Of a stretch of DNA of 64,000 nt, positions 1 to 64,000 are shown in pieces (within the stretch, counting starts at the first letter, position 1; each line of letters opens with the position of its first letter). The translations under genes and the position numbers were made by a program. The notes under the pieces were generated by a model. It had not been told where the DNA came from. It searched no databases and saw only the letters and a list, made by a program, of their open reading frames with translations. Source of the stretch: Catellatospora sp. TT07R-123 (GTDB lineage: Bacteria > Actinomycetota > Actinomycetes > Mycobacteriales > Micromonosporaceae); NCBI RefSeq assembly GCF_018327705.1, contig NZ_BNEM01000001.1:4030001-4094000 (forward strand), read 5' to 3'.

Positions 1-2524
<2,524 letters not shown>

Positions 2525-2619
2525 GTTGTAAGTCCCTCTTTGCTCGTGTCTTCGTCAGGATCAGTTGATGGGGAAAGCGATCCCCGGGGCGGTCTTGCCA
2601 GCCCCGGGGATCGCCTTCA

Positions 2620-6054
<3,435 letters not shown>

Positions 6055-6177
6055 GATACGTCCTTCCGAGGACCGGTGGTGCAACGGCCGTTACGCGAAC
6101 ATCCCGACGACCCCTGACCAGCATCCGACATCGGACATTCTGGGCACGGGAAAAGTCGAAGGGCAGCGCAAACTAGC

Positions 6178-6206
6178 AGTGTAGCCGAAGCAGCGACCGC
6201 TGTCGA
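6178..6206 (-). promoter_or_regulatory. Probable rpoB promoter
   Basis: Read on the minus strand, TCGACA is followed by a 17-nt spacer and TACACT, close to the sigma-70/HrdB consensus. Transcription would start near 6171, giving a leader of about 115 nt before the rpoB TTG. This suggests that rpoBC has its own promoter in addition to any read-through from rplJL. Prediction from consensus only. Confidence 0.6.
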
Positions 6207-6417
6207 GTCTCCACGGCAGGCTTCCGCAGAACGTGGTCCAGCCCACCTTCAGATCGGTGTCGCCACGCTCCGCACTCCTGCCGCTACTAACTCGGAAGGT
6301 CGTACTGAAGAAAGACTGCCTGGCGTCGCGGTCCCAGTCAAGACCCGACGACTGTTCCAGTGTCACGTACGGCGTCAACTATGCAACGGAGCGCCCGTAT
6401 CCGCAGCCAGAAGCGCA

Positions 6418-6449
6418 AGAGGCGGGCACCCTGTCGGGTGCCCGCCTCT
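6418..6449 (-). terminator. Hairpin terminator in the rplL-rpoB spacer
   Basis: A perfect 14-bp GC-rich stem with a TGTC loop lies 56 nt after the rplL stop, with no U-run behind it. A second, imperfect hairpin (6473-6499, 7 bp, a mismatch, then 4 bp, with a CTG loop) lies just after the stop. Together they should end or attenuate rplJL transcription, as in many bacteria. The rest of the 450-nt spacer (6055-6505) holds the rpoB promoter and leader; no further gene is seen. Confidence 0.7.
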
Positions 6450-6505
6450 CGACTAGCGCATCTGCGCGGTAGGCCGCGTCCCGTCTGACGGAACGCGGCG
6501 CCGGA

Positions 6506-6886
6506 TCACTTGAGGGTGATCTTGGCGCCCTCGGCCTCGAGCTTCGCCTTGGCCTTCTCGGCGGTCTCCTTGTTGACCTTCTCGAGGATCGCCTTGGGGG
6601 CGGCCTCGACGACGTCCTTGGCCTCCTTCAGGCCCAGGCCGGTCAGCTCGCGCACGACCTTGATGACCTGGATCTTCTTGCCACCGTCGCTGTCGAGGAC
6701 GACGTCGAACTCGTCCTTCTCCTCCGGCGCCTCGGCGACGACGGCCGGGCCGACCGGGCCGGCCATGACCGGGGCGGCGGCCTTGACGTCGAAGGTGTCC
6801 TCGAACTGCTTCACGAACTCGGAGAGCTCGATCAGGGTCATCTCCTTGAACGCGGCAAGGAGGTCGTCGGTGCTCAGCTTCGCCAT
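6506..6886 (-). CDS. rplL: 50S ribosomal protein L7/L12
   Basis: Stalk protein of the large ribosomal subunit, 126 residues, full length. The N-terminal dimerisation helix region ([16 protein letters not shown]), an Ala/Pro-rich hinge around residues 35-55 and the globular C-terminal domain with the [10 protein letters not shown] segment that contacts translation factors are all present. AGGA lies about 9 nt before the ATG. It follows rplJ by 78 nt and is expected to be co-transcribed with it under L10 leader control. Confidence 0.98.
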
Positions 6887-6964
6887 GTCAGGCGTCCTTT
6901 CGTACGTGGTTCATCAGCTGCGGCAGGACGCCGCGAGCAAAGTTGGGACAGAAGGCGGCGACGC

Positions 6965-7501
6965 TCACGCGTCGGCGCCCTCCTTCTCGAGCTTGTCCTG
7001 CAGAGCGGCGGCCGTACGGACGGCCTTCACCAGCGGCGCCTGGAACAGGGCAGCGGCGTTGCTCATGCTTGCCTTCATCGCGCCGGCCAGCTTGGCCAGC
7101 AGCACCTCGCGGGACTCCAGGTCGGCGAGCTTGCCGACCTCGGCGGCCGAGATGGCCTTGCCCTCGAAGACGCCGCCCTTGATGACGAGCAGCGGGTTGG
7201 CCTTGGCGAAGTCGCGCAGGCCCTTGGCCGCGTCGACGACGTCGCCGGAGACGAAGGCGAGCGCGGTAGGACCGGTGAACAGAGCGTCGAGACCGGTCAG
7301 ACCGGCGTTGGTCGCGGCGATCTTCGCGAGCGTGTTCTTGGCGACGGTGTACTCGGCACCGCCCATGGAACGACGCAGATCGGTCAGCTGCTTCACGGTC
7401 AGGCCGCGGTACTCGGTGAGCACCGTGGCGTTGGACTCCTGGAAGCGCTTGGTGAGCTCCGCAACGCTGCCGGCCTTGTCGGCACGGATCTTGTCCGCCA
7501 T
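6965..7501 (-). CDS. rplJ: 50S ribosomal protein L10
   Basis: Ribosomal stalk base protein, 178 residues. The N-terminal domain has the typical rRNA-binding pattern ([19 protein letters not shown]) and the C-terminal helix that carries L7/L12 dimers is present. The ATG at 7501 has a strong GAGGAGG ribosome site. It is preceded by a structured leader of about 240 nt with an intrinsic terminator, consistent with feedback control by the L10-L12 complex. Confidence 0.98.
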
Positions 7502-7743
7502 GTCCCCTCCTCTCTCGTACTCCAGGCTGGTTTCGCGGGGACCCTGGTCCCGGCAGCGAATGGGAGAACGAAAAACGCCCCGGCGCAGGGCGCACGGGGC
7601 TTCACGCGGCGCTGGGCGCCGCAGGCGAGGCTACCGTCCTTCCCTGCGCGGGCCGCCCGTTCTCCCGCTCGTTGCCGAGCGGCGGGTCCTTCGATCGCCC
7701 GGTTGCCCGGACGATGACCAGCGGTCTTTGGGTGGAACTGTTA
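7502..7743 (-). ncRNA. L10 leader (autoregulatory 5' UTR of rplJL)
   Basis: Leader of about 240 nt between the predicted promoter and the rplJ ATG. On the minus strand it begins with the ACCAAAGACCGCTGGT-like hairpin element (7717-7732) expected of L10 leaders, continues with GC-rich stems around 7620-7710, and contains a terminator-like hairpin at 7571-7600. In known L10 leaders the L10-L12 complex binds the first part and promotes termination or blocks translation. The assignment rests on position, that conserved element and the attenuator. Confidence 0.75.
7571..7600 (-). terminator. Intrinsic attenuator in the L10 leader
   Basis: On the minus strand a stem of 6 bp (GCCCCG/CGGGGC), a bulged base and 4 more bp with a 3-nt loop is followed directly by five U residues. 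This is one of the few hairpins in the window with a classical U-run. Its position inside the rplJL leader indicates regulated termination rather than the end of rplA. Confidence 0.7.
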
Positions 7744-7748
7744 CGGCG

Positions 7749-7778
7749 ACTCTACGTGACCGGGTATCGGGCCACCAA
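7749..7778 (-). promoter_or_regulatory. Probable rplJL promoter
   Basis: TTGGTG, an 18-nt spacer and TAGAGT on the minus strand, placed just upstream of the conserved L10 leader element, which fits a start near 7742. Together with the rplA terminator at 7813-7841 it makes rplJL an independently started unit. Confidence 0.55.
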
Positions 7779-7812
7779 ATCGGGGTGCTGTGACGTACCC
7801 CGGCAAAGCAGC

Positions 7813-7841
7813 GGCGCCGCCCGCGGTGTGCGGACGGCGCC
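7813..7841 (-). terminator. Terminator after rplA
   Basis: A 7-bp GC stem, a C-A mismatch and 4 more bp with a 5-nt loop, 18 nt after the rplA stop codon. On the minus strand it is followed by GCTGCTTTG, a weak U-tract. It separates rplKA from the rplJL unit. Confidence 0.65.
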
Positions 7842-7859
7842 GTGACGGAGCGGGGCGGA

Positions 7860-8570
7860 TCAGGCCTCGGTCTCCAGGAAGTTGCGCGTCACGTTCGGGT
7901 CGACCGGGATGCCCGGGCCCATCGTGGTGGTGACGAACACCTTCTTGAGGTACTTGCCCTTGGCCGCGGACGGCTTGCAGCGCAGGACCTCGTCGAGCAC
8001 CGCGGCGTAGTTCTCGACCAGCTGCTCGGGCGAGAACGAGGCCTTACCGATGATCAGGTGCAGGTTCGAGTGCTTGTCCACCCGGAAGGTGATCTTGCCA
8101 CCCTTGATGTCGGCCACCGCCTTGGCGATGTCCATGGTCACGGTGCCGGTCTTCGGGTTCGGCATGAGACCGCGCGGGCCCAGGATCCGCGCGATACGGC
8201 CGATCTTGGCCATCTGGTCCGGCGTCGCGATCGCGGCGTCGAAGTCCAGCCAGCCCTCCTGAATCCGGGCCACCAGCTCGTCGGTGCCCACCGCGTCGGC
8301 GCCGGCGGCGGTCGCCTCGGCGGCCTTCTCGCCGGAGGCGAAGACGATGACGCGGGCGGTCTTGCCCGTGCCGTGGGGCAGGTTCACCACGCCGCGGACC
8401 ATCTGGTCCGCCTTGCGGGGGTCGACACCGAGGCGCATCGCGACCTCGACCGTGGCGTCGAACTTCACCTTGGTGGTGTCCTTGGCGAGCTTGATCGCCT
8501 CGAGCGGGCCGTACAGCTTGGTACGGTCCACCTGCTCGAAGGACGTGTTGTAAGACTTGCCGTGCTTCAT
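7860..8570 (-). CDS. rplA: 50S ribosomal protein L1
   Basis: L1 of the ribosomal L1 stalk, 236 residues, full length. Typical segments are visible: the N-terminal [20 protein letters not shown], the domain II motif [11 protein letters not shown] and the C-terminal [12 protein letters not shown]. It lies 87 nt downstream of rplK on the same strand, the usual rplK-rplA pair. GAGAA precedes the ATG; no good alternative start is seen. Confidence 0.98.
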
Positions 8571-8657
8571 TTCTCAGTTCTCCTGTGGTTGTGTCGAGCC
8601 CCTGCGGGCCCTCCCACGAAATGGGTCACCGTCGGCGCGCAGCGCCGTACGACGGCG

Positions 8658-9089
8658 TCAGTCCTTGACGGTGATGCCCATCGACCGAGCGGTGCCGGCG
8701 ATGATGCGCTCGGCCATCTCGATGTCGTTGGCGTTCAGGTCGGACATCTTCTTCTCGGCGATCTCCCGGAGCTGGGCGCGGGTCACCGAACCGACCTTGG
8801 TGGTGTGCGGCACGCCGGAGCCCTTGGGCACGCCGGCGGCCTTGATCAGGAGCCGGGCGGCGGGCGGCGTCTTCAGGATGAACGTGAACGTACGGTCCTC
8901 GTACACACTGATCTGCGCCGGGACGATGTCACCGCGCTGCGACTCGGTCTGGGCGTTGTACGCCTTGCAGAACTCCATGATGTTCACGCCGTGCTGACCC
9001 AGCGCCGGACCCACCGGCGGAGCCGGGGTGGCCTGGCCGGCCTTCAGCTGCAGCGTGAACGTCTTGACGAGTTTCTTCTTCGGAGGCAT
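8658..9089 (-). CDS. rplK: 50S ribosomal protein L11
   Basis: L11, 143 residues, full length. The N-terminal domain has the proline-rich [20 protein letters not shown] segment near the thiostrepton-binding site and the C-terminal rRNA-binding domain ends in [10 protein letters not shown]. It heads the rplK-rplA pair after the strong nusG terminator, so a promoter is expected in the 240-nt gap upstream, though none there is clear-cut. Confidence 0.98.
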
Positions 9090-9286
9090 GTCTACTTCCT
9101 GGGACTTGTCGACCCGGCATCGAACGCCGGATCAGGGTGGTTTACACCGGACCGGCCGGTGCGATGCGCGCACGGTCAGCGCGCGGCACAGGCCGGACGT
9201 TCAAGGCTACCGCATACTGGTCCGCGCCTATTCGCCGAGGTCGGTGTGACCGCGGACGCGGCGCGGCGGCGCGCGCCCGCAACGCC

Positions 9287-9320
9287 GACGCGGCGGGGGC
9301 CAGAGGCCACCCGCCGCGTC
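9287..9320 (-). terminator. Strong terminator after nusG
   Basis: Eleven perfect base pairs, a bulged A, then four more pairs closed by an AGA loop, 12 nt after the nusG stop codon. There is no U-run, as is common for actinobacterial terminators. It separates secE-nusG from rplK-rplA. Confidence 0.8.
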
Positions 9321-9332
9321 CGGAGAGCTTCG

Positions 9333-10037
9333 TCAGATCTTGGTGACCTGGTTGAAGTTGAGCTCGACCGGGGTCTCCCGGCCGAAGATCGAGACGAGCA
9401 CCTTGAGCTTCTGCTGGTCGGCGTTGATCTCGCTGATCGTCGCCGGCAGCGAGGCGAAGGCGCCGTCGGTGACGGTCACCGAGTCGCCCACCTCGAAGTC
9501 GAGCACCCTGATCTCGGCCTTGGCCTTCTTCTGCGCACCGGGCGCCTCGACCGACGGCAGCAGCCACTTGAGCACCTCGTCGAGGCTCAGCGGCGCGGGC
9601 CGGTCCGCGCGGTCGGTGGCACCCACGAACCCGGTCACCCCGGGCGTGTTGCGCACACACGAGTACGACTCGGGGGTCAGGTCCATCCGGACCAGCAGGT
9701 AGCCGGGGAAGACCTTGCTCTGCACCTGGGTGCGCTTGCCGTTCTTGACCTCGACCTCTTCGCGGGTCGGCACCTCGACCTGGAAGATGTACTCCTCCAT
9801 GTCGAGGCTGGTGATGCGGGTCTCGAGGTTGGTCTTGACCTTGTTCTCGTAACCGGCGTACGAGTGCACGACATACCAGTCGCCCGGGGCGAACCGCAGC
9901 TTCTGCCGCAGCTCGGCAGCCGGGTCGAACTCGTCTTCAGCGTGCTCCGCCGCCCCGTGCGCCGGCTCGTCGGACACCGCGACCGCGGAGGTCACCTCGA
10001 TGTCGTCGGACTGGGCCGTCTCGTCGTACTCAGGCAC
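9333..10037 (-). CDS. nusG: Transcription termination/antitermination factor NusG
   Basis: Elongation factor, 234 residues. After an acidic N-terminal extension of about 45 residues, typical of actinobacteria, comes the NGN domain ([31 protein letters not shown]) and a C-terminal KOW domain ([21 protein letters not shown]). It lies 24 nt after secE on the same strand and ends at a strong hairpin. Assignment is secure. Confidence 0.97.
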
Positions 10038-10061
10038 GTAGCTCGCTCACTTCCGTATTCG

Positions 10062-10463
10062 TTACTTGGCGTTGTGGTCGCCGAAGACGAACAGCACACC
10101 CTTGGCGTACAGGTAGTCGAGGCCGGTCACGATCGCCATGATGGCGGTCACGAACACGAGCACGACCGCGGTGTAGGTGAGCAGTTCGTTACGAGTCGGC
10201 CAGATGACCTTACGCAGCTCGGCGACGACTTCACGGACAAAACGTCCGATTCGACCGAAGAAACCGACCTTCTCGGTCGCGTCCGCCTTCTTGACCGCGC
10301 GAGCGCCCTTGCCGTCCACCGGCCGGGCCTTGGTCGCCGTGCCGCGTCCGCCGCCGACGGCAGCGTCCTCGTCGGTCAGGGCGTCATCGTCGACAGCGTC
10401 GTCGAACACGTCGTCGACGTGCTCGGCCGCGGCGTCCTCGCCACGTCGGTTGCTCTCGGCCAC
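10062..10463 (-). CDS. secE: Preprotein translocase subunit SecE
   Basis: Small membrane subunit of the SecYEG channel, 133 residues from a GTG start. A long acidic, disordered N-terminal extension of about 65 residues precedes the conserved amphipathic segment (FVREVVAELRKVIWPTRNELL) and a single membrane helix (YTAVVLVFVTAIMAIVTGLDYLY). The secE-nusG-rplK order is the normal one and tRNA-Trp lies just upstream. Confidence 0.96.
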   Translation of the reverse strand: MAESNRRGEDAAAEHVDDVFDDAVDDDALTDEDAAVGGGRGTATKARPVDGKGARAVKKADATEKVGFFGRIGRFVREVVAELRKVIWPTRNELLTYTAVVLVFVTAIMAIVTGLDYLYAKGVLFVFGDHNAK

Positions 10464-10666
10464 TGCGCCCTACTTCCATCTCGCGGGGTGGTGTCGGGTC
10501 CGTGCAGGGACACGGGCCCGTGTGCCCTCGCTGTCGAGGGGCACCTGTCACGCTGGCCCCTGCCCCAGGTGGGGCCGAGAGGGCCATACGACCCATGGTG
10601 CGCCGTCGGCCATGCCGACGGCCAGTTTCCACGGATCGCCCACCGAGGGCCGGTAGGCCGAAGCCG

Positions 10667-10739
10667 CAGGGGCGACAGGACTCGAACCTGCAACCTGCGG
10701 TTTTGGAGACCGCTGCGCTGCCAATTGCGCCACACCCCT
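10667..10739 (-). tRNA. tRNA-Trp (CCA)
   Basis: A full cloverleaf of 73 nt: the acceptor arm AGGGGTG pairs with CGCCCCT, followed by discriminator G; the anticodon loop reads CTCCAAA with anticodon CCA. CCA is not encoded at the 3' end. Its place just upstream of secE is the same as in mycobacteria. Confidence 0.97.
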
Positions 10740-10889
10740 GTGCGGGAAAGTCACCTGAACGGCCGCCTAAGCTAACCGTCAGAGGTCACTAACCCCACGG
10801 CGGACCAGTGTACGGGTATCCGGGCGAGTGAGCCAACTGGGCTCGGCCCTTTTTTGTCCGGCCTGTTTCGCCGACCCCCCACCGGCCCG

Positions 10890-11306
10890 TCAGTCCTGCC
10901 GGATCACGACCCTGGCCTGCGCCAACACCTTCTCGCCACCGCACGTGGCGGTCAGGTCGAACGTGACCAGACCCTCCGCGGTGACCGACTTGATCACCGC
11001 GGTGAAGTCCACCGCGGTTCCCTCGTCCGTGTCCGGCACCGGCACCGGGCGGGTGAACCGCACCCCGATGTCGAGCACCGCGTCCGCCCGGCCGACCCAG
11101 TTGGTGACCGCCCGGCCCGCCAGCGCCATCGTGTACATGCCGTGCGCGATCACCCCCGGCAGGCCCACCCCGACCGCGGTACGCTCGCTCCAGTGGATCG
11201 GGTTGAGGTCCCCGGAGGCCCCCGCGTAGCGGACCAGGTCCGCGCGGGTCACCCGGAAGGTCTGCGAGGGCAGCTGCTGCCCCGTCTCGTACGCCATCTC
11301 ACTCAC
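10890..11306 (-). CDS. hadB: MaoC-like (3R)-hydroxyacyl-ACP dehydratase subunit, HadB-like
   Basis: Hot-dog fold dehydratase subunit of 138 residues. The hydratase-2 motif is intact (YAGASGDLNPIHW, then GLPGVIAHGMYTM), giving the catalytic Asp and His. It overlaps the upstream HadA-like gene by 8 nt, which implies translational coupling and a heterodimer. In mycobacteria the homologous pair sits between rpmG2 and tRNA-Trp, as here, and acts in fatty acid chain elongation; in an organism without mycolic acids its substrate is not obvious. The subunit assignment is by order and motif. Confidence 0.85.
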   Translation of the reverse strand: MSEMAYETGQQLPSQTFRVTRADLVRYAGASGDLNPIHWSERTAVGVGLPGVIAHGMYTMALAGRAVTNWVGRADAVLDIGVRFTRPVPVPDTDEGTAVDFTAVIKSVTAEGLVTFDLTATCGGEKVLAQARVVIRQD

Positions 11307-11748
11307 CGTGCCCTCGGACGACCAGCTTGCACACGACCGTGACGACCGGCTCCCCGGCCGGCGTGGACAGCTCCGCGCGGGTGGTGAGGAAGTCGTGCCC
11401 GCCCCGGTGGGTGATGTCGTCGATGCTGCTCACCACCACGAGCTCGTCGCCGGCCACGATCGGGCGGCGGTAGCTGAAGCGCTGATCGCCGTGGACCACA
11501 CGGGTGTAGTCCATGCCCAGCTCGGGGTCGGTGACGATCTGCTCCATCGCGGCGAAGCTCAGGATGATCGGGAAGGTGGGCGGCGCCACCACGTCGCGGT
11601 AGCCGGCCGCGTGCGCGGCCGCCACGTCGTGGTACAGGGCGTCCGGGGCGCCGATCGCGTCGGCGAACTCCCGGATCTTCTCGCGCCCCACCTGATAGGG
11701 CTCGGTCGGCGGGTATGTCCGACCGATGAACGACTGATCCATCGGCAT
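11299..11748 (-). CDS. hadA: MaoC-like dehydratase subunit without catalytic motif, HadA-like
   Basis: Hot-dog protein of 149 residues starting MPMDQSFIGRTYPPTEPYQVGREKI. It resembles the N-terminal MaoC-type domain and lacks the GDxNPIH motif, so it probably stabilises the active partner encoded immediately downstream (8-nt overlap). A second ATG at 11742 is an equally plausible start; neither has a strong ribosome site. It follows the rpmG terminator by 18 nt, so expression requires read-through or a local promoter. Confidence 0.82.
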   Translation of the reverse strand: MPMDQSFIGRTYPPTEPYQVGREKIREFADAIGAPDALYHDVAAAHAAGYRDVVAPPTFPIILSFAAMEQIVTDPELGMDYTRVVHGDQRFSYRRPIVAGDELVVVSSIDDITHRGGHDFLTTRAELSTPAGEPVVTVVCKLVVRGHGE

Positions 11749-11765
11749 GCCAGTGAACCTATGCC

Positions 11766-11799
11766 AGCAGGGGGTGGCCCTGGTGGGCCACCCCCTGCT
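11766..11799 (-). terminator. Terminator after rpmG
   Basis: A perfect 15-bp stem (AGCAGGGGGTGGCCC and its complement) with a TGGT loop, 47 nt after the rpmG stop and just before hadA. No U-run follows. It is one of the strongest hairpins in this operon region. Confidence 0.75.
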
Positions 11800-11845
11800 C
11801 GAAGATCTGGTGAGACCGCCGTCATCGGGTCTCGCGCTGAGTCGC

Positions 11846-12013
11846 TCAGCGGGTTTCGCGGTGCGCGGTGTGCTTGCCGCAGCGCGGGCAGAACTTCTTC
11901 AGCTCAATCCGATCCGGGTCGTTACGCCGGTTCTTCTTGGTGATGTAGTTCCGCTCCTTGCAGTCCACGCACGCCATGGTGATCTTTGGACGTACGTCAG
12001 TCGCCTTGGCCAC
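11846..12013 (-). CDS. rpmG: 50S ribosomal protein L33
   Basis: Small ribosomal protein of 55 residues from a GTG start ([18 protein letters not shown]), with AAAGG upstream. Two CxxC pairs, CVDC and CPRC, make this the zinc-binding (C+) form rather than the zinc-free form. The order rpmG-hadA-hadB-tRNA-Trp-secE matches the mycobacterial rpmG2 locus. Promoter at 12058-12087, terminator at 11766-11799. Confidence 0.96.
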
Positions 12014-12057
12014 GGGAGTGCCTTTCTGAAACAGCTGCTTTGAATTACCGGCATTTC

Positions 12058-12087
12058 AGGATAGACAGAGTCCGTCCCGATCTGCAA
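12058..12087 (-). promoter_or_regulatory. Probable rpmG promoter
   Basis: On the minus strand TTGCAG, an 18-nt spacer and TATCCT, a good vegetative promoter match, with transcription expected to start about 40 nt before the rpmG GTG. Confidence 0.55.
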
Positions 12088-12187
12088 AAGGGTCACCAGT
12101 GGCGATCCTTACACCGCTCGACCATCGGAGCTGCTGCCCGACCTGGTCGCGCACCCTCCGGCGGCTGACGCCCGGGTGTCTAATGCG

Positions 12188-12260
12188 TAGCGATGGCCGG
12201 ACTTGAACCGGCGACACAGCGATTATGAGTCGCTTGCTCTGCCAACTGAGCTACACCGCC
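12188..12260 (-). tRNA. tRNA-Met (CAT), elongator type
   Basis: Cloverleaf of 73 nt with acceptor GGCGGTG/CATCGCT (two G-U pairs), discriminator A, and anticodon CAT in the loop CTCATAA. The first acceptor pair is G-U rather than the C-A mismatch of an initiator, so it reads as the elongator. It lies 39 nt from tRNA-Thr on the same strand, probably one transcript. Confidence 0.95.
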
Positions 12261-12299
12261 TGGCGAGCCCTGCCGGAAGAATATCCGGCAGTCCGGTCG

Positions 12300-12372
12300 A
12301 GCCCCCTTACGGAATCGAACCGTAGACCTTCTCCTTACCATGGAGACGCTCTGCCGACTGAGCTAAGGGGGC
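12300..12372 (-). tRNA. tRNA-Thr (GGT)
   Basis: Cloverleaf of 73 nt with a perfect acceptor stem GCCCCCT/AGGGGGC, anticodon stem TCTCC/GGAGA and anticodon GGT. The discriminator is U. First of the tRNA-Thr/tRNA-Met pair upstream of rpmG. The remainder of the 486-nt gap 12014-12499 holds the rpmG promoter and otherwise nothing recognisable. Confidence 0.95.
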
Positions 12373-12499
12373 GTGCTCGCTGCCTGGTGGTTTCCCACCT
12401 CGCCGCGCGCCTTGGTAAGAGTACACAACATCGGGCCCTGGCGGAAATCGGGTTCGGTGTGGCGCGCCACAACCTTGCCGCGGCATCCGGCGGACGGCC

Positions 12500-15022
12500 T
12501 CAGCCGACCGCGCGCAGGCGGCGCACCTCGCCCAGCGGGGTGGGCTCGGCGTCGGTCTGGGCGCCCAGCCACGCCTCCAGCCGCTCGTACGGCAGCGGCC
12601 GGCTGAACAGGAAGCCCTGGCCGATGTCGCAGCCGATCTCCTCCAGCAGCTCCAGCGTCAGCTCGCTCTCGACACCCTCGGCCACCACGGTCAGCCCGAA
12701 GTGCCGCGAGATGTCCACCACGGCCCGCACTATCGCCAGATCGCCCGGGTCGGTCGCCATGCCCTGCACGAACGAGCGGTCCACCTTCACCTCGTGCACC
12801 GGCAGCCGCCGCAGGTACGACAGCGACGAGTAGCCGGTGCCGAAGTCGTCCACGGACAGGTGCACGCCCAGGTCGTACAGGCGGCGCAGGGTGGGCAGCA
12901 GGCGGTCGACGCCGTCGACCACCCCGTCCTCGGTGATCTCCAGCGTCAGCCGGTCGGGCGATACGCCGTACTCCTGGAGCAGATCGTCGACGCGCTGCGG
13001 GAACGACGGGTCGACCAGGGTGCGCGGGGACAGGTTCACCGCCACCGACAGCGGCCGTCCGGCGTCCACCCACTGCCGCGCCCGGCGCAGGCCCTCGCGC
13101 AGCACCACGTCGGTCAGGCGGGACAGCTGGCCGGTGTGCTCGGCCACCGCGACGAAGTCCTCGGGCGCGACCGCGCCGTGGGTCGGGTGCTCCCAGCGGG
13201 CCAGGCACTCCACCCCGACCAGGCGCCGGTCCCGCAGCGACACCTTGGGCTGGAAGAAGACCTCCAGCTCGCCGTTGTCCAGGGCGCGGCGCAGGTCGCC
13301 GGCCAGGCCCACCCGCCGCATCGACCGCGACTCCAGCCCGACGTCGAACAGCTGCACGCCGCTGGCCAGGCCCTTGGCCGCGTGCGTCGCCACGTCGGCG
13401 CGCTGGATCAGCGTCGCCGGATCGGAGCCGTGCTCGGGATGCAGCGCGATCCCCACCGCCGTGTTGACGTCGAGGGTCAGCGAGCCGAAGGTCATCGGGT
13501 CCTGCAGCAGGCTCCGCAGCTCGGTCGCCAGGTCGACGGCGGCCTCGGCGTGGGGCAGGCGCAGGGTGACGACGAACTCGTCGCCGCCGGAGCGGCCCAC
13601 CAGGGCCGCGGGCGGCGCCAGCGTGCGCAGCCGGGTGGCCACCTCGGCCAGCAGCTGGTCTCCCGCGGCGTGGCCGAGCGAGTCGTTGACGTCGCGCAAC
13701 CCGTCCACGTCGAACATCAGCAGGGCCACGACCTCGCCGGGAGCGCGGACCCGCACCGCCTCCTCCAGCGCCTGGGTCACCCGGCGCCGGTTGGGCAGGG
13801 CGGTCAGCGCGTCGTGGTAGGCGTCGTAGCGCAGCCGGTCGACCAGGCGGTTGTTCTCCACCGCCACCGCCGCGTGCGCGGCGACCGACTCCAGCAGCCG
13901 CACGTCGGCCGGGCCGAAGTGCATGTTGTCGCCGAGGCGGCCCGCGACCTCCAGCGTTCCGATCACCGCGGAGCTGGCCCGCAGCGGCACCACGATCGCG
14001 TCCTTGACGCTGGACTCGCGCAGCTCCGCGCGGAGCTGGTCGTCGCCGAGCTTGGCACCGCCGGCGACGGTCCGCCCCGTGCCGACCGCCTGCTTGCGCA
14101 TCGAGTCCGGCGCGCCGGCGACGTCGAGCAGGCCCTTGTCGTCGGGCCGCGCGCTGAGCAGCAGTTCGGGGTGGCGCCCCTGCGCGGGCAGCCACAGCGT
14201 CGCGTACTCGGCCTGGAGCAGCTGCCGGACCCGCGCGAGCAGGACGTCGGGCAGGGTGCCGTCGTGCGGGGTGTCGGAGATGGCGCCGGTCAGGTCGTAG
14301 ATCTCGGTCAGCGTGCGGTGCTGGTTCATCGACCGGTTGTACGACCGGTATGCCAGGGCGAAGCAGACGATCAGGACCGCCATCAGGATGATCGCGCCGA
14401 TGCCCTGCTGTAGCAGCAGAAGGACCGCGAGCCCGACGGCGGTGTTGATGCCGGCCATGACGACGCCGGGCACCGCCGCGGCGAGTTCCTGCGGCGCGAA
14501 CCTTCCCTGCACGAGGGTGATCACGCTGACCACGCTGACGAGCGAGACCAGCACGCTCACCATCACCGCGACGACCAGCACCAGCCAGCTGCGCGGATCT
14601 TCGAGGTCGATCGGGCCGCCGATCAGCACCAGCAGGCTGGCGGCCGCGGTGCCCAGCGACATGACCGCGACGTTGAACGCCGCCTTGACCGGGGCGACCT
14701 TGCGCCGCCACTGCACGATGCACTGCACCGCGATGCGGGTCAGCAGCAGCGGCACCGGGGGCAGGTAGAAGAGCCCGAGGAGGAATGGGATCTCGGCGAG
14801 GGTGAGGAAGAACCCGTGCCGCCGGACCTCGAACTGGAGGACGGTCGTCTCCGCGCCGACCCACAGGGCGAAGAAGAGCGGGATCAGCCACCAGTGCGCA
14901 AGGTGTGCCGTCGAACGATTGGCGGCCAGCGCCGAGAGTCCGAGGGCCAGCACCGCTGCCGGGCCCGTGATCAACCAGGCCAGTTCGGCGGAGCGCCGCA
15001 CGCCTCGTTCAGCTCTGGCCAA
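12500..15022 (-). CDS. Membrane GAF-GGDEF-EAL c-di-GMP turnover protein
   Basis: Protein of 840 residues. About seven hydrophobic segments fill residues 12-230, then a GAF domain (about 245-395), a GGDEF domain with an intact GGDEF motif at 479-483, and an EAL domain (about 575-825). The motif there is ECLAR (Glu605, Leu607, Arg609), and the downstream metal and catalytic residues are present: VNLSP, EITED, DDFGTGYSSL, KVDRSF, AEGVE, GQGF. Both activities could therefore be functional. The GGDEF inhibitory RxxD site is absent (PPAA instead), so no product inhibition there. The start is TTG; a GTG seven codons later is an alternative. The N-terminus looks like an uncharacterised membrane sensor. 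The gene lies 40 nt behind the EFQWS peptide gene on the same strand. Confidence 0.88.
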   Translation of the reverse strand: MARAERGVRRSAELAWLITGPAAVLALGLSALAANRSTAHLAHWWLIPLFFALWVGAETTVLQFEVRRHGFFLTLAEIPFLLGLFYLPPVPLLLTRIAVQCIVQWRRKVAPVKAAFNVAVMSLGTAAASLLVLIGGPIDLEDPRSWLVLVVAVMVSVLVSLVSVVSVITLVQGRFAPQELAAAVPGVVMAGINTAVGLAVLLLLQQGIGAIILMAVLIVCFALAYRSYNRSMNQHRTLTEIYDLTGAISDTPHDGTLPDVLLARVRQLLQAEYATLWLPAQGRHPELLLSARPDDKGLLDVAGAPDSMRKQAVGTGRTVAGGAKLGDDQLRAELRESSVKDAIVVPLRASSAVIGTLEVAGRLGDNMHFGPADVRLLESVAAHAAVAVENNRLVDRLRYDAYHDALTALPNRRRVTQALEEAVRVRAPGEVVALLMFDVDGLRDVNDSLGHAAGDQLLAEVATRLRTLAPPAALVGRSGGDEFVVTLRLPHAEAAVDLATELRSLLQDPMTFGSLTLDVNTAVGIALHPEHGSDPATLIQRADVATHAAKGLASGVQLFDVGLESRSMRRVGLAGDLRRALDNGELEVFFQPKVSLRDRRLVGVECLARWEHPTHGAVAPEDFVAVAEHTGQLSRLTDVVLREGLRRARQWVDAGRPLSVAVNLSPRTLVDPSFPQRVDDLLQEYGVSPDRLTLEITEDGVVDGVDRLLPTLRRLYDLGVHLSVDDFGTGYSSLSYLRRLPVHEVKVDRSFVQGMATDPGDLAIVRAVVDISRHFGLTVVAEGVESELTLELLEEIGCDIGQGFLFSRPLPYERLEAWLGAQTDAEPTPLGEVRRLRAVG

Positions 15023-15062
15023 CGCCGTTGGTCCGCTCTCTAGGGGGCTGACCGGCTACCGG

Positions 15063-15299
15063 TCAGCTCCACTGAAATTCGGCTTCTTCACGGCCCGTCA
15101 GCGCCGTGGCACCCGCGGTGTCGTCACCGCTGGGCAGAGAGCTCCACTGGAACTCGTCCGGAAGGACGGTCTCACCGGCGCTCCACTGGAACTCCTGCGC
15201 CGACATCGTCGGCTCTGCGACACCACCCAGCACGGTTCCCAGCGCCACGATGAGCGCGCCGCTGCCCATCCACCGGGCAAGCTTGCTCGTTCGCATCAT
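15063..15299 (-). CDS. Small exported-looking peptide with three EFQWS repeats
   Basis: A 78-residue protein of unrecognised family. Basic N-terminus (RTSKLAR), one hydrophobic stretch at about residues 10-28, then a hydrophilic tail with EFQWS at 36-40, 49-53 and 74-78, the last being the C-terminus. The third copy uses GAA-TTT where the others use GAG-TTC, a synonymous difference that argues for selection on the peptide. GGAG lies 3 nt before the first of two adjacent ATGs and 6 nt before the second, so translation may start at 15296. Right behind the gene is a 7-bp hairpin (15049-15065) that includes its stop codon, then the membrane GGDEF-EAL gene 40 nt on, suggesting co-transcription. 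It may be a signal-peptide-bearing precursor or a single-pass membrane peptide. Confidence 0.7.
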   Translation of the reverse strand: MMRTSKLARWMGSGALIVALGTVLGGVAEPTMSAQEFQWSAGETVLPDEFQWSSLPSGDDTAGATALTGREEAEFQWS

Positions 15300-15405
15300 C
15301 GACTCCACGGGTGACAGAGGAAAACCAGGGGCTGTCAAGGATCGTGCCACAGGTTCCGGCACAAGAGGAAGCCCGCATGGCGTGCCACGCCGCGGTCCGA
15401 CCAAT

Positions 15406-15498
15406 TTATAGCCGTTCGGTGAGGACGGGCTGGACCGGCCGCAGCGGCAGCTCACCCTCAGGAATGCGGAACCACACTGTACGTCCCCCGGCGCCGTC
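15406..15498 (-). pseudogene. Possible remnant of a histidine kinase ATPase C-terminus
   Basis: About 30 codons ending in TAA read GAGGRTVWFRIPEGE and then a proline-rich tail. The pattern GGxxxWFxIP is what the last strand of a GHKL-type kinase or ATPase domain looks like. Nothing upstream in frame continues the domain: the reading frame runs instead across the LexA-boxed promoter of the opposite-strand gene. This may be the leftover 3' end of a deleted kinase gene next to the peptide gene. The match is short, so this is tentative. Confidence 0.3.
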
Positions 15499-15508
15499 AA
15501 GACAGTCC

Positions 15509-15536
15509 TTGCCTGCTGTTCGAACGTGTGTACGAT
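15509..15536 (+). promoter_or_regulatory. Promoter overlapped by a LexA-like (SOS) box
   Basis: TCGAAC-N4-GTACGA at 15520-15535 matches 11 of the 12 fixed bases of the actinobacterial SOS box TCGAAC-N4-GTTCGA. It overlaps a promoter: TTGCCT (15509-15514), a 16-nt spacer, TACGAT (15531-15536). The ATG follows 6 nt after the -10 element, so the mRNA would be leaderless. The box covers the spacer and -10, where LexA would block polymerase. Sequence match only. Confidence 0.55.
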
Positions 15537-15542
15537 ACCGCC

Positions 15543-15764
15543 ATGATGCGTCTGGTCGAGCACCGATGGAACGGCACCACCACCAGCTATGCACGTCAGG
15601 ACGTGTTCCTGCGCGCGAACCCGGCCGGGCCCTGGGAGGTCGAGCACCGCCAGCACGGCAGGTCCATCATGCGGGAGTACGCCACCGAGGGCGAGGCGCG
15701 CCGGGTCGCCGACGGGCTGTGCGCGATCGGCCAGTGGCGCAACCTGGAGCATCTGCACCGCTGA
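15543..15764 (+). CDS. Small protein of unknown function, possibly SOS-controlled
   Basis: A 73-residue, Arg/His-rich soluble protein (MMRLVEHRWNGTTTSYARQD to GQWRNLEHLHR) that I do not recognise. No signal peptide, membrane segment or known motif. The start is placed at 15543 because a -10 hexamer (TACGAT) sits 6 nt upstream, fitting leaderless translation; a GTG at 15528 lies inside the promoter and is unlikely. The overlapping LexA-like box suggests induction by DNA damage. The predicted protein is an alternation of short strands with one helix (ATEGEARRVADGLCAI), like a small DNA- or protein-binding fold. Confidence 0.65.
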   Translation: MMRLVEHRWNGTTTSYARQDVFLRANPAGPWEVEHRQHGRSIMREYATEGEARRVADGLCAIGQWRNLEHLHR

Positions 15765-15910
15765 ACCGCCCCCGGACCCCACCGCCCCGTCCGCGAAGTT
15801 TGACCGGCCTGCACCATGGGTAGCTCGATGGCACGCTTGATACCGGGTTACCGTGTTGCGCAGCTCTGCGGGATGCGCGGCGCTGCGGGGGTTGGGTCGA
15901 GGAGGGACCG

Positions 15911-16780
15911 GTGAGCGGTACGTCCGTGGAGGAGCTCCGGCCAGGCGATCACGCCTGCCTGACCTTCTCCGACAGCGACGAGCGGCTGGACATCGTCGCC
16001 GCGTTCGTGCGCGACGGGCTGCGCGCCGGGCAGAAGGTCGTCTGCCTCACCGAGTCGCTGAGCCCGTCCGCGCTCACCGAGGAGCTGGCCCGGCGCGGCT
16101 TCGAGCCGGCCACGGCCGCCGAGACGGGACAGCTGCACATCGCGTCCGCGGGCGAGTTCTTCGTGCCGCAGGGCGTGTTCGACCCGGGCAGCGCCCTCGG
16201 CGCGGTCCGCACCCAGATCGAGCGGGCCGGCCGCGACGGCTACCAGGGCCTGCGGGTCACCAGCGACATGTGCTGGGCGCTGCGGCCGGTCGGCGGCGCG
16301 GCCGGGCTCATGGCGTACGAGTCGCAGCTGAGCCGGATGCTCGCGCAGGAGAACGCCACCGCCGTCTGCCAGTACGACCGCCAGTGCTTCGACACCGTCA
16401 CCCTGGCCACCGCGGCCGAGGCGCACGGGCGCACCGTCGCGGCGATCACCTACCACGACGACGCGCTGCTGCGGATCTGCCGCCAGCACGTGCCCACCGG
16501 GGTGCGCGTCGCCGGCGAGATCGACTACCGCGCCGCGGAGCCGCTGACCCGGGCCATGACCGAGGCGCTCGCCCTCGACGACCACATCGACGTCAACCTC
16601 ACCCGGCTCGTCTTCCTGGACACCGTCGCCGCGGGCGTGGTGGCCCAGGCGGCGGTCGGGCTCACCCCGGCCCAGCGGATGACCGTCCGCTGCCAGGGGA
16701 TGCCATACAAGATCCTCGCCGCGCTGGGTCTGCGGGACATTCCCGGCGTCACGCTGATGGCCGTCGAGCATGGTGACTGA
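15911..16780 (+). CDS. MEDS-domain and STAS-like anti-anti-sigma-type regulator
   Basis: Protein of 289 residues starting at GTG with GGAGGGA upstream. The first 190 residues fit the MEDS (DcmR sensory) domain, a RecA-like fold found in actinobacterial and methylotroph regulators (PGDHACLTFSDSDERLDIVAAFVRDGL near the N-terminus). The last 100 residues resemble a STAS domain (DDHIDVNLTRLVFLDTVAAGVV, IPGVTLM). It overlaps the RsbW-like kinase gene by 11 nt, so the two should act together: the STAS part probably binds the kinase to release a sigma factor or to control another partner. No sigma gene lies beside the pair. Confidence 0.8.
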   Translation: MSGTSVEELRPGDHACLTFSDSDERLDIVAAFVRDGLRAGQKVVCLTESLSPSALTEELARRGFEPATAAETGQLHIASAGEFFVPQGVFDPGSALGAVRTQIERAGRDGYQGLRVTSDMCWALRPVGGAAGLMAYESQLSRMLAQENATAVCQYDRQCFDTVTLATAAEAHGRTVAAITYHDDALLRICRQHVPTGVRVAGEIDYRAAEPLTRAMTEALALDDHIDVNLTRLVFLDTVAAGVVAQAAVGLTPAQRMTVRCQGMPYKILAALGLRDIPGVTLMAVEHGD

Positions 16781-17225
16781 CCGGCCCTCGCGCGACAGGC
16801 CGGGCAACACGCCGCGGCCCGGACAGCGACGGCTGCTGCTGGACCTGCCGTTCACCGAGCCGGAGCTGGTCGGGCTGCGCGCCGCCGTCGCCGCCCACGC
16901 CAGCGAGTCGGGCATGCCCGAGGAGCGGATCGACGTCCTCGTCTTCGTCGCGTACGAGCTGGCCACGAACGCGGTCCGGCACGGTGGCGGACACGGGCGG
17001 CTGCGGCTGTGGCGCGACGGCGACACCATCGCCTGCCAGGTGTCCGACCCGGGCAGCGGACCGCCCGCCGAGGCGCTGAACATCCGGCGGCCCGGCCCGG
17101 GTGCGACCGGTGGACGCGGGTTGTGGCTGGTCCGGACGTTCTCCGACAGCGTGGAGGTCGAGGTGCGCGACAGCCCCGACGGCGGGGCCGAGATCACCGC
17201 CCTGGTCCCGTACGCCGCCGAGTAG
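16770..17225 (+). CDS. RsbW-like anti-sigma factor kinase
   Basis: ATP-binding protein of 151 residues of the HATPase_c_2 type. The N-box is VAYELATNAVRHGGG, the G1 box DPGSG and the G2 box GGRGLWLV; these bind ATP and magnesium. It overlaps the upstream MEDS-STAS gene by 11 nt and is presumably its partner in a switch. The target (sigma factor or other) is not encoded nearby. The gene is followed by 290 nt of intergenic DNA with a tandem repeat and a long C/G-rich tract. Confidence 0.85.
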   Translation: MVTDRPSRDRPGNTPRPGQRRLLLDLPFTEPELVGLRAAVAAHASESGMPEERIDVLVFVAYELATNAVRHGGGHGRLRLWRDGDTIACQVSDPGSGPPAEALNIRRPGPGATGGRGLWLVRTFSDSVEVEVRDSPDGGAEITALVPYAAE

Positions 17226-17301
17226 GCCCGGGATCACCACCCGACCCGGGACCGGGCTGCGCCGGGCTGTCCGGCTGCTTGATCGGCGTCTGCGGTCACT
17301 T

Positions 17302-17339
17302 CACGGCGAGGGCTGCCGCGCACGGCGAGGGCTGCCGCG
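17302..17339. repeat. Two tandem copies of a 19-bp unit
   Basis: CACGGCGAGGGCTGCCGCG occurs twice, head to tail and without mismatch, downstream of the RsbW-like gene. The rest of the gap to 17515 includes a roughly 75-nt tract made almost only of CCCG/GCCC runs (about 17440-17515). No gene or clear terminator is seen there. Confidence 0.9.
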
Positions 17340-17515
17340 GTGATCGCTGTTCGAGGTCAGAAAGTGCCGTCTGAGTTCGCCTTCTGACCGGACACGACGA
17401 TCATCCGCACCCCCACCCGCCGACACGCCCCCGAACCCGGCCGCCCCGCCCGGCCGGCCCGCCCGCCCGGCCCGCCCGCCCGCCCGGCCCGCCCGGCCCG
17501 GCTGACCCGCCCAGC

Positions 17516-17689
17516 TCAGGCGTGGTCGATGCGGATGAACTCGGCGCCGTAGTTGACCGCGCGGACGTGCTCGACCCGCGGCTCCAGGTCGACCGTCTCC
17601 ACCAACTGGTCGAGATCGACCCGCTCCGGCAGGGTGCGCCACTTCTCGGTCGGGGCCCGTTCGCCGGATGCGCGCTCGCCGTCAGTCAT
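17516..17689 (-). CDS. Small conserved-looking hypothetical protein
   Basis: A 57-residue acidic protein (MTDGERASGERAPTEKW then LPERVDLDQLVETVDLEPRVEHVRAVNYGAEFIRIDHA). I do not recognise the family. Codon third positions are strongly GC, as in real genes here, and the ATG at 17689 gives a compact protein without membrane segments; an ORF extension upstream to 17779 overlaps the end of the next gene and is less likely. It lies 40 nt after a small zinc-ribbon gene on the same strand. Confidence 0.55.
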   Translation of the reverse strand: MTDGERASGERAPTEKWRTLPERVDLDQLVETVDLEPRVEHVRAVNYGAEFIRIDHA

Positions 17690-17729
17690 GCCTGGACGGT
17701 ACTCCCGCCCGCAAGCATGATCTTGAATG

Positions 17730-17954
17730 TCAGGAGGCGCTGGCGCCCGACTCGGAGTCCCACAGCTGGACCGCGTCACCCAGGAACTCGTGGACGTAGC
17801 CGCAGTTGGTGCAGATGACGCCCAGCGACGACTTGTTGGCCCACGCCAGGTCGAGAAACTCCAGCCCGGCCGTGTTCAGCTTGATGGTGCGGCTGGTGAA
17901 CAGCCCGCCCTGGCAGACGACACACCGGAACACTTCACCGTTGATCGTCGCCAC
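17730..17954 (-). CDS. Small zinc-ribbon protein
   Basis: A 74-residue protein with two CxxC pairs (CVVC near residue 10 and CTNC near residue 50) that should bind one zinc ion. The C-terminus contains GYVHEFLGDAVQLW. The GTG start at 17954 is chosen because the protein begins MATINGEVFRCVVC; no strong ribosome site is visible, so leaderless translation is possible. The function is unknown; small zinc ribbons like this often bind nucleic acids or act as adaptors. It lies in the same direction as the small gene at 17516-17689. Confidence 0.65.
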   Translation of the reverse strand: MATINGEVFRCVVCQGGLFTSRTIKLNTAGLEFLDLAWANKSSLGVICTNCGYVHEFLGDAVQLWDSESGASAS

Positions 17955-18024
17955 ATAGGGCGCCCGACTGAATACCCCCACCCCCGGCAGGCTAACCAGC
18001 CCCCACAACCCGCCTGCGTAAGCA

Positions 18025-18084
18025 GCAGTTTCGGGGAAAGTGCTGGAATCTTGGCCCGGATTCGTGCAGTTTCCCCGAAACTGC
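18025..18084. repeat. Palindromic intergenic element
   Basis: Two 15-nt arms (18025-18039 and 18070-18084) based on CAGTTTCGGGGAAA are perfectly complementary across a 30-nt spacer. The right arm is itself a small palindrome and GAAACTGCACGG recurs just after it; two copies of GGCGCACTCGCC follow (18107-18135). The 447-nt gap 17955-18401 is made of this repeat-rich stretch, a terminator, tRNA-Tyr and the yajQ leader. Confidence 0.8.
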
Positions 18085-18145
18085 ACGGCTTCCCGGAAAC
18101 TGCACGGCGCACTCGCCGGAAATACGGCGCACTCGCCCGGAAAAG

Positions 18146-18183
18146 GAGTGCGGCCCCCGACCTGTCGGTCGGGGGCCGCACTC
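18146..18183 (-). terminator. Terminator after tRNA-Tyr
   Basis: A perfect 17-bp GC-rich stem (GAGTGCGGCCCCCGACC and its complement) with a TGTC loop, 9 nt beyond the 3' end of tRNA-Tyr on the minus strand. Confidence 0.8.
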
Positions 18184-18192
18184 GCGCTGTGG

Positions 18193-18273
18193 TGGCGGGT
18201 AGAGGATTCGAACCTCTGTAGCTTTCGCGACGGATTTACAGTCCGCTCCCATTGGCCGCTCGGGCAACCCGCC
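18193..18273 (-). tRNA. tRNA-Tyr (GTA)
   Basis: Class II tRNA of 81 nt with a long variable arm. Acceptor GGCGGGT/ACCCGCC, discriminator A, anticodon GTA in the loop CTGTAAA, and a normal GGTTCGAATCC T-arm. CCA is not encoded. Confidence 0.96.
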
Positions 18274-18401
18274 TGGTACAGCGTTGCCAGCGCCGCCCTG
18301 GGGCAGCGTGGCTCGATAAGGATAGCGGTATCAGGGGCCCGATGCGCAACCGGGTCGGACCATGGGCACGGCGCGCTGCGGGATCTGCTAAAACGGAACG
18401 C

Positions 18402-18893
18402 ATGGCAGCTAACCCGTCCTTCGACATCGTCAGCAAGGTAGATCGGCAGGAGGTGGACAACGCGCTGAACCAGACCGAGAAGGAGCTGGCGCAGCGGTTC
18501 GACTTCCGCGACACGGGAGCCTCCATCGCCTGGTCCGGCGAGGACGTCGCCCTGGAGGCCAGCTCCGAGGAGCGGGTCAAGGCCGCACTGGACGTCTTCA
18601 AGGAGAAGCTGATCAAGCGCAACATCTCCCTGAAGTCGCTGGACGCGGGCGACCCGAGGGCTTCCGGCAAGACGTACAAGATCGACTGCAAGATCGTTCA
18701 GGGTATCGACGCGGAGAAGGCCAAGGCGATCTCCAAGAAGATCCGGGATGAGGGCCCCAAGGGGGTGCAGGCCCAGATCCAGGGCGACCAGCTTCGCGTC
18801 ACCGGCAAGAAGAAGGACGACCTCCAGGAGGTCATCACCCTGCTCAAGGGCGGCGACTTCGGCGTCGCCCTCCAGTTCACCAACTACCGCTGA
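18402..18893 (+). CDS. yajQ: YajQ-family nucleotide-binding protein
   Basis: Protein of 163 residues, full length for the family ([36 protein letters not shown]; the C-terminal [14 protein letters not shown]). It has two ferredoxin-like domains. Some members bind c-di-GMP and act as regulators, others bind nucleic acid or nucleotides; the sequence alone does not decide. It is convergent with htpX, separated by a 28-bp hairpin. The presence of a c-di-GMP turnover protein in this window is suggestive only. Confidence 0.93.
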
Positions 18894-18907
18894 CGATCGG
18901 CAACGCA

Positions 18908-18974
18908 GAAGATCGCCGCTTCCGGCCACCACGTGGGCTCTGACCTCACGTGGTGACCGGAAACGGCGATCTTC
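18908..18974. terminator. Bidirectional terminator between yajQ and htpX
   Basis: Two 28-nt arms (18908-18935 and 18947-18974) pair at all but two positions, which are G-U compatible on one strand, across an 11-nt loop. It sits between two convergent stop codons, only 14 nt from yajQ and 5 nt from htpX, so it can serve both. Confidence 0.85.
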
Positions 18975-18979
18975 GCGCC

Positions 18980-19855
18980 TCAGCGCATGTACTGGATCGG
19001 GCCGGAGCTGGCGGCCATGGCCTCCAGGCGGCGGACGCGCTCCTCCATCGGCGGGTGCGTCGAGAACAGCGAGGCGATGCCGCCCGCGCGCAGCGGGTTG
19101 TCGATCATCAGGTGGGCCGAGCTGGCGAGCTGGCCCTCGGCGGGCAGCGGCATCTGCTGCACCCCGTTGTGGATCTTCTTCAGCGCGCTGGCCAGGGCGA
19201 GCGGGTCGTTGGTGAGCTGGGCACCCGAGGCGTCGGCCTGGAACTCGCGGCTGCGGCTGATGGCGAGCTGGATGATCGACGCCGCCATCGGGCCCAGGAT
19301 CAGCATCATGATCAGCACCAGCGGGTTCGGGCCGTCCTCGTCGTCGCCGCCGATGGGCAGGAACCAGGCCAGGTTGGCCAGCATCGTGATGATGCCCGCC
19401 AGGGCGCCAGCCACGCTGGAGATGAGGATGTCGCGGTTGTACACGTGCGACAGCTCGTGGCCGATGACGGCGCGCAGCTCGCGGTAGTCGAGGATGCGGG
19501 TGATGCCCTCGGTCACGGCGACCGCGGCGTGCTGCGGGTTGCGGCCGGTGGCGAAGGCGTTGGGCTGCATGGTGGGGCTGACGTACAGCCGGGGCATGGG
19601 CTGGCCGGCCTGCTGGGACAGCTCCCGCACCATCTGGTAGAGCTGCGGGAAATCCGCCTCGGTGACGGGCTGCGCGTGCATCGAGCGCAGGGCCAGCTTG
19701 TCGGAGAAGAAGTAGCTGACACCGTTCATGACCAGCGAGATGAGCACGGCGATGACCAGGCCGCCGCTGCCGCCCAGCCAGTAGCCGACCCCGAGGATCA
19801 TCGCGGTGAGCAGGCCGAGCAGTGCCGCCGTCTTGAGGCCGTTGTGGCTGTGCAT
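18980..19855 (-). CDS. htpX: Membrane zinc metalloprotease HtpX
   Basis: M48-family protease that degrades misfolded membrane proteins, 291 residues. Two N-terminal membrane helices (about 8-48), the zinc motif HELSH at 133-137, two further hydrophobic helices (about 143-190) and the third ligand in SREFQAD. The start at 19855 (MHSHNGLKTAALLG) has GGAGGGA upstream; longer frames to 19903 lack support. It is convergent with yajQ. Start and product are secure. Confidence 0.95.
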   Translation of the reverse strand: MHSHNGLKTAALLGLLTAMILGVGYWLGGSGGLVIAVLISLVMNGVSYFFSDKLALRSMHAQPVTEADFPQLYQMVRELSQQAGQPMPRLYVSPTMQPNAFATGRNPQHAAVAVTEGITRILDYRELRAVIGHELSHVYNRDILISSVAGALAGIITMLANLAWFLPIGGDDEDGPNPLVLIMMLILGPMAASIIQLAISRSREFQADASGAQLTNDPLALASALKKIHNGVQQMPLPAEGQLASSAHLMIDNPLRAGGIASLFSTHPPMEERVRRLEAMAASSGPIQYMR

Positions 19856-20034
19856 CCATTCCCTCCACGTCTGGCGCGGTGGGTCCCCGCGCACCAGGTG
19901 CAACCGGCGGTTACCCCGGTGCCCTTCCCCTCACGCGCTGTGAGTCGACTGAAAGAAATTCTAGCCACCGTACAGCGACGGCACGTTTTGCCTGATCACA
20001 GCCGGTATGGGCCGACTCGTGCCGAAGGTGAGGG

Positions 20035-21543
20035 TCAGTGCCAGGCGCTGATCGCGGTGTACAGCAGCTGCGGGGCGACGGTGAGCAGCACGCCCGCCGC
20101 CACGGCCGCGGTGAGCGCCGTCACCGGGGCCCAGCCGGGCGCGGCCGCGGTCGCGTCGCCGCCGCGGTAGAGCGCGGTGACGGGACGCCAGTAGACGGCG
20201 AGGCCCGCGACCGAGACCAGGGCGACCAGCACCGCCAGGCGGTACGAGTCGACGTCGACCAGCGCCTGCACCACCGTGATCTTCGCGAACAGCCCGGCCA
20301 GCACCGGCGGCAGTCCGGCCAGCCCGACCAGCGCGAACGCCAGCCCGGCGGCCCGCCACGGCGCGCCCCGGCCCAGCCCGCGCAGATCGTCGAGGCTGCC
20401 GCCGTCGGGCTCCCCCGGCCGCAGCGCCACCACCGCGCCGAACGCGGCGATCTCCAGCACGACGAAGAAGACCGCGTAGGCCAGCGCGGCGTCCATCAGG
20501 CCGATCGCCGGGCCCAGCGCCGCCAGCCCGGACACGCCGCCCAGCGGGGCGAGCACGAAGCCGGCCTGCGCCACCGACGACCACGCCAGCAGCCGCACGG
20601 TGCGGCTCTGGCGCAGCGCGCCCAGGGTGCCGAGCACCATCGACAGGGCCGCGAGCATCGCCAGCGCCACCCCCGCCGCCACGAACATGCCCCGGTCCGG
20701 GCCGTTCGGGCCGTTCTGGAGGACGCCCTGGAGCACGATCAGGATCGCGGCCACGCCACCGAGCTTCGAGGCGGTGGACAGGAACGCGGCGACCGGCACG
20801 GGCGCGCCGTCGTACGTGGCGGGCGCCCAGGCGTGCAGCGGTGCCGCGGCGACCTTGAAGCCGAGGCCGACCAGCACCAGGACCAGGCCGGTCAGCGCCA
20901 CCGGGTGCCATTCGGCGGGGATCTGCTCTGGCACCGAGGTCAGGCCGCGCAGCTGGACGGTGCCGGTGGACAGGTAGAGCAGGGCGGCGCCGAGCAGGCT
21001 GACCGCCGTGGCCACCACGCTGTTGGCGAAGAAGGTGACCGACGCGGCCGAGGCCTCGGACTGGCGCCGCCGGTGCAGGGCGACCAGGACGTACAGCGGG
21101 ACGGTCAGCGTCTCCAGGGCCACGATCAGGGTGATCAGGTCACCGGCGCCGGCCAGCGCGACACCGCCGGTCATGGCGCTGGTCAGCAGGAACACCGCCT
21201 CCCCCACCGGCGCCTCGCCCCGGCGCAGGGCCGGTGCCCACAGCAGCAGCGCGGCGGCGGTCAGCGCGACGACCACGACGGCGACCACCCGGGCCCGGCC
21301 GTCGTAGACGTACGCGCAGTCGACGGGGAAGATCGCGTCGCCGCCGGTGGAGGTGCCCGCGCAGAGGACGCTGCCCGCCTGGCGGGCCGGGGTGGCCAGC
21401 GCCGCGGCGAGCGTCACCAGGGTCCCGCCGAGCGCCACCGCGTACGGCACGCGCCAGCGTCCGGGGGCGAACAGGTCGGACAGCAGGGCCAGCACCACCG
21501 TGGCCGCGGCGGCCACCAGGGGTGTCAACGGGGACCAGGTCAC
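20035..21543 (-). CDS. nuoN: NADH-quinone oxidoreductase subunit N
   Basis: Proton-pumping antiporter-like subunit of complex I, 502 residues and about 14 membrane helices. Typical segments are visible: DLITLIVALETLTVPLYVL, a conserved lysine in GLGFKVAAAPLHAWAPATYDGAP, and FLSTASKLGG. The GTG start overlaps the nuoM stop by 4 nt (GTGA), so the two are translationally coupled. It is the last gene of the nuo cluster; the 130 nt after it hold no clear terminator. Confidence 0.95.
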   Translation of the reverse strand: MTWSPLTPLVAAAATVVLALLSDLFAPGRWRVPYAVALGGTLVTLAAALATPARQAGSVLCAGTSTGGDAIFPVDCAYVYDGRARVVAVVVVALTAAALLLWAPALRRGEAPVGEAVFLLTSAMTGGVALAGAGDLITLIVALETLTVPLYVLVALHRRRQSEASAASVTFFANSVVATAVSLLGAALLYLSTGTVQLRGLTSVPEQIPAEWHPVALTGLVLVLVGLGFKVAAAPLHAWAPATYDGAPVPVAAFLSTASKLGGVAAILIVLQGVLQNGPNGPDRGMFVAAGVALAMLAALSMVLGTLGALRQSRTVRLLAWSSVAQAGFVLAPLGGVSGLAALGPAIGLMDAALAYAVFFVVLEIAAFGAVVALRPGEPDGGSLDDLRGLGRGAPWRAAGLAFALVGLAGLPPVLAGLFAKITVVQALVDVDSYRLAVLVALVSVAGLAVYWRPVTALYRGGDATAAAPGWAPVTALTAAVAAGVLLTVAPQLLYTAISAWH

Positions 21544-23030
21544 GGTGCCACCCCCATGGTCAGGGCGTCGACCGCACCGGCCGACGCGGTCAGCACCAGC
21601 CCCGGCAGCACGCCGATCAGCAGCGCGAGCAGCACCAGCGGCGCCCAGGCCAGCACTTCGGGCACGTGCACCTCGGCCGCGCCCGCCAGCGCCGGAGCGG
21701 CCGGGCCGTGGCTGACCCGGCGCAGCAGCCGCAGCAGGTACGCCGCGGTCAGCGCCCCGCCGATCGCGGCCAGCACCGCCAGCACCAGCCAGCCGGTGCC
21801 GCCGAGCCGCACCGCCGCGACGACGGCGAACGCCTCGCCCCAGAACCCGGCCAGGCCGGGCAGGCCGAGGCTGCCCAGCGCCGCCAGGCCGAGGATGCCC
21901 GCCAGCCACGGCTGGCGCTCGCGCAGCCCGCCGAGGTCGCCCAGCAGGCCGGTGTGCGCCCGGTCCTTGATCGCCCCGGCCAGGAAGAACAGCAGGCCGG
22001 TCAGGACGCCGTGCGCGATGTTGCCGATCAGGGCGGCCTGCACGCCGATGGCGCTGCCCGCGGCCCCCGCGGCGATGCCGAGCAGCACGAAGCCCATGTG
22101 CCCGACCGACGAGTACGCGATGAGCCGCTTGAGTTCCGTCTGCCGCAGGCAGACCAGCGACCCGATCAGGATGGCCGTGACGGCCAGCGCCCCGAGCAGT
22201 GTCGCGAAGCTCGCCGCGCCCTGCGGGGTGACGCCGAGCCCGACCCGGATCAGCCCGTACGTGCCCATCTTCAGCAGCACGCCGGCCAGGATGACGCTGC
22301 CGACGGTCGGGGCCTCGGTGTGCGCGTCGGGCAGCCAGGTGTGCAGCGGCCACAGCGGGCTCTTCACCGCGAAGGCCAGCGCGAACAGTCCGAAGATCCA
22401 CAGCTGGGCGGTGTGGCCGAGGGAGGGCTGGGCGGTCAGCGATACCAGATCGGCGGTGTCGGTCTGCGCGACCACCGCGACCACGCCGACCAGCAGCAGC
22501 ACCGACCCGGCCAGGGTGTAGAGCGCGAACTTCAGCGCGGCCGCGCGGCGGGCCGGGCCGCCCCAGCCCGCGATGACCGCCGCCATCGGCAGCAGCACCA
22601 CCTCGAAGGCGAGGAAGAACAGCACCAGGTTCAGGGCCAGGAAGGTGCCGAGGATGCCGACCTCGATCACCAGCAGCAGCGCCGCCAGCAGATGCGCCCG
22701 GTCGGGGCGCTGCCACAGCAGGAAACCGCAGCACAGCAGGGTCAGCAGCGCGGTGAGCAGCACCAGGGGGTAGGAGATCCCGTCGACGCCCAGTTGCAGC
22801 CGCAGGTGCAGCGCGGGCACCCAGGACAGGTCGACGGCGTGCCACGGGTGGATGCCGCGGCCCGGGGGCGCCGGTGCCCGGTCGAAGCCCAGCGGCACCG
22901 CCAGCAGCAGCGTCAGCGCGGAGACCGCCGTGGCCGCGACCACCCCGGCGCGGCCGCGCAGCGCGGCGGCCAGCACGGCTCCGGCCAGCGGCACCGCCAG
23001 CAGGCCGATCAGGAGAACCGAGTCGCTCAT
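21540..23030 (-). CDS. nuoM: NADH-quinone oxidoreductase subunit M
   Basis: Antiporter-like subunit, 496 residues from ATG 23030 (MSDSVLLIGLLAVPLAG), with a GGGGA ribosome site. The signature stretch [20 protein letters not shown] with its conserved Lys and the FLAFEVVLLPM helix (conserved Glu) are present. The frame is open further upstream, but MSDS is the natural start. It overlaps nuoN by 4 nt and follows nuoL by 76 nt. Confidence 0.95.
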   Translation of the reverse strand: MSDSVLLIGLLAVPLAGAVLAAALRGRAGVVAATAVSALTLLLAVPLGFDRAPAPPGRGIHPWHAVDLSWVPALHLRLQLGVDGISYPLVLLTALLTLLCCGFLLWQRPDRAHLLAALLLVIEVGILGTFLALNLVLFFLAFEVVLLPMAAVIAGWGGPARRAAALKFALYTLAGSVLLLVGVVAVVAQTDTADLVSLTAQPSLGHTAQLWIFGLFALAFAVKSPLWPLHTWLPDAHTEAPTVGSVILAGVLLKMGTYGLIRVGLGVTPQGAASFATLLGALAVTAILIGSLVCLRQTELKRLIAYSSVGHMGFVLLGIAAGAAGSAIGVQAALIGNIAHGVLTGLLFFLAGAIKDRAHTGLLGDLGGLRERQPWLAGILGLAALGSLGLPGLAGFWGEAFAVVAAVRLGGTGWLVLAVLAAIGGALTAAYLLRLLRRVSHGPAAPALAGAAEVHVPEVLAWAPLVLLALLIGVLPGLVLTASAGAVDALTMGVAP

Positions 23031-23106
23031 GCCGGTTCCCCGCTGCGCGAGCAACCGGCATGAGGCACAGGCCGCGCTGAGCCCATTGTTCGCTCGCTCC
23101 GCTCGC

Positions 23107-24876
23107 TCATCCGAACATCACCGCCGTAACCGTCACGACCACCGCGCCGAGCAGCACGGCCGCGAGTGCGCGCGGCAGCGGGGCGCGGTGCCAGGCGACG
23201 ACCTCGCCACCGGCCGCGACGGTGGCCCGGCCCAGGCCGTTGACCGCGCCGTCGACCCCGGCCGTGTCGATCGCGGTGACCGCGCGGGCCAGCGCCCGCA
23301 CCGGGCGCACCACCAGCGCGTCCTGCACCGCGTCCAGCCCGAGCCCGCTCGCCAGGAACGGACCGGCACTGCCCAGCACCTGCGCCGGGTCGCCTGCACC
23401 GGCGCGGCGCCAACCCCACCAGGCGGCCCACCCGCCGAGCACGGCCAGCGCCAGTGGCAGCAGGACGGCGAGGTCGAGGTGGATCAGGTCCGAGGTGGTC
23501 AGCAGCACGCCGATGCCGAGCCCGGCCGACGGGACCGCCAGCAGCACCAGCGGGCCGCGCAGCCACCAGTTCGGCTCGTGCGCGTGCGCGGTGTGCTCGC
23601 TGCCGCGGCCGAAGAAGACGCGCAGCCAGGCGCGGGTGGCATACCAGGCGGTCAGCGCGACGCCGACCAGCGCGACGGCCCACAGCACCGGCTGCTCGTG
23701 CAGGGAGCCGACGACGGCCTCCTTGCTGAAGAAGCCGACCAGGGGCGGCAGGCCCGCGAGCGAGCCGAGGCCGATCGTCATGGTCCAGAACGTCCACGGC
23801 ATCGGCCTGCGCAGCGCGCCCATCCGCGACATCAGGTTGCTGCCCACCGCGTGGATCACCGATCCGGCGCACAGGAACAGCAGCGCCTTGAACGCGGCGT
23901 GCGCGAGCAGGTGGAACAGGGCCGCGTTCACCGCGCCCACCGACAGCGCCGCCATCATGTAGCCCAGCTGCGACACCGTCGACCAGGCCAGCACCCGCTT
24001 GAGGTCGTCGGCGGCGGTGGCGGCCAGCGTCCCGAGCAGCAGCGTGATCGCGGCACTGGCGCCGAGCACGATCCGTGCGGCCGGCGCGGCCTCGAACACC
24101 GGGTAGAGGCGGGCGACGACGTACACCCCGGCGGCGACCATCGTCGCGGCATGGATCAGGGCCGAGATCGGGGTCGGGCCGGCCATCGCGTCGGGCAGCC
24201 AGGTGTGCAGCGGGAACTGGGCGCTCTTGCCGAACACGCCCGCCAGCAGCAGCAGCGCCGCCGCGGTGACCGTGCCGGTGCCCATCGTCGGCACCGCGGC
24301 CAGCACCTTCGTGAGCTGGAAGCTGCCCGCGTGCACGCCGAGCAGGGCGATGCCGAGCAGGAAGCCCACGTCGCCGACCCGGGTCACCAGGAACGCCTTG
24401 ACGGCGGCGCGCGGCGCCTCGGGCAGGGCGCGGTCGTGCGCGATCAGCAGGTACGAGCAGGCGCCCATGACCTCCCAGCCGATCAGCAGCAGGATCAGGT
24501 CGCCGGAGCACACCACGGTCAGCATCGCCGCCGTGAAGATCGAGATCTGGGCCGCGTACGGCCCGTACCGCTCGTCGCCGTGCAGGTAGCCGTTGGAGTA
24601 CACCTGCACGCACAGCGCCACCACGGCCACCGCCAGCGCCACCAGCAGCGCCCGCGTGTCCAGCAGCGACGTCAGCGTCACGGAGAGGTCCCCGAAGCCG
24701 GCCCAGGAGCGGGTCTGCTCGCCGGTCGTCCCGCGCGCCAGCAGCGCGACCACCGCGATCAGGCTCGCGGCCGCCCCGGCGATGCCCAGCGCCGCCGCGA
24801 CGGGGCGATTCCGCATGGGCACCAGCAGGCCGACCAGCCCGCACAGCAGCGGGGCCAGCACCAGCAGCTCGGTCAT
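23107..24876 (-). CDS. nuoL: NADH-quinone oxidoreductase subunit L
   Basis: Largest antiporter-like subunit, 589 residues. The motif [32 protein letters not shown] (residues about 215-245) and [15 protein letters not shown] are typical; the long C-terminal amphipathic region is shorter than in E. coli NuoL (613 aa). The ATG overlaps the nuoK stop (ATGA). The 76-nt gap before nuoM contains a short GAGCGAGC inverted repeat. Confidence 0.95.
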
Positions 24877-25235
24877 CGCGTCGGCTCCTCGTCGAGCACG
24901 GGCGCGGGCGCCGGATCGGGCGCCGCTGCGGTGCCCGGCTCGTCCAGCGGCACCTGGTCGATGTTGATGTCGCGGCGCAGCCGGAACAGCCGCAGCACCA
25001 GCGCCAGGCCGACACCGACCTCGGCGGCCGCGAGCACGATCACGAACAGGGTGAACACCTGGCCGGTCACCTTCGGGCGCAGCACGTCGCCGGTGACCAG
25101 GATCAGGTTGACGGCGTTGAGCATCAGCTCGACCGACATCAGCACCAGCACCGCGTTGCGCCGCCGCAGCACGCCGTACGTGCCGAGGCCGAACAGCAGG
25201 GCCGCGGTCACCAGCGGGATCACCGGGCGGATCAT
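24873..25235 (-). CDS. nuoK: NADH-quinone oxidoreductase subunit K
   Basis: Three-helix membrane subunit, 120 residues, longer than the usual 100 because of a C-terminal Pro/Ala/Asp-rich tail of about 20 residues. The core [16 protein letters not shown] and [13 protein letters not shown] carry the two conserved membrane glutamates. It overlaps nuoJ by 4 nt (ATGA) and nuoL by 4 nt. Confidence 0.94.
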
Positions 25236-25729
25236 CGGGCCGTCTCCCGCCGCGAGAGCACGATCGCGCCGACCAGCGCCGCCAGCAGCAGCACCGACAG
25301 CACCTCGAACGGCAGCGCCCAGTCGTCGAAGATCGCGGTGCCCAGCTTCTGCGCGGTGCCGGGCGCCGGAGCCGGGACGGTCAGCCGCCCGAACGCGGCG
25401 GCGAACAGCCCGGCCAGGCCCAGCCCGGCGGCGGCGCCGACCAGCAGCGCGGGCAGCAGCGGGCGGTCCAGGTCGGGGCTGCGCCCGATCGGGGCGCGGG
25501 TCAGCATCACCGCGAACAGCAGCAGCACCACCACGGCGCCGACGTAGATGAGCACCTGCACCCAGGCCGCGAACTCCGCCCCGAGCAGCAGGAACTCGAC
25601 CGCGACCGCGCCGAGCGCGACGACCAGCCACAACCCGGCGCGGACCAGCTGCTTCGTGCTCACCACCGCGACCCCGCCGGCGACGGCGAGCAGGCCCGCG
25701 ACGGTGAGCGCCACGTCCAGCAGCGTCAC
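25232..25729 (-). CDS. nuoJ: NADH-quinone oxidoreductase subunit J
   Basis: Membrane subunit of 165 residues with five helices. [28 protein letters not shown] contains the pi-bulge region typical of NuoJ. The GTG start overlaps the nuoI stop by 4 nt and its stop overlaps nuoK, so J, K and L form a tightly coupled run. Confidence 0.94.
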
Positions 25730-26235
25730 GAGGTGCCTGCCCGCTTGGCCACGGCGGTCTCCTCCTTCGACGGCTCACCGTGGGGGTCGTGCGGCGGCGG
25801 GGGCGGCACGGTGGCCATCCACTCGCCGAGGCGGTCCTTGTCGTGCAGCAGGTCGCGGATGTCGTACTCGGCGTACTCGAACTCGGGCGACCAGTAGAGG
25901 GCGTCGAACGGGCACACCTCGATGCAGATCCCGCAGTACATGCACAGCGAGAAGTCGATGTCGAAGCGGTCGAGCACGTTGCGCTGGCGCGGGCGGGCCG
26001 CGCCGGGCACGACGACCTCTTCCTTGTGCGAGTCGATGTAGATGCACCAGTCGGGACACTCGCGCGAGCAGAGCATGCAGACCGTGCAGTTCTCCTCCCG
26101 CAGCGCGATCACGCCGCGCGAGCGGGGCGGCAGCTCGGGAGCCACGTCCGGGTACTGCTGCGTGATGCTCGGCGCGACGAGCGTCTTGAGCGTGACAGCC
26201 AGCCCCTTGCCCAGTCCCGCGCCAGGAATGCTCAT
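25726..26235 (-). CDS. nuoI: NADH-quinone oxidoreductase subunit I (2x 4Fe-4S ferredoxin)
   Basis: Peripheral-arm iron-sulfur subunit, 169 residues. Two complete 4Fe-4S motifs are visible: [12 protein letters not shown] and [15 protein letters not shown] at 26235 ([11 protein letters not shown]) is preferred because AGGATGG lies upstream; an ATG at 26244 adds three residues. The C-terminus carries a proline-rich extension. It couples to nuoJ through a GTGA overlap and is separated from nuoH by 105 nt of repeat-bearing DNA. Confidence 0.95.
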
Positions 26236-26292
26236 ACGCACCATCCTGCCGTGTCGCCGTCCCCCGCGCGAGTAGGAGCCCGTCCTGGCGGT

Positions 26293-26340
26293 GGAGAAGG
26301 CGCCCTTCCTCCACGTGAACCGAGGAGAAGGCGCCCTTCC
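26293..26340. repeat. Two copies of a palindromic 17-bp unit between nuoH and nuoI
   Basis: GGAGAAGGCGCCCTTCC occurs at 26293-26309 and 26324-26340, each containing the palindrome GAAGGCGCCCTTC-like core. The second copy abuts the nuoH stop codon. Related GAAGGGCACCTT elements lie after proB (35357-35402) and after rhlE (47115-47158), so this looks like a dispersed small intergenic repeat. Confidence 0.8.
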
Positions 26341-27297
26341 CTACTGGAGGGCGATGCGCACGGCGGCGGTGAGGACGAGCTGCGCGAGTGCCACGGGCAC
26401 CAGCACCAGCCAGCACAGCCGCTGCAACTGGTCCTCCCGCAGCCGCGGCCACGCGACCCGCAGCCAGATCACCACGAACGCGACCAGCCCCGTCTTCAGC
26501 AGCATCCACAGCCAGCCGACCGAGTCGGCCCACGGCCCGTGCCAGCCGCCGAGGAACAGCGCGGCGGTCAGCGCCGAGATCACGACGATGCCGACGTACT
26601 CGGCGAGCAGGAAGAAGGCGAAGCGCAGGCCGGTGTATTCGGTGAGGTAGCCGAAGACCAGCTCCGAGTCGGCGATCGGCATGTCGAACGGGGGGCGGCG
26701 GATCTCGGCCAGGCCCGCCACGAAGAAGACGACCATCGCCGGGAGCTGCCACAGCAGCCACCAGGGCCGCCACGACGCCACGATCTCAGGCAGGCTCAGC
26801 GAGCCGGCGGCCATCGCGACGCTGGCGGCGGCGAGCACGAACGGCAGCTCGTACCCGAGCAGCTGGGCGGCGGCGCGCAGCCCGCCGAGCAGGGCGTACT
26901 TGTTCGCCGACGACCACGCCGCCATCAGCACCGCGACCACGCCTACGCCCACGATCGCGAGCACGAAGAACAGGCCCACGTCGAGCGGCTGCCCGACCAG
27001 GTCGCCCGGCCCGAGCGGGATCACGAGCAGCACCAGCAGGTACGGCAGCAGCGCCACCGCCGGGGCCAGCCGGAACACCGGCCCGTCGGCCTCGCGCGGG
27101 GTCAGGTCCTCCTTCTGCGCGAACTTGACCCCGTCGGCGATGAGCTGCGCCCAACCGTGGAAGGCCCCGGCGTACATCGGGCCGACCCGGGCCTGCATGT
27201 GCGCCATCACCTTGTGCTCGGTCTGCCCGACCAGCAGCGGCAGCGTCAGGAACGCCACCGCGACCAGCACCACCCGCAGCACGATCTCCCACGTCAT
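26341..27297 (-). CDS. nuoH: NADH-quinone oxidoreductase subunit H
   Basis: Membrane subunit at the junction with the peripheral arm, 318 residues and eight helices. Diagnostic parts are QTEHKVMAHMQARVGPMYAG, the loop LAEIRRPPFDMPIADSELVFGYLTEYTG and AEYVGIVVIS. The usual ERK in the first loop is TEHK here. The ATG overlaps the nuoC stop by 4 nt. Its stop touches the palindromic repeat. Confidence 0.95.
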   Translation of the reverse strand: MTWEIVLRVVLVAVAFLTLPLLVGQTEHKVMAHMQARVGPMYAGAFHGWAQLIADGVKFAQKEDLTPREADGPVFRLAPAVALLPYLLVLLVIPLGPGDLVGQPLDVGLFFVLAIVGVGVVAVLMAAWSSANKYALLGGLRAAAQLLGYELPFVLAAASVAMAAGSLSLPEIVASWRPWWLLWQLPAMVVFFVAGLAEIRRPPFDMPIADSELVFGYLTEYTGLRFAFFLLAEYVGIVVISALTAALFLGGWHGPWADSVGWLWMLLKTGLVAFVVIWLRVAWPRLREDQLQRLCWLVLVPVALAQLVLTAAVRIALQ

Positions 27298-27854
27298 GAC
27301 GCCGGCCCCCACTCCCCCGGCGCGGGCACGCCGGGCGGGCGGACCGCCTGGCGCCTGGTGCCGGTCTCGGACTCGCCCGGTTCCTTGGCCCCCGGCCACG
27401 GCTTGGCGACCCGGCTGGCCAGCACGAAGCTCTTGCGCAGCGGGTGGCCCTCGAACTCCGGCGGCAGCAGCAGCGGCTCCAGCTCACCGGGGAAGCCGAT
27501 GCCGAACATCTCGTACGTCTCCCGCTCGTGCCAGGCCGCGCCCGGGTACACCGGCACCGCCGAGGCCAGCGTCGGGGCGTCGGCGGGCACCCGGGTGCGC
27601 AGCAGCACCCCGTGCCGGGCGACGGTCGACCACAGGTGCGCCACCACGTCGAACCCGGCGTCGAGCTCGTCCACAGCGGTCAGCCAGTCGAAGAAGTCGC
27701 AGCCCAGCCCGTCGCGGGCGGCGGCCAGCGCCACCGGCCACGCCTGCGGCGGCACGTCGACGACGGCCCGCGCGTACGCGCCGCCGCTCGACACGCCCGC
27801 CTGCGCGCCCTCGACGAGCCGTGTCAGGTGTGCCCCGATCTCCTCCGGCGTCAT
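27294..27854 (-). CDS. nuoC: NADH-quinone oxidoreductase subunit C (30 kDa)
   Basis: Peripheral-arm subunit, 186 residues from ATG 27854 (MTPEEIGAHLTRLV), with AGGA 8 nt upstream; an ATG at 27863 adds three residues. The family signature is clear: AAWHERETYEMFGIGFPGE followed by EGHPLRKSFVL. No nuoD follows or is fused to it: the next gene is nuoH. Upstream, the strand is interrupted by a plus-strand ECF sigma gene before nuoB. Confidence 0.93.
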   Translation of the reverse strand: MTPEEIGAHLTRLVEGAQAGVSSGGAYARAVVDVPPQAWPVALAAARDGLGCDFFDWLTAVDELDAGFDVVAHLWSTVARHGVLLRTRVPADAPTLASAVPVYPGAAWHERETYEMFGIGFPGELEPLLLPPEFEGHPLRKSFVLASRVAKPWPGAKEPGESETGTRRQAVRPPGVPAPGEWGPAS

Positions 27855-27963
27855 GCCCGGCATCCTATGCCCGCCGGTGCCCGCCGCTCGACCACTCGCT
27901 TGCGCACCGGGATTGGCGAGCCCCGTTATGCTGCGGCCACCCCGACAACTCCAGGAGCAGACC

Positions 27964-28461
27964 GTGACCGGACACCGCGACTTCGCGGAGTTCTACGGCG
28001 CGGTGTTCCACCGGCTGGCCACCTCGCTCTATGTGCACACCCGCGACCTGGCCGAGGCTCAGGACGTGGTGCAGGAGGCGATGATCCGGGCGCTGTCGCG
28101 CTGGCCGAGCATCCAGGACGAGCAGCCCGAGGCGTGGGTGCGGCGCACCGCGTGGAACCTGGCGACCAGCCGCTGGCGCCGGATGCGGCGCGGCCTGGAG
28201 CTGGTCACCCGGGGCCGGGTGGAGGACACCACGGCCGGGCCCGAGCCGGACCGGGTCGCGATCGTCGCGGCGCTGGCCCTGCTGCCCGAGCGGCAGCGGC
28301 AGGCCGTCATCCTGCACCATCTGGAGGATCTGCCGGTCGCCGAGGTCGCGGAGGTCATCGGGGTGGCCGAGGGGACGGTCAAGTCCTGGCTGCACCGGGC
28401 GCGGACGACGCTGGCCGGGCACCTGGCCGACGAGCACGCGGAGGAGGTGGACCGTGTCTGA
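27964..28461 (+). CDS. ECF-type RNA polymerase sigma factor (SigE/SigM-like subfamily)
   Basis: Extracytoplasmic-function sigma factor of 165 residues from GTG 27964, with CAGGAG 6 nt before it. Region 2 (DLAEAQDVVQEAMIRALSRWPSI, then EAWVRRTAWNLATSRWRR) and region 4 (LPERQRQAVILHHLEDLPVAEVAEVIGVAEGTVKSWLHRARTTL) are complete. The gene overlaps the next by 8 nt. It is divergent from nuoC and lies between nuoB and nuoC, which would normally be adjacent. Confidence 0.92.
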   Translation: MTGHRDFAEFYGAVFHRLATSLYVHTRDLAEAQDVVQEAMIRALSRWPSIQDEQPEAWVRRTAWNLATSRWRRMRRGLELVTRGRVEDTTAGPEPDRVAIVAALALLPERQRQAVILHHLEDLPVAEVAEVIGVAEGTVKSWLHRARTTLAGHLADEHAEEVDRV

Positions 28462-29158
28462 CCGCGACCCGCTGCGCGACGCGCTGGCCGGGACCGCCGA
28501 CGCGGTGCGGCCGTTGCTCACCCCGCCCGGGGCGGACGCGGCGCGGCGCACGCTGCGGCGCCGCAGGCGCACCCGGCCCGCCGCCGCGGCCGTGCTCGCC
28601 GTGGTCGCGGTGCTCGGCCTGAGCCCGCTGATACCCGGCCGAGGCGGCCTTCCCGCGGTGGACACCAGCCCTTCGCCGGCTGGATCGTCGAACCCGTGGT
28701 GGTCGGTGGCGTCCGATTCCGCCGGCCCGAGCCTGTCGCCCAGCGAGGTGCTCAAGGGGGGAGCGCAGGCCCCGGGATCGCCGCAGCCAAAGGGAACCCC
28801 ACGCTGTGTCAAGCGCGGGTACGTCTGGATCACCGGGCCCGGCGATCGCGGTTACCAGCTGTCCGGCATCGAGCAGGGCCAGCTCTACTACCGCATCTGC
28901 CCCGGTGAGACGATCCGCGTCTTCTGGGCGCAGTACCGCTACGAGCCCGACGGGTCGCAGAAGCTGTACGCCTCGCACGTCTACCTGCTCACCTACGCGA
29001 ACCCGACCGTGTACGCCACGATCGACGAGCCTGCGGACTGCCACGGCGACCTGTACTTCGTCGCGGGCGGGCGATCGATCCGGCAGACCATCGCGCGAGG
29101 AGACCAGAACGCCTACGGCGACGACGCGCTGTCCGCCACGTTCTGGACGCCGTGCTGA
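28454..29158 (+). CDS. Single-pass membrane protein coupled to the ECF sigma factor
   Basis: Protein of 234 residues: a cytoplasmic N-terminus of about 50 residues rich in Arg, one membrane helix (AAAAVLAVVAVLGLSPLI), a Ser/Pro linker, and an exported domain of about 130 residues with four cysteines (CVKRGYVW, YRICPGET, ADCHGD, TPC). The GTG start overlaps the sigma gene by 8 nt. Position and topology suggest an anti-sigma or sigma-linked sensor, but no zinc-binding anti-sigma motif is seen, so the role is inferred from context only. Confidence 0.75.
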   Translation: MSDRDPLRDALAGTADAVRPLLTPPGADAARRTLRRRRRTRPAAAAVLAVVAVLGLSPLIPGRGGLPAVDTSPSPAGSSNPWWSVASDSAGPSLSPSEVLKGGAQAPGSPQPKGTPRCVKRGYVWITGPGDRGYQLSGIEQGQLYYRICPGETIRVFWAQYRYEPDGSQKLYASHVYLLTYANPTVYATIDEPADCHGDLYFVAGGRSIRQTIARGDQNAYGDDALSATFWTPC

Positions 29159-29167
29159 ACCGGACCG

Positions 29168-29689
29168 TCAGCGGCCCGGGTTGACCGGCGGCGCCAGCAG
29201 GGCGGCCGTGTCGGGACGGTGCACGCCGCCCAGGCCCGACTGCTCGGCGGCGATCTTCTCCTGGAGGCGCAGGATGCCGTGCAGCAGCGCCTCGGGGCGC
29301 GGCGGGCAGCCGGGGACGTACACGTCGACCGGGATGATCTGGTCGACGCCCTTGGTCACCGAGTACGAGTCCCAGTACGGCCCGCCGCAGTTGCTGCACG
29401 CCCCGAACGAGATGACGTACTTCGGCTCGGGCATCTGGTCGTAGAGCCGCTTGATGGCCGGGGCCATCTTGTCGGTGACCGTGCCCGACACGACCATCAG
29501 GTCGGCCTGGCGCGGCCCGTGCGCGAACGGGATCACGCCCAGCCGCATGAAGTCGTGGCGGCTCATGCTGCTGGCGATGAACTCGATCGCGCAGCAGGCC
29601 AGGCCGAAGTTGAACACCCACAGCGAGTAGCGCCGACCCCAGTTCAGCACGAACTTGATCGGGTCTCCGAGCACCGAGGGCAGGGCCAT
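29168..29689 (-). CDS. nuoB: NADH-quinone oxidoreductase subunit B
   Basis: Peripheral-arm subunit holding the N2 4Fe-4S cluster, 173 residues. All four ligands are visible: the paired cysteines in [17 protein letters not shown] and VPGCPPRPE. No nuoA precedes it and no nuoD is nearby. It is convergent with the plus-strand sigma-operon protein, whose stop is 9 nt away, so nuoB must be transcribed separately from nuoC-N. Confidence 0.94.
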
Positions 29690-29735
29690 GGGCCCAGCCT
29701 AGACCTCCACCGGTGCCCGGCCACAGACCCGCGGC

Positions 29736-30755
29736 TCACTGGGCGGGTGCCACATACCCCAGCCAGGCGTCGACCTCCTGCTGGGTCAGGATGCGGTCCA
29801 CCCGCGCCTGGGCGGTGATCGGGAACCGGCGCCCCGGCCGCCAGTGGCGGCTGTAGCGCGGCGTGTCCAGCATCAGGATCCGGGTGCCGCTGATCGCCGA
29901 GATGTCGGCCGGGCCGGTCTCGTTGCGCAGCACCGCGCCGGTCGCGTCGGACATGTGGAAGTAGTCGTCCACGTGCTCCAGTTCGGTGCCGTCGGGCCCG
30001 AACCGCATCACGTTGACCCAGCGCTGCTCCGGCCGCCGCCCCTCGACCAGGCCCGCGCCGACCAGCGCGTCGGCCAGCAGCACCTGGAGCTGGAAGTTGT
30101 CGGCGATGCCGCCGAGCCAGACCATCGCGCCGTGGCGGCTGGGCCGGTGCACCACCAGCACGTGCTCGTCGAGGATGCGCAGGGCCAGGATGAGCCGCAT
30201 GAACGCGGGCGCCGTCGAGTGCAGCGGGTCGACCTGCGCCATCCAGGCGGCACGGTCGCCGAGCTGCGTGCGGGCGGTCTCGTGGTGCAGGCAGGCCACC
30301 GCGGCCAGCGCCCAGTGCGGCCCGTCGCGCCACGCCGCCAGCAGCGGCATCGCGGGCGCCGGGCCGATCGCAGCGCCGAGCATGCCGGTAGCGACGGTCA
30401 TGCCGGCCTGGTCCCGCTCGGGCAGCGGGCGCCCGGGGAAGCGGGACAGCCAGGCGTCGAGGAAGGCGTGGGTGCCGGTCAGCGCCCCGTTCAGCCGCTC
30501 CAGCACGATCCGGGTGAGCGGGCCGGGGTCGGCGCCCAGCTCGACCATGGCGCCCGCGGCCGTGGCGGCGTTGGCGGCCACGAACGGCAGCGGCGCCGCC
30601 GCGATCGCCGGGGCCAGGTAGGCCACCGCCGGCGTCAGCTCGGCCGGGGGCACCTGCTGCGCGGCGCGCACCAGCGGGGCCACGGCCGTCAGCGCGGCCA
30701 TCGGGTCACGCCCCAGCACCAGCTGATGGAACTGCTGCACCTGCTGCGAGAACAT
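29736..30755 (-). CDS. Conserved-looking hypothetical protein
   Basis: Soluble-looking Ala/Leu-rich protein of 339 residues that I do not recognise. The N-terminal half is mostly helical (MFSQQVQQFHQLVLGRDPMAALTAVAPLVRAAQQ...), the C-terminal half has strands and ends QEVDAWLGYVAPAQ. There is no signal peptide. The ATG at 30755 has GGAGGGG at the right distance. It lies 46 nt before nuoB and 41 nt after the transporter gene on the same strand; a role in the respiratory cluster cannot be claimed. Confidence 0.75.
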   Translation of the reverse strand: MFSQQVQQFHQLVLGRDPMAALTAVAPLVRAAQQVPPAELTPAVAYLAPAIAAAPLPFVAANAATAAGAMVELGADPGPLTRIVLERLNGALTGTHAFLDAWLSRFPGRPLPERDQAGMTVATGMLGAAIGPAPAMPLLAAWRDGPHWALAAVACLHHETARTQLGDRAAWMAQVDPLHSTAPAFMRLILALRILDEHVLVVHRPSRHGAMVWLGGIADNFQLQVLLADALVGAGLVEGRRPEQRWVNVMRFGPDGTELEHVDDYFHMSDATGAVLRNETGPADISAISGTRILMLDTPRYSRHWRPGRRFPITAQARVDRILTQQEVDAWLGYVAPAQ

Positions 30756-30796
30756 GGCACCCCTCCGTGGCTCGCCCGTACGCCACGGGCCGACTG

Positions 30797-32173
30797 TCAC
30801 CTGCGGCTGGCAGCCGGTTCGGGATCGGTCACCGCGGGCATGTCGCCCAGGTCGTATCCGCGGAGCAGCACCAGTGCGATGCCCACGATAAGGCCCGGCA
30901 CAACTGTGAATCCGAGCAGGACTCCGGTCCGCGCGGAGTCGGTCTGCGCGACCGCGGTTCCGGCCGTGGTGGAGATGTATCCGAACAGCTGGAGCACGAC
31001 CCCGAAGATGAACGGGCCCAGCGCCAGGCCCAGGGTCTCCCCCGCGGTCCACACGCCGGTGAACACGCCCGCCTGCCGCTTGCCGGTGCGGGCGGTGTCG
31101 TAGGCGATGCAGTCGGGCAGCATGGCCAGGCCGAACAGCTGCTGCCCGGCATAGCCGAAGCCGATCACGGCGATGACGGCGTACACGGCCCAGTGCGGCA
31201 GCACCGGTGCCGCGACCAGCGCCAGGGTCGCCACGGTCAGCGTGATCGAGGCGACCACGTACCCCTTGAGCTTGCCCAGCCGCTCGCCCACCCGGCGCCA
31301 GAGCGGCATGACCACCAGGGCGGGGCTGACCACGACCACGAACAGCGTGGTGGTGGTGCCGGGGTCGCCGAGCACGTGCCGGGCGAAGTACTCGACCCCG
31401 CCGAGCATGCAGGCCACGCCGGTGGCCTGGACCACGAAGCAGGCGACCAGCACCCGGAACGGGCGGTTGGCCGCCACCACCTTGAGCTGCGCCCGCAGCG
31501 ACGGCTCGCTGGCGGTGATCACGCCGGTCGGCGCCTTGGCGGTGCTGAAGAAGGCGAAGAGGGTGCCGCAGACCATGATCGCGGCGACGAACATGCCCAT
31601 CCAGCGGTAGCCGGGGAGGCCGCCGCCGGTGGAGTCTCGAATGATCGGCGCGAGCGCGCCGGAGACCAGGATCGAGGTGGCGAGCAACGCGACCCGCCAG
31701 GTCATCAGCCTGGTGCGTTCGTCCGGCGAGGAGGTCATCTCGGCGGGCATCGCGACGTACGGCACCTGGAAGAAGCCGAACGCGGTCGCGGTGAGCAGGA
31801 ACATCACCACGACGTACAGCCCCGACAGGTCGGAGAACCCGAGAGGAGCAGCGAATATGCCGGCAAACAGCGCCGCCATGGCGAGCCCGGCGAACAGCAG
31901 GTACGGCCGGCGGGCGCCCCAGCGGGTCTGGGTCCGGTCGGAGAGCCGGCCCACCACCGGGTTGAGCACCACGTCCCAGGCCTTGGGCAGCAGCACCAGC
32001 AGGCCCGCCAGACCTGCGGCGACACCGAGGGTGTCGGTCAGGTACGGCAGCAGCAGCAGGCCGGGCACGGTGCCGAACGCCCCGGTCGTCAGCGAACCGA
32101 GGGAATATCCGATGCGAACATGCGTGGGAAGCGCTTCGCCCGGAGCCTCCATCACCTCCACACTGGATGTCAT
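30797..32173 (-). CDS. GPH-type sugar:cation symporter (MFS_2)
   Basis: Transporter of 458 residues with 12 predicted helices, of the glycoside-pentoside-hexuronide family: AWDVVLNPVVGRLSDRTQTRWGARRPYLL is the characteristic loop 2-3 motif and FGFFQVPYVAMPAEMT the next helix. The ATG at 32173 is preferred; there is no ribosome site, but TACCAT lies 8 nt upstream, which could be the -10 of a leaderless transcript. A second ATG seven codons on has GGAGG too close. Substrate unknown. It is divergent from the GGT-like gene. Confidence 0.85.
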   Translation of the reverse strand: MTSSVEVMEAPGEALPTHVRIGYSLGSLTTGAFGTVPGLLLLPYLTDTLGVAAGLAGLLVLLPKAWDVVLNPVVGRLSDRTQTRWGARRPYLLFAGLAMAALFAGIFAAPLGFSDLSGLYVVVMFLLTATAFGFFQVPYVAMPAEMTSSPDERTRLMTWRVALLATSILVSGALAPIIRDSTGGGLPGYRWMGMFVAAIMVCGTLFAFFSTAKAPTGVITASEPSLRAQLKVVAANRPFRVLVACFVVQATGVACMLGGVEYFARHVLGDPGTTTTLFVVVVSPALVVMPLWRRVGERLGKLKGYVVASITLTVATLALVAAPVLPHWAVYAVIAVIGFGYAGQQLFGLAMLPDCIAYDTARTGKRQAGVFTGVWTAGETLGLALGPFIFGVVLQLFGYISTTAGTAVAQTDSARTGVLLGFTVVPGLIVGIALVLLRGYDLGDMPAVTDPEPAASRR

Positions 32174-32201
32174 GAGGGCGGATGGTACGGGAGGCAGTTG
32201 A

Positions 32202-33599
32202 ATGCGGGTACCTGCCGGTGTGGCAGCGGGCCATCCGGCTACCGCTGAAATAGGCCTTCGGATACTCCAGATGGGCGGATCGGCCGCCGACGCGGCGGTC
32301 GCCGCGGTCTTCGCCGCCTGCGTGGGAGAGACCGTTTTCACTGGCCTGAGCGGTGGCGGCTTCGCCACATACTTCGAAGCTTCGACAGGGCGGGTTTCCT
32401 GCCTTGATTTCTTCGTCGCAATGCCTGGTTTGGATGCGGATCGTAAGTCAGGGCCGATGCGGCCGATCTCGGTCGCCTTCGGGGAGGTGCCGCTGCCGTA
32501 CGAGATCGGCGGAGCGTCCGTCGCGGTGCCCGGCGTGCCCGCCGGGTGTGGCGAGATTCACGCCCGCTGGGGCGTGCTGCCCTGGTCCGAGATCGTCGCG
32601 CCCGCGGTCGAACTGGCGCACACCGGGACGCCGATCCCCGAGGCGCACGCCGTCACGCTGCCGTCGCTGCTGGAGGCGATGCTGCTCGACCAGGGCCTGC
32701 CCGCGTACGCCCCCGGCGGGCGGCTGCTGCGCGGCGGCGAGATGCTCTACCACGCCGGGCTGGCCGACGCGCTGACCATGATCGCCTCGGACGGCCCGTC
32801 CGCCTGCTACACCGGCAAGATCGGCGCGAGCATCGTCGAGGCGGTCCGCGCCGACGGCGGCGCGCTCGGACCGCTGGACCTCGCGTCATACCGCGTGCTC
32901 GACCGCGAGGTGGCCGGGGCGCCGCTCGGCGGGCGCACCGTGCTCGGCCGCGCCGACCTCAACCGCGTCATCGACACCATCCGCTCACTACCCGCCGACC
33001 TGGCCGAACTCGACCGCGGCGGCCGCGCCGTCGCCCTGGCCGACGCCCTCGACGTGCGCCGGCGACTGGACAAGCTCGGCAACACCACCAACGTCACCGC
33101 CGTCGACGAGGCGGGCAACGCCTGCGTCGTCACCACCACGCTCGGGCTCGGCTCCGGCATCTGGCTGCCCGGCCTCGGCATCCACCTCAACTCGATGCTC
33201 GGCGAGGGCGAGCTGATCGCGGGCGATCTCGCGCCCGGCGAGCGGATGGGCTCGATGATGTGCCCGCTGATCGTGCTCGACCGGGGGAACCTGCAACTCG
33301 CGCTGGGCTCGGCGGGCGGCTCGCGGATCCGGTCGGCGCTGCTGAACACGCTGGTGGGCGTACTGATCGAGGAGCTGGACGTGGCTGCCGCCGTGACCGC
33401 GGCCCGGCTGCACCCGCTCGACGAGGTCGTCCACGTCGAACCGGGGTACCCGGCCGACGCCGCCGACGCCCTCACCGCCGCCGGCTACACCGTCAACCGC
33501 TGGCCGTCCCTCAACCACTACTTCGGCGGGGTGTCCGCCATCGGCCTGTCCGGCGCCGCCGCCGACCCCCGCCGCAGCGGAACAGCCCTCCTCCTCTAA
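32202..33599 (+). CDS. Gamma-glutamyltranspeptidase family protein
   Basis: Ntn-hydrolase of the GGT family, 465 residues, shorter than the usual 550-580. The autoprocessing site is NTTNVTAVDEAGNACVVTTT with Thr295 as probable nucleophile, and MGSMMCPLIV plus GSAGGSRIRSALLNTLVG match the small subunit. The usual TTH is TTN here. There is no signal peptide, so it is probably cytoplasmic. GGGAGG precedes the ATG. Possible roles are glutathione/gamma-glutamyl peptide breakdown or a related acylase. Confidence 0.85.
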   Translation: MRVPAGVAAGHPATAEIGLRILQMGGSAADAAVAAVFAACVGETVFTGLSGGGFATYFEASTGRVSCLDFFVAMPGLDADRKSGPMRPISVAFGEVPLPYEIGGASVAVPGVPAGCGEIHARWGVLPWSEIVAPAVELAHTGTPIPEAHAVTLPSLLEAMLLDQGLPAYAPGGRLLRGGEMLYHAGLADALTMIASDGPSACYTGKIGASIVEAVRADGGALGPLDLASYRVLDREVAGAPLGGRTVLGRADLNRVIDTIRSLPADLAELDRGGRAVALADALDVRRRLDKLGNTTNVTAVDEAGNACVVTTTLGLGSGIWLPGLGIHLNSMLGEGELIAGDLAPGERMGSMMCPLIVLDRGNLQLALGSAGGSRIRSALLNTLVGVLIEELDVAAAVTAARLHPLDEVVHVEPGYPADAADALTAAGYTVNRWPSLNHYFGGVSAIGLSGAAADPRRSGTALLL

Positions 33600-33649
33600 C
33601 CCCACCGCCCACGGCCCCGCCCACCGGCCCCCGCCCACCGGCCTCCCCG

Positions 33650-33709
33650 TCGATCATGAACTTGTGGCACGGCTCGACGGTGTGTCGCGGGCACAGCCTC
33701 CTGATCGAC
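33650..33709 (+). repeat. 60-bp intergenic repeat, copy 1
   Basis: Begins TCGATCATGAACTTGTGGCA and ends CTCCTGATCGAC; the ends are themselves a short inverted repeat (TCGATCA/TGATCGA). A copy in the opposite orientation lies at 34097-34156, with about 52 of 60 positions the same. The two copies flank the alkyltransferase-like gene. This copy sits between two convergent genes. Confidence 0.9.
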
Positions 33710-33742
33710 AGATGGGCGGCCGGTGGGCGCGCGGTCGGGGGT

Positions 33743-34036
33743 TCAGTTGATGTGGGTGGCGGCGACGTGGGCGCCGCGGAAGGTGACGCCCTCCGCCTGG
33801 AGGCGGCGGCGGGCCTCGTTCTCGTGCCCCGGAGGCAGACGGCCGCCCGCCCCGACGACACGGTGCCAGGGCACCCCGCCGCCGTGGCGGGCCATGATCG
33901 TGCCGACCCGGCGGGCCGAGTTGCGGCCGGACTCGTCGGCCAGAGCGTCCGCCACCGCCCCGTAGGTCATCACCCGTCCAGGTGGAATCTGCTCCACCAG
34001 GCGCAGCACGGCTTCGGTGTACTCCTCGGGCGTCAT
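33743..34036 (-). CDS. Alkyltransferase-like (ATL) DNA repair protein
   Basis: MGMT-fold protein of 97 residues. The active-site motif is PWHRVV, with Trp57 where O6-alkylguanine transferases have the acceptor cysteine (PCHRV), so it binds O6-alkylguanine but cannot remove the alkyl group. The helix-turn-helix part with its arginine finger (ESGRNSARRVGTIMARHGG) is intact. Known ATL proteins hand the lesion to nucleotide excision repair. There is no N-terminal domain, as expected for ATL. The gene is bracketed by two inverted copies of a 60-bp repeat. Confidence 0.93.
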   Translation of the reverse strand: MTPEEYTEAVLRLVEQIPPGRVMTYGAVADALADESGRNSARRVGTIMARHGGGVPWHRVVGAGGRLPPGHENEARRRLQAEGVTFRGAHVAATHIN

Positions 34037-34096
34037 GCCGCCAGGCTAGTTCCCAGCCCGCCGCCGCCGACCCGCCCCGCCAGCGTCCGCCGCTCG

Positions 34097-34156
34097 GTCG
34101 ATCAGGAGCCTGTGCACGGGACACGCCGTCGAACCGTGCCATAAGTTCATGATCAA
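34097..34156 (-). repeat. 60-bp intergenic repeat, copy 2 (inverted)
   Basis: Reverse-oriented copy of the repeat at 33650-33709, differing at about eight positions. It lies between the ATL gene and proB. The pair could form a long stem enclosing about 390 bp with the ATL gene. Confidence 0.9.
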
Positions 34157-34231
34157 CGCTGAGGGAAGGGCGCGGGCCAGTGGGTGGGATGGGGGCGGGG
34201 TGGGGGTGGGTGGGGTGGGCAGAATGGGGGC

Positions 34232-35356
34232 ATGCGGGACGTGGTCACGCGGAGTAAGCGCGTGGTGGTGAAGGTGGGGTCGTCGTCACTGACGACGGCT
34301 GCCGGGGGGTTGGACCCCGACAGGCTCGGGGCGCTGGTGGCGGCGGTGGCCGCGGCCGAGCGGCCGGGCGGGGCGCGGCGGGAGGTCGTGCTGGTGTCGT
34401 CCGGGGCGATCGCGGCGGGGCTGGCGCCGCTGGGGCTGGCCCGGCGACCGCGGGACCTGGCCACGCAGCAGGCTGCGGCCAGCGTGGGCCAGGGACGGCT
34501 GATGCACGCGTACACGGAGGAGTTCGGGCGGCACGGGCGCACCGTCGGCCAGGTGCTGCTGACCGTCGACGACGTGACCCGGCGGGCGCACTACCGCAAC
34601 GCGTACCGGACGCTGCGCAAGCTGCTCGACATGAACGCCGTCCCGATCATCAACGAGAACGACACGGTCGCCACCGAGGAGATCCGGTTCGGCGACAACG
34701 ACCGGCTCGCCGCCCTGGTGGCCGCGCTGGTGCAGGCCGACCTGCTGGTGCTGCTGTCCGACGTCGACGCGCTGTACACCGGCCACCCCTCGCACCCGGA
34801 CTCGCGGCGGATCGACGAGGTCACCGACTTCGCGCGGCTGCGGTCGGTCGACGTGAGCGGCGCGGGCAGCGCCGGGGTGGGCACCGGCGGCATGGTGACC
34901 AAGGTCGAGGCGGCCCGGATCGCCAGCGACGCGGGCATCCCGGTGGTGCTCACGGCCGCGCCCATGGCCGCCGCGGCCCTGTCCGGCGAGTCGGTGGGCA
35001 CGCTCTTCCACGCCGCGGGGGTACGGGCCACCGCCCGCCTGCACTGGCTGGCCCACGCCACCACGGCGCGCGGCCGCCTGCACCTGGACCCGGGCGCGGT
35101 CTCCGCCGTCGTGGAGCGCCGCGCCTCGCTGCTGCCGGCCGGGATCACCGCCGTCGACGGCGCGTTCACCGCGGGCGACCCGGTCGACCTGGTGGACTCC
35201 GGCGGCCGCCCGGTCGCCCGGGGACTGGTCAACTACGACGCCCTCGAACTGCCGGGCCTGCTGGGCCGCTCCACCGGTGAGCTGGCCGCGACGCTCGGTC
35301 CCGCCTACGAGCGCGAGGTCGTCCACCGCGACGACCTCGTCCTGCTCCAGGCGTGA
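34232..35356 (+). CDS. proB: Glutamate 5-kinase
   Basis: First enzyme of proline synthesis, phosphorylating glutamate, 374 residues from ATG 34232 (MRDVVTRSKRVVVKVGSSSLT). The amino-acid kinase domain (KVGSSSL, VSSGAIAAG, INENDTV, FGDNDRLAALVA, GTGGMVTKVEAARIA) is followed by a C-terminal PUA domain. An upstream in-frame start at 34184 would add a Gly/Trp-rich artefact and is rejected. proA follows 114 nt downstream. Confidence 0.96.
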   Translation: MRDVVTRSKRVVVKVGSSSLTTAAGGLDPDRLGALVAAVAAAERPGGARREVVLVSSGAIAAGLAPLGLARRPRDLATQQAAASVGQGRLMHAYTEEFGRHGRTVGQVLLTVDDVTRRAHYRNAYRTLRKLLDMNAVPIINENDTVATEEIRFGDNDRLAALVAALVQADLLVLLSDVDALYTGHPSHPDSRRIDEVTDFARLRSVDVSGAGSAGVGTGGMVTKVEAARIASDAGIPVVLTAAPMAAAALSGESVGTLFHAAGVRATARLHWLAHATTARGRLHLDPGAVSAVVERRASLLPAGITAVDGAFTAGDPVDLVDSGGRPVARGLVNYDALELPGLLGRSTGELAATLGPAYEREVVHRDDLVLLQA

Positions 35357-35402
35357 GAAGGGCACCTTGTTATCGCAATACGTGGCGGAAGGGCACTTTC
35401 CC
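35357..35402. repeat. GAAGGGCACCTT-type intergenic repeats
   Basis: GAAGGGCACCTT at 35357-35368 and GAAGGGCACTTT at 35388-35399 in the proB-proA gap; related to the elements at 26293-26340 and 47115-47158. Confidence 0.7.
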
Positions 35403-35470
35403 ATCGCTTTCGGCGCGAGGGAGCGCGGGGCGGGCGGCGGAGTGCGGCGAGTGACTGAGGAGCGGTGCGC

Positions 35471-36715
35471 ATGAGTGTGATCGAGCAGGCGGGGCGGGCC
35501 CGGGAGGCCGCCACGGTGCTGGCGACGGCGTCGCGGGCGGTGAAGGACGCGGCGCTGCTGGTGATGGCCGAGGCGCTGTCGTCGCGTACCGCCGAGATCC
35601 TGGCGGCGAACGAGCTGGACGTGGCCGCGGCGCGCGAGCAGGGCACGCCCGAGTCGACCGTGGACCGGCTGGCGCTGAACGCGTCGCGGCTGGCCGGGAT
35701 GGCCGAGGGCCTGCGCCAGATCGCGGGCCTGCCGGACCCGGTCGGCGAGGTGGTCCGGGGCGGGACGCTGCCCAACGGGCTCCAGGTGCGCCAGCTGCGG
35801 GTGCCGTTCGGCGTGGTCGGCATCATCTACGAGGCGCGGCCGAACGTCACCGCCGACGCCGCCGGGCTGACCCTGAAGTCGGGCAACGCGGTGCTGCTGC
35901 GCGGCTCGGGTTCGGCGGCCCGCTCCAACGCGGCGATCGTGGCGGTGCTGCGCGACGCGCTGGCCGCCGCCGGCCTGCCCGCCGACGCGGTGCAGCTGGT
36001 CGACTCGTCGACCCGGGACACGGTCAAGGAGCTGATGCGCGCCCGCGGCCTGGTCGACGTGCTGATCCCGCGCGGCGGCGCGTCGCTGATCCGCACCGTG
36101 GTCGAGGAGTCGTCGGTGCCGGTGATCGAGACCGGGGTCGGCAACTGCCACATCTACGTCGACGAGTCGGCCGACCTGGACATGGCGCTGAACATCCTGC
36201 TCAACGCGAAGGTGCAGCGGCCGTCGGTGTGCAACTCGGCCGAGTCGCTGCTGGTGCACGCGGCGGTGGCCGACGCGTTCCTGCCCCGGGCGCTGGCGGC
36301 GCTGCGCGGGCACGGCGTGACGGTGCACGGTTCACCGGAGGTCGCCGCGTACGACGGCACCGTCGTGCCCGCGACCGAGGAGGACTGGGGCACCGAGTAC
36401 CTGGCGCTGGAGCTGTCGGCGCGCGTGGTGCCGTCGCTGGACGAGGCGGTGGCGCACATCCGCCGCTACGGCTCGGGCCACTCCGAGGCGATCATCACGA
36501 CCTCGCTGCCGGCCGCGAACCGCTTCACCGCGCACGTGGACGCGGCCGCCGTGCTGGTCAACGCCTCGACCCGGTTCGTCGACGGCGGCGAGCTCGGCTT
36601 CGGCGCCGAGATCGGCATCTCGACGCAGAAGCTGCACGCGCGCGGCCCGATGGGCCTGCCGGAGCTGACCAGCACCAAGTTCGTGATCACCGGCGAGGGG
36701 CAGGTGCGCGGCTAG
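35471..36715 (+). CDS. proA: Glutamate-5-semialdehyde dehydrogenase (gamma-glutamyl phosphate reductase)
   Basis: Second enzyme of proline synthesis, 414 residues. The catalytic cysteine is Cys254 in [30 protein letters not shown] and [11 protein letters not shown] are typical. The ATG at 35471 has AGGAG 7 nt upstream; a GTG at 35465 would be too close to that site. The stop codon overlaps the stop of the convergent downstream gene in the tetranucleotide CTAG. Confidence 0.97.
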
Positions 36716-37557
36716 CGGATCGCGCGGATGACGTTCAGGGTGAGGTGCACGTCGAACGCGTCACCCTGTTCGGAGTCCCAGCCGCCGTCGGTGCGCTGCG
36801 TCTCGGCCAGCCGCTTCTTCGCCGCGATCATGGTCCAGTCGTCGGCGGAGACGCCGACCCGGCGCATCGTGGCGGCCATCGCGGCCGCGTCGACCGGCGC
36901 CATCCGGGGCAGCCGCTCGCCGAGCACCGACTGCATCCGGGCGGCCTCGTAGTACATGTCCTGCCGGTACATCACCGCGGCGCCCAGCCAGCCCGTCATC
37001 AGGTACGACGGCCAGGTGCCGTCGGCGTTGAGGCTGTTCTTGATGAAGTCGGCGCCGCGCGCGGCGGAGTCCGCGTACGGGATGGGCGTGTTGTCGCCGT
37101 AGGGCAGGGTGGCCCGGAAGTCGAGGCCGAACACGGTCAGCCAGAAGGTGGCCGTCGCGGTCATGTACAGGGTGGCCTCGGGGTCACCCGGCTGCGCCCA
37201 CTCGGGGGCCTCGGGCGCCAGCTCCTTGACCTCCTGCCAGCTGCCGTCGGGTGCCTGGCGGCCGCCCAGCCAGTCCAGCGCGCGCTGGGCCGCCGGACGC
37301 CCGAGGGCGCCGAGGTCGTCCAGCTGGTCGATCCGGTAGCAGGTGACGTCGATCGAGGCGATCTTCCCGCGCTGCGAGGTCGGCCAGCCGCCACTGGGAA
37401 GTTGACCGGCTTCCATGGCCGAGACGACGTCATCACTCGGCATGACCCCGGTACGCAGGTACGACAGGCGTGCCCGGTCCACCGGGTCACCCTTCTTCAC
37501 CACGAAACCGATTGCCGCGTCGAGATCCACCACGGTCATCGAGGGTACGTGTCCCAT
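36712..37557 (-). CDS. Squalene cyclase/prenyltransferase-like alpha-barrel protein
   Basis: Protein of 281 residues with repeats like those of squalene cyclases and prenyltransferases: [27 protein letters not shown] and [25 protein letters not shown]. It is about half the size of a real triterpene cyclase and lacks a DxDD acid motif, so it may be a stand-alone alpha/alpha half-barrel, possibly lipid-binding or a small terpene-modifying enzyme. Start at 37557 or at the ATG at 37539. Convergent with proA with shared CTAG stops. Confidence 0.72.
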
Positions 37558-37638
37558 CCGGTAGTCGACCTCAGGAGGTCGGTCAAGGTCAACAGCACGC
37601 TAGGCCGGAATACGTCTCCGACCAGCGCTTGAGAGCGC

Positions 37639-37674
37639 GAAAGGCCGACGGCGGCATCCCGCCGTCGGCCTTTC
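37639..37674. terminator. Strong hairpin terminator upstream of the squalene-cyclase-like gene
   Basis: A perfect 16-bp stem (GAAAGGCCGACGGCGG and its complement) with a CATC loop. It lies 69 nt beyond the moeZ stop codon on the minus strand, so it ends moeZ transcription. Confidence 0.85.
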
Positions 37675-37742
37675 GTCAGATTACCGACAGTTCTTCGAAG
37701 ATCGCTATCAGTAGCCGGTCAGGCCCGGTAACCGGGGCGGGC

Positions 37743-38924
37743 TCAGTAACCGGGCAGGCTCGGGTCGACCGTCTTCACCCAGGCCAGCACGCCGCCCTGG
37801 ACGTGCACCGCGTCCTTGAACCCGGCCGCCTTCAGCGCGGCGAGCGCCTCGGCCGACCGGACACCCGACTTGCAGTGCAGCACGATCTGCTTGTCCTGCG
37901 GCAGCTTGGCCAGAGCCTCGCCGGACAGGATCTCGCCCTTGGGGATGAGCACGCTGCCCGGAATGCGGACGATCTCGAACTCGGCGGGCTCGCGGACGTC
38001 CACCAGCAGGAAGTCCTTCTCCGCGTCCTGCCACTCCTTGAGCTCGCGGGCGGTGATGGTCGCGTCGACCACCGCCTCCTGCGCCTCGACGGAGACGGCA
38101 CCGCAGAAGTCCTCGTAGTCCTCCAGCAGCGCGGTGACGGTCGGGTTCTCCCCGCACAGCACGCAGGACGGGTCCTTGCGGACCCTGATCTTGCGGTACG
38201 TCATCTCCAGCGCGTCGTACACGATCAGCGAGCCCACCAGCGGCTCGCCGGTGCCGGTGAGCAGCTTGATCGCCTCGGTCACCTGGATCGAGCCGATGCT
38301 GGCGCACAGCACGCCCAGCACGCCGCCCTCGGCGCACGACGGCACCATGCCGGGCGGCGGCGGCTCGGGGTAGAGGCAGCGGTAGCAGGGGCCGTGCTCG
38401 GCCCAGAAGACGCTGGCCTGCCCGTCGAACCGGTAGATCGAGCCCCACACGTACGGCTTGCCCAGCAGCACCGCGGCGTCGTTGACCAGGTAGCGCGTGG
38501 CGAAGTTGTCCGTGCCGTCGACGATCAGGTCGTACTGGCTGAAGATGTCGAAGACGTTGTCCCGGTCGACCGCGGTGTTGTGGATCACCACGTTGACGTA
38601 CGGGTTGATCTCGCGGATGCTGGCCGCGGCCGACTCGGCCTTGGGGCGGCCGATGTCCGACTGGCCGTGGATGATCTGGCGCTGCAGGTTGGACTCGTCG
38701 ACGGTGTCGAACTCGACGATGCCCAGCGTCCCCACACCCGCGGCGGCCAGGTACATCAGCGCGGGCGAGCCGAGGCCCCCGGCACCGACGCAGAGCACCT
38801 TGGCGTTCTTGAGCCGCTTCTGCCCGGCAACCCCGACGTCCGGGATGATCAGGTGACGGCTGTAGCGGCGGATCTCGTCCACCGAGAGCGACTCGGCGGG
38901 TTCCACCAGCGGCGGCAATGACAT
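37743..38924 (-). CDS. moeZ: MoeZ: adenylyltransferase/sulfurtransferase for sulfur carrier proteins
   Basis: MoeB/ThiF-type E1-like enzyme fused to a rhodanese domain, 393 residues. The ATP-binding GAGGLG is at 47-52, the zinc CxxC pairs are CYRC and CVLC, and the rhodanese loop is LHCKSGVR with Cys351. It activates and sulfurates carrier proteins for molybdopterin, cysteine (CysO) and sometimes thiocarboxylate natural products. ATG 38924 (MSLPPLVEPAESLS) is chosen over an upstream frame. It ends in the conserved LPGY. Confidence 0.96.
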   Translation of the reverse strand: MSLPPLVEPAESLSVDEIRRYSRHLIIPDVGVAGQKRLKNAKVLCVGAGGLGSPALMYLAAAGVGTLGIVEFDTVDESNLQRQIIHGQSDIGRPKAESAAASIREINPYVNVVIHNTAVDRDNVFDIFSQYDLIVDGTDNFATRYLVNDAAVLLGKPYVWGSIYRFDGQASVFWAEHGPCYRCLYPEPPPPGMVPSCAEGGVLGVLCASIGSIQVTEAIKLLTGTGEPLVGSLIVYDALEMTYRKIRVRKDPSCVLCGENPTVTALLEDYEDFCGAVSVEAQEAVVDATITARELKEWQDAEKDFLLVDVREPAEFEIVRIPGSVLIPKGEILSGEALAKLPQDKQIVLHCKSGVRSAEALAALKAAGFKDAVHVQGGVLAWVKTVDPSLPGY

Positions 38925-39011
38925 GTGCTCATTCTCGCTCGGCCGCCCGCCGATCGCCATGATCGACCACCTCGCGGACTGCGAGGTGTGTCACCTGCGC
39001 TGACAGGCGCG

Positions 39012-39914
39012 TCAGGGAATAGCGGGGCCTCGATACAGCAACCCGCTGCGGTACGGCCACGCGTTGGCCTTGCATCCCTTCAGCCCCGTCGACTGCTGCT
39101 GCATCACCGGCGCGTCCTGGCCCTCCCCCGGGCAGGCCTCGTGCCCGAACCCGAGCTGGTGCCCGACCTCGTGGTTGAGCGCGAACGCCCGGTAGTCGCC
39201 CAGCGGGGCGCCGTAGTCGGGCACCCCCGCCAGCCAGCGGGACAGGTTGATGATCACCTGGCCGGGCAGGCGGCAGGAGACGAACCCGTCGGTGTAAAGC
39301 CCGCCCGCCGCGCACATCTTCTTCGACGTCTCCGCGCTGGCCAGGTACACCGTGAACTCGGCGGTGGCCTTCTCGGCGACCCGCTGGAACCGGTAGACCC
39401 CGCCCGCGGTCCAGCCGCGCGGGTCGCCCAGGATCCGCTCGACCTCGCCGCCGAACGGGTTGGCCTGCTGGTCGGTGCCCTGCTCGACGGCGACGCGGAA
39501 CTTGCGCACGGTGCCCTTGGCGCCCAGCGGCTGGCCGGTGCCGCCGACGTAGGCGAACTTGCCGGTGCCGGCGGTGGGCACGCCGGCCGGGTCGGCGGGC
39601 GCGGGCGCCTGGGTGCTCTCCTCGCGGCCGGAGGGCTGCGGCGCGGCCGACGGACCGCCCGACGGGGAGCCGTCACCGGGGGCGGCCGCCGGGGTGGCGG
39701 CGGGGCCGTCGAGCAGCACCCCGTCCGCGCCGCGGGCCAGATCGATGCCGACCAGGCCCACCACCACGCCGAGCAGCGACAGCACGATGATCATGTTGCG
39801 GCGCCGCGCGGCCCGGATCTGGGCCCGGCGCCGGGCGCGGAACCCGGCGCCGTCGTCGGTCTGCGGACCGCCGTCGGACCGCCGTGATGGATGGGTGTCC
39901 AGGTCGGAGTGCAT
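39012..39914 (-). CDS. DUF3152 zincin-like exported protein (downstream copy)
   Basis: Protein of 300 residues: a basic cytoplasmic N-terminus, one membrane helix (MIIVLSLLGVVVGLVGIDLA), a Pro/Ala/Ser linker of about 50 residues, and a DUF3152 domain with the metallopeptidase motif NHEVGHQLGFGHEACPG (HExxHxxGxxH). MQQQSTGLKGCKANAWPY is also conserved. Its ATG overlaps the stop of the upstream paralogue (TGATG), so the pair is translationally coupled. Catalysis is expected from the motif but unproven for the family. Confidence 0.85.
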   Translation of the reverse strand: MHSDLDTHPSRRSDGGPQTDDGAGFRARRRAQIRAARRRNMIIVLSLLGVVVGLVGIDLARGADGVLLDGPAATPAAAPGDGSPSGGPSAAPQPSGREESTQAPAPADPAGVPTAGTGKFAYVGGTGQPLGAKGTVRKFRVAVEQGTDQQANPFGGEVERILGDPRGWTAGGVYRFQRVAEKATAEFTVYLASAETSKKMCAAGGLYTDGFVSCRLPGQVIINLSRWLAGVPDYGAPLGDYRAFALNHEVGHQLGFGHEACPGEGQDAPVMQQQSTGLKGCKANAWPYRSGLLYRGPAIP

Positions 39915-40822
39915 CAGGAGATCCCGGGTCCGGCGTAGCGCTTGCCGTTGACGAACGGCCAGGGGTTGGCCACGCAGCCCTTGAGGCCCAGCGTCTGCTG
40001 CTGCATCGTCGGGGCGAGCTTGCCCGGCCCCGGGCACGCCTCGTGGTAGTGGCCCAGCTCGTGCCCGACCTCGTGATTGATCACGTAGTTGCGGTAGGTG
40101 TGCAGCTCGATGTGGTTGTCGATGTAGTCCGGCACCGAGCCGCGCCAGCGGTTCAGGTTGATGACGACCCGGCCGGGCAGGCGGCACGAGGTGTACGAGA
40201 CCCCGCCGTTCATCCGGGTGTCCATGCCGCCCTGCGCGCACAGCTTCCGGGTCGTCTCCCCGGTCGCCAGATAGACCGTGAACTGGTACGCCGACCCCGA
40301 CGGCACCCGCTGCAACCGGAACTGCTTGCCCGCGATCCAACTGCGCGGGTCGCCCAGCGTCTCGTCGATCATGCGGGTGAACTCGGGCAGCTCGTCCTTG
40401 GCCACGTTGGACTCCGCCGCCACCCGGAACCGCTTGATGCTGCCCGCGGTGCCCAGCACCTTCCCGGCGGTGGTCGCGTACGTCCAGGTCCCCGGCCCGG
40501 AGGCGGGCGTCGGGCCGTCCATCTGGTAGACCGGCTCCGGCGCGGGCGACGGGCTGGGCGCGGGCGACGGGCTCGCCACCGCGCTCGGCGAGACCGGCGT
40601 GGCCGAGACCGGGCGGGTCGGCGGCGGCTCCGGCGCGCCGCGCAGCAGGTCGATGCCGACCAGGGCGGCCGCGCCGACGAGCAGGCACAGCACGGCGGTG
40701 CGGCGTCGCCGCTGCCGCATCCGGGCCCGCGCCAGGCGCCCGGCCTCAGCCCTGGACGCCCGTACGCCCGTCGTGTCGATCTCCCGATTCCGGGCCGCAC
40801 GGGGCGAGGGGGCGGTGCGCAT
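39914..40822 (-). CDS. DUF3152 zincin-like exported protein (upstream copy)
   Basis: Paralogue of the following gene, 302 residues with the same layout: basic N-terminus, one helix (AVLCLLVGAAALVGIDLL), a Pro/Ser linker and a DUF3152 domain with NHEVGHELGHYHEACPG. The zinc site is complete and the MQQQTLGLKGCVANPWPF block is near identical. The M. tuberculosis homologue Rv3207c is a single gene, so this is a lineage duplication. It is coupled to its neighbour through TGATG. Confidence 0.85.
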   Translation of the reverse strand: MRTAPSPRAARNREIDTTGVRASRAEAGRLARARMRQRRRRTAVLCLLVGAAALVGIDLLRGAPEPPPTRPVSATPVSPSAVASPSPAPSPSPAPEPVYQMDGPTPASGPGTWTYATTAGKVLGTAGSIKRFRVAAESNVAKDELPEFTRMIDETLGDPRSWIAGKQFRLQRVPSGSAYQFTVYLATGETTRKLCAQGGMDTRMNGGVSYTSCRLPGRVVINLNRWRGSVPDYIDNHIELHTYRNYVINHEVGHELGHYHEACPGPGKLAPTMQQQTLGLKGCVANPWPFVNGKRYAGPGIS

Positions 40823-40842
40823 CGTGACAGCCTGCCATATCT

Positions 40843-43104
40843 CTACGGCAGCAGCGCCGCGAGCCTGCGGTTCACCGCGCTGAGGGTGGCCCGGACCACC
40901 GCACGGCGCGGATCGCCCGACACCAGTGCCGAGCCCGCGAGCTGCTCGACCCATCCGCCGCAGACCAGCAGCACGACCACGACGGCCACCTCGCAACTGC
41001 CCATCGGCACGATGGTGGCCTGCTCGACGAAGCACCGTCCGGATTCGCCGGTGGTGGTGCCCTCGCGCAGCAGGTCGTCGACGGCGACCGCGGTGGCCGC
41101 GGCGCACAGGCGCAGCACGTACGCGTCGACGGCGGGTCCGCTGGCCACGCCGGTCGCCGTGCGGTTGCCGGTGTTGAGCCGCACCTCGACCGTGGCGTCC
41201 AGGCCGAACGTGCTGGTCTGGACGTGCTCGATGATGGGGCGCGGGCCCTGGTCGCGCTCGGTGTGCAGCGGCGGCGGCGAGGCCGTCTGCGGCAGCTCCG
41301 GTTCGCTGCTGACGGCGCGCAGGGAAGGCGCCCGCTCACTGCCGCGCAGCTCGCCCGGGGCACGGCGGGGCACCGTCACCGGGTGGCGGCGGCGCGGCTC
41401 GCGCAGCGGCGGGTCCGTGTGGTCGGGCAGTCCGGTCAGGCCGGGCGGCGGCGCGGCACCGGCGCCGGAGCGCGGCGCGGGCAGCGTGGCCGTCGGCGCG
41501 GGCGCCTCGGCGGGCTGCGCCGGGTGCCGGGGCAGCAGACCGCCCGCCGGGGCGGCGTCGATGCCCATCTGCTCCTGGAGCATCCGCGCGACCATCCGGC
41601 TGATGGCGGCCGGGTCGGCCCCCTCAGCCAGGTCGAGCCGCAGGTGGTGGGCGCCGGTGGCGGTGGTGCGCAGCGCCGCGTCGCGTACGCCGGCGACCCC
41701 GCGCACCGCCTTCAGCACCGCGTCCACGTCGAATCCGTCGGGCCGCTGCTCGGCCGGCAGGTCGTCGCGCTTGAGGTGCGAGGCGATCCGGTCCAGCTGC
41801 GGGGTGCCCGCATGGTTGTCGGTCTCGGCCAGCGGATGCGTGGTCGGCGGCACGTCCGGCACGCCCGGCACCCGCTGCGGCAGGTGCTCGTCGTCCTCGT
41901 CGGCGTCCGGTTCGGCACCGTGGGCGGCGTCCGGCGCGGCACCATGGTTGGCCTGCGGCGCGGCACCGTGGGCGGCCTGCGGCGCGGCACCGTGGGCGGC
42001 CTGCGGCGCCGTGCCGTCGGCGGCGCGGCCCAACGGGTCCTGAGCCGGGATGGCGTACCCGGCGCGGCCGTCGGGGCGGCCCGGACCCGGCACGCGCTCC
42101 GGCGGCGGCTGCTGCGCGGCGGCGGGCAGCGGCGGCGCGGGCGTGGCCGGCTCCGGCACCACCGGCGGCCGGGTCGGCAGCGGCGCGTCCGCGAACGCCC
42201 GGCCCCAGCGGGCCCCCAGTGACAGGTTGTCGTCGGGATCGGCCGCGTCGTGGTCGATCGCGCGGATGTCGCCGATCCTCGGGGCGACCGCACGCGGCTC
42301 GGCCGGTGCCGGGTTCGGCGGGGTCTGCTGCGGATCTGGCTGCGTCATCGACTGCTCCGGCTGCGGCGGCTCTGCCGTGGGGACGGCGCGGGTGGCGGCC
42401 TCCGCCATGGCGGCCAGCGGCGGGTCGGTGGCGGAGGCGCTGGGGACCGGACCGGACAGCTCGGCGGGCAGCGACGGGCGCAGGCCGGGCGGCGGGACCG
42501 GATAGGCGCCGGTGGGCATGGTCAGCGCCGACTGCGCCGCAGCGGCCAGCGGCGGCATCACCGGGATCGGCGTCACCTCGGCCGGGGGCACCAGGGGCGT
42601 CGGCTGGTACGGCGTGAACACCGGCGGGGCGCCCAGGTGGGGCAGCCCGTGTGCCGGGGTGGGCTCGTCGAACGCGGCGAACCGGGCGAACTCGGCCGAA
42701 GCCTGGGCCAGCTCGTCGGCGTACGGATCCTCGGCGAGCGGGCCGTCGGCGTACGCGTGCCGCTCGCCCGCCGGGGACGGCGCCATCGGCCGGTGGTGCC
42801 CGTTCGGGGCGGCGGGTATCGGCGGCACCGGGCGCGCCACGGACCCGGCGTACGGGTCGGCTCCGGTCAGCGCGTCGATGCCGCGCCGGTCCGCCACCGC
42901 GGCACGCCACGGCGTCAACGGCTCGAAGCCGGGCTCCAGGGCCGCGCCCGCGCTCGACCAGACGCCGTCTGCTTCGGCCCGGGTAGGCTGAGCCTGCCCG
43001 GCGGTCGTGGCTGCTGCGACACCGTCCGTCGCGGATTCGTCGGCTCCGCCGACGGGGGGCAGATCTGCTCGCCCCGCGTTGTCGGTCTGCCCAGTTACAT
43101 CCAC
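40843..43104 (-). CDS. Long Ala/Pro-rich disordered protein with a conserved C-terminal domain
   Basis: A 753-residue protein from GTG 43104 (VDVTGQTDNAG), with GGAGGAG 6 nt upstream. Most of it is low-complexity Ala/Pro/Gly with acidic patches; about residues 365-400 hold 8-residue repeats AAHGAAPQ (24-bp units at about 41920-42020). The C-terminal 130 residues look folded: IIEHVQTSTFGLDATVEVRL, then GNRTATGVASGPAVDAYVLRLCAAATAVAVDDLL. The GxASGPAVDA pattern resembles the regulatory domain of alpha-isopropylmalate synthases, but this is inference. It is divergent from tetR. Confidence 0.7.
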   Translation of the reverse strand: MDVTGQTDNAGRADLPPVGGADESATDGVAAATTAGQAQPTRAEADGVWSSAGAALEPGFEPLTPWRAAVADRRGIDALTGADPYAGSVARPVPPIPAAPNGHHRPMAPSPAGERHAYADGPLAEDPYADELAQASAEFARFAAFDEPTPAHGLPHLGAPPVFTPYQPTPLVPPAEVTPIPVMPPLAAAAQSALTMPTGAYPVPPPGLRPSLPAELSGPVPSASATDPPLAAMAEAATRAVPTAEPPQPEQSMTQPDPQQTPPNPAPAEPRAVAPRIGDIRAIDHDAADPDDNLSLGARWGRAFADAPLPTRPPVVPEPATPAPPLPAAAQQPPPERVPGPGRPDGRAGYAIPAQDPLGRAADGTAPQAAHGAAPQAAHGAAPQANHGAAPDAAHGAEPDADEDDEHLPQRVPGVPDVPPTTHPLAETDNHAGTPQLDRIASHLKRDDLPAEQRPDGFDVDAVLKAVRGVAGVRDAALRTTATGAHHLRLDLAEGADPAAISRMVARMLQEQMGIDAAPAGGLLPRHPAQPAEAPAPTATLPAPRSGAGAAPPPGLTGLPDHTDPPLREPRRRHPVTVPRRAPGELRGSERAPSLRAVSSEPELPQTASPPPLHTERDQGPRPIIEHVQTSTFGLDATVEVRLNTGNRTATGVASGPAVDAYVLRLCAAATAVAVDDLLREGTTTGESGRCFVEQATIVPMGSCEVAVVVVLLVCGGWVEQLAGSALVSGDPRRAVVRATLSAVNRRLAALLP

Positions 43105-43222
43105 CGTGCGCTCCTCCGTCGCCCACGCTGAGGCTACCGTGAACGGCGAATGACGATAAGTTGCAACGACGGGCCAGTTTGCAAGATCCGTCAAAGGTCC
43201 GTCCGCAGGGTGAGGAGATTCC

Positions 43223-43873
43223 ATGACCGCGGCCACCAGCGGGGCCAACCCGAACGGCGCCACAGCCACGGGCCGGCCGACCAGGCTGCCCCGGTCGGCA
43301 CGACGTAAGCAGCTCCTTGCCGCTGCTCAGGACGTCTTCGTCGCCCAGGGCTACCACGCGGCGGCGATGGACGACATCGCCGAGCGCGCCGGCGTGTCCA
43401 AGCCCGTCCTGTACCAGCACTTCCCCGGCAAGCTGGAGCTCTACCTGGCGCTGCTGGACACGCACTGCGACGCGTTCGCCGAGCGCATCCGCTCGGCGAT
43501 GGCCGCCACCACGGACAACAAGGAGCGCGTCCAGGGCGCCATGCGCGCCTACTTCGACTTCGTCTCGCACGAGAGTGAGGCGTACCGGCTGGTGTTCGAG
43601 TCGGATCTGCGCCACGACCCGGCGGTGGCCGAGCGGGTCGACCGGATGGAGCGGATGAGTGTCGAGGCCATAACCGCCACGATCATGGCGGACACCGGCG
43701 TCAGCCGGGCCCGCGCGGAGGTGCTCGCGGCCGGGCTCAGCGGCGCGGCCCAGGTCTCGGCGCGGTGGTGGCTGGCGGCAGGCCGTGTCATCGACCAGGA
43801 CGAGGCCGAGGGCCTGGTCGCCGCGCTGTCCTGGCGCGGCATCAGCAGCTTCCCGCTCACCGGCGAGCACTGA
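43223..43873 (+). CDS. TetR-family transcriptional regulator
   Basis: Regulator of 216 residues. The N-terminal helix-turn-helix is typical: RKQLLAAAQDVFVAQGYHAAAMDDIAERAGVSKPVLYQHFPGKLELYLALLD. The C-terminal ligand domain is of the TetR_C type. GAGGAG precedes the ATG. It resembles M. tuberculosis Rv3208 in position, next to DUF3152, DUF3107 and rhlE. It is divergent from the Ala/Pro-rich gene, whose promoter it may regulate. Confidence 0.93.
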   Translation: MTAATSGANPNGATATGRPTRLPRSARRKQLLAAAQDVFVAQGYHAAAMDDIAERAGVSKPVLYQHFPGKLELYLALLDTHCDAFAERIRSAMAATTDNKERVQGAMRAYFDFVSHESEAYRLVFESDLRHDPAVAERVDRMERMSVEAITATIMADTGVSRARAEVLAAGLSGAAQVSARWWLAAGRVIDQDEAEGLVAALSWRGISSFPLTGEH

Positions 43874-43898
43874 CGCCGCGACTCCCCGCTCTGACGTG

Positions 43899-43932
43899 AG
43901 CCCGACGGCGCGGCACGCGGCGCCGCCGGGCT
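43899..43932 (+). terminator. Terminator after the TetR gene
   Basis: AGCCCG and CGGCGC pair with GCGCCG and CGGGCT with one A-C mismatch; it is followed by TTC. It lies 26 nt beyond the stop codon. Confidence 0.65.
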
Positions 43933-43989
43933 TTCGGACCGTCCTGCCGCGACAGCGCGGTAGTCTCGCTCACGAGCCGAGGAGGTTGT

Positions 43990-44214
43990 GTGGAGGTCAA
44001 GGTTGGTGTGCAGTTCGCCCCGCGTGAGCTGGTGGTGGACAGCGCGCAGACGCCCGCCGAGGTCGAGAAGCTGGTGGCCGACGCGCTCGCGTCGGACACC
44101 CGGATCCTGACCCTGGTGGACGAGAAGGGCCGTCGGATCATCGTGCCGACGGACAAGCTGGCATACGTCGAGATCGCCGAGTCGACCACGCGCAGCGTGG
44201 GCTTCACCCGCTGA
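43990..44214 (+). CDS. DUF3107 protein
   Basis: A 74-residue conserved actinobacterial protein (MEVKVGVQFAPRELVVDSAQT, GRRIIVPTDKLAYVEI), homologous to M. tuberculosis Rv3208A (TB9.4). It starts at GTG 43990 with GAGGAGG upstream. Function unknown. The neighbourhood TetR - DUF3107 - ferritin-like - DEAD helicase is conserved. It is followed at once by a structured repeat. Confidence 0.92.
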   Translation: MEVKVGVQFAPRELVVDSAQTPAEVEKLVADALASDTRILTLVDEKGRRIIVPTDKLAYVEIAESTTRSVGFTR

Positions 44215-44215
44215 G

Positions 44216-44385
44216 CTGCTGGCGCCCGCCTGCGCGGGCGCGGCGATCGGCTGTGCTGTCTGCGCCCCGCCTTCGCGGGGCGCGGCGATCGGCCTTTCAA
44301 GCCGACCGCATCGGCGCGGCGCTGCATCGCTTCGCGATGTCACGCTTCTTCACCGATGCGGTCGGCGGCCGATCGCGGGTCGGTG
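44216..44385. repeat. Structured intergenic repeat, copy A
   Basis: About 170 bp with nested inverted repeats: GCGATCGGCC/GGCCGATCGC outside, then GCCGACCGCATCGG (44301-44314) pairing with CCGATGCGGTCGGC (44353-44366), then a small CATCGC-TTC-GCGATG hairpin (44324-44338). The first hairpin (GCGCCCGCC..GGGCGCGGCGATCGG) is duplicated at the left. A second copy lies at 52130-52263. It sits directly after the DUF3107 stop codon. Confidence 0.88.
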
Positions 44386-44445
44386 GCCGGTCTGCGGTGG
44401 TGGCCGGTGTGCGGCGGTGGCCGGTCACGAGGTGTGTCGCTCATC

Positions 44446-44462
44446 ATGTCGCGACATATACT
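44446..44462 (+). promoter_or_regulatory. Promoter with an ATGTCGCGACAT palindrome
   Basis: A perfect 12-bp palindrome ATGTCGCGACAT at 44446-44457 runs into TATACT (44457-44462), a near-ideal -10 element. The GTG of the next gene follows after 6 nt, so the transcript is leaderless. The palindrome would be an operator for a repressor; which one is unknown. Confidence 0.5.
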
Positions 44463-44468
44463 GCCGCG

Positions 44469-45125
44469 GTGGCGGCTGATGCTGGTGTGATCGATCTGCT
44501 GGGCATGCTCGCGTACGGCGAGCTGCTGGCCTTCGACCGGATGGCCGCCGACGCCCGGCTCGCACCCGACCTGCGCCGCCAGGCGCTGCTGGCGCAGATG
44601 GCGGCCGCCGAGATCGGCAACTACCGGCGGCTGGCCGACCGGCTGACCGCGCTGGGGGCAGACCCGCAGGACGCGATGGCCCCGTTCACGGCGGCGCTGC
44701 GGACGTACCACGACAACACCGAGCCCGCGGACTGGGCCGAGGCGCTGACCAAGGCGTACGTCGGGGACGGGATCAGCGACGACTTCTTCCGCGAGGTGGC
44801 CCGGCTGGTGCCCGCCGCGGCGCTGTCCGACGCCGACCGCGCGCTCGTGCTCGACGTGCTGCACCACGACGACTACGCCGTCTTCGCCGCCCGCGAGATC
44901 CGCGCCAGCATCGCCGCCGAGCCCGTCCTGGCCGACCGCCTGTCCATGTGGGCGCGCCGCCTCGTGGGCGAGGCGCTGTCGCAGGCGCAGCAGGTGGCCC
45001 AGGAGCGCACCCCGCTGGCCTCGCTGCTGCTCGACGGGGACGACGGCGAGGCTGTGGAGAGCCTGTTCGGGCGCCTGACGAGCGCTCATACGACCCGGAT
45101 GACGGCGGTCGGCCTCAACAACTGA
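44469..45125 (+). CDS. Ferritin-like-fold protein
   Basis: Helical protein of 218 residues resembling the ferritin-like / MiaE-like proteins next to rhlE in actinobacteria (Rv3210c in M. tuberculosis, from memory): IDLLGMLAYGELLAFDRMAADARLAP, then AAAEIGNYRRLADRLTALGADP and VGDGISDDFFREVARLV. The Glu residues at AYGEL and AAAEIGNY are candidate iron ligands. The frame is open upstream through the repeat, but the GTG at 44469 directly after the -10 element TATACT is the best start. Confidence 0.8.
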   Translation: MAADAGVIDLLGMLAYGELLAFDRMAADARLAPDLRRQALLAQMAAAEIGNYRRLADRLTALGADPQDAMAPFTAALRTYHDNTEPADWAEALTKAYVGDGISDDFFREVARLVPAAALSDADRALVLDVLHHDDYAVFAAREIRASIAAEPVLADRLSMWARRLVGEALSQAQQVAQERTPLASLLLDGDDGEAVESLFGRLTSAHTTRMTAVGLNN

Positions 45126-45176
45126 CCGATTTGCGTGTGATATCCCACTAATCTGCGGTCAATCGGCCCGCACCAG

Positions 45177-45205
45177 GTGACCAGACGCGAACGTGGTCGT
45201 ACGAT
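45177..45205 (+). promoter_or_regulatory. Probable rhlE promoter and 5' UTR hairpin
   Basis: GTGACC, a 17-nt spacer and TACGAT give a good promoter. About 9 nt after the -10, a perfect 10-bp hairpin (TGACATGGGC-GAGC-GCCCATGTCA, 45214-45237) would lie at the 5' end of the mRNA. The leader is then about 210 nt long, unusual in a window where many genes are leaderless, and recalls cold-induced helicase leaders. The 300-nt gap 45126-45425 holds only this. Confidence 0.55.
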
Positions 45206-45425
45206 AGGTGAGCTGACATGGGCGAGCGCCCATGTCATCGCGTGTGCGGCGCCGCGATCGTCAGCGGTCGTGCCTGTGGATCGGATTCATCTCCGCCTCC
45301 GCCAGCAGCGCCCCGCGTTTCGTGACTGAATAAGCGCCCTTCGATGAACTGGGCGTACCGACATCCGCAGCACGGCCGCCGCCCGGTAGCCGCAGCGGAT
45401 CACTGAGAGGGCACCCCAGCACCCG

Positions 45426-47108
<1,683 letters not shown>

Positions 47109-47114
47109 GGCGAG

Positions 47115-47158
47115 GAAAGGCACCTTCCACTCGCCGTACGCGGTAGAAGGTGCCTTTC
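47115..47158 (+). terminator. Terminator after rhlE
   Basis: A perfect 12-bp stem (GAAAGGCACCTT with AAGGTGCCTTTC) with a 20-nt loop, followed by TTCAC; 6 nt beyond the stop codon. It belongs to the same small repeat family as the units near nuoH and proB. Confidence 0.75.
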
Positions 47159-47274
47159 TTCACGCTTGCGCACACGATGACGCCTTCCAGCCGGTAGAAC
47201 CGGCTGGGGGGCGTTTTCTCGTGGGTACGGACGGACGGGGCGGGCGTGTACGGACCGAGGGTCAACCAAAAGTT

Positions 47275-47293
47275 TGAGGTTAGGCTTACCTTA
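47275..47293 (+). promoter_or_regulatory. IdeR/DmdR-type iron box
   Basis: TGAGGTTAGGCTTACCTTA matches 16 of 19 positions of the DtxR/IdeR consensus TTAGGTTAGGCTAACCTAA. It lies 8 nt before the ATG of the heme oxygenase gene and should repress it when iron is plentiful. The -10 element is probably within or next to the box (TACCTT). Confidence 0.75.
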
Positions 47294-47300
47294 CTAACGT

Positions 47301-48245
47301 ATGGTCCAGCCCATGAGTGAACCCTTCTCCGCCCGCCTGCGCACCGCCACCTGGACCGACCACAAGGCGGCCGAGCAGACGACGTTCCTCGACGACCTCA
47401 CCCGGGGCCGTCTGCCGCTGGCCGCGCACGCCGCCCTCACCGCCCAGCACCACCTGATCTACGAGGTGCTGGAGGAGGCGGCCCGCCCCTGGGCCGGGCA
47501 CCCGGTCGCCGGGGCGTTCCACCACGACGGGCTCACGCGCCTGCCCGCCCTCGCCGCGGACCTGGAGTTCCTGCTCGGCGCCGACTGGCGCGACGCGCTC
47601 AGTCCCGTGCCCGCCACCGCCGAGTACACCGCACGCCTGCGCGAGACCGCGTTCACCTGGCCCGGCGGCTACGTGGCCCACCACTACAACCGCTATCTGG
47701 GCGACCTGTCCGGCGGGCAGTACGTCGCCCGCGCCCTGGCCCGCGCATACCACCTCGACGGCGACGGCCTGCGCTTCTACGACTTCACCCCGCTCGGCGA
47801 CCTGGACGCGTTCAAGAACGGCTACCGCGCCGCCCTCGACGCCGCCCCCTGGGACGGCGCGGAACAGGAGCGGATCGTCGACGAGGTGCGGCTGGCGTAC
47901 CGGCTCAACACCGAGGTGCTCGCCGACCTCGGCCGGGTCCACCCCAACCCGTTCCCGCCCGAGGTCATCGCGCAGATCATGCGGCACATGAACGACGACC
48001 ACGCCGGGGACTCGCTGCTCATCTGCCGCGCCGCCCTGCCCGAGCACACCCGGCCCCAGGCCTCGGCCGCCGTCATGTCCGGGATGGACGCCGTCGGCCT
48101 GGAGTTCCGCGCGGTGGTCGACGGGGTCGACACGCCGATCCGGGTCCCGTTCGCGCAGCGGCTCACCGAACGGGCGCAGGTCCGCGTCGAGGTCACGCGG
48201 CTGTACCGCGAGGCGTGCCAGGTCCTGGGCGTGCCAGCGCGCTAG
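47301..48245 (+). CDS. hmuO: Heme oxygenase fused to a DUF2470 domain
   Basis: Protein of 314 residues. The first ~215 are a biliverdin-type heme oxygenase: ATWTDHKAAEQTTF carries the proximal heme ligand His21 and RYLGDLSGGQYVARAL the distal helix. The last ~95 are a DUF2470 domain (IMRHMNDDHAGDSLLICRAALPE), as found in HugZ-type heme-iron proteins. It degrades heme to release iron. ATG 47301 and ATG 47313 (MSEPFSARLR) are both possible starts. The upstream IdeR-like box indicates iron control; no heme uptake genes are beside it. Confidence 0.9.
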   Translation: MVQPMSEPFSARLRTATWTDHKAAEQTTFLDDLTRGRLPLAAHAALTAQHHLIYEVLEEAARPWAGHPVAGAFHHDGLTRLPALAADLEFLLGADWRDALSPVPATAEYTARLRETAFTWPGGYVAHHYNRYLGDLSGGQYVARALARAYHLDGDGLRFYDFTPLGDLDAFKNGYRAALDAAPWDGAEQERIVDEVRLAYRLNTEVLADLGRVHPNPFPPEVIAQIMRHMNDDHAGDSLLICRAALPEHTRPQASAAVMSGMDAVGLEFRAVVDGVDTPIRVPFAQRLTERAQVRVEVTRLYREACQVLGVPAR

Positions 48246-48298
48246 CGGTACGCCGTCGCTGACCGTCCCGGCGTGCCCGGTCGTGGAAGACTGGGCAG

Positions 48299-49378
48299 GT
48301 GGAGACGGCTCACGAGGTACTCGTCGCGCTGGCCAGGCGATACGCCTTCGCAGAGGTCGCCGCACTGGTCTCGGCCGGTGCGGCGCTGACCGTCCACGAC
48401 GTGGCGAGCGTGCAGCAGCTCTGCGCGTTCGGCCAGCGGCTGCTGGACCTCGACGCGGAGGACTTCGGCGAGAGCAACGCGGCGGCCGACGCCAACACCG
48501 AGCACGCCGTCGCCGACACCGTCGACGGCGACCAGGTGCCCGAGCCGCTGCGCGAGCGCGCCCTGGCCTGCCGGATGCCCCAGGCGCCGCGCGAGCAGCA
48601 CCGCGGCGCCCTGGGCAGCATGCGCCCGGCGTACCGGCTGCTGCTGGAGGTCATCGGCGCCCGGTTCGACCGCGGCGAGACCAATGCGGTCGTCGCGGGC
48701 GTGCACATCGCCAGCGAGTACGCCGCGCTGCTGGCCTGGGAACGGGTCCTCAAGCACGCCGCCGACCCGGTGCGCATGCCCGCCTCGGTCGGCGGCGACG
48801 GCAGCGCCTGGGGCGACTTCGACGACCGCGAGTGCCCGCACACCAAGCCGGAGAAGTCCGCCGCGCGCCGCGCCCTGACCGTGGCGCACGAGAACACCGC
48901 CGGCTGGCGGGCGTACCTGGACCGCCAGCACTCCAACACCGCCCACGCGCTGTCGGTGTGCGCGGTCGGCTGCCACCGCCGCTGCACCGTGTACAGCCGC
49001 CTCGACGCACATCAGGCCGAGGTCGTCACGTACGGCTGCCGCCTGGCCGAAATGCTCAACGGGTCGGCGGTGGTGCGGCTGCGGCACAGCGCGCCGGTCG
49101 GGCACGGGTTCGGTGTGCCGTCGCGGCGCGAGCTGCTGGAGGCGTGGGGGCGTACCCGGGCGTCGCTCGCCAAGATCGCACCGGCGATCGGCGAGGAGGA
49201 CGGGTTCGCGCTGCCCGGCTTCGCGACGCTGGTCTCGGAGCTGGCCGGTGAGCGGATGCGGCCCGACACGCTGCTCGCGGACACCGCGACCGCCCTGGCC
49301 GCCGCCCTGTCCCCCCGGGCCACCGCCACGGTCCCGGCCCCGCAGACACCCGCGACGGCCCCCACCAGCCTGTCCTGA
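48299..49378 (+). CDS. Hypothetical protein with cysteine cluster
   Basis: An unrecognised 359-residue protein from GTG 48299. It is mostly helical, with a Cys/His-rich stretch in the middle (DDRECPHTKPEKSAARRAL) and CAVGCHRRCTVYS near residue 220. DUF4192-like or 13E12-type assignments do not fit well. It may bind a metal. It lies 54 nt after the heme oxygenase gene in the same direction and may belong with it, but its place may be coincidental. It is convergent with the methyltransferase gene. Confidence 0.6.
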   Translation: METAHEVLVALARRYAFAEVAALVSAGAALTVHDVASVQQLCAFGQRLLDLDAEDFGESNAAADANTEHAVADTVDGDQVPEPLRERALACRMPQAPREQHRGALGSMRPAYRLLLEVIGARFDRGETNAVVAGVHIASEYAALLAWERVLKHAADPVRMPASVGGDGSAWGDFDDRECPHTKPEKSAARRALTVAHENTAGWRAYLDRQHSNTAHALSVCAVGCHRRCTVYSRLDAHQAEVVTYGCRLAEMLNGSAVVRLRHSAPVGHGFGVPSRRELLEAWGRTRASLAKIAPAIGEEDGFALPGFATLVSELAGERMRPDTLLADTATALAAALSPRATATVPAPQTPATAPTSLS

Positions 49379-49404
49379 CCAGCCCTCCGGGCCGGTCGGC
49401 GCGG

Positions 49405-50556
49405 TCAGGACGGGTCGGTGAGCAGGGTGGCCAGGTGGGGGTGGATGTGCCACTGGTCGAGCAGGCTGTCCAGGTCCGGGTCGGCGGCAGGGGCCGCACC
49501 GGTACGGCGGGCACGGATCATCGCGTTGCGCGGGGTGTGCGCCGAGTCGATGAACTCCACCACCTCCACCGCGTACCCGTGCCGCCGCAGCAGCGCCGCG
49601 CGCACCGTGTCGGTCAGCACGTCGGCGAAGCGCTCCCGCAGGATGCCGTGCTCGGTCAGCATCGCGTACGCCCCCTGCGGCGGCCGCTTGCGCAGCTGCC
49701 GCGAGATGTCCTTGTGGCAGCACGGGGCGGCCAGGATCCACCGGGCGTCCCAGGTGATCGCCCGCGCCAGGGCGTCGTCGGTGGCGGTGTCGCAGGCGTG
49801 CAGCGCGAGCACCACGTCGGCGGTGTCGACCGGCGCGTCGGCGATGCTGCCCGCCACGAAGGTGACGTGCTCCTCCCAGCCGAGCCGGCGGGCCAGCGCG
49901 GTGTTGCGTTCGCGCTGGTCGGGCCGGATGTCCACGCCGGTCAGGCGCACGTCGACGCCCTGGCCGGACAGGTAGCGGTACGCCGCGAAGGTCAGGTACG
50001 CGTTGCCGCAGCCGAGGTCGACCACGTGCAGCGGCCGGGGCAGCTGCTCGGGATCGGGCAGGGTGGCGGCCAGCGCCCGCAGGAACGCGTCGACCTGGCG
50101 GCGCTTGGCGGCGTCGCCGCCGATCACGTCGTACAGCGGGTCGCCGGGGTCGATCAGGTGTTCCTTGGCCCGGTCGTGGCCGGTGCCGGCCGGTGGCGCG
50201 ACGGCGGCGCCCCGGTGCAGCACGGCGCCCTTCTTGGTGGCCTGTAGCCGCAGCGAGCCGTGGCCGGTCTCCACCACCCAGCTGGCGAACGGCTCGGCCA
50301 GCAGCTCGTCGACGCGGGCGGCGGCCTCGTCGCCGGGGGCGAGGTTGACCGTGGTGGGGCGCTGCCCGTCCTCGGTGACCAGTTGCAGGCGGTCGCCCGC
50401 TTTGAGGGTCACCGGCCGCAGCGTCGCCTTCAGCACCGCCGGGGCCTGCCCGCGGCGGGCGCCGCTGGCCGTGGCCCGGACCAGGTCGGGTCCGAGCAGC
50501 AGGTCGCGTACCTCGGCCAGGGCCTGTACGAGGGTTCCGGAGGGTGCAGTCGCCAT
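49405..50556 (-). CDS. SAM-dependent methyltransferase (Methyltransf_32 type)
   Basis: Protein of 383 residues. The N-terminal 140 are a separate domain without known match. The C-terminal part has the SAM motif VVDLGCGNAYLTFAAYRYL, a motif II ALHACDTATDDALA, and PCCHKDISRQL, which is typical of the Methyltransf_32 group (AdoMet-dependent, thought to act on RNA or DNA). The real target is unknown. It is convergent with the previous gene. Confidence 0.85.
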   Translation of the reverse strand: MATAPSGTLVQALAEVRDLLLGPDLVRATASGARRGQAPAVLKATLRPVTLKAGDRLQLVTEDGQRPTTVNLAPGDEAAARVDELLAEPFASWVVETGHGSLRLQATKKGAVLHRGAAVAPPAGTGHDRAKEHLIDPGDPLYDVIGGDAAKRRQVDAFLRALAATLPDPEQLPRPLHVVDLGCGNAYLTFAAYRYLSGQGVDVRLTGVDIRPDQRERNTALARRLGWEEHVTFVAGSIADAPVDTADVVLALHACDTATDDALARAITWDARWILAAPCCHKDISRQLRKRPPQGAYAMLTEHGILRERFADVLTDTVRAALLRRHGYAVEVVEFIDSAHTPRNAMIRARRTGAAPAADPDLDSLLDQWHIHPHLATLLTDPS

Positions 50557-50592
50557 GCCTCAAGCATGCGCGATGCGCCCCGGCGGTCGCGG

Positions 50593-50618
50593 GCGGGCGT
50601 GGCAGGCGCCACGCCCGC
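50593..50618 (-). terminator. Terminator after the DUF4190 gene
   Basis: A perfect 11-bp stem (GCGGGCGTGGC with GCCACGCCCGC) and an AGGC loop, 13 nt past the stop codon on the minus strand. Confidence 0.75.
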
Positions 50619-50630
50619 TTCGCACCGGCC

Positions 50631-51272
50631 TCAGAACGTCGAGGGGTCGGAGGTGTAGTCGGGCATCTGCGAGATGTAGTAGAAGAAGATCACGATGCCG
50701 ATCGTGGCGAGCAGGCCCAGGCCGGTCAGGATCCAGCCGACGATGATGCCCGCCAGCGCCATGCCGTCGCCGTCCTCGCCGTTGGCGCGCAGGCGCTTGC
50801 GGGCGACGTGGCCGAGGATCGCACCGATCGGGCCGATGATCACCCCGGGCGCCATGTAGACGAAGCACGAGACGAAGAAGCCCGCGATGGAGACCACCAG
50901 CGCCGCGATCGCCATGCCGTTGGTGCGCCGCTGCACGTACGCGTAGCCGTACGGGTAGGCCTGGTAGCCGGGCTGGGGATAACCCGGCTGGGCGTAGCCG
51001 GGCTGGGGATAACCGGGCTGGGCGTAGGTGGGCTGGCCGGGCGGGTACTGGCCCACGACCGTGGCCGGGCCGGACTGCGGGGCGCCCTCGGGCGCGGCCG
51101 GGAAGGCGCCTGCCCAGGTGCCGTACGGGTTGGCGGGCTGCGGGGCGGCCTCTGCCGCCGCGGGGGCGGGGGCACCGGCCGCATCGCCGAACGTCAGCGG
51201 CACAGGCTCGGGGAACACCGGCGAGGAGCCGGGCTCGGGGCTGGGCGGCGGGGACGCGGTGGGGTCGCTCAT
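50631..51272 (-). CDS. DUF4190 membrane protein with [11 protein letters not shown] repeats
   Basis: Protein of 213 residues. A disordered Pro/Ala/Gly/Tyr N-terminus of about 110 residues contains tandem [14 protein letters not shown] repeats (DNA repeats at about 50965-51030), followed by two membrane helices characteristic of DUF4190 ([19 protein letters not shown] and [17 protein letters not shown]). The role is unknown; such proteins are common in actinobacterial envelopes. Confidence 0.82.
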
Positions 51273-51360
51273 CGCGGGAACTCCAGGTAGAGAGAGGTCC
51301 CGTCAGAGTAAGGGGTGTTGCCTACTAGCGTCAGCTCGGACAAACCGGCAGGATCGAACC

Positions 51361-52128
51361 ATGAACGAGCGGATGGATCCCTTCCGGCTGGACGGCCGGA
51401 TCGCCCTGGTCACCGGCGCGGGCAGCCCGCACGGCATCGGCTTCGCCACCGCTCGCCAGCTCGCCGCGCTCGGTGCGAAGGTCGCCGTGGTCTCCACGAC
51501 CCGGCGCATCCACGAGCGCGCGGGAGAGCTGGGCGTGCTGGGCTTCGTGGCCGATCTCACCCTGGAGGAGGAGGTCGGCGCCCTCGCCGACGCCGTCACC
51601 GAGCAGCTCGGCGACGTGGACATCCTGGTCAACAACGCCGGCCTGACCAGCCGGGCCATGCCCGAGGTGATCCGGCCGGTGGCGCAGCTGTCCTTCGAGG
51701 AGTGGCGCGCCGAGATCGACCGCAACCTCACCACGGCCTTCCTGTGCAGCCGGGCGTTCCTGAGCAGCATGTCGGAGCGCGGCTGGGGCCGCATCGTGAA
51801 CCTGTCCGCGACCGCGGGCCCGGTCAACGCGCTGCCCGCCGAGGCGGGCTACGCCGCGGCCAAGGCCGGGGTGCTCGGCCTGACCCGGGCGCTGGCGATG
51901 GAGCTGGTCGCCGACGGCATCACCGTCAACGCGGTGGCGCCCGGCACCATCCACACCTCGGCGTCGACCCTGGTCGAGCTCAAGCAGGGATACGAGACCC
52001 CGATGGGCCGCCCCGGCACCCCGGACGAGGTCGCGGCGACGATCGCGTTCCTGTGCTCGCCCGCGGCGGGATACATCACGGGGCAGATGCTCGTGGTCGA
52101 CGGCGGTCAGAGCGTCCGCCAGGGCTGA
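51361..52128 (+). CDS. Short-chain dehydrogenase/reductase
   Basis: SDR of 255 residues from ATG 51361 ([19 protein letters not shown]). The nucleotide motif is [10 protein letters not shown], the NNAG motif is present, and the catalytic Ser, Tyr and Lys lie in NLSATAG and YAAAKAG. It is a classical NAD(P)-dependent oxidoreductase, closest in appearance to 3-oxoacyl-ACP reductase-type enzymes. The substrate is unknown. Upstream frames are rejected because they run through the divergent gene. Confidence 0.9.
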
Positions 52129-52129
52129 G

Positions 52130-52263
52130 CTCTGCTGTCGGCGCCCGCCTCCGCGGGCGCGGCGATCGGCCTTTCAGCCGACCGCATCGGCGCGTCGCTG
52201 CATCGCCTTCGGCGATGTCACGCTCCTTCACCGATGCGGTCGGCGGCCGATCGCGGGTCGGTG
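52130..52263. repeat. Structured intergenic repeat, copy B
   Basis: A second copy of the element at 44216-44385, about 88% the same over 123 bp. The nested stems and the CATCGCC-TTC-GGCGATG hairpin are preserved. It lies between the SDR and the convergent EamA gene, and its right end supplies the last codons and the stop of the EamA gene (PRSAADRIGEGA). Confidence 0.88.
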
Positions 52264-53195
52264 TCTAGGTCGAGCGGGTCTGGCGTTGGGGGTACGGGGG
52301 TACGGCGGGCGCCCAGCACGACTAGGGCCACGCCGCTGACCAGCAGGATGATGCCGGGCCAGGCGGCGGGGCGAGGTGCCTGGCCGAGCCAGGCCCAGCC
52401 GAGCAGGGCGGCGCCGGGCACCTCCAGCAGCACCAGCACGCTGATCGTGGTCGCCGAGATCTTGTGCAGGGCGTAGTTGAGCAGCGAGTGGCCCAGCAGC
52501 TGGGCCCCGCCGGTGAGCGCCAGCAGCGCCAGCCAGGTCGAACCGGCGTACCCGGACAGCGGGACGCCGAAGATCAGGCAGACCGTGAGCAGCAGCAGCG
52601 CGCAGACCGAGTAACAGACGGTGGTGTAGGTCGTGGTGCTGGTCTGGGCGCGTGCCTTCTCGCCCAGCGAGGTGTAGACGGCCGCCATGAGCCCTCCGAC
52701 GACGGCCAGCACGTCGCCGAGCAGCGCGGTGTGGCCGCCGCTGGTGAAGTCGACGCCGGCGGTGAGCGCCGCCCCGGCCACGGCGGCGCCGATGCCGCAC
52801 CAGGTCCAGCGGCCCAGGCTGCGCCCCTGGCCGAGCGCGATGAGACCGGCCCACACCGGTTGGGTGGCGACCAGGGCGGTGGCGGTGGCGACGGTGGTGA
52901 GCTTGGGCGCGGGCACCCAGGTGGCGAAGTGGGCCGCGAGCGCCACCCCGGCCAGCAGGCACCAGCGCAGCGCGCCCTTGGCCCGCAGACCGCGCAGCTC
53001 GTCGCGGCGGCGTACGGCGGCGACGGGGGCGAGCGCGCCGACGGCCAGGGCGTTGCGCCAGAAGGCGATCGCCAGGGCGGGGGCCGCGGCGTACGCGATG
53101 AGCGCGCCCGACGAGGAGACGGCGATGATCGCGACCGTCACGGCGGCGATGGTGAGCGTGTCGAGCCTGGGGCGCACGTCGCCCGATCCTGCCAT
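52218..53195 (-). CDS. EamA/RhaT-type DMT transporter
   Basis: Membrane protein of 325 residues with ten predicted helices in two EamA domains (AIAFWRNALAVGALAPVAAVRRR, FATWVPAPKLTTVATATALVATQPVWAGLIAL, and a second domain with EVPGAALLGWAWLGQAP). It transports small metabolites or amino acids; the substrate is unknown. ATG 53195 (MAGSGDVRPRLDTLT) is the likely start; ATG 53234 is possible. The C-terminal 13 residues come from the intergenic repeat and may not matter. Confidence 0.85.
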   Translation of the reverse strand: MAGSGDVRPRLDTLTIAAVTVAIIAVSSSGALIAYAAAPALAIAFWRNALAVGALAPVAAVRRRDELRGLRAKGALRWCLLAGVALAAHFATWVPAPKLTTVATATALVATQPVWAGLIALGQGRSLGRWTWCGIGAAVAGAALTAGVDFTSGGHTALLGDVLAVVGGLMAAVYTSLGEKARAQTSTTTYTTVCYSVCALLLLTVCLIFGVPLSGYAGSTWLALLALTGGAQLLGHSLLNYALHKISATTISVLVLLEVPGAALLGWAWLGQAPRPAAWPGIILLVSGVALVVLGARRTPVPPTPDPLDLDTDPRSAADRIGEGA

Positions 53196-53256
53196 ACCAC
53201 TCTGTGCGATCTTGTGGACACTGTGAGCGATCATCCTATGTCATTCACGTGACCGT

Positions 53257-54003
53257 ATGATTACTCTCAACCGAATGGATCCATACCATTCGGTTTATCC
53301 CGGTTCCCCGCGCGCGCTGCTGCTCGACTTCTACGGCACGCTGACCAGCGCCTGCACCCGCGGCCCGGCACACGATCTGGTGCCCCGCCTGCTGGGCTGC
53401 GATCCGGCCGAGTACCGGGCGGTGCTCGACACGTCCTTCTACCCCCGCTGCCGCGCCGCCTACGGCGACGCGCTGGAGACCCTGCGCTGGATCGCCGACG
53501 AGCTCGGCGTCGCGCCCAGCGCCTCCCGGCTGCGGGCCGCGCAGGCCGCCCGGCTGATGGCGGTACGCGCCGACACCCGGCTGCGCCCCGAGGCCTTCCC
53601 CACCCTGTGGCAGCTGAGACGGCGCGGCGTCCGGCTCGCCGTCGTGAGCGACTGCGCCTGGGAGCTGCCCGAGATCATGCGCAGCCTGCCGATCACGCAC
53701 CTGATCGACGCGAAGGTCTTCTCCGTACACGTCGGACACTGCAAGCCGCGTCCGGAGATGTACCTGACCGCCTGCGAGCAGCTCGGCGTCCACCCGCGGG
53801 ACTGCGCGTTCGTCGGCGACGGCGGGTCGCGGGAGCTCAGCGGCGCGGAGGCGCTGGGCATCCGGGCGATCCGGCTGTCCGCCCCCGACCTGGTCGACCA
53901 CCTGGTATTCGCCACCGACGACGCCTTCACCGGCCCGGCCGCCCCCACCCTCCCCGCCGCCACCGCCCTCGCCCTCGCCCCCACCCCCGCCACCCTCCCC
54001 TGA
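53257..54003 (+). CDS. HAD-family hydrolase of the haloacid-dehalogenase type
   Basis: Protein of 248 residues. Motif I is DFYGT: Asp24 is the nucleophile but position +2 is Tyr26, as in L-2-haloacid dehalogenases (DxYGT), instead of the Asp of HAD phosphatases. The Ser of motif II lies in VVSDCAW, Lys of motif III in GHCKPRPEMY and motif IV in FVGDGGSRELSGAEALG. The biological substrate is unknown. A strong -10 (TATGAT, 53256-53261) overlaps the first ATG, so ATG 53275 is a likely start of a leaderless message. Confidence 0.82.
   Translation: MITLNRMDPYHSVYPGSPRALLLDFYGTLTSACTRGPAHDLVPRLLGCDPAEYRAVLDTSFYPRCRAAYGDALETLRWIADELGVAPSASRLRAAQAARLMAVRADTRLRPEAFPTLWQLRRRGVRLAVVSDCAWELPEIMRSLPITHLIDAKVFSVHVGHCKPRPEMYLTACEQLGVHPRDCAFVGDGGSRELSGAEALGIRAIRLSAPDLVDHLVFATDDAFTGPAAPTLPAATALALAPTPATLP
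53269..53295. promoter_or_regulatory. Inverted repeat at the HAD gene start
   Basis: AACCGAATGG-N7-CCATTCGGTT, perfect 10-bp arms. It begins 8 nt after the -10 element TATGAT and so covers the transcription start and first codons. This is where a repressor would act; the EamA gene starts on the other side, 74-100 nt away. Confidence 0.6.
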
Positions 54004-54109
54004 CCCACCCGCCCCCATAACCGCCCCCGCCCCTGCCCCACCAGGGCCAGCCGGGCCGGGTGGGCCAGGTGGGGCCGGGCCGCGTGGGCCGGGGCGGGGC
54101 GGGCCGGGG

Positions 54110-54170
54110 CAAGTTGCCGGGCAATCGGGCGTATCTTGCGCCCGCATACGCCCGATTGCCCGGCAACTTG
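54110..54170. repeat. Perfect 25-bp hairpin between the HAD gene and its neighbour
   Basis: Two 25-nt arms (54110-54134 and 54146-54170) are exact complements, beginning CAAGTTGCCGGGCAATCGGG, with an 11-nt loop CTTGCGCCCGC. It lies 106 nt after the HAD stop and about 90 nt before the next gene, both on the plus strand. There is no U-run. It may be a terminator, or a member of an intergenic palindrome family. Confidence 0.85.
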
Positions 54171-54257
54171 GGACCGGACCGGACCGGAACGGCGCGGGGG
54201 CGGGCGGGGTGGGCGGGGCTGGTGTCGGGTGGGGTGGGGCGGGTGAGAATGGTGGGC

Positions 54258-54737
54258 ATGACCGATCCGTTGGTGGAAGAGGCCGGGAAGAAGGCCGCGA
54301 TCGCGTGGGTGGCCGTGGCCGGCGGCCCCGCGTACGCGCTGTGGTGCCTGCCCCAGGACGGCCGACTGCACGTGGTCCTGGGGCCCGGCGAGCAGTCCGC
54401 GCCCGGACTCGCGGAGGCCGGGTCGGCCACCGTGACGCTGCGCGGTGACCACGGCGGCGCCGTGGCGACCTACCCGGCGGCGGTGGAGCGGATCGGGCCG
54501 CAGGACGAGCGCTGGGCGTCGGTCGCGGTGACCATGGCGGGAAAGCGCCTGAACGCGCCCGGCACGGCCGAGGCCCTGGCGGCGCGGTGGGCGGACGAGT
54601 GCGTGCTCCTGGCGCTCAGCCCGGCGGGCGAGCCGGTGCCCCGGGGTGACGCATCCGAGCGGGCCGAGGTCCGGCCCACCCCGGCGGCCAACGCGACGCG
54701 CAAGCCGTTCCGGCTGCACCGGGTACGCCGCCGCTGA
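54258..54737 (+). CDS. Hypothetical protein
   Basis: A 159-residue protein from ATG 54258 (MTDPLVEEAGKKAAIAWVAV). It is an alternation of strands and short helices (ALWCLPQDGRLHVVLGPGEQ; GSATVTLRGDHGGAVATY) and could adopt a split-barrel flavin/F420-binding-like fold, but no motif settles this. The C-terminus is basic. It precedes the MgtE-like gene on the same strand by 66 nt. Confidence 0.65.
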   Translation: MTDPLVEEAGKKAAIAWVAVAGGPAYALWCLPQDGRLHVVLGPGEQSAPGLAEAGSATVTLRGDHGGAVATYPAAVERIGPQDERWASVAVTMAGKRLNAPGTAEALAARWADECVLLALSPAGEPVPRGDASERAEVRPTPAANATRKPFRLHRVRRR

Positions 54738-54803
54738 GGCTGCCGCGCCACGGGGCTGGTGGAACGCCGCCAACCATGTGATAAATACGCATAACATGCC
54801 AAT

Positions 54804-56054
54804 ATGGCCACGGTGACCAGGGTCTTCGTCGCCCGGCTCGCCGGCCTCGCCGTCTTCGACCCGAACGGCGACCAGGTGGGCCGGGTCCGCGACGTGGTCG
54901 TCCGGGTACGCAGCACCCATCCCCCGCAGGTCGTCGGCATCGTCGCGGAGATGCCGCTGCGCCGCCAGATCTTCCTGCCCATCGGCCGGATCACCGGCAT
55001 CGACACCGAGAGCGTGGTGCTCAGCTCGGGGCAGATCAACCTGCGCCGGTTCGCCAAGAACGCGACCGAGCTGCTGGTCCTGGCCGACCTGCTGGACCGG
55101 CGCGTGACCACGCCCAACGGCAGCGTGGCGATGGTGGTCGACGTGGCGATGGAGTCCGACCGGGCCGGGGAGTGGCAGCTGGGCCGGGTCGCGGTGCGCG
55201 ACGTGACCAGCCGCCTGGGCCGGCGCGGGCAGCTGCACCAGTTCGAGTGGGAGGAGCTCACCGGCCTGATCGATCCGTCGGTGATCCAGGGCACGGCCTC
55301 GCTGCTGACCGTGCTGGAGAAGCTGCGCCCCGCCGACCTCGCCAGCGCCCTGCAGGACCTGCCCGACCAGCGCCGCCACGCGGTCGCCGCCGCCCTGGAC
55401 GACGAGCGCCTCGCCGACGTGCTGGAGGAGCTGCCCGAGCACGACCAGGTCGACATCCTGGCCCGGCTGGACCGCGAACGCGCGGCCGACGTGCTGGAGG
55501 AGATGGACGCCGACGACGCCGCCGACCTGCTCGCCGAGCTGCCCCCGGTCGAGCGCCAGCTGCTGCTGGACCTGATGGAGCCGGAGGAGTCCGCCCCGGT
55601 CCGGGCCCTGATGCACTACCGGCCCAACACCGCGGGCGCGCTGATGACCAGCGAGCCGGTGATCCTGACCCCGGACGCGACGGTCGCCGACGGGCTGGCC
55701 CGCATCCGGGAGAAGCACCTGTCCCCCGCGCTGGCGTCGCAGGTGTTCGTGTGCCGGGCGCCGATCGACACCCCGACCGGCCGCTACCTGGGCACGGTGC
55801 ACTTCCAGCGACTGCTGCGCGTGCCGCCCTCCGACCTGCTCGGCGGGGTGCTGGAGCGCGACATCGCGCCGCTGCCGCCGGACCTGCCGCTGGCGGAGAT
55901 CACCCGGCGGATGGCGACGTACAACCTGGTGGCGATCGCGGTGGTGGACTCGGCCGACCGGCTGGTGGGCGCGGTGACCGTCGACGACGTGCTCGACCAC
56001 CTGCTGCCGCGCGACTGGCGGGAACGGCACGAGACCCCGCGGAGCCCGTCGTGA
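54804..56054 (+). CDS. PRC-barrel/MgtE-N/CBS-domain protein without membrane part
   Basis: Protein of 416 residues. A PRC-barrel-like N-terminus (FVARLAGLAVFDPNGDQVGRVRDVVV), a MgtE N-terminal domain (LRPADLASALQDLPDQRR then AADVLEEMDADDAADLLAELP) and a pair of CBS domains from about residue 270 (ALMTSEPVILTPDATVADGLARI). The membrane domain of MgtE is missing, so it is a stand-alone sensor or partner. It is homologous to M. tuberculosis Rv1232c (from memory). A TAACAT -10 six nt before the ATG indicates a leaderless message. Confidence 0.88.
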   Translation: MATVTRVFVARLAGLAVFDPNGDQVGRVRDVVVRVRSTHPPQVVGIVAEMPLRRQIFLPIGRITGIDTESVVLSSGQINLRRFAKNATELLVLADLLDRRVTTPNGSVAMVVDVAMESDRAGEWQLGRVAVRDVTSRLGRRGQLHQFEWEELTGLIDPSVIQGTASLLTVLEKLRPADLASALQDLPDQRRHAVAAALDDERLADVLEELPEHDQVDILARLDRERAADVLEEMDADDAADLLAELPPVERQLLLDLMEPEESAPVRALMHYRPNTAGALMTSEPVILTPDATVADGLARIREKHLSPALASQVFVCRAPIDTPTGRYLGTVHFQRLLRVPPSDLLGGVLERDIAPLPPDLPLAEITRRMATYNLVAIAVVDSADRLVGAVTVDDVLDHLLPRDWRERHETPRSPS

Positions 56055-56064
56055 GCGGGGCGCG

Positions 56065-56577
56065 ATGAGCGAGCGCGGGCGGCTGGACCAGCCGCGCGAC
56101 GCCAGCGGGGTACGGCTGCCCCGGCTCGACCCGGAGGCGTTCGGCGACTTCGCCGAGAAGTTCGCCCGCTTCATGGGTACGGCCAAGTTCATCGTCTACA
56201 TGACGATCTTCGTGATCGTGTGGATCCTGCTGAACCTGATCGGCGTGTTCGGGATGCGCTGGGACCCGTACCCGTTCATCCTGCTCAACCTGTTCTTCAG
56301 CACGCAGGCGTCGTACGCGGCGCCGCTGATCCTGCTCGCGCAGAACCGGCAGGCCGACCGGGACCGGTTGACCCTGGACGAGGACCGCCGCCGCGCCACC
56401 GCGCAGAAAGCCGACACCGAGTTCCTCGCCCGCGAGATCGCCTCGCTGCGGATGGCGCTGAACGAGGTCGCCACCCGCGACTACATCCGCTCCGAGCTGG
56501 CCAAGCTGGCCGAGGAGCTCGACGACGCGGCGCAGCGCCGCCACCAGCTCGAACAGCGTGGCAACCGGACCGCGTGA
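56065..56577 (+). CDS. DUF1003 membrane protein
   Basis: Protein of 170 residues: an N-terminal segment, two membrane helices in a DUF1003 pattern (FIVYMTIFVIVWILLNLIG and FSTQASYAAPLILLAQNRQADRDR), and a helical C-terminus. Function unknown. It starts 10 nt after the MgtE-like stop and should be co-transcribed. The order matches the mycobacterial mrp neighbourhood. Confidence 0.92.
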   Translation: MSERGRLDQPRDASGVRLPRLDPEAFGDFAEKFARFMGTAKFIVYMTIFVIVWILLNLIGVFGMRWDPYPFILLNLFFSTQASYAAPLILLAQNRQADRDRLTLDEDRRRATAQKADTEFLAREIASLRMALNEVATRDYIRSELAKLAEELDDAAQRRHQLEQRGNRTA

Positions 56578-56603
56578 GGGGCCGCCGCTGCGGGCATGGA
56601 AGG

Positions 56604-56636
56604 GGCCGCGCGCCGCAAGGGGCATGGCGCGCGGCC
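56604..56636 (+). terminator. Terminator after the DUF1003 gene
   Basis: A perfect 11-bp stem (GGCCGCGCGCC and its complement) with an 11-nt loop, 26 nt after the stop codon. Its 3' side is ACCCC without a U-run. Confidence 0.75.
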
Positions 56637-56776
56637 GACCCCATCGATCCTGCCACGCCGCGCGGTTTAGCTCATCCGGTACGCGAGAATCACTCAGCCG
56701 TACGCGGGAATGTTGCGCATGCCACCGCGCCCACCGGATGGGCAGTGATGATCAATACCGCGGGTAGCATGGGCGC

Positions 56777-57922
56777 ATGTCCGCCGCTGCTGTGAACACC
56801 GACGAGCAGGCCGTCCTCACGGCGCTCGCCTCCGTGAACGACCCGGAGATCCGCCGTCCCATCACCGAGCTGGGGATGGTGGAGTCGGTCAAGGTCGACT
56901 CGGGCACGGCGCATGTCCGCATCCTGCTCACCGTCGCGGGCTGCCCGCTCAAGGACACCCTGCGCACCGACATCACCGCCGCCGCGACCACGGTCCCCGG
57001 CATCACCGCCGTCGAGATCGACTTCGGTGTGATGAGTCCCGACCAGCGCCAGGACCTGCAGAAGCGCCTGCGCGGCGGTGCCGCCGCCGAGCCGGTGATC
57101 CCGTTCTCGCAGCCCGGCAGCCGCACCCGCGTGTACGCGGTCGCCTCCGGCAAGGGCGGGGTCGGCAAGTCCAGCGTCACCGTCAACCTGGCCGCCGCGC
57201 TGGCCGCCCGGGGCATGTCCGTCGGCGTCGTCGACGCCGACATCTACGGCCACTCGGTGCCGCGCATGCTCGGCGTGGAAGGCCGCCCGACCCAGGTCGA
57301 AGACATGATCATGCCGCCGCAGGCGCACGGCGTGAAGGTCATCTCCATCGGTATGTTCACCAGCGGCAACGCCGCCGTCGTGTGGCGCGGGCCGATGCTG
57401 CACCGCGCCCTCCAGCAGTTCCTCGCCGACGTCTACTGGGGCGACCTCGACGTGCTGCTGCTCGACCTGCCGCCCGGCACCGGCGACATCGCCATCTCGC
57501 TGGCCCAGCTGCTGCCCACCGCCGAGATCCTGGTGGTCACCACGCCGCAGGCCGCTGCGGCCGAGGTCGCCGAGCGCGCGGGTGCCATCTCGTTGCAGAC
57601 CCATCAGCGCCTGGTCGGCGTCATCGAGAACATGTCCGGGCTGACCCTGCCCGACGGCACCGTCCTTGAGGTGTTCGGTTCCGGCGGCGGCCAGACCGTG
57701 GCCGACTCGCTGACCCGCCTCACCGGCGCGCAGGTGCCGCTGCTGGGCCAGATCCCGCTGGACACCGGCGTACGCGAGGCCGGCGACGACGGCACCCCCG
57801 TGGTGCTGAGCGCCCCCGACTCCCCCGCCGGCAAGGCCCTCAACGCCATCGCCGACCGCCTGGCCGTCCGCCGCGACTCCCTCATCGGCAAGTCCCTGGG
57901 CCTGTCCCCCGCCCGCAAGTAG
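56777..57922 (+). CDS. mrp: Mrp/ApbC-type iron-sulfur carrier ATPase
   Basis: Protein of 381 residues. An N-terminal MIP18 domain (DPEIRRPITELGMVESV, VAGCPLKD; residues ~10-90) is followed by a deviant P-loop GKGGVGKS at 125-132 and a switch PPGTGDIAISLAQLLP. It probably assembles or delivers Fe-S clusters. The CxxC that binds the cluster in many Mrp proteins is not seen: the corresponding site reads ENMSGLTLPDGT. The ATG is 6 nt after TAGCAT, so leaderless. Confidence 0.93.
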   Translation: MSAAAVNTDEQAVLTALASVNDPEIRRPITELGMVESVKVDSGTAHVRILLTVAGCPLKDTLRTDITAAATTVPGITAVEIDFGVMSPDQRQDLQKRLRGGAAAEPVIPFSQPGSRTRVYAVASGKGGVGKSSVTVNLAAALAARGMSVGVVDADIYGHSVPRMLGVEGRPTQVEDMIMPPQAHGVKVISIGMFTSGNAAVVWRGPMLHRALQQFLADVYWGDLDVLLLDLPPGTGDIAISLAQLLPTAEILVVTTPQAAAAEVAERAGAISLQTHQRLVGVIENMSGLTLPDGTVLEVFGSGGGQTVADSLTRLTGAQVPLLGQIPLDTGVREAGDDGTPVVLSAPDSPAGKALNAIADRLAVRRDSLIGKSLGLSPARK

Positions 57923-58158
57923 CCCGCGGCCCAGTTCCTCCCGCAGCCTGCCCGGCATGATCGTCGCCTGCGGTCCAAACCTGTGCCCCACGGCCAGGTC
58001 CTGACCGCAAGCGGCGATCATGCCTCCAGGCTGGCCGCGGCGACCATGCCTGGCAGCCGACGGGCACGGCGCTGGCCGCGGCGATCCTGCCCGCGGGCTG
58101 GCCGGTTTGATCGCTGTCTGCGGTCAGGAAACGGCCTTTGGGCGCGCTATTCGACCGA

Positions 58159-58201
58159 AAACGGCGATCACCGTCGGGGCAAACCCGGGTGATCGCCGTT
58201 T
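58159..58201. terminator. Bidirectional terminator between mrp and tatB
   Basis: A perfect 14-bp stem (AAACGGCGATCACC with GGTGATCGCCGTTT) with a 15-nt loop, between two convergent genes. With the A/T ends it resembles an intrinsic terminator in both directions. The preceding 230 nt (57923-58158) hold short GCGATCATGCC-like repeats and no gene. Confidence 0.85.
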
Positions 58202-58225
58202 CAGGTAGCGAAGGGGACGACGGGG

Positions 58226-58651
58226 TCAGGTCGCGTCGTCGAAGTTGTGGACCCGCGGGGCGGGGGCGGCGGGGGTCGCGGCCACCTCGGGCGACGGGGT
58301 AGTCGAGGTCATCGCGCTGATCGAGGTGCGGGTCTCCTGGGCGGAGCGTTTCACGCCGTCGACCTCGTTGCGCAGGTCCTGGTAGAGACCGGTGAGCGGG
58401 TTGCGCAGCGCGGCCTCGTCCTCCTCGCTGAGCAGGTGCTTGCGGACGAACGCCTTCGGGTTCAGGTCCTCGATGCGGATGTCCGTGCCGAGCTCGCGGC
58501 TGAGGTCGCCGGTGGCGTTGGTCGCCATGGCGCGCAGGTTGCGCAGCATGCGCATCCCGTCCTGGATGACCTTGGGCAACTTCTCGCCGAAGATCAGCAG
58601 GGCGAGCAGGAGCAGCCCGATGAACTCCCAGCTGTTCAGGTTGTCTAGCAC
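58226..58651 (-). CDS. tatB: Sec-independent protein translocase subunit TatB
   Basis: Protein of 141 residues from GTG 58651. A short N-terminal membrane helix (FIGLLLLALLIFGEKLP) followed by an amphipathic helix (VIQDGMRMLRNLRAMATNAT) is the TatA/B layout, and the length with acidic, Pro/Ala-rich C-terminus fits TatB. It assists export of folded proteins. It lies 65 nt downstream of htrA on the same strand, as in mycobacteria. Confidence 0.9.
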   Translation of the reverse strand: MLDNLNSWEFIGLLLLALLIFGEKLPKVIQDGMRMLRNLRAMATNATGDLSRELGTDIRIEDLNPKAFVRKHLLSEEDEAALRNPLTGLYQDLRNEVDGVKRSAQETRTSISAMTSTTPSPEVAATPAAPAPRVHNFDDAT

Positions 58652-58716
58652 TGCTGCCTCCCGACTGAGTTCCGCATCGGCAAGGGTACGTCTGCCCCAG
58701 CCCGGCGGGCCACCCC

Positions 58717-59991
58717 TCAGTCGGCGTCAGCGACGAGGGTCACCGACGTATCGTGCCTGGTAGACCCTCGTTTATAGGTCACTTTGACCACGTCACCCGG
58801 TGCAGCTTTCCGCACAAGTGCGATGAGATCCGTGGGCTCGCTGACGACGTGCCCGCCGTAGGCGACCACCACGTCGCCGGTACGCATGCCCGCTTCGGCG
58901 GCCGGCCCCAGGGACACCACCTGCCCCAGCTTCACCCCGCCCGCCGGGCCGCGGAACGAGTCCTCCAGCTCGGCGCCGATCACGGTCCGGTGCGCCCGGC
59001 CCTCCGCGATGATCTCGTCGGCCACGCGGCGGGCGTGGTTGATCGGGATGGCGAAGGCCAGGCCGATGTTGCCCGCCGAATCCTCACTGCCCGCCATCGA
59101 CTTGATCACGGCGTTGATGCCGACGACCTGCCCGGCCGCGTCGACCAGCGGGCCGCCGGAGTTGCCGTGGTTGACCGCGGCGTCGGTCTGGATCGCCGCG
59201 TAGTAGCGGGTGGTGCCGTTGTCGGCGGCGGTGGCGATGGGCCGGTCCAGCGCGCTGACGATGCCTGCGGTCACCGTGCCGCGCAGCGCCAGCGGCGAGC
59301 CGACCGCGACCACCGCGTCGCCCACCGCGACCGTGTCCGAGTCGCCCAGCACGGCGGGTGTCACCTGGTGCTTGCCCTGGATCTGGAGCACGGCGACGTC
59401 GGACTCGGGGTCGGAGCCGACCAGCTTGGCGGGTGAGGTGCTGCCGTCGTCGAAGATCACGGTGGCCACGCCGGAGCCGCCCGAGACCACGTGGTCGTTG
59501 GTGACCACGTATCCGGAGGAGGTGACGACGAAGCCGGAGCCCAGTGAGACGCTGCCGTCGACCGGCACCCGGACCGTCACCACGCTGGGCAGGACCATGC
59601 GGGCGACGGCGGCCAGGGAATCGGGGGCGCGCTGCACCGGCGAGCTGCCGGGGGCGCCGAGCACCGAGCGGACCGTGACCGGATCGTCGCTGAAACGTAC
59701 GCCCATCGCGCCGCCGAGCACTCCGGCGAGCAGCCCCGCGAGCACCGCCGCTCCGGCGACTGTCCACAACGTACGACGTCGGGTATGGTCGGGCTCGGCC
59801 AGCGGCTCGGGCGAGGGCTCGTGCGTCCGCTCCACGGGCGGCGTCAGCGTCGCCGGCGAGTGCGGATCACGCCACGGATCGTTGAGCGCATCGGACCACC
59901 AATGCGACGCCGGTGCGACAGCCGGCGGCGTGCTGCGTGCCGCCGCGCGATCCTCGTCATCCGGTCGGCGATAAACCCAGCCGTCGGTCAC
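58717..59991 (-). CDS. htrA: HtrA/DegP-type membrane serine protease with PDZ domain
   Basis: Protein of 424 residues from GTG 59991 (VTDGWVYRRP); a longer frame starts at ATG 60051. A Pro-rich cytoplasmic N-terminus and one helix (77-97) precede an S1C protease domain with the catalytic triad His167, Asp198 and Ser278 (VVTNDHVV, ESDVAVL, NHGNSGGPL) and a C-terminal PDZ domain. It handles envelope stress. It sits next to tatB as in M. tuberculosis, but sigE and rseA, which accompany it there, are absent. Confidence 0.93.
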   Translation of the reverse strand: MTDGWVYRRPDDEDRAAARSTPPAVAPASHWWSDALNDPWRDPHSPATLTPPVERTHEPSPEPLAEPDHTRRRTLWTVAGAAVLAGLLAGVLGGAMGVRFSDDPVTVRSVLGAPGSSPVQRAPDSLAAVARMVLPSVVTVRVPVDGSVSLGSGFVVTSSGYVVTNDHVVSGGSGVATVIFDDGSTSPAKLVGSDPESDVAVLQIQGKHQVTPAVLGDSDTVAVGDAVVAVGSPLALRGTVTAGIVSALDRPIATAADNGTTRYYAAIQTDAAVNHGNSGGPLVDAAGQVVGINAVIKSMAGSEDSAGNIGLAFAIPINHARRVADEIIAEGRAHRTVIGAELEDSFRGPAGGVKLGQVVSLGPAAEAGMRTGDVVVAYGGHVVSEPTDLIALVRKAAPGDVVKVTYKRGSTRHDTSVTLVADAD

Positions 59992-60071
59992 TGACCAGCC
60001 CCCCGTCCGTCCCCGGCTCCAGGATGGCACGGTTCTAACGTGAAAAATCACTGTTCGCGGAAGGTGCGCAC

Positions 60072-60686
60072 ATGACGACGCTGCAGCGCCAGCCTGGACC
60101 CGCTTCGGACTTCCCGGGGTCTTTCGTCCCGGAGGACCTGATCGCGCAGACGGCCCGCGGGCTGGCCGTGGAGGTGGGCCTGCAACCGGTGTCCCCGGCG
60201 GTCGGCGCGGCGCTGCGGATGCTGGCCGGGGCGTGCGGCGCCCGCGCCGTGGTGGAGATCGGGACGGGCACCGGGGTCAGCGGGCTGTGGCTGCTGCGCG
60301 GCATGCGCCCCGACGGGGTGCTCACCACCATCGAGCGGGAGTCCGAGCACCAGCGCATGGCCCGGCGGCTGTTCGTCGAGGCGGGGTTCCCGGCCTCGCG
60401 CACCCGGGTGATCACCGGGCGGGCGCTGGAGGTGCTGCCGCGTCTGGCCGACGGGGCATACGACCTGGTCTTCGTCGACGCCGAGCCCACCGAGTACGCG
60501 TCGTGCGTGCACGAGTCGCTCCGGCTGCTGCGCCCCGGCGGCCTGGTGGTGCTGCACGGCGTGCTGACCACCGGCCGCGACGTGTTCACCGTACGCGAGG
60601 TGGCCCTGGCCATCCGGGACGACGAGCGCTGGCAGCCCGCCGTGCTGCCGATCGGCGAGGGCCTGCTCGCCGCGGTGAAGGCCTAG
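60072..60686 (+). CDS. O-methyltransferase (family 3)
   Basis: SAM-dependent methyltransferase of 204 residues with the SAM motif VVEIGTGTGVSGLWLL and YDLVFVDAEPTEY. GGAAGG precedes the ATG. It is homologous to the mycobacterial enzyme Rv1220c (from memory), divergent from htrA and sharing its neighbourhood. Target unknown. Its stop codon overlaps that of pepA in the tetranucleotide CTAG. Confidence 0.9.
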   Translation: MTTLQRQPGPASDFPGSFVPEDLIAQTARGLAVEVGLQPVSPAVGAALRMLAGACGARAVVEIGTGTGVSGLWLLRGMRPDGVLTTIERESEHQRMARRLFVEAGFPASRTRVITGRALEVLPRLADGAYDLVFVDAEPTEYASCVHESLRLLRPGGLVVLHGVLTTGRDVFTVREVALAIRDDERWQPAVLPIGEGLLAAVKA

Positions 60687-62146
60687 GCCGCGAGCCCCTG
60701 CAACCAGCGGACCAGGGTGCGCACACCCCAGCCGGTGGCGCCCTTGACCAGCTCGCCGTCGGTGCCGCCGCTCCAGGACGGGGCCGACATGTCCACGTGC
60801 AGCCACCGGTCGCGCAGCGGTCCGGCGAACTCGCGCAGGTAGAGCGCGGCCGTGATGGCGCCCGGGTTGCCCGCGGCGTTGTTGAGGTCCGCGATCTCGG
60901 CGGCGACGTCCTTGACGTACTCGTCGGCCAGCGGCAGGCGCCAGACCAGCTCGCCCGCCTGCGCGGCGGCGGTGCCGATCCCGGCCACCAGCTCCTCGTT
61001 GTCGCTGAACACCGCGGCGGTCTTCTTGCCCAGCGCGACCCGCGACGCCCCGGTCAGGGTGGCCAGGTCGAGCAGCAGGTCGGGCTCCAGGCGGGCCACC
61101 GCGTACGCCATCGCGTCGGCGAGCACGACCCGCCCCTCCGCGTCGGTGCTGTGCACCTCGGAGGTGAGGCCGCCGTAGTGGGTGACGACGTCGCCGGAGC
61201 GCCAGGAGCTGCCGGAGACCATGTTCTCGGCCAGCGGCGCCAGCACGGTGACGCGCACCGGCAGGTCCAGCTCGGCCGCGGCCAGGATGGTGGCGCAGAC
61301 GGTCGCGGCGGCCCCCATGTCCTTGCGCATCAGCTGCATGGCCTCGGTCGGCTTGATGTCGATGCCGCCGGTGTCGAACGTGATGCCCTTGCCGACCAGC
61401 ACCACGTGCCGGGTGGCGCCCTCGGGCGCCCAGCTCAGCTGGAGCAGGCGCGGCGGCTGGGCCGAGCCGCCGCCGACGGCGAGGATGCCGCCGAAGCCCT
61501 CGGCCGCGAGCTGGTCCTGGTCGCGCACGGTCGCGGTGACGCGGGCCCCGGTGCGGGCGAGCACCTGCTCGACGAACCAGGCGGGGGTCTTGAGCTGCGA
61601 CGGGGTGTTGGTGAGGTCCCGGGCGAAGCGGGTGAGGTCGGACACCGTACGCGCGGCCGCCAGCGCCGCCTCGCGCTCCGGCGTGGCCGCCACCGCCACG
61701 GTGACCTGGGCCAGCTTCGGCGCGGCGTCGGCCTTCGGCTCGATCATCGCGAACCGGTACGACGCCAGCCACAGCCCCTCGGCCAGGCCGCGCAGGGCCG
61801 CGTCGGTGAGCTCGGCCGGGGCCAGCACGGTCAGCTCCGCCTCGCGGACGGCGGCACGGGCCAGCGCCGCGCCGGCGGTCCGCCAGCCGGCCTCGTCACC
61901 GGCACCGACGCCGACCAGCAGCAGCTTCGACGGCTGCCGCAGCGGGCGGGGCAGCGACTGCACCGAGCCGGCCGCCCCCTTGTGCTCGGTCTCGGCCAGG
62001 TAGGCCGCCGCCTCGGCGGCGACGTCGTCGGGCAGCAGGCCAGGCGTGATCGCGACCGGCGCTCCGCCGTCCGCCGCCGGCACCGGGACCGCCACGCAGC
62101 CCTGCGCCGACTCCGGTCGCGCGCCACCGAGTCGAATGTCGATCAT
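60683..62146 (-). CDS. pepA: Leucyl aminopeptidase (M17)
   Basis: Dinuclear metallo-aminopeptidase of 487 residues from ATG 62146 (MIDIRLGGARPESAQG), with GGAGG 8 nt upstream. The active-site region is GKGITFDTGGIDIKP with the catalytic Lys, and the signature NTDAEGRL reads STDAEGRV here, keeping the metal-binding Asp and Glu and the Arg. It removes N-terminal residues from peptides in the cytoplasm. An extra start at 62167 is less likely. Confidence 0.94.
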   Translation of the reverse strand: MIDIRLGGARPESAQGCVAVPVPAADGGAPVAITPGLLPDDVAAEAAAYLAETEHKGAAGSVQSLPRPLRQPSKLLLVGVGAGDEAGWRTAGAALARAAVREAELTVLAPAELTDAALRGLAEGLWLASYRFAMIEPKADAAPKLAQVTVAVAATPEREAALAAARTVSDLTRFARDLTNTPSQLKTPAWFVEQVLARTGARVTATVRDQDQLAAEGFGGILAVGGGSAQPPRLLQLSWAPEGATRHVVLVGKGITFDTGGIDIKPTEAMQLMRKDMGAAATVCATILAAAELDLPVRVTVLAPLAENMVSGSSWRSGDVVTHYGGLTSEVHSTDAEGRVVLADAMAYAVARLEPDLLLDLATLTGASRVALGKKTAAVFSDNEELVAGIGTAAAQAGELVWRLPLADEYVKDVAAEIADLNNAAGNPGAITAALYLREFAGPLRDRWLHVDMSAPSWSGGTDGELVKGATGWGVRTLVRWLQGLAA

Positions 62147-62269
62147 GATTCGCACCTCCACCGCCACGTAACCAGCCGCCTGACCCTACCGCGTTCCACC
62201 CGGCCACCGGCCGCGGCCGAGGCGGAACGCCGCCGCCAGGTCAGGCAGCGGTTTCGGGGCAAAGGGCGA

Positions 62270-62295
62270 GGTGCCGCGCGCTCGCGCGCGGCACC
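62270..62295 (-). terminator. Terminator after the DUF3117 gene
   Basis: A perfect 11-bp stem (GGTGCCGCGCG with CGCGCGGCACC) closed by a CTCG tetraloop, about 100 nt beyond the DUF3117 stop and before pepA. Confidence 0.75.
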
Positions 62296-62396
62296 CGGAG
62301 CACAGTTGCCGTGGAGGGGGCGAGCCGACCGGGAGCGCCGTCGGCACGGCGGCGGACCCGGGCGGGGGGTGTGCCTTGCTTGTTACTGAGCCGTCG

Positions 62397-62564
62397 TCAG
62401 CCGACGGCGAGCTTGAGCGCCTCGCCCAGGGCAGTGGCCTCGTCTGGTGTCATCTCCACCACAAGCCGCCCGCCGCCCTCCAGCGGCACGCGCATGACGA
62501 TTCCCCGGCCCTCTTTGGTGACCTCCAGCGGACCGTCGCCCGTCCGCGGCTTCATCGCCGCCAT
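62397..62564 (-). CDS. DUF3117 protein
   Basis: A conserved actinobacterial protein of 55 residues (MAAMKPRTGDGPLEVTKEGR, ending GEALKLAVG). It is missed by ORF scans with a longer minimum. GAGGGGAGA precedes the ATG. Function unknown. It is often a single gene between unrelated neighbours, as here. The 289 nt upstream (62565-62853) hold its promoter region and the PaaX operator candidate but no gene. Confidence 0.92.
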   Translation of the reverse strand: MAAMKPRTGDGPLEVTKEGRGIVMRVPLEGGGRLVVEMTPDEATALGEALKLAVG

Positions 62565-62803
62565 GTGTGTCTCCCCTCAGACTTGCCAGACCTGCACCCG
62601 GGTTGGAATGCAAGACTTCGGCGGGCCTCCCCGCCTTGCAACGCCCGACATCCGGCCTGGCGGACCTGCCCGAAGGCTGCCCGTCGCGGCCGCGCGCCGT
62701 CGTACGCTGTCCGGCACCCGTCACGGTTGGGTGAGCCGTGCGTGGGTGCCGACCAATGATTTTCCCTGATGGACCACGCGAAGCCCAAACCGGGCCGGTC
62801 ACG

Positions 62804-62844
62804 TTGTGACATCATCTCGCCACCACAGTTCACATCTGTCACAA
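62804..62844. promoter_or_regulatory. Inverted repeat before paaX, possible PaaX operator
   Basis: TTGTGACA (62804-62811) and TGTCACAA (62837-62844) are perfect inverted 8-mers 25 nt apart. The second lies 9 nt before the paaX ATG. Autoregulation by PaaX would fit, but this motif is not one I can cite as a known PaaX site. Confidence 0.5.
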
Positions 62845-62853
62845 TCACCCCTC

Positions 62854-63651
62854 ATGCAGGCCCGTTCCGCACTCTTCGACCTCTACGGTGATCACCTGCG
62901 ACAACGTGGCGGAAGGGCGCCGATCGCGGCCCTGATCCGGCTGCTCGCGCCGCTCGGCGTCGCGGCGCCCGCCGTCCGTACGGCGGTGTCCCGGATGGTG
63001 CGACAGGGCTGGCTCGCGCCCGTACGCCTGCCCTCAGGCCCCGGATACCAGCTGACGCCGCGCGCGGTGCGCCGCCTCGACGAGGCCGCGGCGCGCATCT
63101 ACCGCACCGGCCGGGGCGGCTGGGACGGCCGCTTCGACCTGATCGTCGTCGCGCTGCCGGAACCGGCGGCGCTGCGGCGCACCGAACGCGACCGCCTCGC
63201 CGCCGACCTGGCCTTCCTCGGGTACGGCCGCCTGGAGCAGTCGGTCTGGATCGCCGCCCGCCCGGCCGGGGAGGCCGACCAGCTCCTCGTCGACGCCGGG
63301 GTGCGCTTCGACCGGTTCTCGGCGACCCACACCGGCGGCGACTCGGCCGCGATGATCTCCCGAGCCTGGAACATCTCCGCCGTCGGCGCCGCATACTCAG
63401 GGTTCGTGGCACAGCTCACTCCGGCCGTCAGCGCCGTCACCAGGCTCACCGACGACCGCAGCGCGTACGCGACCCGCTGCGCCCTGGTCCACGCCTGGCG
63501 CGCGTTCCTCTTCCGCGACCCCCAGCTGCCCGCCTCCGTGCTGCCGCCCGACTGGCCCGGCACCGCGGCGGCCGCGTTCTTCGACCGGCACGCAGCCCGG
63601 CTGCGGCCCGCCGCCGACCGTTTCGTCGATCACTGCCTCAGGGAGAACTGA
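62854..63651 (+). CDS. paaX: PaaX-family transcriptional repressor
   Basis: Regulator of 265 residues: a winged helix-turn-helix N-terminus (MQARSALFDLYGDHLRQRGGRAPIAALIRLLAPLGVAAPAVRTAVSRMVRQGW) and the PaaX central and C-terminal domains (SVWIAARP, WRAFLFRDPQLPASVLPPDWPG). In other bacteria PaaX controls phenylacetate breakdown and responds to phenylacetyl-CoA. There is no ribosome site before ATG 62854, suggesting leaderless translation. It overlaps the enoyl-CoA hydratase gene (TGATG), so the two are coupled. Confidence 0.9.
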   Translation: MQARSALFDLYGDHLRQRGGRAPIAALIRLLAPLGVAAPAVRTAVSRMVRQGWLAPVRLPSGPGYQLTPRAVRRLDEAAARIYRTGRGGWDGRFDLIVVALPEPAALRRTERDRLAADLAFLGYGRLEQSVWIAARPAGEADQLLVDAGVRFDRFSATHTGGDSAAMISRAWNISAVGAAYSGFVAQLTPAVSAVTRLTDDRSAYATRCALVHAWRAFLFRDPQLPASVLPPDWPGTAAAAFFDRHAARLRPAADRFVDHCLREN

Positions 63652-64000
63652 TGTCCGCACCGCTGCTCGTCGACCGCACCGACGGCGTCGCCACGGTGAC
63701 CATGAACCGCCCCGACTCGCTGAACTCGCTGGACGTGGCGCTGAAGGAGGCCCTGCGGGACACCTTCCTGGAGCTCGCCACCGACGCGACCTGCCGGGCC
63801 GTGGTGCTCGCCGGTGCCGGGCGGGCCTTCTGCGTCGGGCAGGACCTGCGCGAGCACCTGTCCGCGCTGGAGACCAAGGCGCCGCTGGACACCGTGTCCG
63901 AGCACTACAACCCGATGGTCACCGCGCTGGCGGCGCTGCCGCAGCCGGTCGTGGCCGCGGTGCGCGGCGCCGCCGCGGGCGCGGGTGCGGGCCTGGCGTT
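63651..64000 (+). CDS. paaG: Enoyl-CoA hydratase/isomerase, PaaG-like, C-terminus missing
   Basis: First 116 codons of a crotonase-fold enzyme: MSAPLLVDRTDGVATVTMNRPDSLNSLD, AVVLAGAGRAFCVGQDLREHL and a start of the oxyanion-hole segment ALPQPVVAAVRGAAAGAGAGLA. The CoA-binding and oxyanion pattern is intact as far as seen. Coupled to paaX by TGATG, it is likely part of phenylacetyl-CoA or related aromatic breakdown. The rest lies beyond the window. Confidence 0.88.
   Translation, partial: MSAPLLVDRTDGVATVTMNRPDSLNSLDVALKEALRDTFLELATDATCRAVVLAGAGRAFCVGQDLREHLSALETKAPLDTVSEHYNPMVTALAALPQPVVAAVRGAAAGAGAGLA

Follow-up and report, generated by a model that had tools for sequence, protein, structure and literature searches.

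Does a short ORF carrying a repeated pentapeptide, directly upstream of a gene for a membrane c-di-GMP protein, encode the signal which that protein senses? The two genes lie in the window analysed here, a stretch of 64,000 nucleotides from Catellatospora sp. TT07R-123 (contig NZ_BNEM01000001.1, positions 4,030,001 to 4,094,000). The original prediction described a 78-residue product with a basic N-terminus, one hydrophobic stretch and three EFQWS motifs, at residues 36-40, at 49-53 and, closing the C-terminus, at 74-78. Translation of the ORF returned all three motifs, the basic N-terminus and the single hydrophobic stretch were found again on inspection of the sequence, and the codons bear out that the third copy differs only synonymously (GAA TTT CAG TGG AGC, against GAG TTC CAG TGG AGC in copies 1 and 2, which are identical). 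The neighbouring gene also agrees with its description, beginning 40 nt after the peptide stop on the same (minus) strand, with GAF, GGDEF and EAL domains found in its product. The length needs a small amendment: ORF 15063-15299 does encode 78 residues, but relatives have one ATG at the corresponding distance from a Shine-Dalgarno-like GGAG, and thus the start is probably the second ATG and the peptide probably has 77 residues. The features of the locus are as follows.

12500..15022, minus strand: receptor, a membrane sensor-GAF-GGDEF-EAL protein of 840 aa, TTG start
12596..13297, minus strand: EAL domain, residues 576-809 (domain search)
13373..13822, minus strand: GGDEF domain, residues 401-550 (domain search)
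13859..14245, minus strand: GAF domain, residues 260-388 (domain search)
14273..15022, minus strand: membrane sensor domain, residues 1-250, predicted ECF S-component fold with short loops only
15063..15299, minus strand: W-tail peptide gene, 78 aa (probably 77); counterpart small ORF 5' of orthologous receptors
15066..15080, minus strand: EFQWS copy 3, residues 74-78, exact C-terminus, synonymous-only differences from copies 1 and 2
15141..15155, minus strand: EFQWS copy 2, residues 49-53
15180..15194, minus strand: EFQWS copy 1, residues 36-40, just past the hydrophobic segment
15294-15296, minus strand: second ATG, probable start of the peptide gene (comparison with relatives)
15303..15306, minus strand: Shine-Dalgarno-like GGAG ahead of the peptide start, found at the same distance in three relatives compared

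The peptide gene and its receptor

The pattern GARTTYCARTGGWS has three matches in the 9.17-Mb genome, all of them in the peptide gene, while the reversed-pattern control has two. The peptide has no family match in Pfam or NCBIfam at E up to 1, and a search of PLSDB plasmids with it gave chance matches only. A scan of 12300-16000 for sigma-70-like promoters and terminator-like sites found neither, a weak test for an actinobacterium, and an Rfam scan of this interval found no riboswitch and one tRNA only. A near-perfect palindrome, GACCGGTAGCCGGTC, at 15050-15064 overlaps the peptide stop codon and extends into the 40-nt gap. Upstream, a divergent ORF of 78 codons (15528-15764, plus strand) may be a conserved neighbour, similar letters also standing beside the peptide gene in locus L021; farther on, at 15911-17225 (plus strand), are two consecutive ORFs which may encode a MEDS-domain protein and an anti-sigma-type ATPase.

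The receptor, a putative bifunctional GGDEF-EAL enzyme, carries the catalytic motifs of both domains, with SGGDEF, ECLAR, DDFGTGYS, EVKVD and AEGVE all intact in its sequence. No Pfam family matches its sensor above cut-off, and by structure prediction the sensor is a membrane domain with the fold of ECF-transporter S components, proteins that bind small ligands; it also matches CbiM/NikM-type structures. PF07694 (5TMR) is absent among the receptor's matches at E up to 1, in a search where HMMER filters drop most weak matches. MASE9 (PF20972) has no match in the receptor, nor any in its genome at E 0.001; it is found on HD-GYP relatives (five of nine at E up to 0.1) whose MASE9-like domain aligns with the sensor (hhalign 95 %, E 3.4e-8). 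We know of no ligand for MASE9, and a search for it by name in the open-licence literature found nothing.

Recurrence in Micromonosporaceae

The sensor is matched in 352 of 354 Micromonosporaceae genomes (E up to 1e-8), and exactly once in each of the 11 Catellatospora genomes searched, the source genome included (E up to 1e-5). The nearest among named genomes are eight of Catellatospora, among them C. sichuanensis, C. coxensis, C. vulcania, C. bangladeshensis, C. methionotrophica, C. paridis and C. tritici. Each of the 47 named Micromonosporaceae loci has, a short way 5' of its orthologous GGDEF-EAL gene, a small ORF with signal-peptide-like features and a W motif. Twenty-nine of these were found by an ending of W plus one residue; the remaining 18 came from a second search, for a ribosome-binding site and a hydrophobic N-terminus, and in all 18 the W motif is internal rather than C-terminal. 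The best orthologues, a set that includes the source locus and overlaps the named loci, have a small upstream ORF with the W-plus-one-residue ending in 30 of 30 cases. A W-blind test on all 47 named loci returned an ORF in 45, each with a W beyond residue 28, against only three similar ORFs elsewhere in these loci, one of which has a W. Extending the same test to 20 further loci from 14 other genera (one, L349, on the same contig as the named L129) gave 18 positives, all with the motif; of the two negatives, L341 and L337, the former has a W tail and no clear ribosome-binding site. In many Micromonosporaceae peptides the motif is present in single copy only.

What varies in the motif and what is kept

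The motif takes many forms in the family (e.g., EFQWS, SVDWT, TVDWT, TIEWA, SLEWG, SVEWN, DFTWG, DYSWG, EWQWD, DFSWH, EFEWN, DVVWG), its copies agreeing within one peptide and differing between species. The original prediction had named the absence of conserved EFQWS from related genomes among its refuting conditions. To the letter this holds, since no relative's peptide examined carries EFQWS, and we dropped the statement that it is conserved; as a refuting criterion these letters were the wrong choice, because what is kept, in the sequences compared, is position, the tryptophan and the copy-to-copy match within one peptide, and not the letters EFQWS. For a test of this match, 15 peptides having two or more W past residue 25 were gathered, and removal of three near-duplicates left 12. 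In these the identity of internal motif and own tail, W excluded, is 0.783, as against 0.193 with shuffled tails (p about 5e-5). Judged by its sequence, the EFQWS-type repeat is not due to chance. Synonymous-site differences are common between copies within one peptide, so that recent DNA duplication alone is insufficient to account for their match. Between close species, the region past residue 28 has a pooled pS of 0.22 and pN of 0.076 (eight pairs); for the whole peptide the ratio exceeds 1 in two pairs, both with few changes. A mirror-tree test for coevolution of motif and sensor was not significant.

These comparisons bear on one alternative, that of a spurious ORF with chance repeats. 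GC3 is lower in the peptide gene (0.79) than in the receptor gene (0.96), as such an ORF might have it; against this, the ribosome-site-like start, the position and the motif all recur, and in pooled counts the differences, between copies as between species, fall more on synonymous sites than on others, which makes the alternative scarcely credible.

W-repeat partners outside the family

Searches beyond Micromonosporaceae found the sensor in 48 of 394 genomes of the class (E up to 1e-6), three of which belong to the family, and in 72 of 296 genomes of the phylum (E up to 1e-5). The class search gave 92 non-family matches, of which 80 were fetched and 79 analysed (L220 lacks upstream sequence), 74 of these having at least 900 nt upstream. 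From the phylum search, 27 of the 30 loci listed were analysed (our own genome, one family genome and one repeat were dropped), together with a third set of 15 more loci chosen mostly for a reading frame of histidine-kinase size. Under a strict rule, by which a same-strand ORF counts if it repeats one W-containing 4-mer three times or more and ends no farther than 900 nt upstream, a W-repeat partner was present for 39/74, 12/27 and 10/15 receptors, respectively, that is, for 61 of 116 non-family sensor genes and not for the other 55. As a control, about 711 kb elsewhere in these loci contains three W-repeat ORFs on the same strand and nine on the opposite strand. The pairing of a short exported-looking repeat peptide with a membrane c-di-GMP enzyme thus gains strong support from recurrence, the test set by the original prediction: within the family in 47 of 47 loci and, for sensor genes with W-repeat partners, in 61 of 116 cases outside it. 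A plasmid search with a non-family receptor returned EAL proteins and unannotated places, all below 60 % identity.

The repeats again differ in their letters (GAGWR, SSWRG, LRWNG, LTWRG, GSQWS, GATWS and GANWY are examples), and the number of copies per partner ranges from one to 25. The usual non-family partner is a subtilase with a W-repeat tail: Peptidase_S8 was found in 10 of 10 long W-repeat proteins tested, with the array C-terminal, and the S8 signature in 50 of 63 adjacent W-repeat ORFs; one such protein aligned with solved subtilisins, and the GHGT and GTS motifs are retained in six inspected. Small partners also occur, with GTGWH x4 (L098), AGASWN x3 (L191), AGTSWH x3 (L203) or AASIWN x3 (L201), as does an EVRWN x5 peptide whose array reaches the C-terminus (L324). 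In two loci (L110, L113) exported-looking repeat peptides with GASLT or SGSSL, and no W, stand directly upstream of receptors of the same type. Paralogous receptors within one genome often have different repeats (G417, G399, G446), while in G423 two loci have the ATWSG repeat in common.

Three observations may be added on the repeats themselves. The W-pentapeptide arrays at the C-terminus of subtilases (L094-L109, L168-L218, L222-L250) might stack structurally. Two W-tails matched the GETHR pentapeptide repeat too weakly for membership to be accepted. In L198 a W-rich repeat ORF of 1009 residues lies on the opposite strand, about 3.3 kb off the receptor match.

Adjacent subtilases raise the possibility of inside-out control in the manner of LapD-LapG, in which the receptor would hold or release an extracellular subtilase by its W-tail handle, the small peptides being remnants of such handles. 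The receptor is, like LapD, a membrane GGDEF-EAL protein, with a protease encoded adjacent in some loci, and the S8 assignments and retained GHGT and GTS motifs speak for this reading. In contrast to LapD, whose GGDEF and EAL active sites are degenerate, the receptor has intact catalytic motifs, and the sensor, the protease class (S8) and the W tails are also different. Moreover, the Micromonosporaceae peptides and the HD-GYP micropeptides described below are too small for holding a protease, and histidine-kinase receptors with the same sensor suggest signalling from the outside in. On balance we regard inside-out control as distinctly unlikely.

Histidine kinases and HD-GYP proteins

Of the 15 receptors in the third set, 14 have a histidine-kinase H-box pattern, including all 10 with a W-repeat partner, and HisKA and HATPase_c were found in nine of nine tested; L222 is a further histidine-kinase receptor. 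An HD-GYP protein with a related domain was found in 64 of 197 class genomes (65 matches, of which 63 were examined, leaving out G420 and one of two G471 matches). By eye, a W-tail micropeptide of about 9-35 residues (e.g., MKKIVSAVEQFLQSGANWRW, MFKMLLEPGVSWR, MFASMFVAAMYGVFMASAFTGWTWW and MREENWKWG) precedes the HD-GYP gene in 47 of 50 loci outside family f21 (L251-L280 and L291-L310), namely in 28 of the first 30 (not L263, L279) and 19 of 20 further ones (not L310). Many of these micropeptides have no obvious signal peptide, and they often consist of one helix-like stretch and the W tail. In f21 none was found in 13 loci, by strict rule or by eye. The strict automatic rule accepted 32 of the 50 loci outside f21; applied as a control to the stretch next farther upstream it accepted two of 50, and to the other strand none. 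The contrast between none of 13 and 47 of 50 by eye, or 32 of 50 by the strict rule, argues that the micropeptide is not a by-product of the scan. A loose rule (W at most four residues from any ORF end, with start or ribosome site not required) accepted 48 of 50 loci and six of 13 in f21; these six look like chance frames, and the loose rule alone separates the groups poorly. Scanning was from the projected gene start in L311-L313 (f21), L270, L276 and L310, and the L270 micropeptide was found in this way.

At the level of gene arrangement, the partner follows the sensor domain across GGDEF-EAL, histidine-kinase and HD-GYP outputs. Since it also accompanies the latter two, it is tied to the sensor domain and not to c-di-GMP itself. 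The original prediction is partly supported: the pairing recurs, and secretion, cleavage and sensing of the peptide are putative steps. It might still be argued that the W-repeat protein has its place at the cell surface or in the matrix and merely shares an operon with the regulator, as the link rests on position and the mirror-tree test was not significant. A partner that tracks one sensor domain through three output types, and is missing from f21 when present by eye in 47 of 50 other loci, makes co-regulation of this kind highly unlikely.

A putative ligand-receptor pair

What the sequences themselves show is a recurring gene pair, a motif that is homogeneous within each protein, and a predicted fold. 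From them we infer export, processing, binding and a direction of effect. We put forward, at about even chances, that peptide and GGDEF-EAL protein belong together as cognate ligand and receptor, with the W motif docking into the sensor. The peptide would arise as a pre-peptide, leave the cell by means of its N-terminal hydrophobic segment, and display or release short pieces ending in the W motif (here EFQWS, in three copies, the repeats raising the number of ligands per precursor). The motif would dock from outside into a pocket of the S-component-like membrane domain, altering the activity of the GAF-GGDEF-EAL part and hence the c-di-GMP level. In other actinobacteria such a motif may stand in long arrays at the C-terminal end of a secreted-type subtilase, or on micropeptides of about 9-35 residues, and the output may be a histidine kinase or HD-GYP protein. 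Co-inheritance with the sensor across three outputs, the often private motifs of paralogous pairs, the copies kept alike within a precursor and a predicted fold suited to binding from outside all point to the W motif as ligand or docking part. The non-significant coevolution test, the 55 receptors negative under the strict rule, the f21 proteins devoid of a micropeptide, the two cases of W-less repeats and the many HD-GYP micropeptides with no obvious signal peptide weaken this reading or lend it no aid.

The main rival is a non-diffusible subunit. Small membrane subunits serve some S components, such as CbiN with CbiM, and the peptide might likewise be anchored in the membrane by its N-terminal helix, its W tail fixed in the sensor complex and setting assembly or gating. 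The sensor's match to CbiM/NikM-type structures would agree with this, as would the sufficiency of one motif copy in many Micromonosporaceae and the build of the HD-GYP micropeptides, often a single helix-like stretch and a W tail with no evident cleavable signal. Long subtilase arrays and multiple near-identical copies are, however, ill-suited to a one-to-one subunit, and AxA-like sites precede the motif, by eye, in several Catellatospora peptides. We consider a fixed subunit rather unlikely.

The ligand reading can be widened, tentatively and at somewhat less than even chances, to a phylum-wide actinobacterial system in which an upstream-encoded W ligand is captured by S-component-fold sensors and acts on c-di-GMP turnover or a kinase. 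The ligand would come in three forms, a micropeptide (about 9-35 residues), a small repeat peptide that is exported, or the tail of a secreted subtilase with up to 20 or more repeats, and the private motifs of paralogous pairs would provide several parallel self-recognition or quorum channels per genome.

Relation to known systems

Precursors of the yeast alpha-factor type contain several near-identical pheromone copies. The peptides here are alike in this respect, with near-identical copies that vary between species (0.783 against 0.193 shuffled, 12 peptides); they are unlike such precursors in a copy number of one to 25, often on a protease, and in that release of the copies is only putative. 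A second parallel is the ComS/XIP-ComR pair of streptococci. ComR is cytosolic and a transcription regulator, whereas the peptide gene here adjoins that of a polytopic sensor in the membrane, whose output is c-di-GMP or a kinase. The excerpts of PMC5131902 at hand describe a small ORF beside the receptor gene, a C-terminal active part with a tryptophan motif, and a sequence that varies among species with matching receptors. In our locus, too, a short putative precursor gene stands next to the receptor gene, and the pair would work in a similar way. The W motif is C-terminal in our peptide and internal in 18 of the 47 named loci. The neighbour is a membrane GAF-GGDEF-EAL protein instead of a cytosolic Rgg/RNPP-type receptor, so that the pair is no member of ComS/XIP, and the copies here may be repeated or fused to a subtilase. 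The 5TMR sensor kinases also have an S-component-like membrane sensor domain with HK, GGDEF or EAL outputs, and no peptide partner is described in the excerpts of PMC11109136; our receptor has no reported PF07694 match.

A description of the peptide-sensor pair was not found in the open-licence literature: peptide pairs and S-component receptors are known separately, and their combination, the subtilase arrays and the breadth were not found there. On the predicted fold, this is a new group of S-component-fold receptors with a genetically encoded partner, and the recurrence of such pairs in many actinobacteria points to a peptide-sensing system that may not have been described before. The signals of many membrane c-di-GMP enzymes are not known, and MASE1 is named among sensory domains of no discernible purpose in the excerpts of PMC8846402. 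With a partner encoded beside the sensor, synthetic peptides of five residues suffice to test the input, and what the sensor domain recognises would be identified by one partner that accompanies three output types. If true, the pair would add peptide communication to actinobacteria, by way of genes of about 9-100 codons that are easily overlooked by annotation.
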